A DNA stretch of 64,000 nt from Flavobacteriales bacterium (GTDB lineage Bacteria > Bacteroidota > Bacteroidia > Flavobacteriales_D > Crocinitomicaceae). The notes beneath the pieces are model-generated. The model searched no databases, had not been told where the DNA came from, and saw only the letters and a list, made by a program, of their open reading frames with translations. The DNA lies in assembly GCA_947447525.1 (NCBI GenBank), contig CANFJL010000011.1:45125-109124 (forward strand), written 5' to 3'. Positions 1-64,000 of this stretch are shown piece by piece. Made by a program: the position numbers and the translations under genes. Numbering within the stretch: the first letter of the stretch is position 1; every line of letters begins with the position of its first letter.

Positions 1-2292
1 TAAAACATGTCGAAGCGCATAGTTCAGCGTTAAATTACTATAGGAAAAGGCCTTAATGCTTCGATCAATAGCTGAAGTATTGTCTAAAAACTGTTGCGAC
101 ACATATTTACTCATCCATTCTACCGTCATGTTTTTAAAGGGCAGCCAAACAACACCAAGGCTTGAAACTATCTTTGGAGAAAAGGCTAAATCCACCTCAT
201 TGTGCTTGATAATTTGTTGCGAATAATAAGGCGCTGTCGAGGAATAAACATCTAAAAATTCATTGAACTCTTTTATTTTATTTTGACTTAAGGCCAAAGC
301 TCCATTAAATTTTAAGAAAGTAAATGGAGCATAAAGGGTATTCAATTCAAGTCCCAATCGATAACTAGACGGGACATTGGTGCGGGTATAAGAACCCACA
401 TCATTAATTTCACCCGTCAAAACAAGTTGATTGGTATAATCCATAAAATAAGCATTCACATTCAAGAGCAGTTTAGGTTTTTTGTAGGTATAACCCAATT
501 CAAAATCTCTTAAAACCTCTGCTTTTGGTCGGCTATTTGGGGTGCTTTCTCTAAAATCCTTGCGCACGGGTTCTCTATGAGAAACACCAAAGGAGGCAAA
601 AATGGATTGCGCATAAGAAAGTTGTCTTGAAATGGAGATTTTTGGATTTAAAAAATCAAATTTTACACGCTGTTGCACATCTTTTAACACGCCTGAAACT
701 TGATCCACACCCAAAAAAGAATAGTCTAAGTGTCTGAACTGGATGTCGCCATTGAACAACCAATCTTTCAGCCTATACGAACCTTTAAGATAGGAAGACC
801 ATTCAGATTTTTGTCCAGACTCATTGTAATAGCGATCTCCTAATTCCGAATCAGAAGCAAAACGAGACCAGATCACTTCACCATAATGACGACCCAAATA
901 AGTATTCACAGAACCTCCCCAAACCAAATTGAAACGGTGTTTGAAATAGGAAAGAGAAAATACAGAACCAACAAAATCATTATTCAACCAGCGCTGGCGA
1001 ATTAAATCACTTGTGGTAAGGGTGTCGTTACCTACTACAACCGAAGACATTCCATAAGCGCTTAGGGCTTGATTATTTTTATATTCCTCATAATACCCTC
1101 TACCATAAGTATAATGACCTGAAACATTTAAAATTAAATTAGATTTCAAGGAATAGGTATAATGCAATTGATAGTTATCTTGCTTATAATTATCCACTTG
1201 ATTTTTATAGGTATAATAATTATAAGTTCTTCCCGAGCTCAATAAATTTTGTCTTTCCTCAGGACTCAATAAATTACGATCTGAATAGGCATTCATCTCA
1301 TTTACATTTCCCGTTAAGCGACTTTCTGGCGTTCCATACCAAGCCTGATAGGTCAACTCATGACCACTAAAAACAAGTGCTTTCAAAAGGAATTTTTTAC
1401 CCATGTAAGCTCCTGAAAAATAGATGGAATTTAGATTTGATTGGGCTCGATCTAGAAATCCATCAGAAGCAATACGAGAAAGACGCGTTTCAAAATTAAA
1501 CTTTTGATTGAGGAGTCCCGTTCCAATTTTTATAGAATTTTTGAGTGTGTTAAATGACCCATAACTATTATCAATAGTTGCGTAGGGAGTTTCAGAAAGA
1601 TTGTTGGACTTCAGATTTAATCCTGCGCCAAAGGCTGCAGCGCCATTTGTAGAGGAACCAATACCGCGTTGAATTTGAATATTTTCAATGGAGCTGCTCA
1701 AATCTGGCATGTTGACCCAATAAACATCATGCGATTCAGGATCATTGATAGGAATACCATTTAAGGTGACATTGATCCGAGAGGCATCAACTCCTCGAAT
1801 TCTCATTCCTGTATACCCTACTCCATTTCCAGCATCTGAGGTCGTTACTAAAGACGGTGTACCATCCAATAAGAAGGGTAAATCTTGTCCGAAAGCCTTT
1901 TTTTCTAGGCCTTTTTCTTCCACTAAAAGTGCAGAGGAGGATACGGCAGAGGCTCGGGTTGAAGAAACTTGAACCTCTTCTAAAGTTTGGGAACTTTTAT
2001 AGAGCTGAATTTCTAATGGGAAATTATAATCCTCAGCATAATAAACATTGTAACTTGGATTAAACCCTGGATATTCAAAAACCAGTGTATTTTCATCACC
2101 AAATACAGGTCCTAAAATAAAATTTCCTTGCGCATCGGTTTGGGTACAGAAGTTGGTGGCTTGAATACAAACCTTCACTCCTTCCAAAAGTTTACCGTCC
2201 TCATCGGATACGACACCCATAAAATTATTTTGTCCAAAAGAGAAAAAAGTTGCTACTAAAAAACCGATACTGATAAAATTTCTTGTTTTCAT
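1..2292 (-). CDS. TonB-dependent outer-membrane receptor (partial, C-terminus beyond window start), probably thiamin/thiamin-precursor uptake
   Basis: Reverse-strand frame from CAT at 2290-2292 reads MKTRNFISIGFLVATFFSFGQNNFMGVVSDEDGKLLEGVKVCIQATNFCTQTDAQGNFILGP... (signal peptide plus CarboxypepD_reg-like domain). The frame is still open at position 1 with barrel-like sequence (..FSYSNLTLNYALRHVL). A TPP riboswitch lies directly upstream. Confidence 0.85.
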   Translation of the reverse strand, partial: MKTRNFISIGFLVATFFSFGQNNFMGVVSDEDGKLLEGVKVCIQATNFCTQTDAQGNFILGPVFGDENTLVFEYPGFNPSYNVYYAEDYNFPLEIQLYKSSQTLEEVQVSSTRASAVSSSALLVEEKGLEKKAFGQDLPFLLDGTPSLVTTSDAGNGVGYTGMRIRGVDASRINVTLNGIPINDPESHDVYWVNMPDLSSSIENIQIQRGIGSSTNGAAAFGAGLNLKSNNLSETPYATIDNSYGSFNTLKNSIKIGTGLLNQKFNFETRLSRIASDGFLDRAQSNLNSIYFSGAYMGKKFLLKALVFSGHELTYQAWYGTPESRLTGNVNEMNAYSDRNLLSPEERQNLLSSGRTYNYYTYKNQVDNYKQDNYQLHYTYSLKSNLILNVSGHYTYGRGYYEEYKNNQALSAYGMSSVVVGNDTLTTSDLIRQRWLNNDFVGSVFSLSYFKHRFNLVWGGSVNTYLGRHYGEVIWSRFASDSELGDRYYNESGQKSEWSSYLKGSYRLKDWLFNGDIQFRHLDYSFLGVDQVSGVLKDVQQRVKFDFLNPKISISRQLSYAQSIFASFGVSHREPVRKDFRESTPNSRPKAEVLRDFELGYTYKKPKLLLNVNAYFMDYTNQLVLTGEINDVGSYTRTNVPSSYRLGLELNTLYAPFTFLKFNGALALSQNKIKEFNEFLDVYSSTAPYYSQQIIKHNEVDLAFSPKIVSSLGVVWLPFKNMTVEWMSKYVSQQFLDNTSAIDRSIKAFSYSNLTLNYALRHVL

Positions 2293-2350
2293 TTGTTTCA
2301 AATTACACAAGAACAAGGGGCTAATTCCGGATGGTTATTAATTAGCACAG

Positions 2351-2432
2351 TCATCTTCCCTTCGTAGGCATTATCCTAAATCAGGTTCAATGGGTATAAT
2401 CTCAGCCTTGTCAAAGGCACCCCTTAGAGACG
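2351..2432 (-). promoter_or_regulatory. TPP (THI-element) riboswitch
   Basis: Reverse complement contains the conserved core GGGGTGCC...GGCTGAGATTATACCCATTGAACCTGATTTAGGATAATGCCTACGAAGGGAAG. A GCTAATT...AATTAGC hairpin (2320-2346) lies between aptamer and start codon as a possible expression platform. Confidence 0.93.
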
Positions 2433-2556
2433 GAACAAAATTATAAAATAATTTGAATTGACGATTAGAATTTGGAGGAATAAAAAACCCTAGGCATAAA
2501 AACGATAAAATTCAAGGGCAGAGAATACTTTAATGTAATTTAATTACAGCAAATAA

Positions 2557-3333
2557 TTACTCCAGACCCTCTCCCAAAATTTTAACTGAATTTTCTCTTA
2601 AATTTTTTAAACGCCTTTCCATACTTTCATTTTTTTCATCTTCAAGTTCTAAAATGATTTCTTTATTGGATCGAGGGGTATACAATTTGTTTAAAATAGC
2701 CATTCTGATCAGTTCATTTGCTGAACTCACTTCCATTTTTTTCATCAATTTTGTCCGCAATAAATCGATATTTTTCTTAGAGGTTGGAAGTAAATCTGCT
2801 ATTTCATTACTCGAAAATCCATCGCAAATCAGCTTTAATAGTTTCAAATCTCTTTGACTAAGACTCAAATAGTCGGCTCTTGAGTTGCGCTTTCTTGTTT
2901 GTGCCAAGTTATGCAATAGTGATTGATTCATAATGGCATTGGTATACTCCACTTCTGAATGCACGCATTCAATGGCCTCTATCATTTCTCGAGTAGAACA
3001 TTCCTTCAAAAGATAGGCATCTGCACCAAAGGATAGCAGTTCAAAGGCAATTTCTAAATCCTTGTGCATCGTCATAATAATGACTTTTATGGATGATTCT
3101 TGTTTTTTAAGTGCTTTTAAGGTCTCAATTCCATTTAATACTGGCATTTCAAGATCTAGAAGAACAACATCAATAGGATTATCCTTGAGTTGCTCCAGAA
3201 ATTCTTGACCATTTGCAGCATCAAACACAAACTCAAGCGCTGGAATTTTAGTAAGCATTAGTGCAATGGCATTTCTAACCACTTCGTGATCCTCCACTAA
3301 GGCAACTTTAATTCTTGAACAATTCTTAGCCAT
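2557..3333 (-). CDS. Response regulator, REC + LuxR/NarL-type HTH
   Basis: N-terminal VALVEDHEVVRNAI, phospho-Asp context VVLLDLEMPVLNG, C-terminal LSLSQRDLKLLKLICDGFSSNEIADLL HTH. Confidence 0.85.
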   Translation of the reverse strand: MAKNCSRIKVALVEDHEVVRNAIALMLTKIPALEFVFDAANGQEFLEQLKDNPIDVVLLDLEMPVLNGIETLKALKKQESSIKVIIMTMHKDLEIAFELLSFGADAYLLKECSTREMIEAIECVHSEVEYTNAIMNQSLLHNLAQTRKRNSRADYLSLSQRDLKLLKLICDGFSSNEIADLLPTSKKNIDLLRTKLMKKMEVSSANELIRMAILNKLYTPRSNKEIILELEDEKNESMERRLKNLRENSVKILGEGLE

Positions 3334-3344
3334 AAATCACTTTT

Positions 3345-4142
3345 TTAAACTTTCGCGTTGATCTCAATCGTACCGTTTTTCTCAAATTTCTTATAGATAA
3401 TTTCTCCATTGAGTAAACTCAAACGATACAGTATATTTCCTAAACCTAAACTGTCAGAGTCCGATGCGAAAAGTTCAAAGTCGCTTTGCGAAAGAGCAAT
3501 TCCGTTGTGTGTGATTTTCATTGTAAGATGTTCGGAATCAAATGTTAATGTCATTTCAATAGAAGTGGGACCACTGTGTTTTAATAAATTGGTAATCAGT
3601 TCACTCGCAATATAAAAATATTGCGTCATGACAAGATCTGAAAGCAATAGATTATCGGGAATATTTGATTTAAAAGTAAAGGAATCAATGAAAGAATCGG
3701 TCTTTTGTTGGGTCATTTTTTCCAGCGCTTTCACTAATCCGAATTTCAATAAATAATGCGGGATTAAACCTTTTGTGATGTGACGCAAGCGTTCAATACT
3801 TTCAGAGACATATTCCTTGCTTAAGCTAATGGCTTCGAAATTTCTATCTCCCTGCACTGAATTTTCCTTCATATTGGAAAGATTCTTTTGGGCCAAAGAC
3901 AAAATTGCACCAATATCATCGTGTAATACTCGCGCAATAGTACTTCGCTCCTCTTCTTGTGAACTTATAGCAATTCCTAATTTTTCTATTTTATTTTTAT
4001 CCTCAATACTTTTAACCAGCTGATCAGATAAAATCTTTATTTTCCGATTTTTTCGAGAAAGCATGATCATTACAGATCCCATTCCAAGCGAAAGAAGCAT
4101 AAATAAAACAATAAAGAATCCTAATTCTTGTGGTTCAAGCAT
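3345..4142 (-). CDS. Sensor histidine kinase, HisKA_3 type, single N-terminal TM; start moved to internal ATG MLEPQELGFF
   Basis: H-box EEERSTIARVLHDDIGAILSLAQ, then HATPase-like C-terminus (SDSLGLGNILYRLSLLNGEI). The ORF-track start at 4187 would overlap the upstream gene more deeply. Confidence 0.8.
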   Translation of the reverse strand: MLEPQELGFFIVLFMLLSLGMGSVMIMLSRKNRKIKILSDQLVKSIEDKNKIEKLGIAISSQEEERSTIARVLHDDIGAILSLAQKNLSNMKENSVQGDRNFEAISLSKEYVSESIERLRHITKGLIPHYLLKFGLVKALEKMTQQKTDSFIDSFTFKSNIPDNLLLSDLVMTQYFYIASELITNLLKHSGPTSIEMTLTFDSEHLTMKITHNGIALSQSDFELFASDSDSLGLGNILYRLSLLNGEIIYKKFEKNGTIEINAKV

Positions 4143-4729
4143 AGAGAATATGTGAAGATGCCATTTAAAACTAGTATGACTGAACAAACAAAGACCATTA
4201 TATAATCCATCAATCCATTTAGATAAATAGTCTCATCTAAAAAATAAACATAAAATATAAGAACAGCATAATAAATCGTAATGGATTCTAAGATTAATCG
4301 TTCAAATTTTGTGCCCTCATGACTCAATAATATTCTAAAACCTATGAATATAATAGCCAGATATTGGTAAAGTACTGAAAGCACATTACTGTCAAAAAGA
4401 TTTGAGGTAATAAATAAATCTAAAGCAGAAAATACAAGAGCGGTAGCAATAAAAAAAGACTTTTTCAACTTAAATCTACCTACTAAATAAAAAAGTTCGA
4501 GGATCAGTATAAATTGTACTGGTCCAGAAAAATGAAATGTTGGCAGCGAATTATGAATTGTTTTTTCTAAGACAAAGACACTAAGATCTGTTAAAAAACG
4601 AGCCATTAAAAGCATTACAAAAAAGCTGTAAAATCTATTCGCTCTAAAGTTTATAAATCTTTTATAGTTTATAAAAAATAGAGGAATACCACTAGATCCC
4701 AATGTCATATAGAAAATGAAATTTAACAT
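4121..4729 (-). CDS. Multi-pass (about 6-7 TM) membrane protein in signalling operon
   Basis: Several hydrophobic segments, no soluble catalytic domain; overlaps the start of the kinase gene and the end of the 4729-5043 gene. Confidence 0.6.
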   Translation of the reverse strand: MLNFIFYMTLGSSGIPLFFINYKRFINFRANRFYSFFVMLLMARFLTDLSVFVLEKTIHNSLPTFHFSGPVQFILILELFYLVGRFKLKKSFFIATALVFSALDLFITSNLFDSNVLSVLYQYLAIIFIGFRILLSHEGTKFERLILESITIYYAVLIFYVYFLDETIYLNGLMDYIMVFVCSVILVLNGIFTYSLCLNHKN

Positions 4730-5043
4730 TAACTATTTAATGGATTTAAACTTGAGCATTTAGGTGGGCATTTTTTTAGTTGATCTGCAATTAAACCTTC
4801 AGACAAATCATTTTCATCGGCATCGGCACCCACCAAAACAAGATTTTGGACGCCCTCATCATCAATTCCAAAATAAAATCGAATTCCAACACATTCATTT
4901 TGTGCAAGAATTTGCTTAATTTTTTCTTGGCCCATAAAAACTCCAATCACCTCACCTGTTTGAATGGTGTTTCTGTAGCGTTTTGTCATTTCTGACCCTT
5001 CTTTTAGGGTGATAAATTCCCCTTCATTTCCATTAAAAGACAT
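4729..5043 (-). CDS. Small conserved hypothetical protein ('NGNEG' N-terminus, 104 aa)
   Basis: MSFNGNEGEFITLKEGSEMTKRYRNTIQTGEVIGVFMGQEKIKQILAQNECVGIRFYFGIDDEG...; 1-nt overlap with the next operon gene. A truncated paralogue is present at about 41358-41454. Confidence 0.65.
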   Translation of the reverse strand: MSFNGNEGEFITLKEGSEMTKRYRNTIQTGEVIGVFMGQEKIKQILAQNECVGIRFYFGIDDEGVQNLVLVGADADENDLSEGLIADQLKKCPPKCSSLNPLNS

Positions 5044-5309
5044 TGTGTATAATTTTTAGAATGTAATTAATGCTAATATAAAAAATTATAAGGCTCTATT
5101 TTTTTATAAATCATAGAATTTCAACCAAGATCTTTGAAAGTCTAGAACAAGTTCTATTTTTTACTATAATAAGTTCTAGCGGTTTATAACTTTTCTACAC
5201 CTAGTTTTGTAGTGTAAATAAAAAACGAAAGTTAATTCATCTTTGAGGAGAAAAAACAGACCTGAACACTCCCAAAAAAGAAGTAAGGCAATTTTAAAAA
5301 AATAAAAAT

Positions 5310-5693
5310 ATGAAAAAATTAATCTACGGAACATTATTCCTTACCTTAGTAGGAATTGGAGTTATTGGATGTCAAAAAGAGCATATTAGCCAACAACAAA
5401 CCTCTGGCTCAGCTGAATCAGTTACTCAAGTTTTAAAGAGTGTTGTATATGCAAGTTTAACCTGTGAATTAGCCAACGGTCAGACAGGCTGTCAATGCGC
5501 TGTCACACAATCTGACGATGATTGTTCAGAACAAACCGCTTGTACAGCTCAGTCATTGTTGCCTAACTACAGTCATACTTTGGCGACAATGTTTACTGCT
5601 AAACAAATTCAAGATAGAGCGGACCATAAAGTAAGAATAACTGAGCCTGATTTAATTGCGGCTCTGAAATTAGACAATTTCCCTTTAAAATAA
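5310..5693 (+). CDS. Small Cys-rich putative lipoprotein
   Basis: Signal peptide with lipobox-like VIGC; Cys-rich segment CELANGQTGCQCAVTQSDDDCSEQTAC. Confidence 0.6.
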   Translation: MKKLIYGTLFLTLVGIGVIGCQKEHISQQQTSGSAESVTQVLKSVVYASLTCELANGQTGCQCAVTQSDDDCSEQTACTAQSLLPNYSHTLATMFTAKQIQDRADHKVRITEPDLIAALKLDNFPLK

Positions 5694-5726
5694 CAAAAAT
5701 TAGACAAGTTCCCATTAAAATAACAA
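5667..5726 (+). repeat. 30-bp imperfect tandem duplication spanning the stop codon
   Basis: aaattagacaatttccctttaaaataacaa followed at a 30-bp offset by aaattagacaagttcccattaaaataacaa. Confidence 0.85.
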
Positions 5727-5739
5727 GTTGAAATCAACT

Positions 5740-5776
5740 AACCGAAGTAAGCAATAAAAATAGTATTACTTCGGTT
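5740..5776 (+). terminator. Candidate intrinsic terminator / intercistronic hairpin
   Basis: Perfect 11-bp inverted repeat AACCGAAGTAA...TTACTTCGGTT with 15-nt loop, followed by TTAAAAAAAG. Confidence 0.55.
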
Positions 5777-5790
5777 TTAAAAAAAGTCTA

Positions 5791-6951
5791 ATGAAAAACA
5801 ATACGTTCCACATCCTTCTTGCTTTAGTAATACTATTTGGTTTTGTATTCAGTGGCTGTGAAAATAATAATGGTCAAGGAACAATTGACAAAGAACAGAC
5901 TAATTACTTTTCACCTATATACCGAATAAAAAACTACCCGTTAACTTCAATTTCTACAGATTGGTCGATAAACTTAAATATTAATCATTTAAATGAAAAA
6001 CTTTCAGTGCTATGCGAGTTTAGTTACGCGTCCAATCAATTTAGAATAATAGATTTAACTATGGATGAGATAATCAAAATCATAAAATTTCCAGAAGTCA
6101 TTAAAAAAATTGGCAGTATTTCTATATGCGACATCAACGATTTCGCTTTTTTAACAGATACCACCTTTTACATTTACAAGGATAATATTTTTAAGCGCAT
6201 AGATTATGGAGTTTTCAATGATGGTTACATTCCCTTAAGTTACATCAACATCATCTATAAAGCAAAAGAGAATAAGATTATTTCAGGGGGGTTAACTTAC
6301 ACAAAGAGAAAAGCTAATGAACAAGATTATTCTTCATTTTTCATAAATGTTTATGACTTAAACACAATGAGAAGTTCTCTAATTCCATTTTCTTATCCGA
6401 AACAATTTCATGGAAATAAATTGGGAATTCCAAAAGTATATCTTTCTGAATGGGAGAACGATTTAATTGTAAGCTTTGAACTTGACGATAATATTTATAA
6501 AATTAATTTACAAACAAATAGAGTAGACACAATTTCTTGTAAAAGTAGAATATCCAATGTTAATGATGCGTTTTACCCAAAAGATGGTGATAAACTATCG
6601 AAATTAGATGCGATTCAAAAAAACAATCTAAATATTGGAGGATATGGTATGGCTTTCTTTGATAAAAAGAATAATAAAATATATCGCCTATTTCGACCAG
6701 GCATTCCAATTAAAGACCAAGATGGAAATTATTTTAATTCAACAGATAAAGGAGTACATATCTTAGAATTGGATGTTTCAAAAAATGAAATGAAAGAAAT
6801 TCAATTAGCAAATGGTCAATATTATGTTCCAATACATTGGTCGTTTAATCGATTTAATAATAATTTAATTTATCCTAAAATAGAAGAACATGTTACAAAG
6901 AAAAATTTCTGCTTTTACAATATTCATTGTATTTCTGTTTATAATCTATAG
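5791..6951 (+). CDS. Putative lipoprotein, beta-propeller-like (DUF4221-like)
   Basis: Lipobox-like FSGC; repeated beta-rich 'FIINVYDLNTMRSSLIPFSYPK'-type segments and overall organisation resemble six-bladed propeller lipoproteins of Bacteroidetes. Confidence 0.5.
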   Translation: MKNNTFHILLALVILFGFVFSGCENNNGQGTIDKEQTNYFSPIYRIKNYPLTSISTDWSINLNINHLNEKLSVLCEFSYASNQFRIIDLTMDEIIKIIKFPEVIKKIGSISICDINDFAFLTDTTFYIYKDNIFKRIDYGVFNDGYIPLSYINIIYKAKENKIISGGLTYTKRKANEQDYSSFFINVYDLNTMRSSLIPFSYPKQFHGNKLGIPKVYLSEWENDLIVSFELDDNIYKINLQTNRVDTISCKSRISNVNDAFYPKDGDKLSKLDAIQKNNLNIGGYGMAFFDKKNNKIYRLFRPGIPIKDQDGNYFNSTDKGVHILELDVSKNEMKEIQLANGQYYVPIHWSFNRFNNNLIYPKIEEHVTKKNFCFYNIHCISVYNL

Positions 6952-7342
6952 TTGTACTAGTAGCGACAAAGATCAAGTTTCCATAATAGAAGGGGCGGAA
7001 ATTGAGACTTTCCCATTTATAAGTCCCATATACAACAGAGAAAAAGAATTGATAGAAGTTTTAAATTATTATGAGGTTCCGACAATTAATTCAATAATCA
7101 TTCTAATGCCCCCCACAAAATGTTCGTCTTGTAAGCTCGGTGCGCTCAAAGTTCTTGACACCATGCAAAATGTTTATATTTTAACCGGTGATTCTGCTAT
7201 TTTCACACCACAAAATGTGTCACAAAAACTAATTCTTTACGACCCCCAATTAATCAATAGGAAGGGTTTGGTAAAATTATACTCGGCTATAATCAAAATT
7301 AAACACGATAAGGTTACAAAGTATGAAGCGCTTATTAATTAA
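6890..7342 (+). CDS. Putative lipoprotein with thioredoxin-like CxxC motif
   Basis: IIYSC lipobox-like sequence; IIILMPPTKCSSCKLGALKVLD resembles a thioredoxin-fold CxxC at the start of a helix. Overlaps the upstream ORF by 62 nt. Confidence 0.5.
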   Translation: MLQRKISAFTIFIVFLFIIYSCTSSDKDQVSIIEGAEIETFPFISPIYNREKELIEVLNYYEVPTINSIIILMPPTKCSSCKLGALKVLDTMQNVYILTGDSAIFTPQNVSQKLILYDPQLINRKGLVKLYSAIIKIKHDKVTKYEALIN

Positions 7343-7375
7343 CTTAGCACGATAAAATATTTAAAATTTATCAAT

Positions 7376-7489
7376 TGAGCCTAATCAAATATCTATAGAA
7401 GTTAATATGGTGAATTGTGCAAATGGCATCTATTTTGTTAGGCTAAAAAATAATACTGGCCAGATCTATCAAACGAAAATAATAAGATA
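7376..7489 (+). pseudogene. Remnant of a T9SS C-terminal sorting domain
   Basis: Open frame ending at a TAA reads ...LSIEPNQISIEVNMVNCANGIYFVRLKNNTGQIYQTKIIR*, matching the end of type A sorting domains (NGIYFVRL...GQIYQTKII). No upstream body in frame. Confidence 0.65.
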
Positions 7490-8968
7490 ATGTCAAAGAT
7501 TATTTTATTATTTCTTTTAATGCAAATTGAGAATAGTTATTCTCAATTTGCATTCTTCAAGGATTATAAATCTGATGAAAACATATTCATTTCAGGTACT
7601 ATAGAAATTGATAAATGTTTTATTTCCTGCGGTGTAATTCAGTCTGGTAGTGGTGCGGCAAAGGGTATATTAACTATTGTTGCAGCTGATGGTGAATTGA
7701 TTAATAGGAGATACATTAATAATCACTATTCAGTTTATTTTTCCTCAATTATAGAGATAAACGATGGTGTTATTGTTTGTGGAGCGATAGCTGATTTTGG
7801 ACTTGCAAACATGAAAGAATGTATTTGGAAATTTGACAAAGCAGGTAATGTTATATGGGAAATTCCGTTTGGCAATAATGGAATTTTAACAAATGATAAT
7901 TCATCACCAACCATACTTAGTACAAATGATGGGTTTCTAGTGCTGTCATCTGAATATGGGGGAATTACCTCAACAGATGGATCAATGACTAAATTTGACA
8001 ATAACGGAAACATCCTTTGGTCTAAATTATTCACGAATGATATAATAGCATTATCAAACGATGTGTGTGTTTATGGCACTGCTTGTTCTGATGGTTACAC
8101 TTTCATTTTAAAAAGCTATATTAACGCATCAATTAACACTCAATATTTTATTATAAAAGTTGATTTTTTTGGCAATGAAATTTGGCGTAAAAACATTACA
8201 AATCTTTCCATGGGAAATTTGAATATAATAGGGAATAAAAACATTATTTACACTGTTAATTCTACCAAAGAAGACAATCTAATTGCAATATTTTGTTCTG
8301 AAGATAATGATTCTAAAAGTCACAGGATTTATTTTGCAAAATTTGATGCTAATGCCAATTTAATAGATGTAAATAAATTATTTGATGAAAGAGATATTGA
8401 TCCTTATAAATTAATTATCAATGAAAATGAAGAAATGTTTTTAATGGGTCTAGACAATTCTAATTTTGGCACAAACACATACTTAGACCTCTTTATTTCA
8501 AAAATAAATTCTAATGGTATTTTAGAATGGGAATCAAATTATGGATACAAAAACAGTAATGAATTATGGTCGGGCGGTATTCTTACTAATGATGGTGGTA
8601 TATTAGTTGGAGGAAGTAAATTTAAATCACATCCACCTTTTGGGTACGATCATTTTTTAGTCAAAACGGATTGTAAAGGATCTGTAACATGGGATTATTC
8701 AAGCTGCTTAACATTGTCTGAGCAAGAAATAACCTGTTTTCCTAATCCTACAGGGGATATTATTTATTTTCATTATCAAAATAACAATCTTGTAAAGTCA
8801 ATTAGAATTCAGTTATTCGATCTGATAGGCAATTTAATTTTTGATCATGAAATCAAGAACTCAAATATTATAAAATTAGACCTATCAGCCCTTGCAAGTT
8901 CAATTTATAATTATAAATTGTTAATTGATGACAATAAAATATTCGTTGGAAAGGTAATGAAGCAATAA
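7490..8968 (+). CDS. Secreted T9SS type A cargo protein with propeller-like repeats
   Basis: Signal peptide; repeated 'KFDNNGNILWSKLF' / 'KINSNGILEWESNYG' units; C-terminal FPNPTGDIIYFHY...LSALASSIYNYKLLIDDNKIFVGKVMKQ. Confidence 0.75.
   Translation: MSKIILLFLLMQIENSYSQFAFFKDYKSDENIFISGTIEIDKCFISCGVIQSGSGAAKGILTIVAADGELINRRYINNHYSVYFSSIIEINDGVIVCGAIADFGLANMKECIWKFDKAGNVIWEIPFGNNGILTNDNSSPTILSTNDGFLVLSSEYGGITSTDGSMTKFDNNGNILWSKLFTNDIIALSNDVCVYGTACSDGYTFILKSYINASINTQYFIIKVDFFGNEIWRKNITNLSMGNLNIIGNKNIIYTVNSTKEDNLIAIFCSEDNDSKSHRIYFAKFDANANLIDVNKLFDERDIDPYKLIINENEEMFLMGLDNSNFGTNTYLDLFISKINSNGILEWESNYGYKNSNELWSGGILTNDGGILVGGSKFKSHPPFGYDHFLVKTDCKGSVTWDYSSCLTLSEQEITCFPNPTGDIIYFHYQNNNLVKSIRIQLFDLIGNLIFDHEIKNSNIIKLDLSALASSIYNYKLLIDDNKIFVGKVMKQ
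7519..7554. repeat. Perfect 17-bp inverted repeat with 2-bp centre, inside the signal-peptide codons
   Basis: AATGCAAATTGAGAATA GT TATTCTCAATTTGCATT. Confidence 0.95.
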
Positions 8969-9081
8969 TGAGCGGGACAAATCCCATTTATTGATGAATT
9001 AAAGAGTGATGAAAACAGCTTAGATGAATTCGTCCTATATTTACAAAAGAATATTGTCAGAATCGTAGGAGATGTTATCGT

Positions 9082-9579
9082 TCACAATACTGGAGCTACG
9101 AAGGTGTTAAAGATACACTTTTCGCGTCGGTATTTTTTGTGAATTAATGCTAAAGATAGCGCTGAGGTAGTAGTAATCACTGCGCCAACCGTGATTATGG
9201 CAAATCTTTCTAATGCGCAAATATCTATGAACATGCCGCCACAGGTTTTCGGCATACTTAATCCCTTAATCCAGATACCTCCACCTAGAGCCATTCCCGC
9301 TAATCCGATATAACTTTGAGCAATAATGGTATTGATCCTAGAAAGTTCTATCCAAGTATTATCCACCTTGATTTTATCAATGGTTATTTCGTTTATTACT
9401 CCTTTTATTCTTGTGTCATAATTCATTGAATTGCTTAATTCAAGTGTTACCTTATCACCTAAGACATAGACTTTTTTGACACTGTTATCAAATTTACTTT
9501 TCACAAAAAAAGTGCTCGAAGTCTGCGCATTAATGCATTGACTGAATAGGATTATAAAAAGGAGGGAAAGATATCTCAT
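9082..9579 (-). CDS. Hypothetical exported/membrane protein
   Basis: MRYLSLLFIILFSQCINA signal-like N-terminus and hydrophobic segments. Confidence 0.45.
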   Translation of the reverse strand: MRYLSLLFIILFSQCINAQTSSTFFVKSKFDNSVKKVYVLGDKVTLELSNSMNYDTRIKGVINEITIDKIKVDNTWIELSRINTIIAQSYIGLAGMALGGGIWIKGLSMPKTCGGMFIDICALERFAIITVGAVITTTSALSLALIHKKYRREKCIFNTFVAPVL

Positions 9580-9792
9580 TTGGATTTGAATTAGGTTTGA
9601 TCAAATGTAATTAAGTTGCTCGTACTCTTATAATCGAATTCCACAAGCTGTAGTTTCTTACTTGCGCAATTTGATAATTATACCTGTCGAATAATCCCGA
9701 CATTTACCATTGTTGAGGCATTAGATTTTCTATAAAAATTACAAGAGAAATCTCAGCGAAGCATAATATATAAATTGCTACATTTAAGGTCT

Positions 9793-10758
9793 ATGCAAAA
9801 AACAGTTGCTGTAACGGGTGCCAGTGGGCACATTGGAAATGTGGTTTGTAGAAAACTGATTGAATTAGGCTATTCGGTAAAAGCCTTTTATCATTCAGAT
9901 GCTACCAGTCTAAAAGACTTGCAACTTACATTGGTTAAAGGCGATATTCTGAATCCAACTGAGGTAAGAAACTTATTAACTGGATGTGATTATGTAATTA
10001 ATTGCGCTGCCATAATTAGTATCAATGGTGATCCAAATGGATTGGTATACAAGACCAATACTCAAGGTCCTGCAAACATTCTTTCCCTAGCCAAGGAACT
10101 TGGAGTAAAAAAAATAATTCATGTCAGCAGTGTACATGCCGTTAATGATTTGCCGCACAACACGCCATATGATGAGACGCGACCTTATAAAACGAAAAAA
10201 GATTTTGCCTACGATTACTCTAAAGCCCAAGGCGAACAAATCATGCTTGCTGGGGCTGAACCCGATGGCTTAGAAGTGGTGGTAGTTAGACCCAGTTGTG
10301 TTATAGGACCTCATGATTTTAAACCTTCTAAAATGGGGGTGGCACTTAAAGGATTCTACAAAAAGAAATTCTTATTCCTTCCCAACGGTGGCTATGACTT
10401 AGTGGATGTTCGAGATCTTTCAGCGTCCATTTGTGCGGCTATTGAACTTGGAATAAACAAAGAAATTTACTTGTTGTCCGGAAAGTATTACCGCTTCAAA
10501 GATTTGGCAAAAGAAATTGGAATGGTGCGTGAGCAAAAGAAAATCATCCTGATATTGCCCAATTGGATTTTAACTTTTAGCCTTCCTTTTGTTTGGCTAG
10601 CAGGTAAAATAAGCCTGACGGCGCCATCACTTACAAAGGAGTCAATTGTTGCCATTACGGAAGGACATCCTGAAATGAATAATGAGAAAGCAAAATCGAT
10701 ACTGCATCATAAAACACGGCCATTACAAGATTCCCTTAGGGATATTTTTAATAATTAA
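9793..10758 (+). CDS. NAD-dependent epimerase/dehydratase (extended SDR)
   Basis: VTGASGHIGNVV Rossmann motif, YDYSKAQGEQ (YxxxK). Start chosen at MQKTVAVTG rather than the 9775 alternative start. Confidence 0.85.
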   Translation: MQKTVAVTGASGHIGNVVCRKLIELGYSVKAFYHSDATSLKDLQLTLVKGDILNPTEVRNLLTGCDYVINCAAIISINGDPNGLVYKTNTQGPANILSLAKELGVKKIIHVSSVHAVNDLPHNTPYDETRPYKTKKDFAYDYSKAQGEQIMLAGAEPDGLEVVVVRPSCVIGPHDFKPSKMGVALKGFYKKKFLFLPNGGYDLVDVRDLSASICAAIELGINKEIYLLSGKYYRFKDLAKEIGMVREQKKIILILPNWILTFSLPFVWLAGKISLTAPSLTKESIVAITEGHPEMNNEKAKSILHHKTRPLQDSLRDIFNN

Positions 10759-10760
10759 GG

Positions 10761-11122
10761 TCCGATATTTATCGGAATTACTATACGTTTCCTCCGTTGT
10801 GTCTTTCGAGAGCTCATCGAGCGGAGTCGAGATGCGCTCAATCCACTTATAGAGCATCGAGCGACTTGTGCTGAGCCTGTCGAAGTAAGTCGAGATGCAC
10901 GGTACCCAGGTCTTAGTTCAATACAATCATTACCTTATGCAAGCTTTCATTTAAAAAATAACTTACTATTCGTTTTCTCCGTTGTGTCTTTCGAGAGCTC
11001 ATCGAGCGACTTGTGCTGAGCCAGTCGCAGTAAGTCGAGAGGTACGCTACCCAAGACTTAATTTTTTCGTTCTTTTGTATCAAGATAAAAAACAAAGAAA
11101 ATAAAGTTCGATATTTATCGGA
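10761..11122. repeat. Composite intergenic repeat: two long diverged repeat copies bracketed by similar short palindromes
   Basis: Copies at about 10779-10916 and 10965-11062 share 'CTATwCGTTTyCTCCGTTGTGTCTTTCGAGAGCTCATCGAGCG...ACTTGTGCTGAGCC'. Flanks TCCGATATTTATCGGA (10761-10776) and TTCGATATTTATCGGA (11107-11122). Confidence 0.85.
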
Positions 11123-11148
11123 CAATAGCAATTCAAAATAAATAATTT

Positions 11149-11913
11149 ATGACCCTTTCTACGCTTAATATGATCACCTTTTCATGGATTGGATTAGCAA
11201 TCGCGGTTCATGTCACCATGTTTTTTATCAAAGCTCCCTTCGGCAGACATACTTCCACCAAATATGGAAGGTCTATTAATAACAAATGGGGCTGGTTTTT
11301 AATGGAATTACCTTCTCTTTTGATTATGGGTTATTTTTTATTCTTTGGTTCTAAATCGCTCTATTCTTATACTTGGATCTTATTCCTCATGTGGATTTTG
11401 CACTATTTTAACCGCACTGTGATTTATCCCTTGCGCATCAAGTCTACCGATAAAAAAATGCCGCTATTCATTGTGCTTAATGCAGTAATTTTTAATCTAT
11501 TTAATGCTGGATTGAACGGTTACTTTTTGGCTGAATTAGCTGATGGTGCCAATTATGCAGATGCTTGGCTAAGCAGTCCGCATTTTATCATTGGAAGTAG
11601 TTTGTTTTTTATTGGGATGGCCATCAACTGGACATCAGATACGCTATTGATAGGTTTAAGAAAAAAAGGAGAAACAGGATATCAAATTCCAAAAGGATTT
11701 TTATTTGATCTGATTTCATCTCCCAATTTATTTGGAGAAATTATAGAATGGACAGGATTTGCTATTCTTGCCTGGAACCTTCCAGCGCTTAGTTTTGCCA
11801 TTTGGACCTTCGCCAATTTAGTGCCAAGAGCATTGAATCACCACCAATGGTATAAAGATAAATTCCCAGATTACCCCAAGAATAGAAAGGCGGTGTTTCC
11901 TTATATATTTTAA
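11149..11913 (+). CDS. Steroid 5-alpha-reductase-like (3-oxo-5-alpha-steroid 4-dehydrogenase family) membrane protein
   Basis: SRD5A-type topology and motifs: GRHTSTKYGRSINNKWGWFLMELPSL, LHYFNRTVIYPLRI, C-terminal YPKNRKAVFPYIF. Confidence 0.75.
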   Translation: MTLSTLNMITFSWIGLAIAVHVTMFFIKAPFGRHTSTKYGRSINNKWGWFLMELPSLLIMGYFLFFGSKSLYSYTWILFLMWILHYFNRTVIYPLRIKSTDKKMPLFIVLNAVIFNLFNAGLNGYFLAELADGANYADAWLSSPHFIIGSSLFFIGMAINWTSDTLLIGLRKKGETGYQIPKGFLFDLISSPNLFGEIIEWTGFAILAWNLPALSFAIWTFANLVPRALNHHQWYKDKFPDYPKNRKAVFPYIF

Positions 11914-11929
11914 TTAAACCTTACATATT

Positions 11930-12517
11930 ATGAATCCTAAAGTACAGTTTTATTTTTCGAAGGAAATTAAGTGGAAGGGAGAAATGGAGCTCTTGCGCGT
12001 CATAACACTGAGTTGTGACTTAGAGGAAGTCTTAAAGTGGGGCGTTCCTTGCTATACTTTTGAGAACAATAATGTAGTCTTAATTCATGGTTTTAAAAAC
12101 TACTGTGCCCTATTGTTTGTCAAAGGTGTCCTGTTGAAAGATCCCAAAGGAATTTTGATTCAACAGACAGAACATGTGCAAGCGCATCGACAAATTCGTT
12201 TTACCCATGTTCAGGAGATCATCGATCAACAAGAGGATATCATAAGCTATATTATGGAAGCCATTGAACTCGAAAAAAATGGAGAAAAAATTCCATTCAA
12301 AAAACCTGAGGAATTTAAAATGGTGGAAGAGTTCAAGATTAGATTAGAAGAAAATATTGACTTAAAAGTTGCTTTTGAGTCCCTAACTCCGGGCAGACAA
12401 AGAGCCTATCTGCTTCACTTTGGCGGAGCAAAACAAAGTTCAACAAGAGCCGCTAGAGTTGATAAATGTATCCCGAATATCCTCAAAGGGATAGGTTTAA
12501 ACGATGCTTACCAATAA
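11930..12517 (+). CDS. YdeI/OmpD-associated family protein (DUF1801-like N-terminus)
   Basis: LEEVLKWGVPCYTFENNNVVLIHGFKNYCALLFVKG and LTPGRQRAYLLHFGGAKQSSTRAARVDKCIPNIL. Confidence 0.7.
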   Translation: MNPKVQFYFSKEIKWKGEMELLRVITLSCDLEEVLKWGVPCYTFENNNVVLIHGFKNYCALLFVKGVLLKDPKGILIQQTEHVQAHRQIRFTHVQEIIDQQEDIISYIMEAIELEKNGEKIPFKKPEEFKMVEEFKIRLEENIDLKVAFESLTPGRQRAYLLHFGGAKQSSTRAARVDKCIPNILKGIGLNDAYQ

Positions 12518-12525
12518 GAACTAAT

Positions 12526-13317
12526 ATGAAAGTGCTACTTCCTATTGTATTGTTGTTTGTCTTGATATTTAATGATGCCTGGACGAAAGATATTATCATC
12601 CTGGACTCTAATGCATTGAAAATTGAAGAACGGGAAGCTATTCTTGTGTTAACGGGTTTTGGTTCTGTTTATCATGCTGCAAAAAATCAGAAATTGAATT
12701 TCAAGCAGCCTGGGTATGATTTGTTTATTCCCGACTACATTGATAAAAAATCTATTGCATTGTGCAGTGAGCATTTAGAGGAATTCATTGTGAAACAAGA
12801 GCTTGCAAAATATAAAAAAATCCATGTATTTGCTTATATCTTAGGCGCTTGGACATTAAATACTTATCTCGAGAACAACACGCTTCCCAATTTAGCGAGT
12901 ATCATCTACGACAGAAGTCCATTACAAGAAAGAGTACCCGGAATTTTAGTGAATTCAAATCCGTTTTTAAGTCGCTTGGTTTTCGGGAAATTAATTGCTG
13001 AGATTGCTCATACTCCTTACCAAGCGCATCAGCAAAAAAATGAAAATATTGGAATATTAATGGAATGCAAAGCCACAAAAATTTTATGGAAAAAGAAAAA
13101 GGAATATGATTTAATGCCTGCTCCTTTCTTTTCTGTTGAAAAACTAAATCAAAGTTATTCAGATTACTGTTATTTTTTCATCTCACACGATGAATTGTAT
13201 ACGCAATTGGAAAAAGTAAGTCCCAGTATCGTTACTTTTTTTAAAACTGGTAAATTTTCCGCTGACGCAAGCAAAGAAGCATGTTCCATCGATCCTTTTA
13301 TAAGTTACCATAAATGA
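12526..13317 (+). CDS. Secreted alpha/beta-hydrolase-like protein lacking an obvious nucleophile Ser
   Basis: ILVLTGFGSVYHAA...YDLFIPDYIDKKS...KIHVFAYILGAWTL; start set to MKVLLPIV, a signal-peptide-like N-terminus. Confidence 0.4.
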   Translation: MKVLLPIVLLFVLIFNDAWTKDIIILDSNALKIEEREAILVLTGFGSVYHAAKNQKLNFKQPGYDLFIPDYIDKKSIALCSEHLEEFIVKQELAKYKKIHVFAYILGAWTLNTYLENNTLPNLASIIYDRSPLQERVPGILVNSNPFLSRLVFGKLIAEIAHTPYQAHQQKNENIGILMECKATKILWKKKKEYDLMPAPFFSVEKLNQSYSDYCYFFISHDELYTQLEKVSPSIVTFFKTGKFSADASKEACSIDPFISYHK

Positions 13318-14123
13318 ATCGAAAAAGGATAAAAATCAACTTACTGTTTATCTTGGCCACCTTGTCCTTATTAATAGCTGGTTATTGGATCCACCCAAGT
13401 GAATCGCTCACACACTTGCTATTCCTTTCCTATTGTTGTATCTGTGGAACATGGATGGTGTATGGCTTAGAATATAGCAAGAGGGAGAATAATTCAATTT
13501 CATCTTTATTCAAGGCACTTAAAAAACATAAAGGTCAACAAGTATTTGTGATTCATTTAATACTACTGACACCCCTCTTTCTATATGTAATTTCGTGGTA
13601 TGCTATTTTCTCCTTGTTTATAATTGCCATATTAGGATTAGTGTATTCCATTGAATTAAAATTTATAAATGTTGGTTTCCAATTAAAACAAGTATTTTTT
13701 CTAAAAAATATAATCATTGGTCTTGCTTGGGGATTATTAGTGCTTCTTGGTGGGAACCATTACGAAGACCCAGCACTTTTAGCCTGTTTTTGTTTAAGTA
13801 CACTTCAAATAATTGTTGGAAGTATTTTAAGAGATGTGGCAGATGTTAACTTTGATATAAAATCAAAAACAAATACAGTTCCTATAATTTTAGGCTTAAA
13901 ATTCACCTTCCCCTTATTACATTTGCTGAACCTAATGAGTACATTAGTGCTCTTGATTTTTTCGAATTCCTGGATGCTCTATTTAGTAGGTTTTGTGATT
14001 GGTTGGAAAGCATTAATCATTGAAAAAGTTAAGCGAAACAACCAAAGTATTTTATGGACCCAAACCTTAAATATCTTAACTTGTTTTTTAATATTAATTT
14101 TAGTTTTAATTTTCAAACAATAA
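13314..14123 (+). CDS. UbiA-like prenyltransferase-family integral membrane protein
   Basis: Hydrophobic multi-TM protein with RDVADVNFDIKSKTNTVPIILGLK, resembling the second Asp-rich motif of UbiA enzymes. Confidence 0.55.
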   Translation: MNRKRIKINLLFILATLSLLIAGYWIHPSESLTHLLFLSYCCICGTWMVYGLEYSKRENNSISSLFKALKKHKGQQVFVIHLILLTPLFLYVISWYAIFSLFIIAILGLVYSIELKFINVGFQLKQVFFLKNIIIGLAWGLLVLLGGNHYEDPALLACFCLSTLQIIVGSILRDVADVNFDIKSKTNTVPIILGLKFTFPLLHLLNLMSTLVLLIFSNSWMLYLVGFVIGWKALIIEKVKRNNQSILWTQTLNILTCFLILILVLIFKQ

Positions 14124-14124
14124 G

Positions 14125-14616
14125 ATGCTGACCCAAATCAATGCCACCTATTTTGCCTGTGCTATCCTAATCTCCTCCACCATTTTTGTTATTGCATGGT
14201 CACTGGATGCTATTACCCATTCTCGTCTTGTGAAAATTGACATAAGCGACAAAGAAATGCAAACCCATAGAATATTAATTCTAAGTTCTGGCTTGATGGA
14301 ATTATGTCTTGTATTAATGTATTGGTTTGACATAGAAATCTTACCGATTTTCATTGCTGCTGTTGTCACGCGAACGGCACATGAATTCATAGACGAATTG
14401 CGCTATCATACAGACCGTTGCACCTTTAGAGAAACTCTTTTGCATTTGATCATGTGGATTACAGTGATTTCAAAAACAAGTTTTTTGTTTATTTGGGGGT
14501 TTTTTACGCACTACCAAGGACTTGAAAAGTTACACCCAGCCTTCTATATTTGGGGAATCCTGATCATTGGAATCATGTCAATAACCAGTGTCAAGGAATG
14601 GAGACAGGGGAAATAG
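14125..14616 (+). CDS. Small multi-TM membrane protein, unknown
   Basis: About 4 hydrophobic segments; immediately downstream of the UbiA-like gene. Confidence 0.5.
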   Translation: MLTQINATYFACAILISSTIFVIAWSLDAITHSRLVKIDISDKEMQTHRILILSSGLMELCLVLMYWFDIEILPIFIAAVVTRTAHEFIDELRYHTDRCTFRETLLHLIMWITVISKTSFLFIWGFFTHYQGLEKLHPAFYIWGILIIGIMSITSVKEWRQGK

Positions 14617-16900
14617 GTTTTTTAGGTTTAGGAGTCTTATAAAACATTAAAACTAAAATGGGGAGTAAGGTCAAATCTGAAATCAAAGCAATAAATAAGG
14701 TGATGCTTATTAGAACGCCCATATAAAAAGATCCAGAAAAATTAGAGAAAATCAACAAGGAAAAACCACAGCACAAGACAAGACTCGACAAAATCATTGC
14801 CTTTCCTCTTTCTAGGTAGGCAGTTTTTAAGGCATAGCTTTTTGATTTCCCCTTCGCCAATTCAATGCGAAACTTTCCTAATAAGTGAATGGTGTCATCG
14901 TATGAGATACCAAAAGCAATCGTAAATATTACCGCTGTACTGGTCTTTAAATTGATCCCAAAATAGCCCATAATGGCGCCGATTACCAATAATGGTATCA
15001 GGTTGGGAATCATACTGATCAGCATCATTCTAAAAGATTTATAAACCAATCCCATAATTAAGGCGATGAGTAAAACAGAAAATATCAAACCTTCTACCAA
15101 GCTTTTTGAGATAAAATGGATATTCTTATCAAACAAATGCGCAGTACCCGTTATGCGGTATTTAATTTTTCCTTTAAATTTCAACTGTCTTAAAAATTTC
15201 TGAAAAGCCTCATTTTTAAGCTGAATGCCTTGGTTGCCGATATCAGGAAAATTCCCATTCATCCTCAATCTTGTTTCAGTAGAATCAATAATTGTTTTTG
15301 AATATTTTCCTTGTCCAATGATCCTGATTATTTTTCTAAATTTCATCAAGTCTCTCCTAGCGCTTGGAATAGAATAAAATTTTCGGCTGCCTAAATGAGA
15401 TGCTCTATTTAAAGATTTTAAAGTTTTACATAAGGAGTTCTTGATTTCCGCACCATAGACTTCTTCAATATAGGTTTCCACTGTATTGATTTCATTCAAC
15501 ACTTCTGGATCCCAAAGATCTAAGTTTTTATCTTTTAATTCAATCGACATGTCAAAAGGTCGAATACCTCCGTAATGCTGATCTAAATAATTAAAATCTT
15601 GTTTTAAAGGTTCTTTGGAACTTAGGTCGTCCATTAGAAAATTATTAGACTCTATCAAACTAATGCCAAAAACACAGATTACGATTAAGATGGCATTGCC
15701 CCAAAGTACTTTTTTTCTATAGGAGATGAGCCATTGAAAAGTCCTGCGTAAAAATTTCTGCCAGAAAGGCGCCTCTTTTTGGGTATTGATATATTTTGGA
15801 ATAGGGAATAAAAGAAAGAGAATGGGTAATAAAACGATGGTGAAAAAATAAGCAATCAAAGTTCCTGCGCCTGCCACCAAACCAAATACTTGAACTGGAA
15901 TTACATCTACAAAATATAAACTTCCAAAACCAATGGCAGTAGTAATTGAAGTTAAAAAAGCTGAAAAGGCAATTTCTTTGTAGGTCAAGATCACAGCATC
16001 TCGTTTTGACATACCAGATCTAATTCCTTCGAGAAATCTCGAGACAATGTAAATTACATCTGCCATGGCTACGACAAACATAATGGTAGGAAGCGTAACA
16101 AGAAGAATATTTATGGGTTCTTTAAACCATGACATGCCGCCAATTAACCATAAGGTAGCCATCAAAATCACGGACAAGGGGACGATTACTCCCCAACCCG
16201 AACGAAAAGTAAAAAATAAGAAAACGACGACTAGTAGACAACTCAGGATGATAAAGAAAACCATTTCTTGCATCATTTTCTCTACATATAATTTTTGTCC
16301 AATGGTCCTTCCAGCGATATGAACCCCATCGAAATGGAATTTATTAATTTCTAGATGTAGTTTTTGAAGCAGGAGATCGCTTTTGTTTTTTTTGATGTAA
16401 TCTTCATGCCTAATATAAAGACAAACTGATTTCGCATCTTTTGAAATCAGAGCATTCAACAATTCATCTGTATGAAAAATTCGAGTGGAATCTCGTTTCA
16501 GATCAATATTTTTAAGATCTAGGTAAGGTCGTGAGGATCTTCCGCCAAAAGGGAATAAGAATTCTTCTTGAACTTCAGTGATGGAACCTACAAAAGTTAC
16601 ATAAGGAACCTTTTCATTTATTGATTTGGTAAGCGCGGCAATCTGCTTTAAAAATCTTTGATCAAAAACACCTTTTTTTCTTTCAATGGCAACCAAAAGA
16701 AAATCATTATCAGAATCAAATAATTTACGGTGGGACTTAAAAAAGACAGTCTCTTCGTCTTGCTCAGGGAAAAATTTCTCGAAATTATAATCAAACTTTA
16801 AATAATTTAATCCCCATGCGACGAAAAAAGTCAATCCCAGAATCAGCGTAAGCGCCCAAAAGGCAATTCGATTGAGTTTTTTTTCTTCTGGTATTTTCAA
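14591..16900 (-). CDS. RND/MMPL-family transporter
   Basis: Two MMPL-like halves (GWGVIVPLSVILMATLWLIGGMSWF..., FGISYDDTIHLLGKFR) with large periplasmic loops. Confidence 0.85.
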   Translation of the reverse strand: MKIPEEKKLNRIAFWALTLILGLTFFVAWGLNYLKFDYNFEKFFPEQDEETVFFKSHRKLFDSDNDFLLVAIERKKGVFDQRFLKQIAALTKSINEKVPYVTFVGSITEVQEEFLFPFGGRSSRPYLDLKNIDLKRDSTRIFHTDELLNALISKDAKSVCLYIRHEDYIKKNKSDLLLQKLHLEINKFHFDGVHIAGRTIGQKLYVEKMMQEMVFFIILSCLLVVVFLFFTFRSGWGVIVPLSVILMATLWLIGGMSWFKEPINILLVTLPTIMFVVAMADVIYIVSRFLEGIRSGMSKRDAVILTYKEIAFSAFLTSITTAIGFGSLYFVDVIPVQVFGLVAGAGTLIAYFFTIVLLPILFLLFPIPKYINTQKEAPFWQKFLRRTFQWLISYRKKVLWGNAILIVICVFGISLIESNNFLMDDLSSKEPLKQDFNYLDQHYGGIRPFDMSIELKDKNLDLWDPEVLNEINTVETYIEEVYGAEIKNSLCKTLKSLNRASHLGSRKFYSIPSARRDLMKFRKIIRIIGQGKYSKTIIDSTETRLRMNGNFPDIGNQGIQLKNEAFQKFLRQLKFKGKIKYRITGTAHLFDKNIHFISKSLVEGLIFSVLLIALIMGLVYKSFRMMLISMIPNLIPLLVIGAIMGYFGINLKTSTAVIFTIAFGISYDDTIHLLGKFRIELAKGKSKSYALKTAYLERGKAMILSSLVLCCGFSLLIFSNFSGSFYMGVLISITLFIALISDLTLLPILVLMFYKTPKPKKPISPVSIP

Positions 16901-16998
16901 AATGTAATTTTGGTTAAAGTTAAACAGTTACTTCGCTTATTGTTAAATTTATCAATTCAAAATAACTCAGGCTACTTTCAAAAGCGAAACGACTACAC

Positions 16999-17445
16999 AT
17001 GGAAAAACAAAAAGTACGTCAATTGGTTCTCGAACATATTCAAAATCATATCGATCAATTGAGTAATATGTTAAACCAAATCCAAGAATCCAGTCAAGAG
17101 GATTCCAAAAGTAGTGCAGGCGATAAACACGAAACGGCAAGAGCCATGGTGCAAATAGAAATAGAGAATATCAATAAACAAATGGCTGTTTTCATTGATC
17201 AGAGACAAGCGGTATTGGCAATTAATCCAAGCCTTAAATCCAGCAAAATTGCTAAAGGCAGTTTAGTTCAAACTAATTTAGCTTGGTATTATTTTGCAGT
17301 AGGCTTAGGGAAATTAATGGTCGACAAGGAATTGGTTTTTGTATTGAATCCTCAAGCACCCTTAGGACAAATATTACTGGGCAAAATGACCGGGGACTGT
17401 ATTAATTTTAAAGAACAAGATATTGAAATCTTATCCATTCAATAA
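16999..17445 (+). CDS. Conserved small protein with GreA/GreB C-terminal-like domain
   Basis: SSAGDKHETARAMVQIEIENINKQM coiled-coil and NPQAPLGQILLGKMTGD, resembling the GreA C-terminal SPIGKALLGKKVGD. Confidence 0.5.
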   Translation: MEKQKVRQLVLEHIQNHIDQLSNMLNQIQESSQEDSKSSAGDKHETARAMVQIEIENINKQMAVFIDQRQAVLAINPSLKSSKIAKGSLVQTNLAWYYFAVGLGKLMVDKELVFVLNPQAPLGQILLGKMTGDCINFKEQDIEILSIQ

Positions 17446-17474
17446 ATATCTGTAAGAAAAGACAATACTCGAAA

Positions 17475-18461
17475 TTAAACCAATCCTTTTTCTATCAGCA
17501 ACTTGGCTATCTGCACTGCATTGGTGGCGGCTCCTTTACGCAAATTATCAGCAACAATCCACAGGTTAAGCGTATTTTCTTGACTTTCATCTCTTCGAAT
17601 CCTTCCTACAAACACATCGTCTTTTCCCTCTGCGTATTTAGGCATAGGATAAGAGAAAGTTTCTGGATCATCTTTAAGGATAATCCCAGGCATTTCTTGC
17701 AAAAGGTTTCGAACTTCTTGAAGGTCAAAATCTTGTTCAAATTGAATGTTTACAGCTTCCGAATGTCCACCAACCACTGGCACACGAACAGCAGTTGCTG
17801 TTAATTTGATATTTGGATCTAAAATCTTTTTGGTTTCATTAGAAAGTTTCATCTCCTCTTTGGTATAGCCATTTTCTAAAAAGACATCACACTGAGGAAT
17901 ACAATTCTTATCAATTGGATATTTATACGCCATTTCTGCTTGAATGCCCGCCCTCTCATTTTCCATTTGCTGAACAGCCTTAACGCCTGTTCCCGTAATA
18001 GATTGATAGGTAGAAATCACCACGCGTTTTACAGAATACTTGGCATGTAATGGCGCTAAGGTGAGCACCAATTGAATCGTACTGCAATTTGGATTGGCAA
18101 TAATAAAATCTTGCTTCGTTAATAAATGACCATTGATTTCAGGAACAATAAGTTTTTTCGTGGGATCCATGCGCCAAGCAGATGAATTATCTATGACCTT
18201 AGTCCCAACCTCAGCAAATTTCGGAGCCCATTCTAATGAAATATCACCTCCTGCAGAGAAAATAGCAATGTCTGGACGCAGTTCTAAAGCACTTTGCATG
18301 GAAACTACTGGAAAGGTTAAGCCACCAAAGTCGATTTGCGTACCGATTGATTTTTCTGAAGCCACCATGATTAAATCAGTAATCGGAAAATTTTGTTCTC
18401 TTAGTACCTTCAACATTATAGTTCCTACCATACCTGTTGCACCTACGACTGCTATTCTCAT
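17475..18461 (-). CDS. asd: Aspartate-semialdehyde dehydrogenase
   Basis: VVGATGMVGTIMLKVL; active-site IANPNCSTIQLV; substrate motif RVPVVGGHSEAVNI. Confidence 0.93.
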   Translation of the reverse strand: MRIAVVGATGMVGTIMLKVLREQNFPITDLIMVASEKSIGTQIDFGGLTFPVVSMQSALELRPDIAIFSAGGDISLEWAPKFAEVGTKVIDNSSAWRMDPTKKLIVPEINGHLLTKQDFIIANPNCSTIQLVLTLAPLHAKYSVKRVVISTYQSITGTGVKAVQQMENERAGIQAEMAYKYPIDKNCIPQCDVFLENGYTKEEMKLSNETKKILDPNIKLTATAVRVPVVGGHSEAVNIQFEQDFDLQEVRNLLQEMPGIILKDDPETFSYPMPKYAEGKDDVFVGRIRRDESQENTLNLWIVADNLRKGAATNAVQIAKLLIEKGLV

Positions 18462-18542
18462 CTTAATAAATTATTATTTCTTCCTGTTGATTTCATTACA
18501 ATATCGCTGTAAAATTATACATTTGAAGGTAAATACATCACT

Positions 18543-21122
18543 ATGAGGACAATTTTCCTGTTTTCTTTATTTGCTTGTATGCTTTCAATGGCATTTTCAC
18601 AAGTGTCTGATGATTTTTCTGATGGTGATTTTACTATTGCGCCTACTTGGTCAGGTACTGGAACTGACTTTATTATCAATACAGCGCAACAAGTACAATT
18701 AAACAATACCATTGCTGCTACCTCCTATTTAGCTACTCCACATTTTTTAACTTCATTAAACAATAAGGAATGGGATATTTATGTGAAACAATCCTTTGCT
18801 GGTTCATCAAGTAATTTTGGAAGGATTTATCTATGTGCAGACAATGCAGACCTCAATGCCGTTTTGAATGGTTATTATATTCAAATTGGAGAGGCCAATG
18901 CGATAGATGCCCTCCGTTTATATAAAGTACAAGCAGGAGTTTCTTCGCTCATTTGCGCTGGTGTTGATGGACAGATTGTCAATTCATGCAATGCTTCTAT
19001 TAAAGTAATCCGAAACAATTTAGGGGATTGGAAACTATTTGCAGATCTAAATGGCGGTTCCAACTACATCTTACAAGGAAGTGGTAATGACCCAAGTAAT
19101 CTTATCGGAACTCACTTTGGTTTTTCATGCACCTATACCGCTAGTAATGCCACTAAATTCTATTATGATGCAGTTTATATTGGGAACGAAATTCTAGATC
19201 AAACACCACCAAGTATTGATAGTGCCATTGTAATCAATGCCAACCAAATGGACTTGTATTACACAGAAGCCATAAGCAATGCAAGTGGCGTATTAACAAG
19301 TAATTATTTTATAAGTCCTTCCTTAAATATTTCTTCTCTTACACAAGATGCTACCAACAGTAGTTTATTTCACTTCACCTTTTCCACTGCGATGACCAAT
19401 GGTGCTGTTTATCAAATTGGAGCCTCAAATATAAGTGACATGGCCGGGAATATACCTGGAATGTTGAGCACCTCATTTCAATATTTATATGCGGAAGTGG
19501 TACAAGTTGGCGATGTTCTGATTAATGAATTTTTTGCAGATCCAACACCGGTTATTGGTTTACCAGAAGTGGAGTTCATCGAAATTTATAATAAAAGCAA
19601 CAAAATTTTTAATTTACAAAATTGGCGGATTACGGACGGTTCTTCTAGCGGTACCATTGCCAATTCATGGTTATTTCCAGGGGACTATATGATACTTTGT
19701 GCCACGGCAAATACACCCTTATTTGTTCCTTATTTGACCACAAGTGTAACGAGTTTTCCAAGCTTAAATAATGCTGGAGACAGCGTGATTTTAAAAGACA
19801 ATAATGGAGTGTACATCGATGTAGTGGTCTATAACTCTAATTGGTATCATGATGAACTTAAAATGGATGGCGGTTATTCTTTAGAGCTGATCAATCCAAA
19901 TGATCCGTGTTCGAACGAAGACAATTGGAGCAGTTCTAACGCAGCACTTGGTGGAACGCCTGGACAAGTAAATTCGATTTATGATTTAAGTCCTGATCTT
20001 ATTGCACCCTTGATTACAGAATTAAATGCTTTGGCGCCAAATTATTTAGAACTTCATTTCAATGAAGGAATGGATTCCTCCTCCCTTATGAATGCTGTTT
20101 ATACGATTCAACCCAGTTTAGGAATTCAAAATATTTATATTCCGGGTGCCTATTCAAGCAGTTGCATTCTGCAGTTTAATCAAAATTTAATAGCATCTCA
20201 ATTTTACAACTTACAAATCAATTCTGTTGCAGATTGTTGGCTCAACAGCACGAGTTTGACCGGACAATTTGTACTTAGCGAATTACCACTTCCAGGAGAG
20301 ATTGTCATCAATGAAATTCTTCAAAATCCTAAAAATGGGGGTTCAGATTGGATTGAATTGTACAACAACAGCGCTAAAATTTTTAATTTAAAAAATATGG
20401 AGTTCGCCAATTTGGCGAATGATACCATTGCAAATAATAAAATAATAACACAATCTCATCTCCTATTACCCAATGGATATGCAGTAGTAGGTAAGGATTC
20501 TGTATTTGTAAAAGAAAATTATCCTGAAAGTGTAACAGGCACTTTTGTTTATTCAGAAATGCCGAGTTACAACAACGACTCAGGAAATGTTATTCTTATT
20601 TCCAACTATCAAATCATTGATCAAGTAAATTACAACAACAATTGGCAATTTAAATTACTGGATAATAATGACGGAGTTTCCCTTGAGCGCATTGATCCCC
20701 TTGGACTATCAAGTAGTTCCTTCAATTGGCATTCTGCCGCAGAAGATATAGGTTTTGCAAGTCCTGGAAGGATAAATTCTCAATTCCAAACGGCAACCAT
20801 GACAGGGAACTTTGAGTTTACTCATGATGTTTTTTCACCAGATAATGATGGCTTCGAAGATGTATTACAAGTTCATTATAAAATGGAAAAGGAAGGATTA
20901 CTTGGAAAAGCTTGTATTTATGATGATCGTGGAAGATTAATTCGCACCCTATTCACCAATTCCTTATTGGGATCTGAAGGCGTATTTTCATGGGATGGAG
21001 TAAGTGATCAACAGGTAAAAGCAAGTATTGGAATTTATGTCTTACTATTTGAAGCGTTTTCAACAGATGGAAGTGTGTTTTTTACTAATAAAAAAGCATG
21101 CACACTAGCTGGTAAATTGTAA
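18543..21122 (+). CDS. Secreted lamin-tail-domain (LTD) protein with FlgD/CHU_C-like C-terminus
   Basis: Signal peptide; two LTD segments (INEFFADPTPVIGLPEVEFIEIYNKSNK..., INEILQNPKNGGSDWIELYNNS...); C-terminal FSPDNDGFEDVLQVHYKMEKEGL..IYDDRGRLIRTL. Confidence 0.75.
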   Translation: MRTIFLFSLFACMLSMAFSQVSDDFSDGDFTIAPTWSGTGTDFIINTAQQVQLNNTIAATSYLATPHFLTSLNNKEWDIYVKQSFAGSSSNFGRIYLCADNADLNAVLNGYYIQIGEANAIDALRLYKVQAGVSSLICAGVDGQIVNSCNASIKVIRNNLGDWKLFADLNGGSNYILQGSGNDPSNLIGTHFGFSCTYTASNATKFYYDAVYIGNEILDQTPPSIDSAIVINANQMDLYYTEAISNASGVLTSNYFISPSLNISSLTQDATNSSLFHFTFSTAMTNGAVYQIGASNISDMAGNIPGMLSTSFQYLYAEVVQVGDVLINEFFADPTPVIGLPEVEFIEIYNKSNKIFNLQNWRITDGSSSGTIANSWLFPGDYMILCATANTPLFVPYLTTSVTSFPSLNNAGDSVILKDNNGVYIDVVVYNSNWYHDELKMDGGYSLELINPNDPCSNEDNWSSSNAALGGTPGQVNSIYDLSPDLIAPLITELNALAPNYLELHFNEGMDSSSLMNAVYTIQPSLGIQNIYIPGAYSSSCILQFNQNLIASQFYNLQINSVADCWLNSTSLTGQFVLSELPLPGEIVINEILQNPKNGGSDWIELYNNSAKIFNLKNMEFANLANDTIANNKIITQSHLLLPNGYAVVGKDSVFVKENYPESVTGTFVYSEMPSYNNDSGNVILISNYQIIDQVNYNNNWQFKLLDNNDGVSLERIDPLGLSSSSFNWHSAAEDIGFASPGRINSQFQTATMTGNFEFTHDVFSPDNDGFEDVLQVHYKMEKEGLLGKACIYDDRGRLIRTLFTNSLLGSEGVFSWDGVSDQQVKASIGIYVLLFEAFSTDGSVFFTNKKACTLAGKL

Positions 21123-21137
21123 TTTTGAAATAAAAAA

Positions 21138-21575
21138 ATGAAACTATTCTATTTAACATTGGTTTTGGTCTTTTCTCAAGCAGCGCAAGCGCAAATTTAC
21201 CAAACAAGTATCGGACTTAAAGGCGGTTTTCCTGGATACGGTTCCTTGAACGCCAAGCATTTTTTATCAAAAAATATTGCTATTGAAGGAAGTATTGGTG
21301 GCAACCAAAATGGAATAATTTTACAAGGTTTGTATGAGATAAATGCTCCTTTGAACACTCCTGGACTCAGTTGGTATTATGGCGCTGGCGCCTACATTGG
21401 TTCGTACAGTAATTCAGGTATGTTACTTGGAGTAACTGGAGTCCTTGGAATAGAATACCGATTCGAGGATTTTCCCTTAAATATTGCATTAGATTCTGGT
21501 CCTGCCTTAAATTTTATCCCTACAACCAAATTCAATTGGAGCGGTGGCTTGGCAGCAAGATATATCCTCAAATAA
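21138..21575 (+). CDS. Small outer-membrane beta-barrel-like protein
   Basis: Signal peptide MKLFYLTLVLVFSQAAQAQ and alternating beta-rich sequence. Confidence 0.5.
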   Translation: MKLFYLTLVLVFSQAAQAQIYQTSIGLKGGFPGYGSLNAKHFLSKNIAIEGSIGGNQNGIILQGLYEINAPLNTPGLSWYYGAGAYIGSYSNSGMLLGVTGVLGIEYRFEDFPLNIALDSGPALNFIPTTKFNWSGGLAARYILK

Positions 21576-22835
21576 ATGATTTCTCCAGGAGCTAAAAATT
21601 GGATTAAAAAGTATTTTTCGTTAATTCGAGAAGGTAGGTTTAGTTTATCTAATGATTTGGTTTTTGAAACTAAAAATAAAAAAGATGCTCATACTGCCAT
21701 AATTGATATGGCCAATCAAACTGGTTTAACATTTGGAATACCCGTTTCACTTTTATTTACCTCAACGCTTAAACTAGAATTAACAGAAGAAGAACGCCTT
21801 AAATTATTACTATTCGAATCCTTATTGGCAGTATATCTTCAAAGTAATTTGGAAGATTTTGAAGAAGATAAGTTTATTGAAAGCATCTATAAATTCTATT
21901 CTTATGAAACTGAAGAAGGAAATCACGAATGGTTTTCATTTTTTTATTCTAAGGATAAATACGCTGCATTAGAACGCTTTTTTGCCAATCGAATTAAAAT
22001 CAAAAGTCAGTTAAATGATACAAATTACTGGCTCAATCACCTATCCAATAATTTTGTTTATTTAGATGTTGTTTTATACCAAAGATATTTAGAGAAAAAA
22101 ACTTTAGGTTTTGCTGAGCATTATGAAGAATCTCTGATTCAATTATTAAAAACAATCATTTATGTTGCGAAAGTAGAAAACAATATCAGTCAAAAAGAAA
22201 ATCGACTCATTGATTTTTATATTTCTGCAGCAGATATTTCCGCTAAAAAAAGTAAGGAAATTAAAGCTTTTTTAGCAGACAAAATTTTAGATTATTCCAC
22301 TATTCATTTTTACAAATCAGATTTACTATTATCGCATTACACTTTTGAATTAGCTGCCTTTATTTTAGCATTAAATGAGGATGCACATACCATTGAACAA
22401 GTTAAATTAGACAACTTAGGACAATCTTTAGGTTTAAACCAAGAAGAACGAAATGCCATATTATGGCAATGCAAAGAATTCCTAACCCTACATGGAGCAT
22501 CCATTAGTTTTCTGCAAACCAATTCTGAAACGAAATTAGTTTATACTAACTTGTCAAAACGATACCTTAAACTTTTAGGGCGCAGTAAGGGGAAATTTCT
22601 AAATGAAATGAGAGAAAGCAAAGAACTCATTGCATTGGTAAAAAAATCTACGCACACTGAGTTGACAGTAAAAGAAAAAGAAATTGTGAAATCGCAATTC
22701 AAGGATATTTTAAAAAGCATGCCATCTTTAGCGATATTCATGCTTCCGGGAGGAGCCTTGCTACTTCCTATTATTTTAAAATTGGTTCCTGATTTATTGC
22801 CTTCGGCATTTAAGGAAAATGATGTTGAAGTCTAA
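21576..22835 (+). CDS. LETM1-related protein
   Basis: C-terminal KEIVKSQFKDILKSMPSLAIFMLPGGALLLPIILKLVPDLLPSAF resembles the LETM1 membrane/RBD region. Confidence 0.6.
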   Translation: MISPGAKNWIKKYFSLIREGRFSLSNDLVFETKNKKDAHTAIIDMANQTGLTFGIPVSLLFTSTLKLELTEEERLKLLLFESLLAVYLQSNLEDFEEDKFIESIYKFYSYETEEGNHEWFSFFYSKDKYAALERFFANRIKIKSQLNDTNYWLNHLSNNFVYLDVVLYQRYLEKKTLGFAEHYEESLIQLLKTIIYVAKVENNISQKENRLIDFYISAADISAKKSKEIKAFLADKILDYSTIHFYKSDLLLSHYTFELAAFILALNEDAHTIEQVKLDNLGQSLGLNQEERNAILWQCKEFLTLHGASISFLQTNSETKLVYTNLSKRYLKLLGRSKGKFLNEMRESKELIALVKKSTHTELTVKEKEIVKSQFKDILKSMPSLAIFMLPGGALLLPIILKLVPDLLPSAFKENDVEV

Positions 22836-23921
22836 TTATTTATAGGCTGGAAACAATCCAGTAATTCCTTCTTCGCTTGCAGAACATACTCCCCTTTCTG
22901 TTATTAAGCCAGTAATCAATCTTGCTGGCGTAACATCAAATCCAAAATTACTTGCAGGGGTTGTTTCTGGGCAAATTAAGACCTCTTCTATGGTTCCTGA
23001 TTTAGTTTTACCTATAACATACTTAACTTCATTGGGATCTCTTTCTTCAATGGGTATTTCCTTAAGCCCATCTCTGATAGACATATCTAAAGTGGTGGAA
23101 GGCAAGGCAACATAAAAAGGAATGGAATTATCAAATGCTGCTAAAGCTTTTAGATAAGTACCGATTTTATTGGCAACATCACCATTTCTGGTCGTTCTAT
23201 CGGTGCCCACCAAAACCATATCCACTTGTCCATGTTGCATTAAATGTCCACCTGTATTGTCTACAATTAAGGTATGATCAATGCCATGACGGGTAAGTTC
23301 ATACGCCGTTAAATTGGCACCTTGATTTCGAGGTCGTGTTTCATCTACCCATACATGCACTTTTATTCCTTGTGCCTGCGCTTGATAGATCGGAGAAGTG
23401 ACTGTCCCCCATTTGATACAACCCAACATTCCAGCATTACAGTGCGTCAATATATTTACAGTTTCTCCCTTTTTCTTTTTTGCTATAGCAGAAATTAATT
23501 CCAAGCCATGAACGCCTATCATGCGACAAGTCTCTATATCTTCTTCCACAATTAAATGCGCTTGCTTCCATGCAGTTTCGAGAAGATTCTCAGCGTTCGA
23601 TAATGATTTTTGCATGCGGTCTAAGGCCCAAAATAAATTAATGGCTGTCGGTCTTGAGGCACGCAATTCAATAAAAGCATTCTGCAAAAATGAAGATGGG
23701 AGTTGTTTTTCCTGCATTTCTTTCACTGCAAGATAGATACCAAAAGCGGCAGTTGCACCAATGAGTGGAGCGCCACGAACGGTCATGTTTTTGATAGCAA
23801 TAACCGCATCGGTATAACTAAGTAACTTTACGACAACAAATTGATGTGGAAGCAGTCGTTGATCAATCACCTCAACAAAGCGATCATCAGTGGTCCAAAT
23901 AGTACGAAAATCTGTAGGCAT
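22836..23921 (-). CDS. mtnA: S-methyl-5-thioribose-1-phosphate isomerase
   Basis: MTVRGAPLIGATAAFG; NILTHCNAGMLGCIKWGT; VWVDETRPRNQGANLTAYEL; VGTDRTTRNGDVANKIGTY. Confidence 0.93.
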   Translation of the reverse strand: MPTDFRTIWTTDDRFVEVIDQRLLPHQFVVVKLLSYTDAVIAIKNMTVRGAPLIGATAAFGIYLAVKEMQEKQLPSSFLQNAFIELRASRPTAINLFWALDRMQKSLSNAENLLETAWKQAHLIVEEDIETCRMIGVHGLELISAIAKKKKGETVNILTHCNAGMLGCIKWGTVTSPIYQAQAQGIKVHVWVDETRPRNQGANLTAYELTRHGIDHTLIVDNTGGHLMQHGQVDMVLVGTDRTTRNGDVANKIGTYLKALAAFDNSIPFYVALPSTTLDMSIRDGLKEIPIEERDPNEVKYVIGKTKSGTIEEVLICPETTPASNFGFDVTPARLITGLITERGVCSASEEGITGLFPAYK

Positions 23922-23931
23922 AGCCGGCTAA

Positions 23932-25182
23932 TTATAAACCGAATGCTGCTTTAACAGGCGCAACAAAGTTCAATTCCTCCCAGGTAAACAATTCTACTTC
24001 AAAAGTTTTTGATTCACCGTTGGGTCCAATAAATGTTTTTGAAACTTTTTCATGTTTGCGTCCCATGTGACCGTAAGCAGCAGTTTCTGAATAAATTGGA
24101 TTTCTCAGTTTTAATCTTTGTTCAATAAAGTAAGGACGCATGTCAAATATTCCTTCCACTATCTTACTGATTTCACCATCAGTCATATTCACTTTTGATG
24201 TTCCGTAAGTATTTACATTAATTGAGGTTGGTTTAGCAACTCCAATAGCATAAGAAACTTGAACTAGTACTTCTTCGCATAATCCAGCAGCAACTAAATT
24301 TTTTGCAATGTGACGCGTAGCATAAGCGGCTGATCTATCTACTTTAGAAGGATCTTTTCCAGAAAATGCTCCACCACCATGTGCACCTTTTCCACCGTAA
24401 GTATCAACAATAATTTTTCGACCTGTCAAACCAGTGTCTCCGTGAGGACCACCAATTACGAATTTACCTGTTGGATTGATATGGTAGGTAATCTCATTAT
24501 TAAATAAATGAGCATATTGTGGATATTTAGATTTTACTCTTGGAATTAAGATACTGATTAAATCAGCTTTAATTTTTGCTAACATTTCCAATTCCGGACC
24601 GAAATCATCGTGCTGGGTAGAAATAACAATAGCATCGATACGCACCGGCTTATTATCATCAGAATATTCTAAAGTAACTTGTGATTTTGCATCAGGGCGT
24701 AAATATTTAATGGCATCATTTTCTCTTCTTATTGCTGCCAATTCAATCAAAAGCGCATGAGACAAGTCTAAAGCCAAAGGCATATAATTTTCAGTTTCAT
24801 TAGTTGCATAACCAAACATCATTCCTTGGTCACCTGCACCCTGCTCTTCAGGATTAGTGCGCTCAACACCTTGATTAATATCAGAAGATTGATCGTGAAT
24901 AGCCGACATAATCCCACAAGAATTAGCATCAAACATATATTCACTTTTCGTGTACCCAATTTTTTCGATTACCCCTCTTGCAATTTTTTGAACATCAAGA
25001 TAAGTATTCGTCTTTACTTCACCTGCCAAGATCACTAGACCTGTAGTTACAAGCGTTTCACATGCTACTTTTGATGTAGGATCAAAAGCCATGAAATTAT
25101 CAATAAGAGCATCAGAAATTTGATCTGAAACTTTGTCTGGGTGTCCTTCAGAAACGGACTCGGAAGTAAACAAATAGGCCAT
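23932..25182 (-). CDS. metK: S-adenosylmethionine synthetase
   Basis: [64 protein letters not shown]. Confidence 0.97.
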
Positions 25183-25251
25183 TAGAATAGTTTAAGTGTG
25201 CAAAAATAAGAAATATCCAAAGATTGTTCGCTATGAATAAGTAAGTTGTAC

Positions 25252-26421
25252 TTATTTAGGATAAAAATTTAGGTTTTCTTTTACCATTTTACGAAGCAGC
25301 GGATTCGGTCGATAGCGATCTTCTCCATAAGTTAATTGTAAGTCTTCTAGTCTCAATAATATTTCATTCAATCCAATTTCATCAGCCCATTTCAATAGCC
25401 CTTTGGGATAATTAACACCCTTAGTCATGGCTAGATCAACGCCTTCAACACTACTTACCTGCATAAATACAGCATCAACTGCTTCATTAATCAATAGGGC
25501 TAAGATTCTATCTAAAATTTCTTGTCCCAAGTCAATATCCTCCTTCGCTTTAATTGAAGTAGCATTTTCAGAATAATCATAAAATCCTTTTCCTGATTTT
25601 CTTCCAAAATAACCTGCTTCTTTATACCTCATTTGTGTCAACGAAGGTTTAAATCTTGGGTCGTAATAAAAAGCTTCAAAAACCGATTCGGTTACAGTAT
25701 AATTTACATCATTTCCAATATAATCCATGAGTGTAAAAGGACCCATTTTAAAACCTCCCAAAGAAGTCATGGCCCAATCGATGGTTGCGAAGTCAGCTAT
25801 TCCTTCTTCAAAAATTCTTAAAGCCTCTCCATAAAAAGGTCTTGCAACACGATTGACAATAAACCCAGGAGTATCCTTACACAACACAGCTGTTTTTCCC
25901 CAAGCGCTAATTAAAGTCATTACATTATCAATCACCTTTTGGGAAGTTTGAACGGCAGGAATAATTTCAACCAAAGGCATCAATGGTGCGGGATTGAAAA
26001 AATGAATTCCAATTATTCTGGAAGGATTTCTAAGTACAGAACCAATAGATGCAATCGATAAAGAAGAAGTATTGGTCGCCAAGATACAGGTATCACTTAC
26101 GATTTCTTCTAGAGCGCTAAAAACGGAATGTTTAATGGCTAAGTTTTCTACAATGGCTTCAATAACGAGCGAACAAGAAGCAAGACTAGTATTGTTTATT
26201 TCATATTGTATAGCGGAAGATATAGAACTCTTTTGATCAGAGGTTATTTTTTCCTTTGAGAGTAATTTGTTTAAAATAATTTCCAAATTAGCTTTTGCAA
26301 GATCTAGTTGTGCTTGATTTTGATCCACCAAAATAACTTGATGTCCTGCTTGTGCCGCCACTTGTGCGATACCAGCACCCATTGTTCCAGCACCTATGAT
26401 ACCAATTACCTCTTTCATCAC
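25252..26421 (-). CDS. paaH: 3-hydroxyacyl-CoA dehydrogenase, PaaH-like
   Basis: GIIGAGTMGAGIAQVAAQAGH; NTSSLSIASIG; HFFNPAPLMPLVEI; GFIVNRVARPFYGEAL; duplicated C-terminal domain; adjacent to a paaG-like gene. Confidence 0.8.
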   Translation of the reverse strand: MMKEVIGIIGAGTMGAGIAQVAAQAGHQVILVDQNQAQLDLAKANLEIILNKLLSKEKITSDQKSSISSAIQYEINNTSLASCSLVIEAIVENLAIKHSVFSALEEIVSDTCILATNTSSLSIASIGSVLRNPSRIIGIHFFNPAPLMPLVEIIPAVQTSQKVIDNVMTLISAWGKTAVLCKDTPGFIVNRVARPFYGEALRIFEEGIADFATIDWAMTSLGGFKMGPFTLMDYIGNDVNYTVTESVFEAFYYDPRFKPSLTQMRYKEAGYFGRKSGKGFYDYSENATSIKAKEDIDLGQEILDRILALLINEAVDAVFMQVSSVEGVDLAMTKGVNYPKGLLKWADEIGLNEILLRLEDLQLTYGEDRYRPNPLLRKMVKENLNFYPK

Positions 26422-26424
26422 TAA

Positions 26425-27198
26425 TTATTTACCTGTAAAAATAGCGTTTCTTTTCTCAAGAAAAGCAGCAACTCCCTCCGCAAAATCAGAAGTATTTCCT
26501 GCTGAAACTTGATAATCTAATTCGAGTGCTAATTGCGCTTCCAAAGTATTGTTCCAAGAAGCATGCAAAGCAGCTTTGGTCAAAGCAAGTGCTTTTGTTG
26601 GCATGGTCGCCAAGTTTTTTGAAAAGGAAGTAATTTCAGCATCAAATGAGTCCTCGTCGACAGACTTATAAATCATATTCATTTGAACCGCATCTGGAGC
26701 ACTCACTTTTTCACCCGTCATCATTAAAGCCATGGCTTTTTGTTGACCAATCAAGCGGGGTAAGATAAATGTTCCTCCAGAGTCTGGAATGAGACCAATT
26801 TTTGAAAATGCTTGAATAAAGCTTGCTGAATTTTTTGCAATAACAAAATCACATGCCAAGGCAATATTAGCTCCAGCTCCAGCGGCTACGCCATTAACTG
26901 CAGCAATAACCGGCTTATTCATTTGAGTGATTTTTAGAATAATTGGGTTGTAATGATGTTCTACAATATGTGCTAAACCTGGTCCATTCGGATCGATAGC
27001 TTCCCCTAAATCTTGTCCAGCACAAAAAGCCTTTCCTTCTCCAGTAAGAACAACAACCCTAACCTCATCATCGGAAAAACATTGATCTAAAGCCGCTTGA
27101 AGTTGAAGCGCCATAGATCCATTAAATGAATTATAGACAGAGGGGCGGTTTAATATTAGCGTACAAACACCAGCCTCATCTTTTCTTATAATCTCCAT
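26425..27198 (-). CDS. paaG: Enoyl-CoA hydratase/isomerase, PaaG-like
   Basis: GKAFCAGQDLGEAIDPNGPGLAHIVEHHYNPIILKI; NGVAAGAGANIALACDFVIA; IGLIPDSGGTFILPRLIG. Confidence 0.8.
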   Translation of the reverse strand: MEIIRKDEAGVCTLILNRPSVYNSFNGSMALQLQAALDQCFSDDEVRVVVLTGEGKAFCAGQDLGEAIDPNGPGLAHIVEHHYNPIILKITQMNKPVIAAVNGVAAGAGANIALACDFVIAKNSASFIQAFSKIGLIPDSGGTFILPRLIGQQKAMALMMTGEKVSAPDAVQMNMIYKSVDEDSFDAEITSFSKNLATMPTKALALTKAALHASWNNTLEAQLALELDYQVSAGNTSDFAEGVAAFLEKRNAIFTGK

Positions 27199-27214
27199 AT
27201 TATTGAATTTAGTT

Positions 27215-28222
27215 TTATTTATATAAAGAGGCCAATTGCTTAGCTCTTTGACGAATGGTTTGTCTCAAACTGTCTGGAGCAAGCACCTCAATTTCACCAC
27301 CATAACTTAAAATAGTACGGATTAATTCTTCAGAAATTAAAATTTTAAGCGTGAAGACAGTACTTCCACTTTTTTGCTTTTCAATTTTTTGAGAGTGATG
27401 AAATGGTTGTGAATTGATATAGCGCGCTGCTACTTTATCTGCTTCGAATTTTATTTTTTCAGGCTTCCCTTTGAATGCAGTGATACCGATAGTATCTTGA
27501 AAATAACTGGCGGCATCAAAACTTTCCGGCAATACATATATGTTACTGGAGCAGACTAAATCAGAAATCCTATCCAGAGCATAAGTTATGATATCTTCCT
27601 TACTCAAATCGAAGGATATTAAGTACCAACGATTTCGATATTCTTTTAAAAAAAGAGGTAAACATTGTCTTGGTTTAGAAATACCAGAAATAAAACTTTC
27701 ATACTGAAAATCAACTAAAGTTTTGGCGCGAATTGCGGACAATAAATCAGGTAAAAATTGATTGCCACCCAAAGATTTAGCAGATTCAAAACTCACAAAT
27801 TGATTCACATCACTTTCTTGATCACTTCCCATGGCAACACGATCCACAATTTTATCAATGGCATTACCAAACTGCTGAAAGAAGGGAACTTCTCGAAATT
27901 GTTGAAGTGTATTTACAGCAAAACGAATAGAACTTAATTCATCTTCACTTAAAGGAATGTCATTGATACTAAAATCAGGGTTTTCATAGAAATACCCTTC
28001 ATTTTTTCTACTGTATTTGATAGGAGCATCATGTTCCATTTTCATGGCAAACATATCTTTTTCAATGGTAGAATCACAAATATTATCACCGTGTGATGTA
28101 CCGTAAAGAGCATCTTCACAAGCTTCCCGCATTTCTTGTTTAGAAGGATAAGTTTTGTATTTATTGCGCAGCATTCTGTCAATAATACGATACCGAATCA
28201 ATGCATTTTTTATGTGAGGCAT
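27215..28222 (-). CDS. WYL-domain transcriptional regulator
   Basis: N-terminal HTH-like region (LIRYRIIDRMLRNKYKTYPSKQEMREACE); central RWYLISFDLSKEDIITYALDRI WYL-type motif. Confidence 0.75.
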   Translation of the reverse strand: MPHIKNALIRYRIIDRMLRNKYKTYPSKQEMREACEDALYGTSHGDNICDSTIEKDMFAMKMEHDAPIKYSRKNEGYFYENPDFSINDIPLSEDELSSIRFAVNTLQQFREVPFFQQFGNAIDKIVDRVAMGSDQESDVNQFVSFESAKSLGGNQFLPDLLSAIRAKTLVDFQYESFISGISKPRQCLPLFLKEYRNRWYLISFDLSKEDIITYALDRISDLVCSSNIYVLPESFDAASYFQDTIGITAFKGKPEKIKFEADKVAARYINSQPFHHSQKIEKQKSGSTVFTLKILISEELIRTILSYGGEIEVLAPDSLRQTIRQRAKQLASLYK

Positions 28223-28230
28223 TTGAAATA

Positions 28231-29634
28231 TTAGTTTTTATGATATCCAAACAATTCAAAAAACTTAATTGCTTGCACCACTTCGTAAGGGACATCATCT
28301 TCCCAATGTGCAGCTCCCATCTTTATCTTACTGAGCACATCATCTGACATAATATGCAGTAAGCTCTGGTCATATTCTTTAAGGGCAGAAATTTTACCAT
28401 TGTCCTGCATAAATTGCAATAGACTGTATAAATGATTTGGTAATTTAATATTAGATAAATCGTACAATGCACCATCCTCAACATTAATAGCTGGATAAAC
28501 ATACATTTTAACAGCATGTCCAAATCCTCTACCAAAAGCTTCTAACAAACCACCCGGTAGATTATCATAATAGCGTTCATCAAAAATGGTATTTAAATTA
28601 TAAATCCCAACAATAACACCTATCAATTTACCTCTAGAAATGGACGATAAATATTCAACCATTTTATAATGTTTCAGATAATTTGAAATCATCACTGTAT
28701 AGCCTAAAGAACCTAATAATTCGGCTCGATCCATGAAATCCTTAACCGATATTTTTCCATCTGCCGTTAAATCCTTCAATGTTAATTCAAATACGACCTC
28801 TAAATTTTCTTCTTTGATTCCTTTTTCAGCAAGAAAGGCTTTTTTTCCTTGCTCTATCATATCAATATGAACCTTAGTTACAGGACGGAAGCGACCACGC
28901 ATTAAAAGAATGTGCTTTTTATATAATGCTGTAGCAGGTTGAAGAACATTTTTAGCTAAATCAAACATAGTAGCATCTGTAATTCCTCTTTTCACAAGAT
29001 TAAGTGCTACCACTCTATTGTCAATATCCTCAAAATCTGGCCCTGAAAAGCGCAGCATATCAATTTCCATTTTATCCCGAGGAAGTCGCATTACCAATGA
29101 AGTAATAAAATCATCCATGTCTGTACAATGAAAAAATGCAGCATGGATTAAATTTACACCCAATATTCCCAAAGATTCTTGTTGTGACTTATGACTGTTG
29201 TCGTGCAATTTGACATGTAGGATAATATCATTAGATCTACCCCCTAAAGTCCGTTGGAAACGAATTCCTATCCAGCCATGACCTTGGTTGGTTTTATGAT
29301 AATTTAATGCTTCTACAGTATTACAAAAAGCAAAAAATCTCGCTTCTTTATTTTTCGTAGGAAGGATCGCTTTTAAGGAATCATACTCAGCAGTAAGCAT
29401 GGTTTCTAGTCTTTCTTCACATACATAACGAGAGGCGGCTCCATACATGGAATCGGAAACCTTCATGTCATAGGCAGAACGGGTAAATGCGATGGTACCT
29501 GAACTCCCTCCAGCCTTAAAAAAATTTGCAGCTACTTCTTGACCTGCGCCAATCTCAGCAAAGCAACCATAGATATCTGATGTGAGATTTATATTAAGTG
29601 CTTTTTCTTCGGTAGTCAGTCTGTCTTCACTCAT
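28231..29634 (-). CDS. Conserved protein of unknown function, soluble
   Basis: LNINLTSDIYGCFAEIGAGQEVAANFFKAGGSSGTIAFTRSAYDMKVSDSMYG...RYVCEERL, a recognisable conserved Bacteroidetes N-terminal block; no signal peptide or barrel. Confidence 0.6.
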   Translation of the reverse strand: MSEDRLTTEEKALNINLTSDIYGCFAEIGAGQEVAANFFKAGGSSGTIAFTRSAYDMKVSDSMYGAASRYVCEERLETMLTAEYDSLKAILPTKNKEARFFAFCNTVEALNYHKTNQGHGWIGIRFQRTLGGRSNDIILHVKLHDNSHKSQQESLGILGVNLIHAAFFHCTDMDDFITSLVMRLPRDKMEIDMLRFSGPDFEDIDNRVVALNLVKRGITDATMFDLAKNVLQPATALYKKHILLMRGRFRPVTKVHIDMIEQGKKAFLAEKGIKEENLEVVFELTLKDLTADGKISVKDFMDRAELLGSLGYTVMISNYLKHYKMVEYLSSISRGKLIGVIVGIYNLNTIFDERYYDNLPGGLLEAFGRGFGHAVKMYVYPAINVEDGALYDLSNIKLPNHLYSLLQFMQDNGKISALKEYDQSLLHIMSDDVLSKIKMGAAHWEDDVPYEVVQAIKFFELFGYHKN

Positions 29635-29640
29635 TTTTGT

Positions 29641-30711
29641 CTAATTAGGATCTTTAAATTTTGGATTGTTTACAAAATCAAAATCCGTTAATGTCATTAA
29701 AAACTTTTTCAATAATAATTTTTCTTGTGCATCTAATTGCACTCCTCCTTGATTGGCGTATTCAATCAAAGGATCAATCGTTAAACTAGGATGAACACCA
29801 GTAGAATACTGTTCAATCACCTCATCTAAAGTTACAAATCTTCCATCGTGCATATATGGGGCCGTTAGCGCAATATTTCGCAAAGTCGGCACTTTGAACT
29901 TACCATAATCATTAGAATTTCCAGTGACACCACCGCGACCTAAATCAGTGATAACTGCATCCAATCCATTATTACTGAACTTTTTAACCCTCATCAGTGG
30001 ACCATTATGACAATGGAAACAATCTGCCCCATTGAGACTTTTAAACAAATCATATCCTGCCCACTCTTCTGCATCAACAGAAGCTAATATTTGGGACTCA
30101 TTTGAATTAAGCGATTGTCCATTTATATATTTATACATTACATCATACTTAGAATTAGAAGAAACCATGGTACGGATGAATTGCGCAATAGCTTTCGCCA
30201 CTTGATTTGAGTCAATATTTGAAGTTCCAAAGGCTCTAAAAAACCTATTTCTATAAGTCATATCTGCTGATAATTTTGAAACTGCATTCTTCCAACTTTG
30301 GTGCATTTCAATGGGATTAGGAACTGGGCCAAGAATTTGTTGTTCCAAGGAAGAAGCTCTTCCATCCCAAAAAAAGGAATCATCCCATCCTAAATTTATT
30401 AATGCCATAGATTGACGTGTACCTAAAATTCCATCAATACCAACAGAAAACTGATTGCTATCTGAAAAAGAATTTTGGGGTGCATGACAGGTAGCGCAAC
30501 TCATGGTATTGTCGCCACTTAGTTGTTTTTCATAGAACAAATACCTACCCAATTCTACCCCTTCTTCAGTTAAAGGATTATCAATAGGAATAACCATTTG
30601 AGGGAAATGAGAAGGAATTTCTAAAGTATATGGAGTTGGGTCATAATGAACCCGATCTTTAGTACAAGAAAACAGAGCGAAAATACCGAGAAAGAAGACA
30701 CAGTATTTCAT
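29641..30711 (-). CDS. Di-heme cytochrome c peroxidase family (MbnH-like)
   Basis: Two CxxCH motifs (MSCATCHAPQ, ADCFHCHNGPL); APYMHDGRFVTLDEVI; signal/lipobox FALFSC. Confidence 0.85.
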   Translation of the reverse strand: MKYCVFFLGIFALFSCTKDRVHYDPTPYTLEIPSHFPQMVIPIDNPLTEEGVELGRYLFYEKQLSGDNTMSCATCHAPQNSFSDSNQFSVGIDGILGTRQSMALINLGWDDSFFWDGRASSLEQQILGPVPNPIEMHQSWKNAVSKLSADMTYRNRFFRAFGTSNIDSNQVAKAIAQFIRTMVSSNSKYDVMYKYINGQSLNSNESQILASVDAEEWAGYDLFKSLNGADCFHCHNGPLMRVKKFSNNGLDAVITDLGRGGVTGNSNDYGKFKVPTLRNIALTAPYMHDGRFVTLDEVIEQYSTGVHPSLTIDPLIEYANQGGVQLDAQEKLLLKKFLMTLTDFDFVNNPKFKDPN

Positions 30712-30715
30712 GTTC

Positions 30716-31465
30716 CTAATATGGAGTTAAAGAAGACTTAAAATTATGACCAAATTTCTGGGTCAACGCAGCTTGACTTCCTGAAGAATGCGCTAAATAT
30801 TCAAGCCTTAAATCTATTGGTTGAATAGGATTACAAAAAATATTATAAACATCTAATTTAAGAGCAAAGTTATGCTGGTGCGCACTAATTTGTTGCCAAT
30901 TGATGGGAGAAAAAGAAAGTGGTTGTAAATATTGATCAGTACCTATGTGAAAACTAAAGTTATGATCAAGATTATCAATTCCATCGATCAAAGTATCCGC
31001 TTTTCCTTCAATACTAATAAAAATATATCCTGGATTCCATCCCCAATGCATAGTTCCTGCATTACTAATATTCAATGGACTAGCAGTTGGGAATGCCGAA
31101 GGATCGTCGTGATTCAGAGTGGTGTCTACTCCTAAAATCCCTTGCAGACTTCCAAATTTTACATAATCTGCTTCTTGATGAAGTAGTAAAGTTCCCGTTT
31201 CACGGAAATCATATAATGCCGCTTGAGACAAATTTGTACCTCCATTTTGAAGTGATGTTACGTAAAACTTCAGATCCGTTATTTTTATTTTATAGCCTTC
31301 TTGAGTTACATAGATAGAATCCATCAAAAGATTTTCGCCGTTATAAACGGGCTGTACCGTAATATCCACATAGTCTTTAACTACTGGTGGGACAGGTTTG
31401 TCTTTGCAAGAAAAGAACAAAAAGCTCATCGAACAAAACAAAAAGAAATTTATTGATTTTCTCAT
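30716..31465 (-). CDS. MbnP-family lipoprotein
   Basis: Lipobox FLFFSCKDK; MbnP-like MHWGWNPGYIFISIEGKAD and HIGTDQ; directly upstream of the di-heme peroxidase. Confidence 0.7.
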   Translation of the reverse strand: MRKSINFFLFCSMSFLFFSCKDKPVPPVVKDYVDITVQPVYNGENLLMDSIYVTQEGYKIKITDLKFYVTSLQNGGTNLSQAALYDFRETGTLLLHQEADYVKFGSLQGILGVDTTLNHDDPSAFPTASPLNISNAGTMHWGWNPGYIFISIEGKADTLIDGIDNLDHNFSFHIGTDQYLQPLSFSPINWQQISAHQHNFALKLDVYNIFCNPIQPIDLRLEYLAHSSGSQAALTQKFGHNFKSSLTPY

Positions 31466-31536
31466 ACTACAAATATACTTGAAAACTCAATGATTTTTCT
31501 ACTTTTAACCTTCATAAATAATCGTTTTTTCTCCAA

Positions 31537-34500
31537 ATGGAACAAGTAGACAGAAAAAAATACCCGCTTCTCGTAATGAGTGCCTCTGCAGGAAGCGGTA
31601 AAACGCATCAATTGGTGCTTGAATACCTAAGCATTTTACTTGAAGAACCCGATAATGGAAGCAATTACAAATCGTTGGTTGCTATGACTTTTACGAACAA
31701 GGCTGCTCTTGAAATGAAGACTAGAATCATCGATACACTTGATGGGATTGCCTTTGGTTTAACCAATAGCAACAAAATCAAATCCATGCAAAAGGACTTG
31801 TTGGAGCGTATACCCATTACAGAACAAGTTTTAAGGGAACGATGCAAGCAGACATTAAATGAAATATTACATGGATATGAGGAATTTCATGTGTCAACCA
31901 TTGACAAATTCAATCTTAAATTAATTCGTTCCTTTAGTCGCGACCTCGATATTCCGGGCGATTTTGAAGTCGTATTAAATGAAAAACAAATACTAGCAGA
32001 TGTTGTAGATGCCATGTTGAATAGATTAGGAATTCCAGGACAGGAAAACCTCACGCAATTGGTAAAAGAATACGCCAAATTTAATTTTGAAGATGGTCAA
32101 AAATGGAATTTTAGAGATCAACTGATTGCCTTTTCGAGTGTCTTGAGCAATGAGAAATACAATGAACTTATCCATAAATTAATGGATATGCCTTTGGATC
32201 AAGCTGCTTTTCAGTCATTAAGACAGTCCATAAAAATTACAAGCGACAATTTCATCAAATATGCCAATGAAACGGGTAATTTATTTGCAGCACTCGAATT
32301 AGATGAGAAGAAAATACCCAATAAATCAAAAACAACTAAACCCTTATTAGCCTTGGCATCATTGGAAACATTTCCAGAGCCAAAATCAAATTCGCGCCTA
32401 TTTTCCGATACCCTTATAAAATTAATTGAAGATACAGATTCAAGTAGTTTTCTGGGAGAACCTCTTCGACAAAAACTAGGTGATTTAATAGAATTGTATG
32501 ATCAAGAATTCCCGCAATTACTCTTACTAGAAGCCTATAAAAGTAATTTTTTCAATATGGCATTATTGCAATTTATTGCAAGCGAGATGGACAAATTGAA
32601 GAAAGACGAACAAATAATTCGTATTTCTGAATTCAATAAATTGATCAGTAACTTAGTGCGTGATGAAGAGGCTCCATACATTTATGAGCGTTTAGGCAAT
32701 CGCTTGTCGCATTTTCTTTTGGATGAATTTCAAGACACTTCTCGTCTTCAATGGTTGAATCTCATTCCCTTAATTCATGAGTCACTTTCCAAGCAGAAAA
32801 AGAATTTAATTGTTGGGGATGCCAAACAATCGATTTACAGATTCAACAATGGACTAGCGGATCAATTTGTTGCCTTGCCTGCCATTTACAATCCTGAGCA
32901 CAATCCCTTTATCGCCGGAAAATCAGCTTATTTTCAAAACAGTGGGCACTTGCTTACTTTACCAAATAACTATAGATCCGCGCAGGAGATTGTGACTTTT
33001 AACAATCAATTTTTTACCGAATTAATCAAAGAATTACCTGAAAAATCTGCGGCGTATTATAATGCAGTTCAACAAACTTCACAATCTGGAAAAACTGGTT
33101 TTGTGCGCATAGTTTCACAGGCCGAAAAGACCAATGAGGTTGAATTAAGTGAAGATATTATCAATATCATTAATGCCTGTGAAAAAGATAATTATGAAAG
33201 AGGTGACATTTGTATTTTAACCCATACCAATGGATTTGGGAATAAAATCGCCAACGCTTTAACACAAGCTAATTTTAAAGTAGTGTCGGTGGATTCCCTT
33301 TTAATCACTAATGATTCTAAAGTAAGATTATGCATCTCCTATTTAAAAAGAAGACAAAACCCTTCTAATGCAACAGAAGTAAAACGCTTTGCTGAATTAT
33401 TTTTTAGAATTACTTTAGACAGCGCTACCCAAGAATACAGAGCATATTTCGAAGAGTTCATTAATGCTGAAGGTAAAAAAATACGCTTTTTTAATGAATT
33501 CAAATTTTTAACCGATCACTTTGGAGGTAAAGAAGTCTTTTTTGGGGCTTATGAAAATTTATATGATTTGATTCAAAAATTCTTTGGAATGATGCATTGG
33601 AATGAAACAGATGAAGCCTACTTGCATCATTTTGCTGATGTTTGTTTTGCATTTCAAACCAATAGACATACCGATGTCGCTTCCTTTTTAAACTATTTTG
33701 AAGACAATAAAGATAAAATTGCGATTCAACTTCCATCATCAAGAGATGCGATTCAAATTATGACCATTCATAAATCAAAAGGTTTAGAATTTCCAGTTGT
33801 TATCATCCCTCAATTAGACTTTCACTTAAGTCCGATTAGTTTCAATAAATATCTTATAGATGCTGGGGAACAAGTTCTTTATAAAAATATTAGTCCCAAT
33901 AGTAAAATTAAAGCGGTAAAAGATTATTCCATGATCGAACAAGAACTTGTTGTTACCGACAAAATGAATATGTGTTATGTTGCTTTAACCCGAGCGGAAG
34001 ATCGTTTGTATGCCTTTAATTACTACAAGAAAAAGGAATTTGGCGCAATGGTTAATAGGGCATTAGGATTGATGCAGGAGGGCGTCACAGAAACAGATGG
34101 GCAAATCATTTATCAAGCTGGGACGCCTCAATTAAAAATAGAAAAAGAAATCGATAAAGACTCCTTTTATAAACCAATAGAACATACAGACCGACTGTGG
34201 TTTCCTCAAATTGTATTGAGGGATTTAAATCAAAGAGACCCTTCAGAAGAAGTGAAATTTGGAAATCAGTTTCACCTCTTACTGGCTCAGGTAAATAAAG
34301 TAGAAGAATTGGATCAGGCAATAGAAAGTTTATTGGAAACAGGGCAAATCACCAAAGAACAGGAGCCTTTATTAAGAGAAAAAGCTACTTCACTGCTTAA
34401 TAATCCTCAATACCAAGACTTGGTTGACCGTTCCATAAAGACAAAAAGTGAACCTTGGATTTTAGTGTCGGAATCAGAAACCAAACGACCCGATAAATTA

Positions 34501-34668
34501 TTTATTTATCCAGATAAGATTGTGGTGATTGATTTCAAAACCGGATTAAGAAAAGATAAAGACCAGCAGCAAATTTCTGCTTATAAAAAGCTGCTAGAAG
34601 AAATGATGCACTTACCGGTCGATTCCTTTTTGTATTATACTAATGAAGGTGTATTAGTTGCTTGCTAA
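31537..34668 (+). CDS. AddA/RecB-like UvrD-family helicase with C-terminal PD-(D/E)XK nuclease
   Basis: Walker A SASAGSGKTHQLVLEYL; LLDEFQDTSRLQW; IMTIHKSKGLEFPVVIIPQ; VALTRAEDRLYAF; C-terminal VVIDFKTG...QQISAYKKLLEE. Confidence 0.85.
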   Translation: MEQVDRKKYPLLVMSASAGSGKTHQLVLEYLSILLEEPDNGSNYKSLVAMTFTNKAALEMKTRIIDTLDGIAFGLTNSNKIKSMQKDLLERIPITEQVLRERCKQTLNEILHGYEEFHVSTIDKFNLKLIRSFSRDLDIPGDFEVVLNEKQILADVVDAMLNRLGIPGQENLTQLVKEYAKFNFEDGQKWNFRDQLIAFSSVLSNEKYNELIHKLMDMPLDQAAFQSLRQSIKITSDNFIKYANETGNLFAALELDEKKIPNKSKTTKPLLALASLETFPEPKSNSRLFSDTLIKLIEDTDSSSFLGEPLRQKLGDLIELYDQEFPQLLLLEAYKSNFFNMALLQFIASEMDKLKKDEQIIRISEFNKLISNLVRDEEAPYIYERLGNRLSHFLLDEFQDTSRLQWLNLIPLIHESLSKQKKNLIVGDAKQSIYRFNNGLADQFVALPAIYNPEHNPFIAGKSAYFQNSGHLLTLPNNYRSAQEIVTFNNQFFTELIKELPEKSAAYYNAVQQTSQSGKTGFVRIVSQAEKTNEVELSEDIINIINACEKDNYERGDICILTHTNGFGNKIANALTQANFKVVSVDSLLITNDSKVRLCISYLKRRQNPSNATEVKRFAELFFRITLDSATQEYRAYFEEFINAEGKKIRFFNEFKFLTDHFGGKEVFFGAYENLYDLIQKFFGMMHWNETDEAYLHHFADVCFAFQTNRHTDVASFLNYFEDNKDKIAIQLPSSRDAIQIMTIHKSKGLEFPVVIIPQLDFHLSPISFNKYLIDAGEQVLYKNISPNSKIKAVKDYSMIEQELVVTDKMNMCYVALTRAEDRLYAFNYYKKKEFGAMVNRALGLMQEGVTETDGQIIYQAGTPQLKIEKEIDKDSFYKPIEHTDRLWFPQIVLRDLNQRDPSEEVKFGNQFHLLLAQVNKVEELDQAIESLLETGQITKEQEPLLREKATSLLNNPQYQDLVDRSIKTKSEPWILVSESETKRPDKLFIYPDKIVVIDFKTGLRKDKDQQQISAYKKLLEEMMHLPVDSFLYYTNEGVLVAC

Positions 34669-35340
34669 GGCTTGAGCTTCAATAGCACTTTTCAAAAAAG
34701 TATAAATAATTGGATGAGGAATATCTCGAGTAGAGGATACTTGAGGATAAAATGCACAGGCTACAAAAAATATTTTTTCCTTCATGCTGAAAATTTCAGG
34801 ATCTTCAAATTGATTTAGAGCTTCAATATCAATCCAAGAGCCCGATAATTCTTGAATCAATTTTGGATATAGACTGTAGCGTGTGGCAGACAATTCCGTG
34901 AGCGTAAAATTCTCATACAATTTACTAAAGGCTCTTGAATTTGGGAGAATTTCAATCTTTTCAAAATAAGGTCCAGAAGTTAAATTTTCCGAAATTAATT
35001 TCTCCCCTGTTCCATTGAGTTGATGAAAAGCAATGAGATATTCTAAAATCAACTTAAAAGATTCTCCAGTAATTAATACAGGTTTTTTAAGGTCGAGAAG
35101 TCTTTTGAAGATTCCATTCAAATAAAATGGATTTTGGTATGGCCCTGGAGCAATCCAGAAGGCATCATATTGATCGTAATAAATGGGTTTTTGTTGGGCG
35201 GCTTCACCCACTTTTATCCAATAATAATTGATTTCTAATTCTAAAAATGCAGCAGCATGATCTAAGGATAAATTCGTTGCGTGATGTGCATTGAAAGTAA
35301 AATTATAATCTCCAATGATGGCAATTTTCAATCGGTTCAT
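34654..35340 (-). CDS. CTP-synthase-like glutamine amidotransferase domain protein lacking the catalytic Cys
   Basis: KIAIIGDYNFTFNAHHATNLSLDHA...AFWIAPGPYQNPF...PVLITGESFKLILEYLIAFH; the nucleophile-elbow position reads GESFK rather than GxCxG. Confidence 0.6.
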   Translation of the reverse strand: MNRLKIAIIGDYNFTFNAHHATNLSLDHAAAFLELEINYYWIKVGEAAQQKPIYYDQYDAFWIAPGPYQNPFYLNGIFKRLLDLKKPVLITGESFKLILEYLIAFHQLNGTGEKLISENLTSGPYFEKIEILPNSRAFSKLYENFTLTELSATRYSLYPKLIQELSGSWIDIEALNQFEDPEIFSMKEKIFFVACAFYPQVSSTRDIPHPIIYTFLKSAIEAQALASN

Positions 35341-35371
35341 GACGCTATTAAAATGCCATTAGACGGCAATA

Positions 35372-36010
35372 TTATTTTTTAAACCAACCCGAATACTTTC
35401 CGTTTTGAACATAGAGTGAATCCACAGTACTTGTCAATGGATTTGTTCTATATACATAACAAGAGAAAGTACAATCAAACATAGAGTAATCTCCGGTATT
35501 GTCTGATTGTTGTTTAATGTTTGAAAAAGCCAAAGTCTGTGGCATAGGATTATTCTGCTTTGAAGTCCAGATAGCACTGTTCATGTCAGTATAAGTTACT
35601 TCTAAACCAGACAAGCCTTGATTAGAAAAAATCTGATTGTTGACTGCAGATGCCGTATGAAAATCATTAAACATAGTTAGTGTTGGCTCTGTATTAGCAG
35701 CAGCATCCCAATTCAATGAACCGAATTTTACACGAATAGCTCTCATATCTGATGGAGAAGTAATCTCTGACATGTAAACGCGTCTAGAAGGAAGTGGCGA
35801 AGGTGCAATATATTCATCTAGACCTGTATATCCTTTATAACCATTAACATTTTGGGTAAATTCAACTTGAGTTCCCTGAACGTATCCACTAAAAGAACAA
35901 TTCAAATCAACTGTATTCACTGGAGGTGGTATTACTTCGTGTTCAATACAAGAAGATACGGAAATCAATAAGGCAATAGCCCCTAAAATTCTAGCAATTC
36001 GATTCATCAT
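35372..36010 (-). CDS. Hypothetical lipoprotein
   Basis: Lipobox-like ISVSSCIEH; beta-rich secreted sequence. Confidence 0.5.
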   Translation of the reverse strand: MMNRIARILGAIALLISVSSCIEHEVIPPPVNTVDLNCSFSGYVQGTQVEFTQNVNGYKGYTGLDEYIAPSPLPSRRVYMSEITSPSDMRAIRVKFGSLNWDAAANTEPTLTMFNDFHTASAVNNQIFSNQGLSGLEVTYTDMNSAIWTSKQNNPMPQTLAFSNIKQQSDNTGDYSMFDCTFSCYVYRTNPLTSTVDSLYVQNGKYSGWFKK

Positions 36011-36080
36011 AGTAAATAATTTAAGTCGCTTTAAACAAAGTTAATGGAATTAACGCTAAAAATCAAATTAAGATGCCTTT

Positions 36081-36117
36081 GCGCTATGAAAAAATAATAT
36101 TTGCTTAATAATATGTT
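36081..36117. repeat. Dispersed repeat A, copy 1
   Basis: gcgctatgaaaaaataatatttgcttaataatatgtt; copy 2 at 41463-41499 differs at one position. Confidence 0.9.
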
Positions 36118-36191
36118 CTATTTAATGATTAGTTGACTTGTAGTCTTCACAGAAAGCTTAATTCAAAACACTCATCTGTACAATGCTTTTA

Positions 36192-37757
36192 CTACTTCTT
36201 TATCATGGGTACCGTAATTAAACCATTTTCTCCAATAACCTTTAAGATATAATGTCCAGCAGTCCAATTACTTGCATCAATAATATGTGCTTCATTATCA
36301 TGAACATTGAATGAATTCAATAATCGTCCTTCAGTAGTATAAACAAAGATCTGCTGAGCCATAAAATGTTCTTGGATAGAAATATTAAATAAATCAGCAC
36401 TAGGATTTGGATAAATAACCAAAGCGGAAGCAGATTCAAGTGATGTAATTCCTACTTGAGAACCAACATTAGCAATGGCTGTCTCAATACAACCAGAGGC
36501 ATCGGTAATGGTAACTGTATAGGACCCAAAAGCCAATCCTGCTATATCCGGGGTGGTTGCGCCACCAGGTGACCATAAATAAGTATAAGGACTTGTACCT
36601 CCATTTACAACTACAGAAGCGGTTCCATCCAAAAACATCAATTCATCTGTGGTATTAGTTACAGTTGTTATCAAACTAGGTTGGGTAATGGTAATGGTTG
36701 TTTGAGCAGTACAACCATTGGCATCTGTAATACTATGATTTTGAGTTCCCGCGTATACCGTCATTAAACCAGTTCCAAGATAAGGAGCTGTGCCACCCGT
36801 CCCAGTTAACTGTATAGTTCCAGTGCTTCCAAAACATGGTATTGGACTTACAACGGAAGCAGAAGCAACAAACGCTGCTGATTGTGAGACAACTGCTGAT
36901 TGTGAAACAATACATCCATTCGCATCAGTTATTGTTGCTGTATAGGTGCCAGCAGGAATGTTAACTAAATCTTCAGTTGTTGCGCCATTGCTCCATTGAT
37001 AACTTACTGGTGCAATAGCCCCAGCGGTAGAAAGATTTATTGATCCTGAACTTTGGCCATTACATGGAATGTCAGTACTTGTAGTACTCGCAGTTAAATT
37101 GCAATTTGGTACTACAACACATCCATTTGCAGGTGCTTGAGAATAATTAAAAACCAAACTAGGACAAAGATAAAGCGTTGGAATACCGCCACTCATATTT
37201 AAGATTACTCCTGGTTCATGATAAATCACATGGATACCACCACTCATAGAAATGGTTGAGCCACTTTTTGCATAAACGGTATCAATACCTCCCCCTGTAA
37301 TCATGGTAGCGCCAGACTCCAAGTAGATCTTCATGATTCCACCATCGGTCTGAAGTGTTTGATTTGCACAAACCCATTGTGGAGTAAATCCGCCATTAAC
37401 AATAGTGAATAAACTCACAGGATTAGAATTAGAATATAAGATAGGTCCTGCGAGGTTACTTATACAAGTTGTCGAACTAGCAGAACAACCTACCGCATCT
37501 ATAACAATTACATTATAACATCCAGTTGGTAACATATTCAAATTTTGGGTAGTCGCACCATTACTCCAAAGAAAGGTATATGGAGCTGTTCCACCACCCA
37601 CTGTTAAAGTAATACTTCCATTGGCTCCTCCTCCCATGGAATTATTCACAGCGGTGGTTAATATTAAATTACAAGGCTGTGCGAAAATGAAAAAATTCAG
37701 TGTGATACAACTGAAAAATAAGATGATCTTGATTTTCATAGAAATAAGTTTAGTCAC
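36192..37757 (-). CDS. T9SS type A cargo protein with SprB-type repeats
   Basis: Repeats such as GTAPYTFLWSNGATTQNLNMLPTGCYNVIVIDAVGC / APVSYQWSNGATTEDLVNIPAGTYTATITDANGC; C-terminal IYPNPSADLFNIS...GHYILKVIGENGLITVPMIKK. Confidence 0.8.
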   Translation of the reverse strand: MTKLISMKIKIILFFSCITLNFFIFAQPCNLILTTAVNNSMGGGANGSITLTVGGGTAPYTFLWSNGATTQNLNMLPTGCYNVIVIDAVGCSASSTTCISNLAGPILYSNSNPVSLFTIVNGGFTPQWVCANQTLQTDGGIMKIYLESGATMITGGGIDTVYAKSGSTISMSGGIHVIYHEPGVILNMSGGIPTLYLCPSLVFNYSQAPANGCVVVPNCNLTASTTSTDIPCNGQSSGSINLSTAGAIAPVSYQWSNGATTEDLVNIPAGTYTATITDANGCIVSQSAVVSQSAAFVASASVVSPIPCFGSTGTIQLTGTGGTAPYLGTGLMTVYAGTQNHSITDANGCTAQTTITITQPSLITTVTNTTDELMFLDGTASVVVNGGTSPYTYLWSPGGATTPDIAGLAFGSYTVTITDASGCIETAIANVGSQVGITSLESASALVIYPNPSADLFNISIQEHFMAQQIFVYTTEGRLLNSFNVHDNEAHIIDASNWTAGHYILKVIGENGLITVPMIKK

Positions 37758-37854
37758 TCAAAACTAAGGAATTAACATGTGATAAACAAGATTTAAAATA
37801 ATTTCTTCAACTTTCAGAAGACTTGTCAAAATTGAAAGATGTTTCATAAGAATG

Positions 37855-37986
37855 AGTCCTACTTCGCTTTTCAAGCTTCGCAGGGTGAAGGTTAGAGTTA
37901 GACCTGCTTCGCTTTTCAAGCTTCGCAGGGTGAAGGTTAGAGTTAGCCCTGCTTCGCTTTTCAAGCTTCGCAGGACGAGAAGGTTT
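37855..37986. repeat. 45-bp tandem repeat, 3 copies (repeat B)
   Basis: 'cttcgcttttcaagcttcgcagg' starts at 37862, 37907 and 37952; a near-identical final unit recurs at 41644-41685. Confidence 0.92.
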
Positions 37987-38366
37987 GAGATTGAATCAAA
38001 GTGAAAGTAGTCAAAGCACTAATAAATAAAAATCAGTAAAAATTTGAGTGTAAATATCCGTTAACATCAATTTTTGACTGAGTATATCTACTAAAAATTA
38101 ATGTACTAATACTATTGTGATAGAAGGGTCCGGAAAAATCAATTTTACCGCGAACTATTAAGAATAAAAGAGATTTTGATTTTTTAATAGCCTGAAAAGC
38201 ATGCTTTAAGCTACTTAATTCATGAAATAGAACTTTAAATTTTCCCTTACTTCGATCTGAAAACACAACCATGATTGGATGTGTATTTCGAGAGAAAAAT
38301 ATGTCTCGAACACTCCTTAACTCAAAGTAGAGCGAAACAAAATTTAATGAATTTATTTAACACGAG

Positions 38367-38411
38367 AATGTAATCTTCTTTCAAGATTTTGTGGTTAGAA
38401 GATTACGTTCA
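38367..38411 (+). promoter_or_regulatory. Long hairpin in the 5' UTR of the M4 metallopeptidase gene
   Basis: GAATGTAATCTTCT...AGAAGATTACGTTC: 13 of 14 positions Watson-Crick plus one G-U, 17-nt loop, about 20 nt before ATG at 38431. Confidence 0.75.
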
Positions 38412-38430
38412 ATTCAAAATTAAAACAAGT

Positions 38431-40422
38431 ATGAAAACACTATTAACCGGTTTATTTATTGTAATATCAAAATTAAGCTTAGCGCAATTCACGCAATATG
38501 AACAACTTCTAACACCTTATTTGTCTAAACCCATTCAAAGTGGTTTCTTTTATTTTAATACACCAAACAGCTTTCAAGCTGGAACATTGTATCAAATGTA
38601 TCGCCAAAGTGTACCAGATTTGAACAATAATATGGTCTTGACAGATCACCACATTGATAGTCTAGCCGGTTTTACTCATTATAAGTATCAACAAACTTTT
38701 ATGGATATTCCAATCGAAGGTGCAGGCTGCATAGAACATTATGACAAACATGGCTCTTTGGAATTTATTAATGCAAAAATTGCTGATTCGATTAATTCAA
38801 CAGCTGAACCTAGAATTACATTTAAGGATGCGTTAAATAAAGTGATTTCTGAACTTAAACAAGATCCTAAAATTAAATTCGCATGGGAAAATCTAGATTG
38901 GGAGCAACAAATCAGAAAAGATCATGCAGACAGTAATGCAACATGGTTTCCAACTTCCGAATTAATTTTTGCCATCGATAAAATGAAAAATATGAATTTA
39001 GTAATTGATGGTAATCGATACTGCTTAGCATATAAAATTTCAATCACTACGATAGCACCCTCCTTTGAAACATTTTTTTACTACGTGAATGCCTTGAATG
39101 GTATGATTTTTAAAATAAGATCCTCACACATTGATGTAAATGGTGATGTATATGGATATGGCAACAAATATATAGATACTAAATGGCGAGGAGGTTTTAT
39201 ACAAAAATATGAGCTAGATGCGGAAGATTCACCACATAATTTCCATACCAAAAAATTTATGGGATATAACGTTGCTTGGGATAATATGTATGATACTCGA
39301 TCATCTTCCACAAATTGGGGAAGCATCTATTTAACTGAAACTTCAACTCATTTTCACGTAGGCAACACTTGGGATTATTTCTATAATACTTTTGGAAGGA
39401 ATGGAATGGATGGCCAAGGAGGGGAAGTTAGAATAAAAACACAATGGAACCTTAACGACGCATATTATGATCATCAAATAATTCCAAATGAATTGGTTTT
39501 TGGAAAGACACCTGATGCTTGGGATTTAGGAATGGAACCTAGTATAGTCGGGCATGAATTTACGCATGGTGTAACTAAACATACTGCAGATCTAGTTTAT
39601 GAATATGAATCAGGGGCATTAAATGAATCATTTAGTGATATTTTTGGCACCGTTATTCAAGCCCAAACTTTAGATTTTGGTAACACGGATTGGATTCTTG
39701 GAAATCATATTCCAAATAGTATTGTGAACACTAGATCTTTGATTGATCCAAATTCACGGGGTAAACATTGGAATGGGAATTTGGACGCAAATGGAAATAT
39801 TATTCTTACTGTTGGTCAGCCAGATTATTATCAAGGAACTTTCTGGTGTTATAGTTGTTCTGGGGATGCACATGGTGATTATGGTGGAGTACATATAAAT
39901 TCAGGAGTGCAAAATAAATGGTTTCAAGCCTTGAGTGCCGGTGAATCTAGCCCATCAGTTACTGGTATTGGAATGACCAAAGCCGCGAGAATAGCCTATT
40001 ATGCTTTGACATCAATACTAATGAGTTCTTCTCAATATTCGGATTCAAAAGAAGCAACGATTACTGCCGCTATAATTCTCTATGGCGAGTGTTCTCAAGA
40101 ACATAAATCGACGGTTGACGCATGGAATTATGTCGGTGTAAACGCTTCATATAATTGTACAACAAATTCAACAAATAACATTGATGAAAATATTGAAATA
40201 TTTATTTATCCAAATCCTGCTAGTAAGTCAATCTTTGTGGAATTACCTAAAATTGCAAAAAGCCCAATTCAAATTTTTGATATTAATGGAAGGTTGATCA
40301 ATGAAATCAAAAGTTTAGATCTTAATTTTCAAATTGATATTTCACATTTACAGGCTGGTGTTTATTTGTTTAATTTTGATTTCGATGGTCAAACAAAAGT
40401 CAAACAAATTATAGTTGAATAA
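38431..40422 (+). CDS. M4 (thermolysin) family metallopeptidase, T9SS type A cargo
   Basis: VGHEFTHGVTKH (HExxH), GALNESFSDIFG (Glu ligand), HINSGVQNKWF; C-terminal IYPNPASKSIFVELP...QAGVYLFNFDFDGQTKVKQIIVE. Start at MKTLLTGLFIV. Confidence 0.88.
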   Translation: MKTLLTGLFIVISKLSLAQFTQYEQLLTPYLSKPIQSGFFYFNTPNSFQAGTLYQMYRQSVPDLNNNMVLTDHHIDSLAGFTHYKYQQTFMDIPIEGAGCIEHYDKHGSLEFINAKIADSINSTAEPRITFKDALNKVISELKQDPKIKFAWENLDWEQQIRKDHADSNATWFPTSELIFAIDKMKNMNLVIDGNRYCLAYKISITTIAPSFETFFYYVNALNGMIFKIRSSHIDVNGDVYGYGNKYIDTKWRGGFIQKYELDAEDSPHNFHTKKFMGYNVAWDNMYDTRSSSTNWGSIYLTETSTHFHVGNTWDYFYNTFGRNGMDGQGGEVRIKTQWNLNDAYYDHQIIPNELVFGKTPDAWDLGMEPSIVGHEFTHGVTKHTADLVYEYESGALNESFSDIFGTVIQAQTLDFGNTDWILGNHIPNSIVNTRSLIDPNSRGKHWNGNLDANGNIILTVGQPDYYQGTFWCYSCSGDAHGDYGGVHINSGVQNKWFQALSAGESSPSVTGIGMTKAARIAYYALTSILMSSSQYSDSKEATITAAIILYGECSQEHKSTVDAWNYVGVNASYNCTTNSTNNIDENIEIFIYPNPASKSIFVELPKIAKSPIQIFDINGRLINEIKSLDLNFQIDISHLQAGVYLFNFDFDGQTKVKQIIVE

Positions 40423-41156
40423 TGAATTGGATAAAAATTTTACTGATTACACTTGGGGTATATGCCCCAAGTGTCCTATTTTCTCAAGAAAATAACCGTA
40501 TTTCTCTCCAAACTGGTTTGTTTCATTGTTTCTTCGATGGCTCAGCTATTATCAATTCACAACCTACCAATCAAGTAAAACGAATATACAACCATAAAAT
40601 ACTTTCTAACTTATTAAATGGTGTTGTTAATGATTCGCGAGGTATCAATTACCAACGAAAAATTAATAGTTTTTCAAATATTTCTCTAGAATATATGAAC
40701 TATGCAACTGATTATTATTTCACTGAAAATTTTGATTGGCGCGTTAAACCAATTGTTGCATGGAGAAATATTAAATTTTTGAACATGACTTATTCAAGGG
40801 TTTTTCCTTTGAATAATAGTATAAAAATGACTTACGGTGCTGGAATAAATTATATTTGGGGACGAGAAGTTTTATATCACTATACCACCTTTTTTGGATC
40901 TGGAGAACCTCTTTTTTATAGTTATTACCGAAATGATATTGGTGCTAATTTTAGATTAGGTGTCGAATATTCTCCTAAACCTTGGCTTACATTATTTTCC
41001 AATTTTGACTACATCGGAATTATTTATTTGGGAGCGAAGGATATTGACGGAATAAAAGTTGGTGATTACTACCATAATACCTATAATTTAAAGAATATCC
41101 CCAGTAAATCTGATATTTCTTGGCGTTTTGGTGTAGGATTTAATTTTTGGAAATAA
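40422..41156 (+). CDS. Outer-membrane beta-barrel-like protein, translationally coupled to the M4 peptidase
   Basis: Start codon abuts/overlaps the peptidase stop; signal peptide; beta-rich sequence with terminal aromatic residues (RFGVGFNFWK). Confidence 0.5.
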   Translation: MNWIKILLITLGVYAPSVLFSQENNRISLQTGLFHCFFDGSAIINSQPTNQVKRIYNHKILSNLLNGVVNDSRGINYQRKINSFSNISLEYMNYATDYYFTENFDWRVKPIVAWRNIKFLNMTYSRVFPLNNSIKMTYGAGINYIWGREVLYHYTTFFGSGEPLFYSYYRNDIGANFRLGVEYSPKPWLTLFSNFDYIGIIYLGAKDIDGIKVGDYYHNTYNLKNIPSKSDISWRFGVGFNFWK

Positions 41157-41357
41157 ATTACGCAGTTAGTAATCATTTGTTCGGCAATGCCAAACCTTTT
41201 AGTACATGTACTAAATTATTATGGACTTATATAAAACATTCATCCATTCTCTTTTTGGTCAACCACATTGCAGACAAGGGTTTAAACATACTCTTCAAAC
41301 GAAAACACACAAAAAATTGTCATTAATTCATTCTATTTTTGAATCCTAATCAATTAT

Positions 41358-41471
41358 TTGTCATTTAACGGAAACGAAGGGGGATTTGTAACTTTAAGCG
41401 ATGCATCTCGCTGGACTGCTAACTATCGTAATACGATTCAACCTAGAGATACTATTGCATTCGCGCTATGA
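41358..41471 (+). pseudogene. Truncated copy of the 'NGNEG' small protein gene
   Basis: TTG-SFNGNEGGFVTLSDASRWTANYRNTIQPRD matches MSFNGNEGEFITLKEGSEMTKRYRNTIQTGE of 4729-5043, then is interrupted at repeat A. Confidence 0.8.
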
Positions 41472-41499
41472 AAAAATAATATTTGCTTAAAAATATGTT
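41463..41499. repeat. Dispersed repeat A, copy 2
   Basis: gcgctatgaaaaaataatatttgcttaaaaatatgtt; see 36081-36117. Confidence 0.9.
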
Positions 41500-41548
41500 T
41501 AAGGCAATGAAGGTTTAGGATGAAAAGAGTCCCGAAGTGTCGGGAGAA

Positions 41549-41627
41549 AATAGAGTTAGAGGTTAGAGATAGAGGTTAGACCTGGAGGTTAGACTTAGAG
41601 ATTAGACCTAGAGGTTAGAGATGGGGA
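41549..41627. repeat. Degenerate minisatellite, about 13-14-bp unit
   Basis: agagttagaggttagagatagaggttagacctggaggttagacttagagattagacctagaggttagagatgggg. Confidence 0.75.
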
Positions 41628-41643
41628 TTGGGAGTAAAACTTT

Positions 41644-41685
41644 GCCCTGCTTCGCTTTTCAAGCTTCGCAGGACGAGAAGGTTTG
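41644..41685. repeat. Dispersed repeat B, isolated copy
   Basis: gccctgcttcgcttttcaagcttcgcaggacgagaaggtttg, identical to the end of the 37.9-kb array. Confidence 0.92.
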
Positions 41686-41724
41686 CAGTCATCGCTTTTG
41701 CTCTACACGCTCGCTCTGTTTTTG

Positions 41725-41796
41725 TGACCTCGCTAGGAATCGAACCTAGATCAAAAGTTTAGGAAACTTCTATTCTATCCGTTGAACTACGAAGTC
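41725..41796 (-). tRNA. tRNA-Arg (anticodon CCU)
   Basis: Reverse complement GACTTCG TA GTTC..GAAT A GAAGT TTCCTAA ACTTT ... CTAGG TTCGATT CCTAG CGAGGTC A folds as a cloverleaf; anticodon loop TTCCTAA. Confidence 0.9.
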
Positions 41797-41836
41797 AAGG
41801 CCGCAAAATTAAGGTAATTTTCGCTTTTAATGGAAA

Positions 41837-44671
41837 TTAAATTACAGCGAATTTCAATTGACCAACTTTTCCGTTTTTGGTAGTTCGTAGATAATAAATC
41901 CCTGTACGCACTAGCGGCAAATCAATAGTTACTGTAGTTGCATTTGCAAAGGTACTTAGGATTAATTTTCCGTTTAAGTCATAAACTTCAATTTCCTGAT
42001 TAATTTCCATTCCACTGATATCGAAGCTTCCGTTATTAGGATTGGGAGAAACCTTCACCCCTTGGTAACTTAAATTATCTATGGAAGCACAATCTTGTAC
42101 GGTCATGGTAATAAATCCAGTCCCAATACATCCATTCACATCGGTATAAGTTCCAGTTATTGAGAATTGACCAATACCAGCAACTCCTGGATAGAATTGA
42201 TCACCTGTAACCGCAACTCCGGAGAAAATGGTTCCTACTTGATTGGACGTCAATTGAACCGTAGCATCGGTAACACAAACTAAGTTACTACTAACTCCAG
42301 AAGAAATCGAAACTACTGGAGGTGCTTGAACCGCAATATTCATAGAATAATTACTTGTTCCTGCTGCATTGGTTACTGTAAGCACTACAACATAGTTTCC
42401 TGAGGCTGTATAAGAATAATTTGGATTTTGAAAATTAGATGTATTGTTGTCCCCAAAGTCCCAACTCCAAGTGGTTGGATTGTTACTGCTTAAATCATTA
42501 AAAGTAATTGCTGTTCCTTGGCATATGGTTGAAGAACTCAAGGAGAAAGAGGCTACTGGTGCAACAGGTGCTTGAGCGATATTATACATTACTTTAAAAT
42601 CATCAAAATAAAATCCATCCATATTGGTTCCACCGTCCGACTTCAAAACAAACCTCACTTTAATCACTTGACCAATATAATCGCTTAAATTAATTTCCTC
42701 CAAAACCCAAGTTCCTTGCGTTCCTTCGTACACTGGTTGATTGTTAGGTTGAACACTTCCATTAGCATTGGTTCCATTAACCGTATAATTTCCACATTGA
42801 CCAATCCAGGTTGTTCCACCATCAACAGACACTTGAAATTGCGTATAATCATAATCTGCTTCTATGGCCCACTTTGCATAATATGAAATCATTGCTGCAG
42901 CAGCATTGGTTAAATCGATTGTTGGAATATAGGTGTAAGTTTTATTTGCATTACTTGCATAATTTCCTGTCGGTGAATCCGTGAAAGACTTGCTTGCAGA
43001 AACAAATGTTGAAGTAGTTGTAGACCAGGTGCCTGTCCAATTGGTAACCGTTGTAGCATCTTCAATGGCTTGAACTGTCAATGAACCATAGGTCTTAATT
43101 ATGGTATCCTTTTTTACCCATAAACCATTATCTGTCAACAAGATATATTTTATTTGATTACCAAATTGAATCGCTGGATTTAAGGTATAGGAGATGGCTC
43201 CTGTTGAAGTTTGCATTTGCGCTAAATTATAAACTACAGCAGTACCAACGGTTGCTATATTCAATAAAGGCTGAATGGAAACCGTTACTGGACCCGCTTC
43301 ACGACCTAAACGACGCGCTGAATGATTGAAGTTTCCGCTTAAAGTGGAAATCATGTTTGGATCCGTGTCTTTAACTATGGTGTAATTTTTTGATAAATGC
43401 GCCAAGATAAGATTTGGAAATACCATTTCTTGACAAGTAGCAATAATTTCGGATTGAGGTTGCCAAAAAGCAGTACCTACCTCTGGTGTATGTACGAATA
43501 TCGTATCTTTTTGACCAACACCTATATCTACTTTGTACATATAATCATCAGAATCTCCTGAAGCAGGATATAGTGCAGAACTCTTCATTGAAGTATAACC
43601 ATTGTGTTCTACCATATGATCTGTATGCGCTTGAAAATAATTGTGATGCGGTGCAAATTCAGCGACAGTCGTTCCAATTGGAAATAGAATGTCTTTTGCA
43701 TAAGTGTGTGCATTAAAGGCCATCTCAAAATCATTATTTTGTACCAACCAACGCATGGCTTGTGTCTCAGGTTCTGAAAAAGCGGATGTTCCACAATAAG
43801 TATCATTACTTGTAACCGTTGAAGTTCCCGTTGTTCCCCAACCATAAGAATAGTTGCGATTCAAATCAACACCGTATACGCCGCCTCCATTGTTTCTTCT
43901 ATTCTTTCTCCACATACCACCACCCGTTGGATTAGTAGTTTCATTATAAATATATCCATCAGGGTTAATACACGGAACAAAGTACATTTGAGTATTATTA
44001 ACCAAATAAGCTATTTCGGCACTTGTATTATAATTTTCAAGGACATACCACATAAAAAATATGGTTTCCATCAAACTCATAGGTTCTCTTGCATGATGAA
44101 TAGCAGTATATAGAATTTTTGGTTCTGCTTCGTTTGTGTTTGGATTGTCAGAAATCTTTACATGATATATCGGACGATTTTCGATAGTTAAAAATGTAGA
44201 AATAGGGGCTTTCGCGGTAATTAAATTTGGGTATTGCGCCACCATAGCGTCTAACTCAGCAAGCATTTCGGTATATTTCAAGTAACCTCCCATCGTTCCT
44301 AGATTGAAATTAGTAGGTGTCACAGGAGCTGAATATCCTCCACTTCCTCCTCCTGCACTAGAACATGTTGCATTTTTTAATTCTTGAGATGGGGATTTGT
44401 CCTTTAATAGATCAACATAATATGCTTCAACATCCTCAATTAGAATATCATATTTATATTCTTGCTCTTGCATGATTTCAATTTCTCTTTTAGAAAAATC
44501 TGAGATAAAAAAGACTCCTTCTTTTCTAATTCCATGATCTACAGTAACACCATGTTGACTTAAACGATCCAACTCAAAAGCATTAGCGTAAACTTTAACG
44601 CGTGAATAATTTTGATTGAATGCAATAAAGGAGATAAAAAGCGCAATAGCGGAGAGGAAAATTCTTTTCAT
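41837..44671 (-). CDS. M14-family zinc carboxypeptidase with PKD domain, T9SS type A cargo
   Basis: YTAIHHAREPMSLMETIFFMWYVLENY (HxxE), VPCINPDGYIYNETT..WRKNRRNN; PKD TWSWDFGDNNTSNFQNPNYSYTASGNYVV; C-terminal VSPNPNNGSFDISG...GIYYLRTTKNGKVGQLKFAVI. Confidence 0.88.
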   Translation of the reverse strand: MKRIFLSAIALFISFIAFNQNYSRVKVYANAFELDRLSQHGVTVDHGIRKEGVFFISDFSKREIEIMQEQEYKYDILIEDVEAYYVDLLKDKSPSQELKNATCSSAGGGSGGYSAPVTPTNFNLGTMGGYLKYTEMLAELDAMVAQYPNLITAKAPISTFLTIENRPIYHVKISDNPNTNEAEPKILYTAIHHAREPMSLMETIFFMWYVLENYNTSAEIAYLVNNTQMYFVPCINPDGYIYNETTNPTGGGMWRKNRRNNGGGVYGVDLNRNYSYGWGTTGTSTVTSNDTYCGTSAFSEPETQAMRWLVQNNDFEMAFNAHTYAKDILFPIGTTVAEFAPHHNYFQAHTDHMVEHNGYTSMKSSALYPASGDSDDYMYKVDIGVGQKDTIFVHTPEVGTAFWQPQSEIIATCQEMVFPNLILAHLSKNYTIVKDTDPNMISTLSGNFNHSARRLGREAGPVTVSIQPLLNIATVGTAVVYNLAQMQTSTGAISYTLNPAIQFGNQIKYILLTDNGLWVKKDTIIKTYGSLTVQAIEDATTVTNWTGTWSTTTSTFVSASKSFTDSPTGNYASNANKTYTYIPTIDLTNAAAAMISYYAKWAIEADYDYTQFQVSVDGGTTWIGQCGNYTVNGTNANGSVQPNNQPVYEGTQGTWVLEEINLSDYIGQVIKVRFVLKSDGGTNMDGFYFDDFKVMYNIAQAPVAPVASFSLSSSTICQGTAITFNDLSSNNPTTWSWDFGDNNTSNFQNPNYSYTASGNYVVVLTVTNAAGTSNYSMNIAVQAPPVVSISSGVSSNLVCVTDATVQLTSNQVGTIFSGVAVTGDQFYPGVAGIGQFSITGTYTDVNGCIGTGFITMTVQDCASIDNLSYQGVKVSPNPNNGSFDISGMEINQEIEVYDLNGKLILSTFANATTVTIDLPLVRTGIYYLRTTKNGKVGQLKFAVI

Positions 44672-44822
44672 AATTGTCGAAATAAGAAAACAAATAAACG
44701 AATTAATATCTTTTTAAAGGATTAAAAGTATGATTTAATTCTGACTTTTTAGGCAACTTAAAGTAGAAAATTGAGTTAAAGAAATAGTAAAATCTAACAA
44801 ATCGCTGTAATTTAGCTAAAGC

Positions 44823-47800
44823 GTGCAGAAACTACTTTTAATATTTTTCATTTTCAATTTCGCTTGTAGCTTCGGACAAGATATTTGGATCACACCAAAT
44901 AAAGGTCAGTGGGATGAGCGGATTGAATATAGCGTTGATATTAATCAAGGGAAATTACTTCTTTTACCTACTGGAATCTGTTACCACCTCAGCAATCAAA
45001 TGCACCATCCGCATGAGGAAGATATTGAGGAGACAGAAAAGCCAAAAGCACATGCTATTTTTCAAAACTTTATCGGGGCCAATGCGCTCGGAATTCGCAC
45101 AGAAAAAGACTCCTCTTCACATTATTCCAATTTCTTTATTGGAGCTGAAAAATCTAAGTGGAAATCAAATATTTTTAGTATAAAAAGAGTCGAGAAAAAA
45201 GATTTTTACCCTGGAATCGATTTGTATTATTTGGGTGAAAACGGACAATTATCTTATAATTTCATATTGGAAGCATATGCCAATTCAGAGCAGATAAAAT
45301 ATTCATTTGAAGGCGCTGATTCTGTATTTATTGATGCTTCAGGCGCCTTACATATTTTGCATAGTTTAGGTGAAATTATTCATTCTAAACCCATCGCTTG
45401 GACCATCAATTCAAATGGTAAAAAAACAAAAGTTATAAGCGCTTTCGAAATCAACTCTGGAGAAATCTCTTTTGTTTTTCCAAAAGGTTATGCAAAAGAT
45501 GAAATGTTATTTATAGATCCTAGCTTAACCTTCTCCACATTTTCTGGATCAACTACAGACAATTGGGGCTTCACCGCAACGCCTGATTTGGCCGGTAATT
45601 TATTTGGAGGAGGCATTGCATTTGGAACAGGTTATCCAACAACTACTGGTGCTTATGACCCTAGCTTTAATTCCGGAACGGGAAGTTATCCTATGGATAT
45701 TGGGATAACCAAGTTTAATTCCAATGGAACAGCCCTACTGTATTCTACTTATTTGGGTGGCAACGGAAATGAAACTCCACAAAGTATTGTAGCAGCACCT
45801 AACGGGGATTTATTCCTCTATGGAACCACCTCCTCTAGTAATTTTCCGATGGCTGGAAATAGTTATGACAATACCTTTAATGGAGGTGCCTATGCTTTAG
45901 AAAATTCACTTGAATTTAATGGTTCAGATATCTATGTTGCAAAATTAAGTGCAAACGGAACCAGCTTGTTGGCTTCAACTTATATTGGTGGATCTGGTAT
46001 CGATGGACTCAATACCAATGCACTGCACTATAATTATGGCGATCAATTCAGAGGGGAAATTATTTTAGATCCAAGCGGGAATGTTTATATTGCCAGTACC
46101 ACTGCTTCCGCAAATTTCCCTACTGTTTCTGGATATTCTGCCATTTTGAATGGCACACAAGACGCGGTGATTTTTAAATTTAATAACCTCTTAAGTACCT
46201 TACAATGGAGTACCTATTTTGGAGGAAACGGAATGGAATCTGGAAATTCTATTGACTTTTCAGCAGGAGCATTGTATATTGCTGGCGGGACAACATCTCC
46301 AAATTTCCCCGGAGTCACCTCAGCAATGGGCAATGACAACACTTTTAATGGCGGTTTGAGTGATGGGTATACCATTCGATTGAATCCATCTAACGGAACT
46401 TTAATGAATGCCACATTTATGGGTTTGGGTGAATATGATCAAACTTACTTCGTAAGAACAGATTTAAACGGAAGTGTTTATGTTTATGGACAAACGGAAT
46501 CTGCATGGCCAATTACGCCCGGTTGTTACGGGAACATAAACTCAGGACAATTTATTAGGAAATATGATGCAACGCTGTCCACTATTAATTGGTCCAGCAT
46601 GTTTGGTGCAGGATCTGGACATGTGGAAATTTCTCCTACGGCCTTTTTAATTTCCGATTGTTTTGACATCTATATTGCAGGATGGGGAGGCGTATTAAAT
46701 GCCAATCCAAGTGTGAGTCAAGCGTTAAATTCTACTACCAATGGATTTCAATGTACCCCAAATGGTTATCAAACAATAACCAATGGAAATAATTTTTACC
46801 TATCTGTTTTTGGTCAAGATGCGGCCAGTTTAAAGTACGCAACATTCATGGGCGGACAAACCGGAAGTTCCAATCATGTGGATGGAGGAACAAGTCGATT
46901 CGATAAATCAGGAAGAATCTACCATGCTGTTTGTGGCGCTTGCGGAGGTAATAATTTTGGGTTTACCTCTACTCCTGGAAGTTGGTCTCCTCAAAATCCT
47001 AGTCCAAATTGCAATTTAGCCTGTTTCAAATTTGAGTTAAGCACAATTACCGCAATAGTTGCTCAGCCTTCACCATTAATTTGTATTCCTTTACCTGTTA
47101 TTTTTAATAATACCAGTCAAAACGGTAATACTTTTGCTTGGAATTTTGGTGATGGCGGGAGTTCAAATGCCTTCCAACCGACGCATTATTATACCAACCC
47201 TGGAATTTATAATGTGCAATTAATTGTTTCTGATTCTATTGGTTGTTTTACACCTGACACTGCAAATTTTACTGTTAATATTGGAGATTTTCAAGGAGGT
47301 GTAACACTTCCTCCAAGTGAGATTTGTCCAGGTCAAAGTTATCAATTAGATGCCTTTGGTGGTAGTTCTTATCTTTGGTCTCCTGCTGGAGTGTTGGATA
47401 ATCCAAATATTCCCAATCCTATTGCAACGATTTATAGTAATACAACATTTACTGTAGTCATCTCAGATAGTTGTGGCTCTGATACTCTACAATTAGATTT
47501 ATTGGTCTTTCAGAACAATTTAAGTATATCCAACGACACTTCTATTTGTATAGGAAATCAAGTAAATTTATTCGCTATAGGCGCTGGTACCATTAGTTGG
47601 TCGCCTGGGACATACTTGGACAATAATACAAGTTTTACACCTATATCGACACCCGACACTACCATAATTTACATTGCTACTTTAACGAGTCCTAATGGTT
47701 GTGTTTTAACAGATACCACTCAAATTTTCGTGTTTGACAATCCTCCTACCTCAACTTTACAAGACAGTTTAATTATGTGTCAAGGAGGTGTTTTAAATAT

Positions 47801-48695
47801 TCAAGTATCAGGTGCGGATAGTTATAATTGGTATCCCAATGCATACATTAATCCAATTTTTGGTCCGAACGTTCAAGTTTATCCTCCGAGCAGTCAGTAT
47901 TATTTTTGTGACTTAAGCAATGCCTGTGGAACGGTTACAGACTCTATATTCATTGAGGTATTAAGTGCTTCAGTTACAGCAGGAAATGACACCGTAATAT
48001 GTCCCGGAGAAACGGCGAACCTTTGGGCTTCAGGTGCAGTAAATTATCAATGGACACCAGCGAGTAGCATCATTAATTCGACCGGGAATACTGTTCTTGT
48101 ACAACCCAATTCAACAACACAATACAGAGTTATTGGGACGGATATCAATAATTGTAAGGATACGGCTTATGTACAAGTGGTTCTTCACCCTCAACCCTCA
48201 TTACAAGTAACTCCAAGTGTGCAGGCATTTTATGGCGATTTGATTCAACTCAATGCAAGTGCTAATCAGGCAGGTAGTTTTGTGTGGTCGCCCCCTGAAT
48301 TTTTATCTTGTATCAATTGTTCGGATCCAATTGCTAATCCAGATCATGACATGACCTATTATGTGTTTTTTACAGATATTAATGGATGTCAAGTCAATCA
48401 GCTGGTCAATATCTCGTATGATGCCGTAGTTTATGTTCCCAATACTTTTATTCCAGATGAAAATGGTAGAAATGATACTTTTCATGTTTATGGAGGAAAT
48501 ATCAGCAAATTAAACTTGATGATATTTGACCGATGGGGAGAATTAATTTGTGAATTAAAAACACAAGATGAATTTTGGGATGGAAAGTATAAGGGGAAAA
48601 TTTGTCAAGATGGAACCTATACATGGAAATTAATTTATGAAGACAAACAGTTTAAAAAGTATGAATTAACAGGACATGTTAACTTAATTCGTTAG
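44823..48695 (+). CDS. Large secreted protein with SBBP-like repeats, PKD domain and gliding-motility-type (CHU_C, T9SS type B) C-terminus
   Basis: STYLGGNGNETPQSIVAAPNGDLFLYG-type repeats; PKD FAWNFGDGGSSNAFQPTHYYTNPGIY; C-terminal VYVPNTFIPDENGRNDTFHVYGGNISKLNLMIFDRWGELI...DGTYTWKLIY. GTG start. Confidence 0.85.
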   Translation: MQKLLLIFFIFNFACSFGQDIWITPNKGQWDERIEYSVDINQGKLLLLPTGICYHLSNQMHHPHEEDIEETEKPKAHAIFQNFIGANALGIRTEKDSSSHYSNFFIGAEKSKWKSNIFSIKRVEKKDFYPGIDLYYLGENGQLSYNFILEAYANSEQIKYSFEGADSVFIDASGALHILHSLGEIIHSKPIAWTINSNGKKTKVISAFEINSGEISFVFPKGYAKDEMLFIDPSLTFSTFSGSTTDNWGFTATPDLAGNLFGGGIAFGTGYPTTTGAYDPSFNSGTGSYPMDIGITKFNSNGTALLYSTYLGGNGNETPQSIVAAPNGDLFLYGTTSSSNFPMAGNSYDNTFNGGAYALENSLEFNGSDIYVAKLSANGTSLLASTYIGGSGIDGLNTNALHYNYGDQFRGEIILDPSGNVYIASTTASANFPTVSGYSAILNGTQDAVIFKFNNLLSTLQWSTYFGGNGMESGNSIDFSAGALYIAGGTTSPNFPGVTSAMGNDNTFNGGLSDGYTIRLNPSNGTLMNATFMGLGEYDQTYFVRTDLNGSVYVYGQTESAWPITPGCYGNINSGQFIRKYDATLSTINWSSMFGAGSGHVEISPTAFLISDCFDIYIAGWGGVLNANPSVSQALNSTTNGFQCTPNGYQTITNGNNFYLSVFGQDAASLKYATFMGGQTGSSNHVDGGTSRFDKSGRIYHAVCGACGGNNFGFTSTPGSWSPQNPSPNCNLACFKFELSTITAIVAQPSPLICIPLPVIFNNTSQNGNTFAWNFGDGGSSNAFQPTHYYTNPGIYNVQLIVSDSIGCFTPDTANFTVNIGDFQGGVTLPPSEICPGQSYQLDAFGGSSYLWSPAGVLDNPNIPNPIATIYSNTTFTVVISDSCGSDTLQLDLLVFQNNLSISNDTSICIGNQVNLFAIGAGTISWSPGTYLDNNTSFTPISTPDTTIIYIATLTSPNGCVLTDTTQIFVFDNPPTSTLQDSLIMCQGGVLNIQVSGADSYNWYPNAYINPIFGPNVQVYPPSSQYYFCDLSNACGTVTDSIFIEVLSASVTAGNDTVICPGETANLWASGAVNYQWTPASSIINSTGNTVLVQPNSTTQYRVIGTDINNCKDTAYVQVVLHPQPSLQVTPSVQAFYGDLIQLNASANQAGSFVWSPPEFLSCINCSDPIANPDHDMTYYVFFTDINGCQVNQLVNISYDAVVYVPNTFIPDENGRNDTFHVYGGNISKLNLMIFDRWGELICELKTQDEFWDGKYKGKICQDGTYTWKLIYEDKQFKKYELTGHVNLIR

Positions 48696-48723
48696 TCAAT
48701 ATTCTTAAAATTAGCGTAACTTT

Positions 48724-49380
48724 GTGTTGACTATGGCCCTTAAAATTCAATGTTTCACCTTCAATGGCTTTCAGGAAAACTCTTATGTAATTTCTGACCA
48801 AAATGGCACTGGAATCATTATTGATCCCGGATGTTATTCAAGAGACGAAGAAAATGAACTGGCCGCTTACCTATCAGATAATCATATTATTCCTATAGCG
48901 CTTTTAAACACGCATGCTCATATTGATCATGTACTTGGGAATTCATTTGTAAAGGACAACTATAAAATACCCTTTTATCTGCACAAAGATGATACTGGAA
49001 CTTTAGATGCAGTGCGTCAATACGCATCCTTGTATGGTTTTGACGGCTACAAAACATCTCCTATTGCAGACATGGAATTGAAACATGGAATGAATTTAGT
49101 TTTCGGAGAAATGAAAATTAAAGTCTTACACACCCCTGGACATGCCCCTGGTCATGTGATTTTTTATTTTGAAGAAGAAGGATTTGTGATCAATGGCGAT
49201 GTGCTTTTTAATGGGAGTTTTGGTAGAGTTGATTTACCAGGAGGAAATATCGACATATTAAAAGAAAGTATTTTTGAGCACTTATTTACCTTACCAGAAG
49301 CAACAATAGTCTATTGTGGACACGGTCCATCTACCACAATTGGCAGAGAAAAAAGAGACAACTATATTCATCAATTTTAG
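48724..49380 (+). CDS. MBL-fold metallohydrolase
   Basis: LLNTHAHIDHVLGNSF (HxHxDH), HTPGHAPGHVIFYFEE, NGDVLFNGSFGRVDLPGG. Confidence 0.88.
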   Translation: MLTMALKIQCFTFNGFQENSYVISDQNGTGIIIDPGCYSRDEENELAAYLSDNHIIPIALLNTHAHIDHVLGNSFVKDNYKIPFYLHKDDTGTLDAVRQYASLYGFDGYKTSPIADMELKHGMNLVFGEMKIKVLHTPGHAPGHVIFYFEEEGFVINGDVLFNGSFGRVDLPGGNIDILKESIFEHLFTLPEATIVYCGHGPSTTIGREKRDNYIHQF

Positions 49381-49385
49381 TCGCT

Positions 49386-50489
49386 TTGAGGATAGGCATA
49401 AATACACGGCATTTACTTCCAAATAAATTGGAAGGCTTTGGTCAATACACCTTAGAGATTGTAAGCAGGCTAATCAAAAATCACCCTGAACATGAATTCG
49501 TCCTTTTTTTTGATCGTGAAAAAGACGCACAATTCGATTTTGGTAGTAGGGTAACAACGGTAGTATTATCACCTGCGGCAAGACATCCCATATTGTACCT
49601 TATTTGGTTTGAAATCTTACTTCCTCGCGCACTCAAAAAACATAAAATAGATCTATTTTTCTCTCCTGATGGTTATGCTTCCTTGCGCAGTACAGTTCAA
49701 CAAATTATAGTCATTCACGATATTAACTTTGAGCACAATCCTAAAGATTTACCAAGTATATTGGGAAAATATTTGCGGTCTTTCTTTCCGAAATTCGCTA
49801 AAAAAGCGGCTAAAATCATTACTGTTTCTGAGTACTCCAAACAAGACATTGCAAAAAGCTATCAAATAGACCCATCGAAGATTGAAGTGATTTACAATGC
49901 CGCGAATTCAAATTATAAGCCTATAAGTCAAGAAGAACAAGTGTTGGTGAAACAGCAATTTACTGAAGGTGCAGATTTTTTATTATTTGTCGGTTCCTTG
50001 CATCCAAGAAAAAACATACAGCGTTTGATAAGTGCTTTTGAACTCATCCATAAAGAACATCCAGAATTGAAACTTCTGATTGTTGGGGCAAATATGTGGA
50101 GGGGATCATCCCTTGCTTTAGATCCAGAAATTAAAAATCATGTTCACTTTACAGGTCATTTGAATCAAGAACTACTCACTAAAGTAATGGCCTCGGCACT
50201 GATGCTCACTTATGTTCCCTATTTTGAGGGCTTTGGAATACCCATGGTGGAAGCTATGAATTGCGGGACAGTTGTTTTGGCTTCTCGCGCAACTTGTTTG
50301 CCTGAGATTGCAGGAGATGCTGCTTACTTGGTTGATCCTTTCGATATAAATGACATTGCAAAAGGAATTAATCGACTTATTGAAGACGAAGGTTTACGAA
50401 CGGAATTAAGTAAGAAAGGATTGCAGCGTAGCGCTTATTTTTCGTGGGATAAAGCCGCAGAAGAGGTTGCTAAAGTGCTTGAATTGTAA
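49386..50489 (+). CDS. Glycosyltransferase family 4-like (GT-B); likely TTG start
   Basis: LRIGINTRHLLPNKLEGFGQYTLEIV; LLFVGSLHPRKNIQRLISAF; YFEGFGIPMVEAMNCGTVVLAS. The ORF-track start (49314) lies inside the upstream gene. Confidence 0.85.
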   Translation: MRIGINTRHLLPNKLEGFGQYTLEIVSRLIKNHPEHEFVLFFDREKDAQFDFGSRVTTVVLSPAARHPILYLIWFEILLPRALKKHKIDLFFSPDGYASLRSTVQQIIVIHDINFEHNPKDLPSILGKYLRSFFPKFAKKAAKIITVSEYSKQDIAKSYQIDPSKIEVIYNAANSNYKPISQEEQVLVKQQFTEGADFLLFVGSLHPRKNIQRLISAFELIHKEHPELKLLIVGANMWRGSSLALDPEIKNHVHFTGHLNQELLTKVMASALMLTYVPYFEGFGIPMVEAMNCGTVVLASRATCLPEIAGDAAYLVDPFDINDIAKGINRLIEDEGLRTELSKKGLQRSAYFSWDKAAEEVAKVLEL

Positions 50490-50972
50490 TCACTTCAAGC
50501 ATTTAAAATAATCAAAAGGCTCCAAACAAATGAGGCATTGATAATGTGCTTTGCAGGCTGTACTTCCAAAAAGGCTTACCATTTTCGTGCTTCTTGACTT
50601 GCATTTTGGACAAGGAACAACGGTTGGCGCAGAGAATAAAACACTTTTATCCACCTCATGTTCAGGAGGAGCAATGCCATAATTTCTTAGGTTTTCCCTT
50701 CCTTTTGCACTGATCCAATCGGTTGTCCATGCGGGAGATAATTCATTGACGACTAGGCAAGAAATTCCTTCTTTCGAAAGTCTAATTTTAATTTCTTCTT
50801 CAATAACTTGCATTGCAGGACAACCACTGTAAGTTGGGGTAATTGTAATTTTCCAGGTCGAATCTAGCTGTTCAACATTTCGAACAATTCCTAAATCGAT
50901 TATTGAAAGTACAGGAATTTCTGGATCTTTAACCTCCTCTAAGAATACATAAATATCCTCAGGACTTACCAT
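50490..50972 (-). CDS. paaD: Phenylacetyl-CoA 1,2-epoxidase accessory protein PaaD
   Basis: VKDPEIPVLSIIDLGIVRNVE; TPTYSGCPAMQVIEEEI; C-terminal Cys pairs CPKCKSRSTKMVSLFGSTACKAHYQC. Confidence 0.92.
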   Translation of the reverse strand: MVSPEDIYVFLEEVKDPEIPVLSIIDLGIVRNVEQLDSTWKITITPTYSGCPAMQVIEEEIKIRLSKEGISCLVVNELSPAWTTDWISAKGRENLRNYGIAPPEHEVDKSVLFSAPTVVPCPKCKSRSTKMVSLFGSTACKAHYQCLICLEPFDYFKCLK

Positions 50973-51712
50973 TCCATATTAGGATATACGCGTTGCATAA
51001 ACTGCAACTCTGATAACAAATAACCCATATGTTCAGAATGCACGCCTTTTCGTCCGCCTTCAAATTGCCAATTATTGGTTGGGATTTGTAAAGTTGCCAA
51101 ATCAAGCACTGTATTTACTTCTTGCAGCCAGAGAGATTTTAAGTCACTTAAATCAGGAAGAATTCCTTGTTTGGTAAGTACCTCATCTGAAGCATCAACA
51201 TAAAATAACTCATCGGTATAACGCCATAAATTATTCAATGAATTTTGAACTCTTTTATGCGATTCATCCGTTCCATCGCCGAGTCTTATGACCCATTCGG
51301 CTGAATGTTTGAAATGATATCGTGTTTCCTTTAATGACTTTTCTGCAATAGCGGCTAATTGTTTATCAGTAGAATTTTGCAGACGCTCGAATAGTAATTT
51401 TCTATAAGCATCAAATAAAAACTGACGCATCATGGTATCTCCGAAATCGCCATTTTTTTGTTCAACCAATAACAGATTTTTATAATCTTTTTCCAATCTC
51501 AAAAAAGCCAAAGCATCTCCGTCTCTTCCTTTACATTCGACCTCCCCAGCATAATTCAATACGCTAATTGCTTGACCAATTAAATCCAAAGAAATATTTG
51601 TCATGGCGATGTCTTCTTCTAAAATTGGGCCGTGACCACACCATTCAGCTAGTCGTTGTCCAAGAATAAGACTGTCATCTCCAAGTCTCAATAAGTAATT
51701 AAATTTTTCCAA
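50966..51712 (-). CDS. paaC: Phenylacetyl-CoA epoxidase subunit PaaC
   Basis: LGDDSLILGQRLAEWCGHGPILEEDIAMTNISLDLIGQA; ETRYHFKHSAEWVIRLGDGTDESHKR. Confidence 0.92.
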   Translation of the reverse strand: MEKFNYLLRLGDDSLILGQRLAEWCGHGPILEEDIAMTNISLDLIGQAISVLNYAGEVECKGRDGDALAFLRLEKDYKNLLLVEQKNGDFGDTMMRQFLFDAYRKLLFERLQNSTDKQLAAIAEKSLKETRYHFKHSAEWVIRLGDGTDESHKRVQNSLNNLWRYTDELFYVDASDEVLTKQGILPDLSDLKSLWLQEVNTVLDLATLQIPTNNWQFEGGRKGVHSEHMGYLLSELQFMQRVYPNMEW

Positions 51713-51723
51713 AACAGCAGTAG

Positions 51724-52011
51724 TTACATGTGAGAAATGCCATCTGGCACATCATAAAAAGTTGGATGACGATACACTTTATCGTCAGCTGGCTCAAACA
51801 ATTCAGGAGATTCACTTGGATCAGACGCAACAATATTATTGGATAATACCACCCAAATTGAAATTCCTTCAGACCTGCGGGTGTAAACATCCCTAGCATT
51901 TTCAACAGCCAATTGAGCATCTGGAGCTCTCAAACTGCCTACATGTTTGTGATTTAATCCTTTTTTGCTTCTAATGAAGACTTCCCAAAGGGGCCATTCT
52001 TGTTGCGACAT
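51724..52011 (-). CDS. paaB: Phenylacetyl-CoA epoxidase subunit PaaB
   Basis: EWPLWEVFIRSKKGLNHKHVGSLRAPDAQLAVENARDVYTRRSEGISIWVV. Confidence 0.93.
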   Translation of the reverse strand: MSQQEWPLWEVFIRSKKGLNHKHVGSLRAPDAQLAVENARDVYTRRSEGISIWVVLSNNIVASDPSESPELFEPADDKVYRHPTFYDVPDGISHM

Positions 52012-52028
52012 GGTATATATTTTAAATT

Positions 52029-52982
52029 TTAAGCACTTTGTTTCGTTCTTTCTCTTTGCTTTTCTGCATGAGCCATGGCTGCCGCTCTAACCCAAAGTCC
52101 ATTCTCTTTTGCTTTAGTTCTAGCCTCAATTCTCTCGGCGTTACAAGGTCCATTTCCATTAACAACTTGCCAAAATTCATCCCAATTAATAGTGCCAAAA
52201 TCATAGTGATTGGTACTTTCATTCCATTTTAAATCAGCATCAGGAATCGTTAAACCAAGTAATTCAGCTTGAGGTACTGTAACATCAATAAATTGCTGAC
52301 GCAATTCATCATTTGTACTTCTTTTAATTTTCCACTTCATGGATTGAGCAGTATGTTTCGACTCTGCATCATTAGGTCCAAACATCATTAAAGCTGGCCA
52401 CCAAAAGCGATTAAAAGCATCTTGAGCCATTGCTTTTTGTTCGAGAGTTCCTTTGCAAAGCGTGGTCATAATTTCAAAACCTTGTCTTTGATGAAAGGAT
52501 TCCTCTTTACATACACGAACCATCGCCCGAGCGTATGGGCCATAAGAACAACGGCATAAAGGAACTTGATTCATAATTGCTGCACCATCAACCAACCAAC
52601 CAATAGCGCCCATATCGGCCCAAGAAAGCGTTGGATAATTAAAAATGGAGGAATATTTTACTTTTCCAGAATGTAAATCATCAATAGTATCTTCTCGATC
52701 AGCACCAAGCGTTTCCACTGCGCTGTACAAATACAAACCATGACCAGCCTCATCTTGAACCTTAGCTAAAAGCACTGCTTTACGCCTCAAATTAGGGGCT
52801 CTTGTAATCCAGTTTCCTTCAGGCAACATTCCAACAACTTCTGAATGAGCGTGTTGTGAAATTTGTCTAATTAAAGTTTGTCTGTAATTATCAGGCATCC
52901 AATCATTGGGTTCAATCTTAATATCTTGGTCTATTTTCTGCTGAAATTTTTCTTCCAACAGTTCCAAATTTTTATTTTCCAT
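52029..52982 (-). CDS. paaA: Phenylacetyl-CoA epoxidase catalytic subunit PaaA; start moved to [13 protein letters not shown]
   Basis: [50 protein letters not shown]; internal ATG (CAT at 52980-52982). Confidence 0.93.
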
Positions 52983-53114
52983 AGGAACACAACTTAGTAA
53001 TACAAATATATGCTTTAGTACAATTAAGACAAACAATATTAGCATAACTTTGTTTAATTATTTCATAAACTATGCGTGAGATTTTCTTACTTTTGATACT
53101 TTAAAACCAACTAA

Positions 53115-54182
53115 ATGTCACCGAAGTTTTTCCCTTTAACTGTAAAAGAAATTAGAAAGCTAACGAAAGATGCTGTTTCAATAGAATTTGATATCCCAAA
53201 AACTGAACAAGCGCACTTTCAATTTACTTCAGGACAGTATTTGACTTTAAAAACGAATATTGCAGGAGCCGAGGTTAGAAGGTCTTATTCTTTATGTTCC
53301 TCTCCTTTTGAGAATAAATGGATAGTTGCTATAAAAAAGATTGAAAACGGAATATTTTCCAATTTCGCAACACAAAAACTTAGAGTTGGTGATCAGATCG
53401 AAGTAATGAACCCCATGGGGAATTTTTCTCTTCAAAGTGCTTCTGGAAAACCAAGATCAATTGTTTTGTTCGCGGCTGGTAGCGGAATTACTCCTATGCT
53501 TTCCATCGCTAAGACACTCTTACATGAAGAACCCGAGAGTGATGTTACCTTATTTTATGGTAATCAAGGATTTAAGACTATAATTTTTAGAGAAGAACTT
53601 GAGGCATTAAAAAACACCTATATGAATAGGTTTAGATTGGTGCATATTTTTTCTCGTGAAAGTTTAGGCACTAAAATTCTACAAGGTCGCATTGATTATG
53701 AAAAGTGTCTTGCATTGCATACTGCTTTTCTAAAAAACCAAACTATTGACGGGGTCTATATTTGCGGACCAGAAACCATGATACTAGAAGTGCGTGATTG
53801 TTTGACTTCTTTAGGAATTGATAAAGAAAAAATTCATTTCGAATTATTTCATGCAGGTTTGGCCAAGAAGGAACAACATAAAGAAATAGTTACAGACGGA
53901 TTAGCAAGCGAAGTTGAAGTAATTATAGATGGAGACTTGATTAGTTTAACACTTCACACCAACGGAGAAAATATATTAGATGCAGCACAAAAAGCCGGTG
54001 GTGATTTGCCTTATGCTTGCAAAGGAGGCGTGTGTTGTACCTGCAAAGCAAAAATTATAGAAGGAACAGTTTCCATGGATGTTAATTATGCATTAGATGA
54101 AGAAGAAGTAGCCAACGGCTATATTCTAACTTGCCAATCGCACCCAACATCGGAACGGGTATTAATTACATTTGACGAATAA
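53115..54182 (+). CDS. paaE: PaaE-like ferredoxin:NAD(P) oxidoreductase with C-terminal plant-type 2Fe-2S domain (copy 1)
   Basis: RRSYSLCSSPF; FAAGSGITPMLSIAKTLL; YGNQGFKTIIFREEL; YACKGGVCCTCKAKIIEG...YILTCQSHP. Confidence 0.87.
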   Translation: MSPKFFPLTVKEIRKLTKDAVSIEFDIPKTEQAHFQFTSGQYLTLKTNIAGAEVRRSYSLCSSPFENKWIVAIKKIENGIFSNFATQKLRVGDQIEVMNPMGNFSLQSASGKPRSIVLFAAGSGITPMLSIAKTLLHEEPESDVTLFYGNQGFKTIIFREELEALKNTYMNRFRLVHIFSRESLGTKILQGRIDYEKCLALHTAFLKNQTIDGVYICGPETMILEVRDCLTSLGIDKEKIHFELFHAGLAKKEQHKEIVTDGLASEVEVIIDGDLISLTLHTNGENILDAAQKAGGDLPYACKGGVCCTCKAKIIEGTVSMDVNYALDEEEVANGYILTCQSHPTSERVLITFDE

Positions 54183-54184
54183 GG

Positions 54185-55243
54185 ATGGGAATTTTTAAAA
54201 TATTTAGTAAGAAAAAAGAAGTGAGTAGTAAATGGCATAGTCTAACTATTGTTAAGCTCACCAAGATTAGCAATGATACTACGGTGGTTACCTTAGGGGT
54301 TCCAGAAGATCTTAAAGAGACTTTTAAATTTATTGCAGGTCAATATCTTACACTTGCAGTTGAATTGCAAGGAAAAGAAGAAAGACGGTCTTATTCCATT
54401 TGCAGCGGAGTGAATGAAGAATTATCTGTTGCTGTTAAAAAAGTTAAAGAGGGTAAAGTCTCAACATATTTAAATGATTTAGCGCAAGTTGGAGATCAAT
54501 TAGAAGTTATGGCTCCTGAGGGAAATTTCACCATTTCTAATGAAAAAACTAGTGTTGTATTCGCTGCTGGAAGTGGAATTACACCCATTATATCCATCCT
54601 TAAAAATGGAGGTGCTGGACTCAAAACGCACCTTTTTTACGGTAACAAAACAAGTCAAGATATACTATTTAAAGAATTTCTTGATGGACAAGCGCAGGTG
54701 ATTTCTACCCACTACCTGAGTCAAGAACAAGTTACGGGACATAAGGCTGGTAGATTAGATCGTACGGCCATTATGCATGAAATAAAGCAAAATTTAGACT
54801 TGCTTAAAGCGGATGTATTTCTATTGTGTGGCCCGGAGGAAATGATAAAAGATGCCTTGGATGCACTTCAATTTTTTGGTGTTTCGAAGGAAAAAATAAA
54901 ATACGAACTCTTTACTACACCAGTATTATTAGCAACAAAGGAAGCTGAAAGTGATTTCAATGGAGAAAGTAAGGTAACTGTGACGCTAGACCATGAAACT
55001 TTTAGTTTCAATATGAAAAGTAAGGGTAAAACAATTTTAGAAGTTGTAGAAAATCAAGGATATGATGCCCCGTTTTCATGTCGCGGAGGTGTTTGTTGTT
55101 CTTGTAAAGCAAAAGTAACGGAAGGAAAGGCAGTAATGAAAATGAATTATTCACTGAGTGATAAAGAAGTGGAAGAAGGATATATACTAACATGTCAAGC
55201 GACACCTGCTTCTGCTGAAATTACGATAAGTTATGATCTATAA
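54185..55243 (+). CDS. PaaE-like oxidoreductase with 2Fe-2S domain (copy 2)
   Basis: RRSYSICSGVNEELSVAVKKV; FAAGSGITPIISILKNG; FSCRGGVCCSCKAKVTEG...YILTCQATP; tandem to copy 1 with a 2-nt gap. Confidence 0.85.
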   Translation: MGIFKIFSKKKEVSSKWHSLTIVKLTKISNDTTVVTLGVPEDLKETFKFIAGQYLTLAVELQGKEERRSYSICSGVNEELSVAVKKVKEGKVSTYLNDLAQVGDQLEVMAPEGNFTISNEKTSVVFAAGSGITPIISILKNGGAGLKTHLFYGNKTSQDILFKEFLDGQAQVISTHYLSQEQVTGHKAGRLDRTAIMHEIKQNLDLLKADVFLLCGPEEMIKDALDALQFFGVSKEKIKYELFTTPVLLATKEAESDFNGESKVTVTLDHETFSFNMKSKGKTILEVVENQGYDAPFSCRGGVCCSCKAKVTEGKAVMKMNYSLSDKEVEEGYILTCQATPASAEITISYDL

Positions 55244-55925
55244 AACAATTGTAGTTACAGGTGCTAGCCGAGGCATTGGCAAGGCATTAGTGGAGGAACT
55301 TGCGGCCAATAAAGAACATCATGTTATTGCCTTGTCTCGAGACTTAAAAACAATGAAGAATAACTTTAATGCGCTAGAAAATGTAAGCAGCTATGCCTTT
55401 GATTTAGAATTAAATGTGAAAGCGCAGATTACAAGTATTACAGAAAAATACCCCAAGATTGATTTGTTGATTAACAATGCTGGCTATTTGGTAAAATCGT
55501 CTATCCCCAATATTGAACGAAATCTCTTGATGAAATCATTCGAGATCAACTATTTTGGAGTGGTCGAATTGGTACAGGCGCTATTACCTAAAATGACCTC
55601 TTCTATAAGTCATATTGTGAACATAAGTTCCATGGGAGCATTTCAAGGAAGTGTGAAATTTCCTGAATTAAGTGCTTACACATCAGCTAAAGCGGCATTG
55701 TGTAATTTTACTGAGCTATTTGCAGCAGAAAACGAAGGTGCCAATACGCGTATGAATTGCTTGTGTTTAGGTGCTGTTCAAACAGAAATGCTATCAGAAG
55801 CTTTTCCAGGATATGAAGCCCCTTGTCAACCTGAAGACATGGCGAAATTCATTGCTGATTTTGGTTTAAAAAGTCATTATTTTCTGAATGGTAAAATAAT
55901 CCCTATTTCCTTATCAACGCCATAA
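55233..55925 (+). CDS. Short-chain dehydrogenase/reductase
   Basis: VVTGASRGIGKALVEEL; INNAGYLV; YTSAKAALCNFTELFAAE. Confidence 0.85.
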   Translation: MIYKTIVVTGASRGIGKALVEELAANKEHHVIALSRDLKTMKNNFNALENVSSYAFDLELNVKAQITSITEKYPKIDLLINNAGYLVKSSIPNIERNLLMKSFEINYFGVVELVQALLPKMTSSISHIVNISSMGAFQGSVKFPELSAYTSAKAALCNFTELFAAENEGANTRMNCLCLGAVQTEMLSEAFPGYEAPCQPEDMAKFIADFGLKSHYFLNGKIIPISLSTP

Positions 55926-55981
55926 AATCTTGGTTGTTCCAGCTGCGCTAAAATTGAGATATTTTTTAATATCTTTACCTT

Positions 55982-56983
55982 ATGTGTAGGAAGTATTTCT
56001 TATTTATTTTATTTCTTCTTTTTTGCAGTCTGCAAGTAGCAAATGCACAAGATATCCATTGGTCTCAGTACAATGAAAACCCATTATTTCAAAATCCAGC
56101 CAATGCTGGAAATTTCAAGGGAGACATAAGATTTACCGGAAATTTCAGAGATCAATGGCGCAGTGTTTCTGTTCCCTTTAGCACATTTTCTGGCGCAATA
56201 GATAAACAATATAAATCTTTAGGTCTGGGAATACTTATGTTTCATGATCAAGCTGGTGACGGAAAATTAAGTACGCTTGAAATTCAAGGCAACTTGGTTT
56301 ATGGAATCAGTTTAACGAAGGACAAAAAACATTCACTGAGGGTTGGAGCGAATATTGGAATGAATCACAGGCAAGTGAATTGGAATAATTTCTATTTTGA
56401 TAGTCAGTACAATGGATATATTTTTAACCCAGGACTACCCACCAATGAAAATTTTCAAAGTGATCAAAAAACAAATTTTTCTATCGGAACAGGCTTAACC
56501 TACGAATGGATTCAAAAAGAAAGACAAAAAACAAATATCGGAATTGGAATCTACAATATAAATCAACCGAATCAGGGCTTTTATAATCAAGAAATTAAAA
56601 GACCCGTTAGAATGGCCTTGTATGTAAAACAGAGCATTAAAATAAAGGAAAATATGGATCTAATTCCTAGTTTTCAATTCCAAAGTCAAGGGGTCTATAA
56701 AGAATTGAATTTGGGGTCATCGATAAAGTATTACTTAAAAACAAAAGACTTTTCTTATCAAGCGCTCTATGCAGGACTTTGGATGCGCAATAAAGATGCC
56801 TGTTTCCTTACTGTTGGATATGATTATCAAGATTTTTTCATGGGATTAAGTTACGATATTAATTTTTCTAAACTTGTACCTGCGAGTAATACAAGGGGTG
56901 GCTTTGAAATTTCAGTACGATATATTATTAATCGCTTTAAGCCTAAGCGAATTGAACACAGAGTATGTCCAGACTTTATCTAA
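55982..56983 (+). CDS. PorP/SprF family T9SS-associated membrane protein
   Basis: QDIHWSQYNENPLFQNPANAGNFKGDIRFTGNFRDQWRSVSVPFSTFSGAID. Confidence 0.9.
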   Translation: MCRKYFLFILFLLFCSLQVANAQDIHWSQYNENPLFQNPANAGNFKGDIRFTGNFRDQWRSVSVPFSTFSGAIDKQYKSLGLGILMFHDQAGDGKLSTLEIQGNLVYGISLTKDKKHSLRVGANIGMNHRQVNWNNFYFDSQYNGYIFNPGLPTNENFQSDQKTNFSIGTGLTYEWIQKERQKTNIGIGIYNINQPNQGFYNQEIKRPVRMALYVKQSIKIKENMDLIPSFQFQSQGVYKELNLGSSIKYYLKTKDFSYQALYAGLWMRNKDACFLTVGYDYQDFFMGLSYDINFSKLVPASNTRGGFEISVRYIINRFKPKRIEHRVCPDFI

Positions 56984-59175
56984 TTTTAATTTGTTTAATA
57001 GGCTTCAATTTTAATGGGGGAGCACAAGTAAAACTGAAGGATTTGATCAGTTTTGCAGAGGAACAATACAAAAAAGGAGATTACTATTACGCCTGCGATT
57101 ACTATCTACAAGCCTTAGCGATTGATTCTAATTCTCTTGAGCTGCGTTGGAAATATGCAGAAACACTTAGAGCATATAAAAACTATAGGGCTGCCGAAGA
57201 AGAATATGCCAAAATTTATGCTTTTGATGAAGGAGTCGCGTATCCAAACGCTTTGCTTTATTTAGGATTAATGCAGAAGCAGAATGGAAAATATAAAATA
57301 GCACTCGCAAGTTTCAAATTGGCTAAAACGGCATTTGAAGATCCAACAAAATATGAATACAAAAAAATTGAGCGCGAAATCGCTTCTTGCTATTGGGCAA
57401 TACAACAGGGACCAGACACAACAAGCATCGAACATTTCGACGAAAGAATAAACACCTATGACGCCGAGTTTGGTCATCAAATTAAAGATGGGAAATTAAT
57501 ATTTTCCTCCCTAAAGGCGGACACCATTAATGCAGAGGAAGAAGTCTATGCAAAACATTACACCACTGCACTTTACAGCGTTAGTACTGAAGCGGATTCA
57601 ACAGGAAAGCCGAAAAAAATACAGGGATTAAGTCAGGGGAAATCAAGTGTTGGCAATGCTAGTTTTGATGAGGAATCGGGTTATTTTTATTTTAGTATTT
57701 GCAACGATGAAGCCTTCAACTACAACTGTAAAATTGCGCGTTTAAAAATAATTGATGGTAAATGGGGGAAAGCAGATACTTTATCTAGCATTATAAATGC
57801 TCCGAATAGTAATACGACTCATCCTATGGTACATATTGACAAAGAGGGGAGGAAACTCTTATATTTTTCTTCGAATAGATCTGGAGGGAAAGGAGAAATG
57901 GATATTTGGTGTTGTGAAATTATTGGCGATGGATTCGGTAGCGCATTTAATGTGAATCAAATAAACAGTATTGAAAATGAAATTTGTCCTTGGTTCGATC
58001 AAAAAAATCAAAGATTATATTTCAGTTCCACATGGCACAATAACTTTGGGGGCTATGATGTTAATTTTGCTGATATCAATGGCGAAAAAATAAGTAAACC
58101 TAAAAATGCTGGAAGACCTATTAATAGTCCTGCGAACGATTTATATTATTTTGAGTCCAAAGATTCAGTTTTTGTCTCTTCTAATCGACTAGGAAGTTTC
58201 GCTAAAAAAAATCCAACTTGTTGCAGTGATATCTATTTTCAGATCATACCAAAACCAATTCTCCCTCCTGATACCTTGATTGTAAATCAAATTGAAACGA
58301 TATTTCCGGTAAAAATTTATTTTGAAAATGACCATCCCAATCCAAAAAGTTGGGCTAAAACCAGCAATTTAAAATATTCTCAAACCTACGAAGCGTATCA
58401 AAAAATGTTCCCAACCTATTTAGCCAAAGGAGATTCCATCATTGAAGACAATAGCGAAAGCGAAAAATTAAGTGCCTTTTTCAATTTCAATGTCAATAAG
58501 GGATACCAGGATTTATTAAAACTAAGCGATACCTTAATCCTTTACTTAAGTCGTGGGGAACGCGTTCGTGTATTTGTAAGTGGAATGGCAAGTCCTTTGC
58601 ACCAGAGCCAATATAATGTAAACTTATCGCAGCGCCGTATTGAAACATTGCTCAATGAATGGAGGAAAAATGAAAATCCCATATTAAATGCAGCCTTAAT
58701 CAATAAACAAATAGAAATCATTGAAATTCCTTTTGGTGAGTACCTGGCGAATCAAGAAACTAGTGATGATTTAAAAAATAAGGCGCAATCGGTTTATTCT
58801 TATGATGCCAGTATAGAGCGAAGGGTTGAAATAGTAGGCATAGATAAAAACAAGGAACTTGTCAATAGCGCATTAAAAGTACAACCTATGATTGTACATT
58901 TAAAGAAATCGGAACTAGGGAAACGAATAGCAGAATTTACGATCAAGAATAATAGCCTTGAACCCCAAACGATAAGCGCTATCACCAGCACATCACCTGC
59001 ATTAATAGTTATTGGTGATAAATTAAATGAAATCGTAGTTGCACCTCAGTCAGAAATCATGCTAAAAGTAACTGTAGATATTTCAAAATTAGTAGGTTTG
59101 CAACTGCATAAACTACAAATTAATTTTACTGATAGCAGTCTTAATACTACGATTTACATCAGTACTGAAAATTAA
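56965..59175 (+). CDS. TPR / PD40-like / OmpA-like protein with DUF1573-like C-terminus
   Basis: TPR-like ALAIDSNSLELRWKYAETLRAYKNYRAAEEEYAK; LLYFSSNRSGGKGEMDIWC; OmpA-like VRVFVSGMASPLHQSQYNVNLSQRRIETLLNEW; directly downstream of porP/sprF-like gene. Confidence 0.75.
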   Translation: MSRLYLILICLIGFNFNGGAQVKLKDLISFAEEQYKKGDYYYACDYYLQALAIDSNSLELRWKYAETLRAYKNYRAAEEEYAKIYAFDEGVAYPNALLYLGLMQKQNGKYKIALASFKLAKTAFEDPTKYEYKKIEREIASCYWAIQQGPDTTSIEHFDERINTYDAEFGHQIKDGKLIFSSLKADTINAEEEVYAKHYTTALYSVSTEADSTGKPKKIQGLSQGKSSVGNASFDEESGYFYFSICNDEAFNYNCKIARLKIIDGKWGKADTLSSIINAPNSNTTHPMVHIDKEGRKLLYFSSNRSGGKGEMDIWCCEIIGDGFGSAFNVNQINSIENEICPWFDQKNQRLYFSSTWHNNFGGYDVNFADINGEKISKPKNAGRPINSPANDLYYFESKDSVFVSSNRLGSFAKKNPTCCSDIYFQIIPKPILPPDTLIVNQIETIFPVKIYFENDHPNPKSWAKTSNLKYSQTYEAYQKMFPTYLAKGDSIIEDNSESEKLSAFFNFNVNKGYQDLLKLSDTLILYLSRGERVRVFVSGMASPLHQSQYNVNLSQRRIETLLNEWRKNENPILNAALINKQIEIIEIPFGEYLANQETSDDLKNKAQSVYSYDASIERRVEIVGIDKNKELVNSALKVQPMIVHLKKSELGKRIAEFTIKNNSLEPQTISAITSTSPALIVIGDKLNEIVVAPQSEIMLKVTVDISKLVGLQLHKLQINFTDSSLNTTIYISTEN

Positions 59176-59187
59176 AAAACAAGAATA

Positions 59188-60375
59188 TTGGAAAGCATAG
59201 CAGAGAAAAAAATAGCAAAGCCAAGACTTCACTTCATAGATATGGCGAGAAGTCTCGCTATATTAATGATGATTGAAGGTCATTTTACAGGGGCTGCATT
59301 AGCCAACCAATATAGAGATGACTCTAATTTTTTCTTTGGCTTATGGCATAATATGCATGGTCTTACCTCTCCATTGTTCTTTTCTGTAACAGGGGTCATA
59401 TTTGTTTATTTAATGATTGGTAGCACTGAGGTACCTTATTTTCAAAATATTCGTGTAAAAAAAGGATACAAACGCATCTTAGAATTGTTGTTTTGGGGTT
59501 ATTTGATCCAGCTCAATTTATGGAGCATTGTTAAATCGCTTTGGTGGGGAACACCTATCAATTTCGATTGGTTCTATGCTTTTCATGTACTTCAATCTAT
59601 TGCCTTTGGATTGACCTTAATTCTACTTATTTATGGCGCTTTTAAAATAATTGGAAAGCTTCCTTTGCACTTTTATTATTTTATTGCAGCTGCCATTCTT
59701 TTTGTCTTTTATTCGCTAATGAAACATAGAATCACCCTAGACGAAAGCTCAGGTGCCCATCATTACTGGCCAGCACATTTTCCTAAAATAATTCAAAACA
59801 TGTTTTACGGACAATACAGCGACTTTAGTTTTGTTAGATTTTCTGGATACACTTTATTAGGAGGAATGGTCGGAAGTATTATTAAAACTTATGAAGTTCA
59901 TGCAAAAAAATGGTGGTTCGGACTGAGTTTTATTCTTATTGGAATTGCCTTGAATATGTTTATTATTAAGATTTTAAATAACATAGACCAAATGTTAACC
60001 GCAACGCATTACTTTGGCACTACATACTTGGCACTAGACAGCACTTCCTTTGTTCGTTTTGGACAAGTATTAATTGTTTTGGGAGTCTTAATGTTGGTTG
60101 ATGCCAATATAAAATATAAGCCAGCCTTATTTCTTAAGTTAGGTCAAAATACACTTCAAATATATATTGTGCATGTAATCATCTTATATGGTGGTATTAT
60201 TGGCTTTGGTTTGAAGCCTTTGGCATTTGATTTGGATAAATCGCCTTGGGAGTCGATTGCCATTTCCATCAGTGCCATGGTTGCTTTTACCATCATGGTT
60301 AAATATATTGAACCATTGAGCATCTTTTACAATAAGATTTTCGGGAAAATTAGAATCTTTAAAGATCGCGAGTAA
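59188..60375 (+). CDS. Acyltransferase-like membrane protein (DUF1624/HGSNAT-like); TTG start
   Basis: LHFIDMARSLAILMMIEGHFTGAAL...LTSPLFFSVTGVIFVYLM. Confidence 0.7.
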   Translation: MESIAEKKIAKPRLHFIDMARSLAILMMIEGHFTGAALANQYRDDSNFFFGLWHNMHGLTSPLFFSVTGVIFVYLMIGSTEVPYFQNIRVKKGYKRILELLFWGYLIQLNLWSIVKSLWWGTPINFDWFYAFHVLQSIAFGLTLILLIYGAFKIIGKLPLHFYYFIAAAILFVFYSLMKHRITLDESSGAHHYWPAHFPKIIQNMFYGQYSDFSFVRFSGYTLLGGMVGSIIKTYEVHAKKWWFGLSFILIGIALNMFIIKILNNIDQMLTATHYFGTTYLALDSTSFVRFGQVLIVLGVLMLVDANIKYKPALFLKLGQNTLQIYIVHVIILYGGIIGFGLKPLAFDLDKSPWESIAISISAMVAFTIMVKYIEPLSIFYNKIFGKIRIFKDRE

Positions 60376-60383
60376 TCTTAAAA

Positions 60384-61424
60384 TTAATTTTTAGACTTCT
60401 TCTTTGGTTTTGGGGGAGCTGCATATTGAAGAATACTGGTGTACATATGTTCACCACATTCATCTTTAACCTTTAAATTCACCTTGTGTTTTCCAGGATA
60501 TTTAAAAGTATGCTCCACTTCTGGTTCATTGCTACTTTCACCATCGTTAAAATACCATGTTATACTTTTCGCATTAGGGTAATTGGCATAGCAAGCTACT
60601 TTATACTTTCCGGGTTTTGTGGTTTCCTTTTTAATTTCATAATAATTATTTTCCAATTTATAGGTAGCCAAATTCTTCAGAACATATTCAGAGGCTTCCG
60701 TTTGAATGGTTTTTGCAACTTCAGCTGAAATGGTCTTGGTATAGGCTCCAAGGGAAGATTCCTTAAAAATGGCAGTATAAAAAGTACATGCTGCCAAATA
60801 GGATCCGTATTTACTTGGATGCGCTAAATCGTCATGATACAAGCTAATTTTCTTATGTTTATTCGCGACTTTGCGCCATACCTCTCCAACTGGAACAATC
60901 GGAACATCAAATTTATTTCCAATGTAGCAATAACCATTACTGATACATTGTGTCATTTTATCATAAGAATCAATTTCTTCCCGGTCAACAAATCCTTCTT
61001 TATAACCCCAAGTCATATAAAAAAGAACATTAGCACAAGGGCTATATTTTTTTACGGAGTCAATGATTTGACTTACATAGGGAACTGTGGCTGAATCTAA
61101 ATATTGGGGGGTAAATGATAACTCTCGAGAAAACCCTTGTAGAATTACATAATCCCACCTTTGTTTCTGAAAAGATTCATACATATCTTCTCTTTGCGCA
61201 TGCTCACTAAAGGAAGCACCTGAACGTGTATTCATCTCTACATGGACAATTCTTCCTTTTGCTTTACAGATCTTTCTAAACATCACAGGCATTACATTCA
61301 TATGGGTATATGAATTCCCAATGAACAAAATATTTAGTGTATCAGACGGAGCTGCAAGCACTGTTTTTCCAAACATCGTAAAAAAGAGGAAAGAAAATAA
61401 TTTGGAGAGCGTTCTGATTTTCAT
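60384..61424 (-). CDS. SGNH-hydrolase-like (DUF4886-like) protein with PKD-like C-terminus
   Basis: LNILFIGNSYTHMNVMPVMF; DYVILQGFSRELSF; C-terminal ITWYFNDGESSNEPEVEHTFKYPGKHKVNLKV. Confidence 0.7.
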   Translation of the reverse strand: MKIRTLSKLFSFLFFTMFGKTVLAAPSDTLNILFIGNSYTHMNVMPVMFRKICKAKGRIVHVEMNTRSGASFSEHAQREDMYESFQKQRWDYVILQGFSRELSFTPQYLDSATVPYVSQIIDSVKKYSPCANVLFYMTWGYKEGFVDREEIDSYDKMTQCISNGYCYIGNKFDVPIVPVGEVWRKVANKHKKISLYHDDLAHPSKYGSYLAACTFYTAIFKESSLGAYTKTISAEVAKTIQTEASEYVLKNLATYKLENNYYEIKKETTKPGKYKVACYANYPNAKSITWYFNDGESSNEPEVEHTFKYPGKHKVNLKVKDECGEHMYTSILQYAAPPKPKKKSKN

Positions 61425-61819
61425 GGAGTATTACTCAAGCTTAATTTTTCTTGCATTAATTTAAGTTCCGAAGCACTTGGTGTTAATTTAATTCTTGTGA
61501 AATTTAGATCATCAGCGGAATTAATAGGAACTAAATGAATATGAGCATGTGGTACTTCAAGACCAATTACACTCCAACCAATCCGTTTACATGCTATAAG
61601 CTTTTCCATGCGTAAGGATACTCCTTTAGCAAATAGAATCATATCTTGAAGTAAAGAATCGGGAAGGGAATAGATTCGATCCACTTCTATTTTAGGGATC
61701 ACCAAAACATGTCCTTCGACCAATGGATTAATATCGAGCAAGGCCATAAATTGATTGTTCTCTTCAATTGTGTAAGAAGGAATTTCTCCTGAAACAATTT
61801 TAGAAAAGATGCTGCTCAT
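61421..61819 (-). CDS. HIT-family protein
   Basis: SIFSKIVSGEIPSYTIEEN; EGHVLVIPK; VPHAHIHLVPI (HxHxH). Confidence 0.9.
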   Translation of the reverse strand: MSSIFSKIVSGEIPSYTIEENNQFMALLDINPLVEGHVLVIPKIEVDRIYSLPDSLLQDMILFAKGVSLRMEKLIACKRIGWSVIGLEVPHAHIHLVPINSADDLNFTRIKLTPSASELKLMQEKLSLSNTP

Positions 61820-62292
61820 TATCTAGATATATTGATGATTTCGAATTGAATTAAACCACCAGGTGTTTGAATGTCTACCGTATCGCCTTGTTTTTTGCCT
61901 AACAAACCTTTTCCAATAGGAGAATCAATTGATATTTTTCGCAATTTAAGGTCTGCTTCATTCTCAGCCACTAAGGTGTAATCAATTTCCATTCCATTCG
62001 CTATGTTACGAATCTTCACAATAGAAAGAATATAAACCTTAGAATTATCAATATTAGTATCATCAATTAAGCGTGCATGAGCGACAATGTTTTCCATTTT
62101 CGAAATCTTCATTTCAAGAATTCCTTGAGCTTCTTTTGCAGCATCATATTCAGCATTCTCAGATAAATCTCCTTTATCTCTAGCTTCTGCAATTTGGCTT
62201 GTAATTGATGGTCGTTGCACAGTTTTTAATTCATGCAATTCATCCTTTAATTTTTGTAAACCTGCGGCTGTATAATAATTTATTTGTGACAT
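61819..62292 (-). CDS. greA: Transcription elongation factor GreA
   Basis: YYTAAGLQKLKDELHELKTVQRPSITSQIAEARDKGDLSENAEYDAAKEAQ; SPIGKGLLGKKQGDTVDIQTPGG. Start at MSQINYYTA. Confidence 0.93.
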   Translation of the reverse strand: MSQINYYTAAGLQKLKDELHELKTVQRPSITSQIAEARDKGDLSENAEYDAAKEAQGILEMKISKMENIVAHARLIDDTNIDNSKVYILSIVKIRNIANGMEIDYTLVAENEADLKLRKISIDSPIGKGLLGKKQGDTVDIQTPGGLIQFEIINISR

Positions 62293-62319
62293 AATTATAG
62301 GGTTATTAAACGCAAACAA

Positions 62320-62342
62320 GAGAGCCCGAAGAGCTCTCTTGA
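62320..62342 (-). terminator. Candidate intrinsic terminator after the PorV-like gene
   Basis: Reverse strand AAGAGAGC-TCTTCGG-GCTCTCTT followed by GTTTGCGTTT; 8-bp perfect stem between 62368 stop and greA start. Confidence 0.65.
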
Positions 62343-62367
62343 ATCTTAATTATTTTATTTCTTTTTC

Positions 62368-63432
62368 TTACTTTAAACTAATAGTAACACCAAGTGTATG
62401 AACTATACCAAATACACCTGCAAATCGTGAACAATATTCTAAACCAATTGCACTTTTAGATTTACCTACTATTGCATCAAGAGAGAAACCGGCAGTTGGA
62501 CCAACTAAAGCGTTGGATCTATTTTCTGCAGAAAAGATGTTTTTTTCATACACATAACCAGCTCTTAGATTAAAGGCCATTTTTTCATTGGTTACCCCAT
62601 AATCTAAACCTATACGATATTGGTCATTAGAGAATGAATTTGCGGTAAAGCCTAAGGCTAATATTAATTTAGATTTATCTGTAAAGTTAAAATCATAAGA
62701 ACCACCAATTGCTAATAGAGAAGGTAATTCAAATGTAGCCGATCGTTGTTCCAAAGATCCAATAAATCCTGTAGAAACATAAGTTACTTGTTGCGACAAA
62801 CCGTCTCCTTTATATTTCATCACTGGACCAATATTTTTCAAAGCAATTCCAAATTTAACTTGGTCTTGTTCACCTGTCACATATCGAATACCAGCATCAA
62901 TAGCAATTCCACTAGCCTTCAAATTCGAAATACTTTCAGAAATAACTTTAAAATTTATTCCCCCATAAATTGACGATGAAAATGCTTTAGCGTAACCAAT
63001 ATTGAAAATATTAGATTTAGGAGAAAAATATCCAATATTACCTTCAGGATTTGAAACGGTAGTAATTGGAATATCACCATAATTCATGGCTTGAATACTG
63101 ACTGCAAATACACTTGATTCTGATACTCTATGAGCAAATCCAGCAGAATTAAAACCAATTCCAGCAGAACCCATCCAATTTGAATAATTGAATTTAATCT
63201 GTGTTTTATCAGTAAATGCCAAACCAGCAATATTAGCATAAGTAGCTTCTAAACCATTTACACTTGCAATACCAGCATCACCAATGGCTGCACCTCTTGC
63301 CCATGGATTAACCAAAAGATGAGAAGCACCAGCTGATCCAACTCGGTCTTCATTACCTGCATAGGTAAATGATGCAGCTGTCGCAACTATAATGAGGCAC
63401 CAATTTGATAATTTCATTATTGAATTTTTCAT
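62368..63432 (-). CDS. PorV/PorQ-family outer-membrane protein
   Basis: RVGSAGASHLLVNPWARGAAIGDAGIASVNGLEATYANIAGLAFTDKTQIKFNYSNWM, typical PorV/Q N-terminus. Confidence 0.8.
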   Translation of the reverse strand: MKNSIMKLSNWCLIIVATAASFTYAGNEDRVGSAGASHLLVNPWARGAAIGDAGIASVNGLEATYANIAGLAFTDKTQIKFNYSNWMGSAGIGFNSAGFAHRVSESSVFAVSIQAMNYGDIPITTVSNPEGNIGYFSPKSNIFNIGYAKAFSSSIYGGINFKVISESISNLKASGIAIDAGIRYVTGEQDQVKFGIALKNIGPVMKYKGDGLSQQVTYVSTGFIGSLEQRSATFELPSLLAIGGSYDFNFTDKSKLILALGFTANSFSNDQYRIGLDYGVTNEKMAFNLRAGYVYEKNIFSAENRSNALVGPTAGFSLDAIVGKSKSAIGLEYCSRFAGVFGIVHTLGVTISLK

Positions 63433-63449
63433 ATCTTATTCTACTAAAA

Positions 63450-64000
63450 TTAAATACCTTGTAAGTCTACTTGTCTTAGTCCACCAAAGAACTTAAGGAC
63501 ACGCTCACCAACTACATTTCCACTGTTATCATAAACTTCAACATGTATTAGATACACACCTCCAGCAATTGGAATTGCCTTATTATTTGTCAAATCCCAA
63601 TCTAAAGATGTAATAGGACTATCTTTCTTAAAGGAGCGGATCAACTTACCATTTACCGAATATATTTTAACCATACATTTCTCAGGTAGATTGGTAATCT
63701 TAACGCGTGTATCTAATCTACTTCTTTCATATTCAGAGAAAGCATAGTAAGGATTAGGAACCACATTAATCATTTTTAATGCGTCTTTTAATTGATCACT
63801 AGAAGCAGTTACTGTTGCAATATCGTCCATTGACCAAGAATACATAGGTCGACCATTGTTAGCTCCTGTTGCTGTGAAGTTTTTGTATTCTTTGTTCATT
63901 CTCAATTTAATAGTCACATCAGTCGACAATAAAGTTTGACCAGGCATCAAGATTGGATAAGAGATCCAAGAAAGACTTCCGTACAATTCTCTTTTTGCTG
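63450..64000 (-). CDS. Partial large T9SS-associated surface protein (C-terminal part)
   Basis: Frame stays open to the window end (AKRELYGSLSWISYPILMPGQTLLSTDVTIKLRMN...); C-terminal NVVPNPYYAFSEYERSRLDTRVKITNLPEKCMVKIYSVNGKLIR. The track's start at 63986 is not the real start. Confidence 0.75.
   Translation of the reverse strand, partial: AKRELYGSLSWISYPILMPGQTLLSTDVTIKLRMNKEYKNFTATGANNGRPMYSWSMDDIATVTASSDQLKDALKMINVVPNPYYAFSEYERSRLDTRVKITNLPEKCMVKIYSVNGKLIRSFKKDSPITSLDWDLTNNKAIPIAGGVYLIHVEVYDNSGNVVGERVLKFFGGLRQVDLQGI

Follow-up and report, generated by a model that had tools for sequence, protein, structure and literature searches.

The DNA analysed was a single stretch of 64,000 nucleotides (the window), the minus strand of which carries four overlapping or closely spaced genes, all of them present at the positions assigned in an initial annotation made from the sequence alone. 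The first (4729-5043) encodes a small protein of 104 aa, here termed NG, and overlaps by 1 bp the gene for a multi-transmembrane (TM) protein of 202 aa (4121-4729), a compact seven-transmembrane (7TM) protein proposed below as a receptor. Next come the genes for a HisKA_3-type histidine kinase (HK; 3345-4142, 265 aa) with one N-terminal TM segment and, after a gap of 11 bp, for a NarL/LuxR-type response regulator (RR; 2557-3333, 258 aa) made up of REC and GerE domains. The kinase had earlier been read as a frame starting at a TTG (3345-4187); the gene was upheld but its start was not, the ATG at 4142 being the probable start since it makes the kinase and TM genes overlap by 22 nt, and -22 is the commonest TM-HK spacing in the related loci described below. 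Among those loci, NG and TM often meet at spacings of -4 to +3 bp. The module is bounded on one side by a divergent, plus-strand gene for a lipoprotein-like protein of 127 aa (5310-5693), which shares the operator region and is a candidate target, and on the other by a minus-strand TPP riboswitch (2434-2340), which starts the following transcription unit and thereby delimits the module. Scans for sigma-70 promoters and terminators were uninformative (14 found versus 12.9 expected; no terminator inside the module).

Pfam searches of the kinase returned HATPase_c and HisKA_3, the latter borderline in one search (22.5 bits, below the cut-off of 24) and above the cut-off in a second (25.7 bits); the H-box (RVLHDDIGA, with the phospho-acceptor), N-box and G-box are visible in the translation. 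These searches, too, confirmed that beyond its single N-terminal TM segment the kinase has no sensor domain, as first described. The regulator matched Response_reg (1.2e-26) and GerE (7.8e-12).

No Pfam family was found in the window's TM protein. Its AF2 model (pLDDT 92.9) consists of seven long helices, and an N-out/C-in topology is predicted by the positive-inside rule, the Lys plus Arg content of each odd loop exceeding that of each even one. The nearest folds returned by Foldseek were class B GPCRs and microbial rhodopsins (TM-score 0.53-0.59), at E-values that were not significant (0.025-0.3); the Foldseek probability reached 1.00, and since E was 0.025 or worse, the likeness was taken as one of architecture and not of ancestry. 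Conserved polar positions include E/D48, N60/N61, E72, Y153 and N189. A retinal-binding reading was rejected because helix 7 has no mid-helix lysine: in the helix at residues 171-201 lysine occurs solely at the C-terminal end, and the conserved polar residue is N189.

The NG protein has a conserved core (QxxCxGIRxY) and a conserved C-terminal tail (CPPxC....LNS), the extreme C-terminus being strongly conserved. Its AF2 model (pLDDT 93.3) shows two helices and a small sheet, for which PDB and BFVD contained no match at E < 0.06 or with a TM-score (query length) above about 0.32. The family had no match in the Pfam, NCBIfam or PADLOC profiles, and nothing convincing came from the defence-system profiles of PADLOC. 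Pfam matches of single NG or TM members were scattered one-offs and were discarded.

Recurrence and genomic linkage of the module

Whether NG homologues recur beside a multi-TM protein and a HisKA_3/NarL pair had been proposed as a check. The linkage proved near-universal: the order NG-(TM)n-HK-RR, with overlapping or short junctions, was observed in 113 of the 138 loci read, which come from Bacteroidota and a small number of neighbouring phyla. These loci were the best 80 of 186 relatives from a scan of GTDB contigs, plus 58 from a sample of 396 Bacteroidota genomes. Eight of the remainder stop at contig ends, nine have an NG-TM pair with another output or a lost partner, and the last eight involve a gene not called, a frame problem or, in one case, an orphan (L134). 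Because a few loci from the genus of the window are counted that also entered through the congener set (for example, L063 is G020 C1), and the HMMs were derived from the family itself, this result is best read as roughly four in five and not as an exact rate. The linkage held for weak NG matches too, and these were found without using HK or RR. In that sample of 396 Bacteroidota genomes, drawn evenly and separate from the GTDB scan, NG was present in 48 (about 12%). The taxa include Crocinitomicaceae-type Flavobacteriales and extend to further classes of Bacteroidota, with metagenome-assembled genomes labelled Marinimicrobia, KSB1, Zixibacteria and Kapabacteria.

Among relatives of the window's genome, NG was found in 11 of 60 (the window's own genome counted), and all 13 loci long enough to judge had the arrangement NG-TM-HK-RR. 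The window's genome itself has four NG matches: three lie in full modules (the window's, L016, together with L017 and L018), and the fourth is a relic. All three TM homologues of this genome lie inside such modules. It has only four HisKA_3 kinases and three of these lie there too, which puts the gene arrangement far beyond chance. The truncated NG gene noted earlier at 41.36 kb is real, being a fragment ORF of 37 codons plus a stop (41358-41471, plus strand) with its own perfect upstream operator, TTAGTACATGTACTAA (41199-41214). The region 41199-41449 is 83% identical over 262 bp to the operator, leader and NG start of a full module in a congener (L022); in this remnant of a decayed sister module (41199-41471), the operator and the 5' end of NG survive and the rest is gone.

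The flanks of the module vary between most loci. The exception is a Flavobacterium-like genus, in which the module is found at one fixed site, preceded by accA and dnaB and followed by a 419-aa gene with no Pfam match (L191, L192, L196, L200, L201, L206 and L215-L217). The collections of viral contigs, plasmids and phages searched contained no close relative of NG; within them, the module is thus carried by neither phages nor plasmids.

Across the 107 complete modules compared, identity averaged 0.34 for NG, 0.18 for TM, 0.27 for HK and 0.33 for RR, the TM protein being the most diverged part. Partial correlations of the distance matrices were 0.69 for HK-RR and 0.36 for TM-HK; those involving NG were 0.18 (NG-TM), 0.17 (NG-HK) and -0.10 (NG-RR). 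This pattern fits a chain from NG/TM to HK to RR, with the NG values modest.

At some loci the NG-TM pair is kept while the output changes, as would be expected of an input unit: it is followed by a REC-adenylate/guanylate cyclase protein in L099, by PAS hybrid kinases in L183 and L197, and by a PAS-GerE protein in L122, while in L175 and L179 a PAS domain is inserted in the HisKA_3 kinase (L197 and L175 were read from sequence, not by profile). Conversely, TM-HK-RR sets without a called NG occur in L266 and, similarly, in L259 and L264, so not every such system needs NG. On this evidence the multi-TM protein looks like the indispensable, constant partner and NG a usual, not obligatory, companion. 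Natural duplications of the putative input unit were also seen, with two NG domains in one protein (L036, L189) or two tandem NG-TM pairs before one kinase (L030, L174).

Operators and candidate targets

Two palindromes of 7-2-7 geometry lie upstream of NG in the window: CTAGAACAAGTTCTAT at 5142-5157, 98 bp upstream of the NG start, and CTATAATAAGTTCTAG at 5164-5179, exactly 22 bp from the first. Such tandem 16-bp palindromes, 21-22 bp apart and located at about -100 to -170, have the geometry of NarL-type operators and, as a sequence pattern, recur in the majority of the further upstream regions examined. The score of the tandem pair was reached by none of 300 dinucleotide shuffles in the window (L016), L023, L024, L025 and L258, and by at most 8 of 300 in L018, L019, L020 and L022; it was weaker in L021 and L017, and in L026, L027, L028 and L266 the same test could not tell the pair from chance. 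Summed over 15 loci, the score peaked at offsets 21 and 22. Single palindromes upstream of NG in the window did not exceed chance expectation, and a genome-wide search for the window's operator (CTAGAACNNGTTCTAG, up to 2 mismatches) returned 13 sites against 17 for a reversed control. No regulon can therefore be called from the window's motif alone, just the 22-bp tandem pair being distinctive.

The half-site changes with the recognition helix of the regulator. CTAGAA-type half-sites pair with TSKKN(I/L)DL and TTAGTAC-type ones with SKKSID; a third set, of AGGT/GGTG-type repeats, goes with ARKTIEN or S(R/K)KT(V/I)E. Given these matched pairs and the NarL-type tandem palindromes, autoregulation of the NG operon appears likely, although this is a prediction from sequence patterns. 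Perfect TTAGTACNNGTACTAA sites (TTAGTAC-type) were found in 8 of 12 NG-positive versus none of 29 NG-negative congeneric genomes (Fisher test by hand, about 5e-6, uncorrected for phylogeny).

TTAGTAC-type sites also stand before several genes for secreted or outer-membrane proteins and, often in tandem, before an Amidase_2 gene in three genomes. One to three such operators precede the latter (L025:12290-12913, L257:4669-5295, L265:4062-4694), the context of which looks like that of a mobile element and suggests that the element adopted the regulator of the host's module. Elsewhere in L257 (9731-10308), two tandem proteins of 93-94 aa (MGDIFIQ(K/N)SSATISTFTNELGNGLT...) with no Pfam match are encoded near a weak operator. 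In the window, the first 29 residues of the lipoprotein-like protein (5310-5693) are 52% identical to those encoded by a module-adjacent gene in L023. A further candidate target is a T9SS-secreted M4 (thermolysin-type) metalloprotease (38389-40422, plus strand) that precedes the relic and has homologues directly adjoining full modules in L027 and L017. The module of L202 is flanked by genes for tail-collar/MdpB-like repeat proteins and a periplasmic-binding-protein-like gene (these names come from inspecting the sequence, not from a profile search); judged by gene sizes, the flanks of L195, L208, L210, L212 and L213 are similar, and these genes are possible targets.

Proposed signalling unit and the role of NG

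We consider it likely that the four genes form one split-sensor two-component system, with NG/TM input and a self-regulating, NarL-type output. The compact 7TM protein would be the membrane receptor and NG its small partner domain, acting either as an input or ligand-binding subunit or as a modulator; the two would control a histidine kinase in which a membrane anchor and a coiled linker replace the sensor, complex formation and the direction of signal flow being inferred. The kinase would phosphorylate the regulator, which would bind the tandem 7-2-7 palindromes upstream of NG and thereby regulate its own operon, and would probably also drive a few secreted or outer-membrane proteins; the binding, and activation over repression, are likewise inferences. 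Gene linkage and anatomy support the earlier suggestion of a split sensor, with the small or the multi-TM protein as input; beyond that level, the role of NG, the complex and the signal are inferences.

That an ordinary two-component pair merely has two unrelated hypothetical genes as chance neighbours deserves next to no credence: the kinase and regulator do belong to standard families, but the same four-gene order at those 113 loci, in many genera and with varied flanks, contradicts it. The alternatives that matter concern NG, and turn largely on where it is located. A simple scan for hydropathy and lipoboxes flagged a leader in only 12 of 137 NG proteins (one of the 12 is probably a wrong start); a hydrophobic leader is absent from the window's NG, as from most of the others, and these proteins are predicted to be cytoplasmic. 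It remains conceivable, if somewhat unlikely, that NG is not an input domain but a cytoplasmic inhibitor or scaffold of a 7TM-kinase sensor, a negative regulator LiaF-like in function. Besides the missing leader, the translational coupling of NG to TM and a partial correlation of NG with the kinase about equal to that with TM would suit such a role. Several lineages, however, have an exported, lipidated or anchored NG, which would place it on the opposite side from the kinase core.

The same exported forms (L175, L183, L197, L199, L214, L219, L223, L230 and L231 encode NG with a signal peptide, a lipobox or a membrane anchor, and L212 and L213 have an additional lipoprotein of two NG-like repeats encoded between TM and HK) agree with a different idea, namely that cells make NG themselves as an extracellular or periplasmic signal protein for which the 7TM protein is the receptor, giving cell-cell or self-sensing with positive feedback in an agr-like build from unrelated parts. 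The conserved extreme C-terminus, the probable autoregulation of the operon and the divergence of the receptor would also fit. We nevertheless regard it as quite improbable, since most NG proteins are leaderless, no processing or export gene is linked, and NG is well conserved while specific pheromones usually diverge with their receptors. As to location there are two options: either NG acts outside the cytoplasm, which the leaderless forms would reach by an unknown route, or the domain is used on both sides of the membrane. If the receptor senses outside signals, the window's NG, given its lack of a hydrophobic leader, may make no contribution to the sensing surface. A broader proposal, which we hold to be unlikely, is a phylum-wide bacterial counterpart of ligand-7TM signalling: diverse receptors, each with NG as protein ligand or detachable sensing domain, interchangeable outputs (kinase/regulator, cyclase or hybrid kinase) and paralogues insulated by matched operators.

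Relation to known systems

No description of the module was found in the literature searched, which left out most subscription papers; it is real, widespread and apparently undescribed as a split-sensor two-component module. As an inherited unit that recurs across Bacteroidota without a family name in the libraries searched, NG, the 7TM protein, a sensor-less kinase and a regulator probably make up an unrecognised kind of bacterial receptor system. Two-component systems are familiar, but in this one sensing would be outsourced to two protein families unnamed in those libraries. If true, a seven-helix receptor of 200 residues with a separate partner of 100 residues would be a very small, tractable 7TM-to-kinase model; the reading would also give a function to the NG proteins of about 12% of the sampled Bacteroidota genomes, and the pairs of operator and recognition helix allow regulon prediction.

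LiaFSR and VraTSR combine a small-sensor, HisKA_3-class kinase with a NarL-type regulator. In these three-component systems of Firmicutes, a separately encoded membrane protein of the same operon controls the kinase (PMC3543457, PMC7191749). The module shares the kinase class, the regulator type and the separately encoded membrane protein. LiaF, however, is a negative regulator, while the module has a 7TM bundle plus a soluble NG domain and belongs to another phylum; no LiaF-family accessory protein was found, NG and TM being without a Pfam family. In QseG-QseE the kinase is modulated by a separately encoded outer-membrane lipoprotein (PMC12691602), which recalls those NG homologues that are also lipoproteins; that system has no 7TM protein, and no family common to it and the module was found. 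A seven-helix receptor controls the kinase in BtsS and other LytS-type or 7TMR-DISM receptors (PMC10653868), but these have the output fused to their 7TM part, which in the module has a gene of its own. The module's TM protein matches none of the LytS-type or 7TMR-DISM Pfam families.

The agr operon (AgrBDCA) is a self-regulated set of four genes for a small protein, a multi-TM protein, a kinase and a regulator. Its kinase class and regulator differ from those of the module, NG is a folded domain of 104 aa and not a short propeptide, and the AgrB peptidase family was absent among the matches of 74 TM homologues. In sensory rhodopsin-transducer pairs, the signal passes from a compact 7TM protein to a membrane-anchored transducer encoded by a separate, neighbouring gene. 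NG has no counterpart in these pairs, the module's receptor lacks the retinal-binding lysine in its last helix, and a kinase replaces the chemotaxis transducer. The module's receptor has, by prediction, the seven helices and N-out/C-in topology of microbial rhodopsins, and its model reaches a TM-score of 0.57-0.59 to them, at E-values that are not significant.
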